Shown piece by piece: positions 1 through 7,790 of a DNA stretch of 7,790 nucleotides; position 1 is the stretch's first letter; the number at the start of each line of letters is the position of its first letter. The DNA lies in assembly GCA_020427905.1 (NCBI GenBank), contig JAGQNU010000071.1, positions 1-7,790 on the forward strand. The letters run 5' to 3'. Below the pieces are notes generated by a model. That model made no database searches and was not told the DNA's origin. It saw only the letters and a program-made list of their open reading frames with translations. The DNA is from Candidatus Saccharimonadota bacterium (GTDB taxonomy: Bacteria > Patescibacteriota > Saccharimonadia > Saccharimonadales > UBA7683). The translations under genes and the position numbers were made by a program.

Positions 1-1194
1 AACATCATCATTCTCATCTTGAAAGTTCTCAATAACTGCGATTGGACCGCGACTGGTCACCATCGCCGTGCCATTAAGTGTATGCACATAATTGATCTTG
101 CCATCCGAGTCACGATATCTGATATTAAGACGTCGCGCCTGATAATCTGTAACATTTGAGCAACTCGTAAGCTCACGGTACTCACCGTCGAGCGAGCTGA
201 AGTACTCAAGGTCAAACTTCTTAAACGCTGGTGCACCGAGATCGCCTGATGCAATAGCAAGCTTGTGATACGGAATCCCGAGATCTTGCAACAGCTCCTC
301 TTCAATTGCCATTAATTTGTCGTGCCATTCAGAGCTTTGCTCAGGGACACAAAACACATACAGCTCTACCTTGTAGAACTGGTGCACACGGTAGAGTCCC
401 TTGCTATGCTTGCCATACGCCCCGGCCTCCATGCGGTAGCATGGGCTCCAGCCAACGTACAAGAGTGGCAAATCAGCAACGTCGATGATTTCATCCTTAT
501 GATACGCAGTCAGTGGAATCTCGGCCGTTGCAATCAGGTTGAGGTCTTCTCCATCGATCGTGTAAATCTGTCGCTCTTCACCGCGCGGCGCATAACCTGT
601 ACCGCCAATCACGTCACCATTAACCATATTTGGCACAAACATTGGCGTGAAGCCATGCTCAATGCCTTTTTGCAGCGCAAATTGCATCAGTGCAAACTCA
701 AGCTGGGCGAGGTCGCCTTTTGAGTAAAAGAACTTGCTGCCGGCAACCTTTGCACCGCGCTCAAAATCAACGAGGTCTCGCTCCTCGAGCCAAGTCAGGT
801 GATCCTTGATATCTCGCTGAGTAGCATCACCCCACTTTGAGACAGGGGTGTTAGCATCCTCACCACCAAGCGGAGTGTCCTCAGAGAACGTATTTGGTAC
901 ATCGGCCAGTAACTCATTGAACTCGGCTTCAGTTGGGTCAAGCTCAGCCTCGAGTTCTGTGAGTGTCTCTTTAATACGCTTGCCCTCAGCAATCAGCTCA
1001 GGGCTTGGTTGACCACCCTTCATTTGCGCAGCGGTCTCATTGCGAGCTTTGCGTAACTTCTCAACCTCTTGCAGCAGTTCACGGCGTTTTTTATCAAGCT
1101 CGAGAAGCTTGTCGATGTCTACGGCAATATTTTTATGTGCGGCAGCATCTTTCACTACCTGTGGGTTCTCACGGATGAACTGGATATCAATCAT
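1..1194 (-). CDS. serS: Seryl-tRNA synthetase (SerRS), 3' end cut by window edge
   Basis: This cytoplasmic class II synthetase charges tRNA-Ser with serine. The minus-strand frame from ATG at 1194 stays open to the left edge, giving 398 codons. The usual length is about 420, so roughly the last 25 are outside. The start MIDIQFIRENP is the classic SerRS N-terminus. A charged, coiled-coil-like arm that binds the tRNA-Ser long variable arm follows (about residues 29-105). Motif 2 begins with YRMEAG near residue 253 and runs through GLYRVHQFYKVE. The ATP/serine-site block includes ASGDLG (near 317), KKFDLE and TSCSNVTDYQARR. Motif 3 is TSRGPIAVIENF (380 onward), with R382 as the class II arginine. 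No Shine-Dalgarno precedes the ATG. A TATACT box at 1202-1207 suggests a leaderless or very short-leader message, and a second promoter lies further upstream. The identity is certain; the true C-terminus is not visible. Confidence 0.97.
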   Translation of the reverse strand, partial: MIDIQFIRENPQVVKDAAAHKNIAVDIDKLLELDKKRRELLQEVEKLRKARNETAAQMKGGQPSPELIAEGKRIKETLTELEAELDPTEAEFNELLADVPNTFSEDTPLGGEDANTPVSKWGDATQRDIKDHLTWLEERDLVDFERGAKVAGSKFFYSKGDLAQLEFALMQFALQKGIEHGFTPMFVPNMVNGDVIGGTGYAPRGEERQIYTIDGEDLNLIATAEIPLTAYHKDEIIDVADLPLLYVGWSPCYRMEAGAYGKHSKGLYRVHQFYKVELYVFCVPEQSSEWHDKLMAIEEELLQDLGIPYHKLAIASGDLGAPAFKKFDLEYFSSLDGEYRELTSCSNVTDYQARRLNIRYRDSDGKINYVHTLNGTAMVTSRGPIAVIENFQDENDDV

Positions 1195-1201
1195 GCAATC
1201 A

Positions 1202-1207
1202 AGTATA
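1202..1207 (-). promoter_or_regulatory. Candidate proximal -10 box of serS
   Basis: On the minus strand this reads CGCTATACT, five of six matches to TATAAT. It ends seven bases before the serS ATG, so a start site at the normal distance would fall at or next to the ATG and give a leaderless message. That would fit the missing Shine-Dalgarno. No good -35 box is visible at 16-18 bases; only a weak TTACGT lies near it. The octamer GCTATACT recurs at 1281-1288. Confidence 0.35.
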
Positions 1208-1221
1208 GCGTATCTGGGTAG

Positions 1222-1258
1222 AAAAACGTAAAAGGAGCTAGCCTTTTCAGCCAACTCC
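1222..1258 (-). terminator. Rho-independent terminator or attenuator upstream of serS
   Basis: Read on the minus strand, GGAGTTGGCT pairs with GGCTAGCTCC in a ten-pair stem that includes three G-U wobbles. The loop is GAAAA, and TTTTACGTTTTT follows. It lies about 75 bases after the stop of the membrane-protein gene and 28 bases before the serS ATG. The simplest reading is the terminator of the heliorhodopsin unit. A good promoter lies at 1281-1308, upstream of the hairpin, so it could also act as an attenuator in the serS leader. Confidence 0.65.
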
Positions 1259-1280
1259 CTCACGCTGTTTGTTTTCACTC

Positions 1281-1308
1281 AGTATAGCACTTATGCAAAA
1301 TTTGTAAT
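1281..1308 (-). promoter_or_regulatory. Candidate distal serS promoter with extended -10
   Basis: The minus strand shows ATTACA (1308-1303) as a -35 box with four of six consensus matches. A 16-base spacer follows, then TGCTATACT, an extended -10 with TGn and a five-of-six hexamer (1286-1281). Transcription would begin near 1274 and give a leader of about 80 bases that contains the hairpin at 1222-1258. The element lies just after the end of the membrane-protein gene. Confidence 0.5.
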
Positions 1309-1333
1309 GGGTTTGTTGTACATAATACAAATG

Positions 1334-2287
1334 CTAATTCGCCGGTGAGCCAATTATGTTCTCAAGCACATTTTGAGCGTCTTTGAGACTTATCACATCC
1401 TTCGGTTCTGCAATCCCATCTAGGGACTTTTTAGTTGGTTTTACCGTGTGTTCAACAGAAATTGATCTGTTAGCATGCCTCAGTGTCATTTCTATAATCT
1501 GATTGTTCACAGCGTTCACTGTGAACGAGAGCGTATACGCGTCATTCATTACTGCACTCGGGTCATTGCTGCCTAGTTGCTCTACGACGCCCCCGCATGC
1601 AGTCGTAAGCTGCGCCCCTTCAGGTGCACTGCTCAATTGTTCAAATAATGTATTCAGCTGTTTTTTACTGAGCGTGAATGAATACACTGCATTGCCATCC
1701 CGATTAGTGCCTTCCTCTACCGGAAGCTGCCCCATCAGCTGTTTTGCCTCACTGCGCCGCAGTAAAGTGCCAGCCTGCTGCAAGCATTGTTGGCTGTTGG
1801 CGAGAGACTCAAGCTGTATCCACTTGCCCTCAAGTTGCTCTGCGACCAACTGAGCATAGCCAGTATAGCGAGCGAGTTGAGTGTTTTGAGTGGCGGCTTT
1901 ATCAAGCGCACTGCCAACATTCTTTAACTTAATATATGTATGGTTCTTTACTGAAACTACCTCAGAATCTACCGCCAGACTAACTTCGCCACTAGCGATG
2001 CGGACGGCACCCTTCCCACTAAAGTATTTATCGGTACCGGCTCCCTCAATCGTAATGACAGACCTTGTTGAACCGTCTGTTAGCTTCACTGTTATCTCGC
2101 TTTGTCTTGGTTCAGCACTCGAGAGCGACTGCGTGGTTGCTCTCAGCGCCGAGAGAAGCTTCTCTTGCGGTGTCGCCTGGTGCACGCCTCGCCACAATAC
2201 AACTCCTAGAATAGCTACGAGAAGTAAAACTACTCCCACAATGATCCACTGTTTACGAGTCTTGTTTTGCTCCACTGTATACTTCAT
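1334..2287 (-). CDS. One-pass membrane protein with large external domain, heliorhodopsin operon partner
   Basis: I do not recognise this 317-residue protein by family. A charged N-terminus (MKYTVEQNKTRKQ) is followed by one hydrophobic segment at about 14-33 (WIIVGVVLLLVAILGVV). There is no lipobox cysteine, so it is probably an uncleaved signal anchor with residues 40-317 outside. The external part alternates polar beta-like strands (KYFSGKGAVRIAS, VSVKNHTYIKLKN, GKWIQLE). That pattern loosely recalls the LolA/LppX-type barrels of Gram-positive surface lipoproteins, but the resemblance is only in pattern. There are just two cysteines, C168 and C231, which could form a disulfide. The ATG at 2287 lies three bases after the heliorhodopsin stop and lacks a Shine-Dalgarno, so translation is probably coupled to that gene. 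The stop is TAG at 1334. The gene is solid; its function is unknown. Confidence 0.85.
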   Translation of the reverse strand: MKYTVEQNKTRKQWIIVGVVLLLVAILGVVLWRGVHQATPQEKLLSALRATTQSLSSAEPRQSEITVKLTDGSTRSVITIEGAGTDKYFSGKGAVRIASGEVSLAVDSEVVSVKNHTYIKLKNVGSALDKAATQNTQLARYTGYAQLVAEQLEGKWIQLESLANSQQCLQQAGTLLRRSEAKQLMGQLPVEEGTNRDGNAVYSFTLSKKQLNTLFEQLSSAPEGAQLTTACGGVVEQLGSNDPSAVMNDAYTLSFTVNAVNNQIIEMTLRHANRSISVEHTVKPTKKSLDGIAEPKDVISLKDAQNVLENIIGSPAN

Positions 2288-2290
2288 ACG

Positions 2291-3073
2291 CTATGGGCGG
2301 AGGCTACCTGCAAACACCTGCCAGGCAAGTGCAGATTTAGCAACAAGACTGAGGATAATGTAAGCACGCTCACCGTATAAATACTGCGACCACTTGCCCA
2401 CTTTTTTGTACTGCAGGTACATGTTGATAGCAAAGCTGTTGAAGAACACGAAGATGCTGACATAGATCCAATAGACAAACGTTGGCACGCTTCCTGACCC
2501 ATAACTTTCAGCACCCCATACATAGATGACGAACACAACCCACGGCACGATACCGAGCAAACAGCCGATCCAATAACTGAGCCAGTTGGTCTGCTTTGTG
2601 GTCTGGTTCCAGAGCTCCATAACGAGCCCCGTCAGGTTCATGCCTGCTACCAGCGCAAATATCATGATCAGACTTGAGAGATCATAGATGCCACTCAGCA
2701 GCGCAATCCCGACCATCATGGTGCTTGCCGATAGACTGTATTCAATCCACCGTGCCTTGTTAACGCCAACCTTGAGATCCTTCAAATACTGCTTCTTGTA
2801 CACGGTCGCAATGATAAAGTGAGCTGCTGCAGACATAAACAAAAACGCAGTCGTTAGAAGTGCTAGCGACACCGTAAATAGCTCGGTTGAAGCTGGCTCG
2901 AGTCGTTGGTCAGCACCAAGAGTCAGATAGTTTGTTACAATTGGTAATTTTGCATCTGTGGCCAGTAGCAACATCACCACCGCCTGCACAAGGTGCAAAA
3001 CACCCGCAATTACATTAAACCTGATGAGATACTCGTCAGAGTACAACTGCTTCTCCTTGAACAATCTAAACAT
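2291..3073 (-). CDS. Heliorhodopsin (retinal-binding seven-helix photoreceptor)
   Basis: This 260-residue protein spans the membrane seven times (roughly 17-38, 66-92, 107-128, 132-152, 165-186, 198-219, 233-256). Helix 7 reads LSLVAKSALAWQVFAGSL, with K246 as the Schiff-base lysine in the heliorhodopsin SxxxK context (S242). Helix 3 holds RWIEYSLSAS, so E111 is the expected counterion. H27 (helix 1) and H85 (helix 2) match the conserved histidine pair of the family. The long loop after helix 1 (about 39-66) is also typical. Members sit inverted relative to type-1 rhodopsins, with the N-terminus inside. They have slow photocycles and generally do not pump ions, which suggests a sensory or regulatory role. 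AAGGAGG lies just before the ATG, the strongest ribosome binding site in the window. The next gene follows after three bases. The family call is firm; the signalling output is unknown. Confidence 0.96.
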   Translation of the reverse strand: MFRLFKEKQLYSDEYLIRFNVIAGVLHLVQAVVMLLLATDAKLPIVTNYLTLGADQRLEPASTELFTVSLALLTTAFLFMSAAAHFIIATVYKKQYLKDLKVGVNKARWIEYSLSASTMMVGIALLSGIYDLSSLIMIFALVAGMNLTGLVMELWNQTTKQTNWLSYWIGCLLGIVPWVVFVIYVWGAESYGSGSVPTFVYWIYVSIFVFFNSFAINMYLQYKKVGKWSQYLYGERAYIILSLVAKSALAWQVFAGSLRP

Positions 3074-3075
3074 TA

Positions 3076-3084
3076 CCCCTCCTT
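3076..3084 (-). promoter_or_regulatory. Strong ribosome binding site of the heliorhodopsin gene
   Basis: The minus strand reads AAGGAGGGG directly ahead of TA-ATG, with about four to five bases between the core and the start. It is the best anti-16S match in the window and fixes the start at 3073. Several housekeeping genes here have weak or no such site, so the light sensor appears to have efficient translation initiation. Confidence 0.8.
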
Positions 3085-3093
3085 CGTTGTACT

Positions 3094-3122
3094 AAGCATA
3101 CAGCCTCGTTAGAGAATCAGCA
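3094..3122 (-). promoter_or_regulatory. Candidate heliorhodopsin promoter
   Basis: TTGCTG (3122-3117), a 17-base spacer and TATGCT (3099-3094) form a modest promoter on the minus strand. It would start transcription about 15 bases before the heliorhodopsin ATG. The boxes match the consensus only in part. Support comes mainly from position: it lies between the lysS terminator and a strong ribosome binding site. Confidence 0.35.
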
Positions 3123-3123
3123 A

Positions 3124-3158
3124 TTTTCAATAAACGCCTCAATCACTGTGAGGCGTTT
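3124..3158 (-). terminator. Rho-independent terminator of lysS
   Basis: On the minus strand AAACGCCTC and GAGGCGTTT form a perfect nine-pair stem with a nine-base loop, starting three bases after the lysS stop. The following tract (TTTATTG) is only moderately T-rich, so termination may be incomplete. The structure separates lysS from the heliorhodopsin unit. Confidence 0.8.
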
Positions 3159-3160
3159 CG

Positions 3161-4672
3161 CTAATCAAATTTTATCTTTGGGTAAATTGACCGAGTAACC
3201 TCATCAGTCTCAGCACGTAATTGCGGGAATGGGACACCCTCTCGCGCAGTCACTCCCTCAAATACCCAGAACACACGTTCAGAGAACCCGAGGCCACAGG
3301 CTGGTGGCATACCGTACTCCAGCATCTCCACATAGTCGATATCGAGCATCATCGCCTCATCATCGCCCTCATCACGCATCTGTTGTTGCTCTAAAAATCG
3401 ATTGAGCTGGTCGACTGGGTCATTGAGCTCCGAGAACCCGTTAGACAGCTCGCTGCCCGCAATAACCGCCTGGAAGCGCTGGGTAAAGTCAGGATTCTCA
3501 TCATCAGTTTTACTCAGTGGCGAGATAAAGGTTGGTGTATTGATGAGCCAGACTGGCCCGACTACCGTAGCACGCACTTTCTTCCAAAGTTTGTCGATGC
3601 CTCGCGGGATGCTATCTGTCTTCTCAACCTCAAGTCCATTGTCTTTGAGCGCCTTAGCAATTTGCTCGATTGTGCAGTCAAACACGTCGATATCATAGTG
3701 ATCTTTGATAACTGTGGCGTAATCCCACTGCTCCCACTTCTTACTCATATCAACCTGCATGCCGTTGATATCAAACTTCAGCGTACCAAACGCCTCGCTC
3801 AGCACATATTTAAACATGCGCTCCTGAAATGCCGTGCCGTCACGCCAATCTGCATAGGCCCAGTACCACTCCATCGCCACATGCTCGGGCAGATGCTCGT
3901 CGGTGTAGTTCTCGTTTCTGAATCGCGGACCGATATCATAAACCTTCTCAAACCCTGCACCGATCAGACGCTTCAGCGGCAACTCATGACTAATCCTGAG
4001 GTAGAAATCTTGGCCAAGTGCATCCATACGCGTCACAAATGGGTTAGCATCTGCACCCCCGGTTGTGTGCTCAAGTACAGGAATATTTACCTCGGTGAAG
4101 CCTTCTTGATTTAAGAAGTCGCGGGTAGCCTGCCAAAACTTCGAGCGCCGCACAAACCGCTCGCGAACGTCCTCGTTAACGTTCATGTCGACGTAGCGAC
4201 GACGCATGCGCTCCTCTTTGTTCGTGAAGCCATCCTGCTGAGTTGGCATTGGCCGCAATGACTTAGTGAGCAACCGTAGTTTGCTCACCGCAACAGATAT
4301 CTCACCTGTCTTTGTTTTAATAACCTCACCAGTTGCCTCAACAAAGTCACCGCTATCCAATAAGTTAAGCTGCTCCATTGTAAGCTCGCTATTAGCTGGC
4401 TTGGCTGATGCAATACATCCGTCTTTGAAGAACAACTGTACACTGCCTGAGTCATCTTTCACCACAATAAATGCTAGCTTGCCAAACTTGCGAATACCCG
4501 TAACTCGGCCCGCCACAGTCACGTCAGACCCCTCTAGTTTAGTGAAGTCATCTACGACTTGCTGAGTTTTATGAGTTCGAGTTGAGTGTGCAGGATACGG
4601 ATTGATCCCTGCATTTTTGAGTTCTTCTAGTTTTCTGAGGCGCTCATCACGCAGTTCTTTTAAGTTTGCCAT
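3161..4672 (-). CDS. lysS: Lysyl-tRNA synthetase, class II (LysRS)
   Basis: LysRS attaches lysine to tRNA-Lys in the cytoplasm. The 503-residue length is normal for the bacterial class II form. An OB-fold anticodon domain covers about residues 50-140 (VTVAGRVTGIRKFGKLAF). RMRRRYVDMNVNEDVRERF is the usual linker. Motif 1 is NIPVLEHTTGGADANPF (196-212). Motif 2 begins at GPRFRNEN (248) and runs to AYADW (276). NGFSELNDPVDQLNRF (411-426) is a LysRS signature, and motif 3 is GLGFSERVFWVFEG (460-473) with R466 as the class II arginine. Motifs 2 and 3 depart from the common LysRS wording (FRNEG, GIGIDR), giving a lineage-specific look. The ATG at 4672 follows the upstream stop by seven bases. A GAGGTGAT match lies inside the end of the upstream gene but 14 bases from the ATG, so coupling is likely. 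A terminator follows the stop. Confidence 0.96.
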   Translation of the reverse strand: MANLKELRDERLRKLEELKNAGINPYPAHSTRTHKTQQVVDDFTKLEGSDVTVAGRVTGIRKFGKLAFIVVKDDSGSVQLFFKDGCIASAKPANSELTMEQLNLLDSGDFVEATGEVIKTKTGEISVAVSKLRLLTKSLRPMPTQQDGFTNKEERMRRRYVDMNVNEDVRERFVRRSKFWQATRDFLNQEGFTEVNIPVLEHTTGGADANPFVTRMDALGQDFYLRISHELPLKRLIGAGFEKVYDIGPRFRNENYTDEHLPEHVAMEWYWAYADWRDGTAFQERMFKYVLSEAFGTLKFDINGMQVDMSKKWEQWDYATVIKDHYDIDVFDCTIEQIAKALKDNGLEVEKTDSIPRGIDKLWKKVRATVVGPVWLINTPTFISPLSKTDDENPDFTQRFQAVIAGSELSNGFSELNDPVDQLNRFLEQQQMRDEGDDEAMMLDIDYVEMLEYGMPPACGLGFSERVFWVFEGVTAREGVPFPQLRAETDEVTRSIYPKIKFD

Positions 4673-4679
4673 ATGTACT

Positions 4680-5141
4680 CTATTCTATCACCTCTTGTGC
4701 TAATTCTTCATCTACAAAGACTCCTATGTATAGGGTGCTATGCGTGTCATCACCCTCAGCAAAATACGGAGCCACAAACCAGCCATGCCACATCTCGCTA
4801 TGGAAGTAGCTCTGCAGTGCACTCTGTGCATCAAACGCAAAGTCTCGGAGCACTTTATTATCTTGCTCTTGTTGCTTACTCATACAGCCTGGCGTGTACA
4901 CTGGCGGGGGTATATAAAATGGATAGTTAATACATACCATGTGCAGAGACATGAGATTACGTTCTTTCAAACACTTTGATATCTCGTGTATGTCTTGCTC
5001 ACTTGATCTCAGTGAGTATTCCATCGAACGTCGTACCTCTGAATCATTCCAGCTACTACGCTCGAGATCTCCAGTTGAGCGTGCATTGATCCCCTGGCGT
5101 AAAGTTCGAGGCTTTGGCTCTTGTGGTTGATATATATTCAT
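4680..5141 (-). CDS. Unrecognised 153-residue soluble protein upstream of lysS
   Basis: I do not recognise this protein. Starting at ATG 5141 it begins MNIYQPQEPKPRTLRQG, a polar and probably disordered segment, and an acidic and basic stretch follows to about residue 85. A proline-rich piece (YPFYIPPPVYTPG) precedes a more ordered C-terminal third containing SALQSYFHSEMWHGWF and STLYIGVFVDEELAQEVIE. No membrane helix or signal peptide is evident. The frame extends upstream to a TTG at 5219, but that would place the first 26 codons over a strong hairpin and T-tract, so I prefer the ATG. The Shine-Dalgarno is weak (GAGA). The stop is seven bases before lysS, so the two genes are probably co-transcribed. 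The long open frame and the tight junction support a real gene; the role is unknown. Confidence 0.7.
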   Translation of the reverse strand: MNIYQPQEPKPRTLRQGINARSTGDLERSSWNDSEVRRSMEYSLRSSEQDIHEISKCLKERNLMSLHMVCINYPFYIPPPVYTPGCMSKQQEQDNKVLRDFAFDAQSALQSYFHSEMWHGWFVAPYFAEGDDTHSTLYIGVFVDEELAQEVIE

Positions 5142-5154
5142 TCTATCTCGTTGC

Positions 5155-5200
5155 AAATTAAAAACTTCCCCTGTCTTTTTGTCGTAGTGCCGGGGAAGTT
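5155..5200 (-). terminator. Rho-independent terminator downstream of greA
   Basis: AACTTCCCC (5200-5192 on the minus strand) pairs perfectly with GGGGAAGTT (5171-5163) across a 20-base loop, and TTTAATTT follows. It lies about 100 bases after the greA stop and 14 bases ahead of the next ATG. It therefore most likely ends greA transcription. It could instead be a leader hairpin if the next gene is transcribed from further upstream. Confidence 0.7.
5157..5185 (-). promoter_or_regulatory. Candidate promoter overlapping the greA terminator
   Basis: ACGACA (5185-5180, four of six consensus matches), a 17-base spacer and TTTAAT (5162-5157, five of six) would start transcription about 9 bases before the ATG at 5141. 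This would supply the hypothetical gene and lysS with a message that escapes the hairpin. The -35 box lies in the loop and the -10 box in the T-tract, so T-richness alone could explain part of the match. Confidence 0.3.
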
Positions 5201-5254
5201 TATGTACTTTAAGACTCAACGGGCGCTACGACCGAAGCTTTGTCTTTATAGTAC

Positions 5255-5284
5255 GTGCAATACACTGAACCATGTGTGCAATAC
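5255..5284. repeat. Two 9-base direct repeats 21 bases apart
   Basis: GTGCAATAC occurs at 5255-5263 and at 5276-5284, in the same orientation, with a period of exactly 21 bases or about two helical turns. Both copies lie between the greA stop and the terminator. A TATAAA-like box (minus strand, near 5245) is just beyond the second copy in the direction of transcription. The arrangement would suit a dimeric regulator, but no regulator is identified. Confidence 0.4.
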
Positions 5285-5301
5285 TAACAGATGATATGCC
5301 T

Positions 5302-5757
5302 CTAGGCAATCTTCTGGATCTCCACTTTTGTTTTACCCGCAGGAAGCTGAATCTCAGCAGTATCACCTACCTTTTTGCCCATCAGGACTTTACCAATAGG
5401 AGATTCATCAGAAATTTTAGACTCAAGTGGATCGGCCTCAACAGAATCCACAATATGATAGGTCACAGTCTTACGGCCAAGTTTTACAGATACAGAGTTG
5501 CCGATACCAACTGAGCTCGTACTGCGACGCTTTACAACCTCTGCGTTGTTTAAAATATGTGTGACCTCAGATATGCGAGTCTCGACACGCTCCTGCTCTT
5601 CTTTGGCTGCATGATACTCTGCGTTCTCACTTAAGTCACCCTGATCACGTGCAGTTTTGATAGCATCAATAACCTCAACCTGCTTAACTTTCAGTTCGGC
5701 AAGCTCGGCTTCAAGTTCTGCCACACCCTCTTTAGTTAGTTGAAATTCTTTTGTCAT
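5302..5757 (-). CDS. greA: Transcription elongation factor GreA
   Basis: GreA enters the RNA polymerase secondary channel and stimulates cleavage of backtracked transcripts. From ATG 5757 the protein has 151 residues, close to the usual 155-160. The N-terminal antiparallel coiled coil covers about 8-75. Its tip reads ARDQGDLSENAEYHAAKEEQ and keeps D41 and E44, the acidic residues that hold the catalytic magnesium. The C-terminal FKBP-like domain (about 80-151) includes DPLESKISDESPIGKVLMGK and ends VEIQKIA. GAGG with eight bases of spacing marks this ATG. The same frame opens further upstream at a GTG (5814), but that extension would lie in a hairpin and does not resemble GreA. The gene has its own promoter at 5834-5862 and a leader of about 70 bases with a small reading frame and a terminator-like hairpin. 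A terminator follows about 100 bases after the stop. Confidence 0.96.
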   Translation of the reverse strand: MTKEFQLTKEGVAELEAELAELKVKQVEVIDAIKTARDQGDLSENAEYHAAKEEQERVETRISEVTHILNNAEVVKRRSTSSVGIGNSVSVKLGRKTVTYHIVDSVEADPLESKISDESPIGKVLMGKKVGDTAEIQLPAGKTKVEIQKIA

Positions 5758-5762
5758 AATTA

Positions 5763-5816
5763 TTACCTCAATTTCGTCGTGACGGTAAAAAATATATACG
5801 TCTCGGACGTACACAT
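5763..5816 (-). CDS. Possible 17-codon leader peptide of greA
   Basis: An ATG at 5816 opens a short frame encoding MCTSETYIFFTVTTKLR, ended by two TAA codons in a row. It begins about 12 bases after the predicted start site, with GGTGA four bases ahead as a possible ribosome binding site. Codons 2-8 cover a hairpin and the next codons a T-tract. The frame ends five bases before the greA ATG, on top of the greA Shine-Dalgarno. This geometry suits translational coupling or attenuation. A chance frame of this length is not rare, so confidence is low. Confidence 0.35.
   Translation of the reverse strand: MCTSETYIFFTVTTKLR
5764..5770 (-). promoter_or_regulatory. Ribosome binding site that fixes the greA start
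   Basis: TGAGGTA on the minus strand lies eight bases (counted from GAGG) before ATG 5757. It selects this start over the in-frame GTG at 5814. It also overlaps the last codons and stop of the candidate leader peptide. Confidence 0.75.
5787..5815 (-). terminator. Terminator-like hairpin in the greA leader
   Basis: TACGTC and GACGTA form a six-pair stem around a CGA loop. The stem extends by up to four alternating G-U and A-U pairs, and a T-rich tract ending in six Ts (5792-5787) follows directly. It lies about 12 bases downstream of the predicted greA start site and 30 bases before the ATG. With no upstream gene left to terminate, an attenuator role is more natural. An ACGGT/ACCGT pairing outside it (5826-5822 with 5786-5782) could close a larger structure. 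Confidence 0.5.
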
Positions 5817-5833
5817 TGCTTCACCGTTGCCCG

Positions 5834-5862
5834 ATTGTAGCACCCACATATGTCTTTGTAAA
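5834..5862 (-). promoter_or_regulatory. Strong sigma-70-type promoter of greA
   Basis: TTTACA (5862-5857), a 17-base spacer and TACAAT (5839-5834) match the housekeeping consensus at five of six positions each. The -10 is extended by TGC. Transcription should start near 5827-5828. This is the best promoter in the window and sits between proS and greA, so greA has its own supply even if proS transcripts read through. Confidence 0.75.
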
Positions 5863-5898
5863 CAGCATTTTTACTATATTTTGTGCACTTTATCAATA

Positions 5899-5926
5899 CA
5901 CACCACTACATATAGTGTTTTGTGTG
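5899..5926 (-). other. Inverted repeat just after proS
   Basis: CACAC-AAAA-CACTA pairs with TAGTG-GTGTG around a TATG loop, giving two five-pair stems with a one-sided bulge of four As. It starts four bases after the proS stop. The sequence after it on the minus strand (TATTGATAAAG) is not T-rich, so it may be a 3'-end processing or stability element, or a weak terminator of the proB-like/proS unit. Confidence 0.35.
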
Positions 5927-5930
5927 ATTT

Positions 5931-7172
5931 TTACGCTTCTACGTGTAGTAGCTCAAACAGCTCAGCTTGCGTGATCATCTCTGAAGTACCACTCGTCCGC
6001 GCTTTGTACTCAACTTTTTGTTGCTCAACTGTTTTAGTACTCACAACAACTCGGTGCGGGATACCAATAAGGTCTGCATCTGCAAACTTCTCACCAGCTC
6101 GTATGTCGCGATCATCAAACAATACGTCAACGCCCTTGCTCTGAAGCTCTGTGTACAGCTTTTCAGCTTCTTCATTAGCTCCAAGCGATACAAGATGGAC
6201 TCGGGCCGGGGCAATATTTTCAGGCCATACTATCCCCTTCTCATCAGCAAGCTTCTCAACGACCACACCCATCAAACGAGTTACACCAAATCCATACGAT
6301 GCGAGGTACACATACTTTTGTTTTCCCTCGCTGTCGGTAAATGTTATATCCATCTTCTCTGACTTTTCGGTTCCGAACTTAAAGATATTACCTACCTCTG
6401 CACTTTTTACTGGCGTAAGCTCAGCTTTATCGACGCCCAGCTCCTGCGCTGCGTCGTCAAGCACCTCTTCGTTCACCGCAACACTATGATCAGCATTGGC
6501 GTACAGCACGTCTTCACCAGCATCGCAGATCGTCTGGAACTCATGGCTAAACTTTGTAAACGCTCCTCCACTTGCAAAGGTCACAAATGTGCTATCACCA
6601 AGCCCAAATCTGTCATAACATCGCTTGTAGGCTTCAATGACCTGATCATAGTACTCGTCCATATCCTCTTGCGTAGCGTGCAGTGAGTAAAGATCTTTCA
6701 TGACGAACTCGCGTCCGCGCATAATACCGCTCTTTGCGCGTAACTCGTTTCTTAGTTTTGTCTGAAACTGATAGACACTAATCGGCAGGTCTTTATAGCT
6801 CGTGATGTATTGCTTAAGCATCTCAAGTATTGCCTCCTCGTGAGACCAGCCAAACCCGACCTCTGTACCATCCTTCAGTTCTGACTTAAACCACACGTCA
6901 ACCACCTCGTCATCCCAACGACCAGTACCCTCCCATACTTCCTTGGGCTGCAGACTGCTCATGATCAGCTCCTGCCCACCAACGGCGTTCATCTCCTCGC
7001 GCACAACTGCCTTGATGTTCTCGAGAACTCTTAGGCCAAGTGGTGTGTACGCGTATACACCTGCCATAACTTTGTAGATATAACCTGCTCGAATAAGTAG
7101 CTGTGCGTTCTTGGCGACCTCATCCGCGGGTGCGTTTTTAAGTGTTTTTGTAAATAATTTTGAAAATCTCAT
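5931..7172 (-). CDS. proS: Prolyl-tRNA synthetase, short form without INS editing domain
   Basis: ProRS charges tRNA-Pro with proline in the cytoplasm. The start MRFSKLFTKTLKNAPADE and the whole 413-residue frame align with the bacterial type. The TxE-type loop is GWSHEE (108-113), where most bacteria have GPTHEE. Motif 2 covers about 139-160 (KLRNEL, then GIMRGREFVMKD). FTKFSHEF (205-212) precedes the linker, EVGNIFKFGT (259-268) resumes the catalytic core, and motif 3 is SYGFGVTRLMG (292-302). An anticodon-binding domain fills about 320-410. The roughly 180-residue INS domain that removes mischarged alanine in E. coli-type enzymes is replaced by a linker of about 45 residues (213-258). The gene starts four bases after the upstream stop, with AGGAT as ribosome binding site inside that gene's last codons, so the two are probably one operon. 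Confidence 0.96.
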   Translation of the reverse strand: MRFSKLFTKTLKNAPADEVAKNAQLLIRAGYIYKVMAGVYAYTPLGLRVLENIKAVVREEMNAVGGQELIMSSLQPKEVWEGTGRWDDEVVDVWFKSELKDGTEVGFGWSHEEAILEMLKQYITSYKDLPISVYQFQTKLRNELRAKSGIMRGREFVMKDLYSLHATQEDMDEYYDQVIEAYKRCYDRFGLGDSTFVTFASGGAFTKFSHEFQTICDAGEDVLYANADHSVAVNEEVLDDAAQELGVDKAELTPVKSAEVGNIFKFGTEKSEKMDITFTDSEGKQKYVYLASYGFGVTRLMGVVVEKLADEKGIVWPENIAPARVHLVSLGANEEAEKLYTELQSKGVDVLFDDRDIRAGEKFADADLIGIPHRVVVSTKTVEQQKVEYKARTSGTSEMITQAELFELLHVEA

Positions 7173-7176
7173 ATCC

Positions 7177-7790
7177 TTATCCTATCACAAGCCTGGTTTC
7201 GTTTACCCCCGTCATATCATCACTAACGCCGGTAACACGGGTTTCCACTCCGCTCCGTGCCGCAAGCTCCAGCGCATCAAGTGTGGTTACTGGCCCGCCA
7301 CGCCCAGTATCACTTTTTGCACGAGTACTCAGCATATCACGATACTGTTGAATTGTGCTGCTAGTTATTTCTGCGATGTATGCATCCGAGTCATCTCGTA
7401 ACCCACCTTCACGCTTCCACAGCGTCAGGGAGTCAGCGTGCATAGCTTTAGCTATATGTGCCGCGAGCAAATCGTTATCTATCTCATACTCAAAACCAAA
7501 CAGTAACCGCATCAACTCTTTATCGTTCATGGCATCCGCCTCATTAATAATTGAGACGATGCTGTTATTGGCATTGTCTTGCAATACAGTAATGAAACTC
7601 ACGCGTTCTTTACTCGTCTCTGGCCCAGCATCAGCATCCAATAGGTGGTGTGTGATTGGGAAGCTGGCAGAGAGCATACCCTGCTTTGCACAGGCACGCT
7701 CAAACGCACTAAATACTTGTGTGGCACCAACCCCAGCCAATTGCTTGTCGGTAATCTGCTGACGCTCACCCACGAGCGTACTCAGCTGGT
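7177..7790 (-). CDS. Glutamate 5-kinase-like amino acid kinase, 5' end cut by window edge
   Basis: This is the C-terminal three-quarters or so of an amino-acid-kinase-fold protein. The frame runs open to the right edge; a GTG at 7773 is internal, because homology continues upstream of it. It aligns by eye with E. coli ProB: QLAGVGATQVFSAFERA and SFPITHHLL match the helix before the active site, SIINEADAM replaces PVINENDAV, DNDLLAAHIAKAMHADSL matches DNDNLSALAAILAGADKL, and GRGGPVTTLDALELAARSG matches GTGGMSTKLQAADVACRAG. ProB makes glutamyl-5-phosphate in proline synthesis. Here the nucleotide-site lysine of GMSTK is threonine and the LTD-GLYT segment reads WKREGGL, so ATP binding may be altered. 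The protein stops at the end of the kinase domain with no PUA domain. The stop is four bases before proS. The fold assignment is good; the activity is doubtful, so no symbol is given. Confidence 0.75.
   Translation of the reverse strand, partial: QLSTLVGERQQITDKQLAGVGATQVFSAFERACAKQGMLSASFPITHHLLDADAGPETSKERVSFITVLQDNANNSIVSIINEADAMNDKELMRLLFGFEYEIDNDLLAAHIAKAMHADSLTLWKREGGLRDDSDAYIAEITSSTIQQYRDMLSTRAKSDTGRGGPVTTLDALELAARSGVETRVTGVSDDMTGVNETRLVIG

Follow-up and report, generated by a model that had tools for sequence, protein, structure and literature searches.

A heliorhodopsin gene beside that of a predicted lipid-carrier-fold surface protein in a Saccharimonadales genome, an arrangement probably left by loss of transporter genes

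Background

The neighbours found within 10 bp of heliorhodopsin (HeR) genes are reported to be often glutaredoxin, GSHPx and other genes taken as related to oxidative stress (PMC8612252), and a further account distinguishes ten groups of co-operonic neighbours, ABC transporters included (PMC11109279). No LolA-like protein is named among these neighbours in the available part of the latter text. HeR operons with glutamine synthetase, photolyase and glutaredoxin (PMC9529153, PMC9769723 and PMC8612252, in the parts available) resemble the locus studied here in that a gene adjoins that of HeR, on the same strand where this is stated. They differ from it in that their neighbours are enzymes taken as intracellular, whereas the protein encoded next to HeR here would face outside. 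The HeR-OmrDE operon of O. cerasi, as described in the accessible text of PMC11109279, is alike in that HeR precedes ABC transporter genes on one strand, an order that is probable here in a relative (G001), but its transporter is the OmrDE half-transporter pair, whereas here the permease is of FtsX/MacB type and is accompanied by a putative carrier, which in our locus remains alone. No ABC transporter gene shares an operon with HeR in the DNA stretch analysed, and such an arrangement is probable in G001 only.

The HeRs of CPR bacteria are reported to occur mostly in Saccharimonadia (PMC9166423). In the rhodopsin-bearing Saccharibacteria which have been studied, blh is described as absent, and the way in which retinal reaches them is given as not known (PMC9296517). 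Proteins of the LolA superfamily (ependymin-related) are reported to bind carotenoids (PMC10470211). Titles and abstract openings of the heliorhodopsin literature on Patescibacteria and Saccharibacteria returned no report of the pair described below, for which an entry in the supplementary tables of PMC8612252 is possible.

Genomic context

The window, i.e. the whole stretch of 7,790 nucleotides that was analysed, is the entire contig C57 of genome G000, a fragmented assembly of 719,658 bases in 132 contigs which is 76.9% complete. Its minus strand carries, in order, an amino acid kinase fragment, proS, greA, an ORF of 179 aa, lysS, HeR, the gene adjoining HeR (the second gene) and serS. Profile matches identify the amino acid kinase, HeR and serS, and we assign proS, greA and lysS from features of their sequences. 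The kinase family gene (7177-7788, minus strand) runs off the contig and matches PF00696 with 46.7 bits; it is nearest to glutamate 5-kinase, yet far under the cut-off of that family (53.8 vs 186 bits).

The site is bounded upstream by the lysS ORF (3161..4672, minus strand), and matching lysS, greA and proS lie upstream of HeR in G001, which together with G002 represents the same family in other genera. Downstream it is bounded by serS (1..1194, minus strand; TIGR00414, 431 bits), which runs off the contig and lies directly 3' of the homologue of the second gene in both family mates too. The exact second protein is reported on four contigs (longest 15,354), which makes misassembly of the window less likely.

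The heliorhodopsin gene

On sequence grounds, positions 2291..3073 of the minus strand (260 aa) certainly encode a genuine heliorhodopsin, as an earlier note on this DNA had proposed. The protein covers the whole PF18761 profile (positions 1-242 of 242) with 315.6 bits against a cut-off of 26.7, matches NF038020 with 327 bits and the solved HeR 6is6 with E 7.5e-77, and bears at residues 242-246 the motif SLVAK, in which the Schiff-base lysine of the helix 7 SxxxK pattern is present. It aligns near full length to solved HeRs; seven separate peaks were not distinguished by a simple scan of hydropathy. The gene has a strong Shine-Dalgarno sequence (AAGGAGGGGTA-ATG), and the closest HeR in the collection of named genomes, at 80% identity, belongs to a Candidatus Saccharibacteria bacterium (L082).

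Two further features of HeR loci were recorded in the relatives. MsrA (PF01625) lies within 2.5 kb of HeR in 21 of the 45 HeR-bearing genomes among 60 relatives (e.g. L061, L069, L074, L078 and L053), on the same strand in 18 of the 21; by class, this applies to 12/19 divergent, 3/12 intermediate and 6/22 close HeRs. The MsrA gene of G000 is elsewhere (C5:6728-7183), and a literature search found no paper joining heliorhodopsin with 'methionine sulfoxide reductase'. Moreover, five of the 11 C-termini inspected belong to HeR-like proteins in which the retinal lysine is replaced, by Ser in L067, Leu in L074, Val in L075 and Arg in L078 and L079, and which may work without retinal. MsrA is on the upstream side in four of these five loci (L067, L074, L078 and L079).

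The junction between the two genes

The stop codon TAG of HeR is separated from the ATG of the second gene by the three bases CGT (2288..2290, minus strand), and the spacing given in the earlier note is thus exact. Of the 294 same-strand neighbour pairs obtained by crude ORF calling from 39 related HeR loci, 49 have gaps of 0-10 nt (107 have gaps of 10 nt or less when overlaps are counted), so that such spacing suggests an operon and no more. The two genes are likely co-transcribed, and the coupled pair of the earlier note stands to this extent as a probable two-gene transcript; equimolar synthesis and coupling of the two proteins are guesses. As had been claimed, the second gene lacks a ribosome binding site of its own, but serS has no Shine-Dalgarno either, and such an absence is ordinary here; the homologue in G002 has a strong one. 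HeR, TAG, CGT and ATG share one reading frame, and a read-through fusion of the two products was considered. It was set aside by reasoning, since the C-terminus of HeR would be outside and the N-terminus of the second protein inside.

As to the bracketing of the pair by terminators, hairpins do flank it on both sides, one of 10 bp just 3' of lysS (3132..3158, minus strand; -14.5 kcal/mol, z -3.0) and one, with a T run, in the gap that separates the second gene from serS (1225..1266, minus strand; -23.7 kcal/mol, z -3.9), of which similar forms are seen by eye in G001 and G002. The former is a possible terminator but has no T run, and a consensus scan of the window found six terminator-like sites against 6.4 expected. 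Consensus scanning for promoters found no such site in the minus-strand interval from lysS to HeR and a promoter-like site at 1308-1281, so that the hairpin at 1225-1266 could belong to a serS leader.

Inspection by eye of the region upstream of serS in three family members (window 1194-1310, L043 and L045) showed a TATACT/TATAAT box followed by a GC hairpin with a T run. In the window and in G001, a second TATACT box stands right before the serS ATG, as in a leaderless transcript. These elements could be a short leader RNA or an attenuator. Rfam gave no match on the window at E up to 1.

The second protein and its predicted fold

The second gene (1334..2287, minus strand) encodes a protein of 317 aa with a single hydrophobic segment at residues 14-32 and a basic N-terminal side, from which the roughly 280 residues beyond the anchor are predicted to be outside the membrane, in agreement with the topology put forward earlier. 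No Pfam or NCBIfam family was matched at cut-off and no PDB entry of weight by sequence, and a Pfam scan of 13 relatives gave no family common to them. A lipobox cysteine is absent from the N-terminus, the only cysteines being Cys168 and Cys231, both unchanged throughout A2, an alignment of six sequences.

A protein search, reaching only relatives that share exact words, returned four close relatives with 90, 59, 55 and 55% identity. All five close homologues have the C-terminal peptide AQNVLENIIGSPAN (window 1337-1385) unchanged, although identity over the full protein drops to 55%; of the last 17 positions, 15 do not vary among the five sequences, against 5-15 per 30 elsewhere. The tail does not recur letter for letter in the homologues of G001 or G002. 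If any contact with HeR exists, this tail is the best candidate site.

The outer part of the structural model takes the fold of the lipid carriers LolA, LprG and LppX, a half-barrel beta sheet with helices at its mouth. The model was built on 11 sequences (pLDDT 74.8, pTM 0.70), and the TM-scores of its top six PDB matches are low, 0.30-0.37 by query and 0.45-0.52 by target, with an rmsd of about 7-8; LprG and LppX are among the best PDB matches of both predicted models. The second protein would resemble LprG and LppX, mycobacterial lipid-binding lipoproteins of the LolA superfamily, in its predicted half-barrel with helices outside the membrane, but these have a lipobox cysteine, whereas the second protein has a transmembrane anchor in place of a lipobox and no sequence-profile match. 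A protein of this kind, tethered to the membrane, would bind a lipid or another hydrophobic ligand inside its outer half-barrel.

A LolA-like fold also recalls RseB/MucB, and the second protein might be an envelope sensor in control of a membrane regulator, with stray lipids as its ligands. Against this, RseB possesses a second domain and has RseA as its partner; in the window no anti-sigma or sigma gene was recognised, and matches to anti-sigma-type profiles are weak (E about 0.02), far under their cut-offs. We regard such a sensor as highly improbable, and the protein is treated below as a putative carrier.

Co-occurrence of the carrier family and heliorhodopsins

The earlier note had suggested a dedicated partnership, possibly a physical complex, between the two products. 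This was addressed from both sides with profile A2 (six sequences, three of them from G000-G002; E 0.001), which finds matches, many of them partial, in 65 of 294 genomes from this order. The 50 family loci comprise the window, G001, G002 and stretches from 48 further genomes apart from L228, in which the ORF rules yielded no member; another 14 of the 65 genomes do not enter the count. HeR is present on one fetched stretch, that of the window, serS on three and the FtsX orthologue on two. The gene proposed as a partner is therefore found mostly apart from HeR, in 49 of 50 loci, one of which, G001, has its HeR about 2.2 kb away by an inferred contig join. In eight of nine further family loci examined by eye, the neighbours are leucyl-tRNA synthetase, Mur-ligase-like with D-Ala-D-Ala-ligase-like genes, enolase or uvrC.

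From the HeR side, 116 loci with 105 distinct HeRs were covered, 95 of them with at least 1.5 kb downstream, window included. Even at E up to 10, A2 found a match in the fetched flanks of the window HeR and of none of the 104 others. With this close profile, a dedicated and conserved pair is rejected as a general rule on both counts. The wider alignment A3, whose protein search gave only 14 proteins, adds four HeR loci at E < 0.001: L094, L090, L089 (a 92-aa fragment) and L118. As carrier homologues, L094, L090 and L118 were discarded, their score coming from the tail and anchor region and not from the outer domain. L094:1559-2443 and L090:8844-9767, from other Patescibacteria, encode another kind of anchored outer protein on the strand of HeR; the two resemble each other, and the gene lies 51 nt past HeR in L094 and about 2 kb from it in L090. 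Thioredoxin-like genes come next in L094 (by eye). Nor do HeR genes generally precede those of anchored surface proteins: by crude ORF calling and hydropathy, a single-anchor protein comes next after HeR in 4 of 53 cases (window included) vs 55 of 466 for other genes (Fisher p 0.88).

A narrower link may be seen in a sister species. A homologue with 55% identity (P0005) and an HeR with 96% identity (P0006) both report 20,323 bases as their longest contig and are for this reason probably on one contig, which agrees with the pairing noticed earlier. If they come from one genome, the carrier would evolve far faster than HeR. Since the pair seems kept in the sister species while the carrier stands at 55%, with its C-terminal tail invariant, there is room left for a real link to HeR.

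Such a link could consist in the carrier feeding HeR, as a surface chaperone that would take retinal, or a ligand resembling carotenoids, from host or medium and load it onto the HeR made from the same transcript. A tethered carrier of hydrophobic ligands, if the predicted fold is right, co-expressed with a retinal receptor would be a candidate route of retinal import. Against this, the 104 other distinct HeRs lack such a neighbour by the close profile, and nearly all family members examined lie apart from HeR; moreover, the HeR apoprotein is reported, in the part of PMC9296517 available, to bind added retinal quickly and unaided. As regards retinal synthesis, a search for blh (PF15461) matched none of 60 genomes, but none of 14 controls either, and PF03055, which matched 2 of 14 controls, gave no match in G000. 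We consider retinal loading improbable.

Gene order in related genera and the origin of the pair

The homologue is immediately followed by serS in both G001 and G002, and the gene immediately upstream of it encodes a permease with FtsX and MacB-type domains. The module of G001 matches PF00005, PF02687 and PF12704, its ATPase gene preceding that of the permease and running off contig C43; that of G002 matches PF02687 and, with 26.6 bits against a cut-off of 27, PF12704, its ATPase being cut by the contig end. By sequence comparison, the place of the carrier before serS is common to three genera and the FtsX/MacB permease directly before it to two, at a carrier identity between genera of about 25%. 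Beside the carrier of the window, ABC ATPase and FtsX permease genes are absent.

These ABC-FtsX-carrier genes have a parallel in LolCDE-LolA. An ABC ATPase, a permease with an FtsX domain and a homologue of the protein with the predicted LolA fold adjoin in G001, and likewise in G002 with the ATPase cut, but the carrier here is tethered, there is one permease gene instead of two, and the window site lacks the ABC part.

The HeR of G001, preceded by proS-greA-lysS and a gene resembling lysA (by eye), is found at the end of contig C26. The ends of C26 and C43 share ten bases, and reading across them gives an ATPase start, VIEVKNLSKVYGKKESAFTALDD, which resembles the ATPases of the same island elsewhere (MIEVKQLSKVYGKKDTAFTAL in L139). 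With the join resting on this ten-base overlap, the order in G001 is very probably lysS-lysA-HeR-ABC-FtsX-carrier-serS. The string of the window, lysS-HeR-carrier-serS, is that of G001 without lysA, ABC and FtsX, so that loss of the ABC and FtsX genes is the most likely origin of the pair, a loss in the line of the window being the simplest reading of the direction of change. SerS identities (G000-G001 81.4%, G000-G002 76.1%, G001-G002 79.5%) polarise the loss weakly, placing G002 weakly outside; G002 has an HeR elsewhere (L044).

A recurrent string of genes surrounds HeR in other relatives (L061, L078, L079, L101, L139 and others): proS-greA-lysS-(ABC-FtsX)-(MsrA)-HeR-(rRNA methyltransferases, PD-DEXK-like nuclease)-serS, of which every locus lacks some parts. 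Several of its genes are putatively named from shared sequence. The HeR of the window, between lysS and serS, fits its position in this string.

The nearness of HeR to the transporter genes might also be functional, with HeR regulating a lipid-export module by light through binding of the ABC-FtsX-carrier set, and with the carrier of the window acting alone or with an unlinked ABC pair. The HeR of O. cerasi is reported to modulate an adjoining ABC transporter (PMC11109279, in the text available), and the FtsX orthologue lies about 4.5 kb or less from HeR in 8 of 16 genomes and, given the contig join, in G001 as well. G000 gave no FtsX orthologue at E 1e-30; since the genome is 76.9% complete, the transporter may be elsewhere in it, and two other, more distant FtsX-type permeases do stand beside ABC ATPase-like ORFs (C40 and C90). 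Against regulated export, the orthologue is away from HeR in 7 of the 16 genomes, three of them without an HeR match, and the permease is of FtsX/MacB and not of OmrDE type and is missing at the window site. The nearness itself may be plain synteny, because housekeeping genes from lysS to serS form a neighbourhood that recurs. On balance, we judge light-regulated export unlikely.

The reading that we consider probable is that the second gene encodes a single-anchor protein with a predicted outer domain of LolA/LprG fold, which became the neighbour of HeR through loss of the ABC ATPase and FtsX permease genes. The carrier would formerly have worked with the ABC-FtsX pair, by analogy with LolA and LolCDE or LprG and its exporter, and HeR would precede it as part of the old lysS-serS neighbourhood. 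Light regulation of the carrier is possible.

Conclusions

A fold, and hence a class of ligands, is proposed for a protein family of this order which had no Pfam or NCBIfam annotation here. Were retinal loading by the carrier true, it would account for retinal uptake in bacteria unable to synthesise it, and the question of how rhodopsin bearers without retinal synthesis obtain their chromophore is made testable. The guess of a private partner is replaced by a lineage, in which HeR, an FtsX-type ABC exporter and a protein with a predicted lipid-carrier fold would belong to one string of genes, the exporter having probably been lost in this genus.
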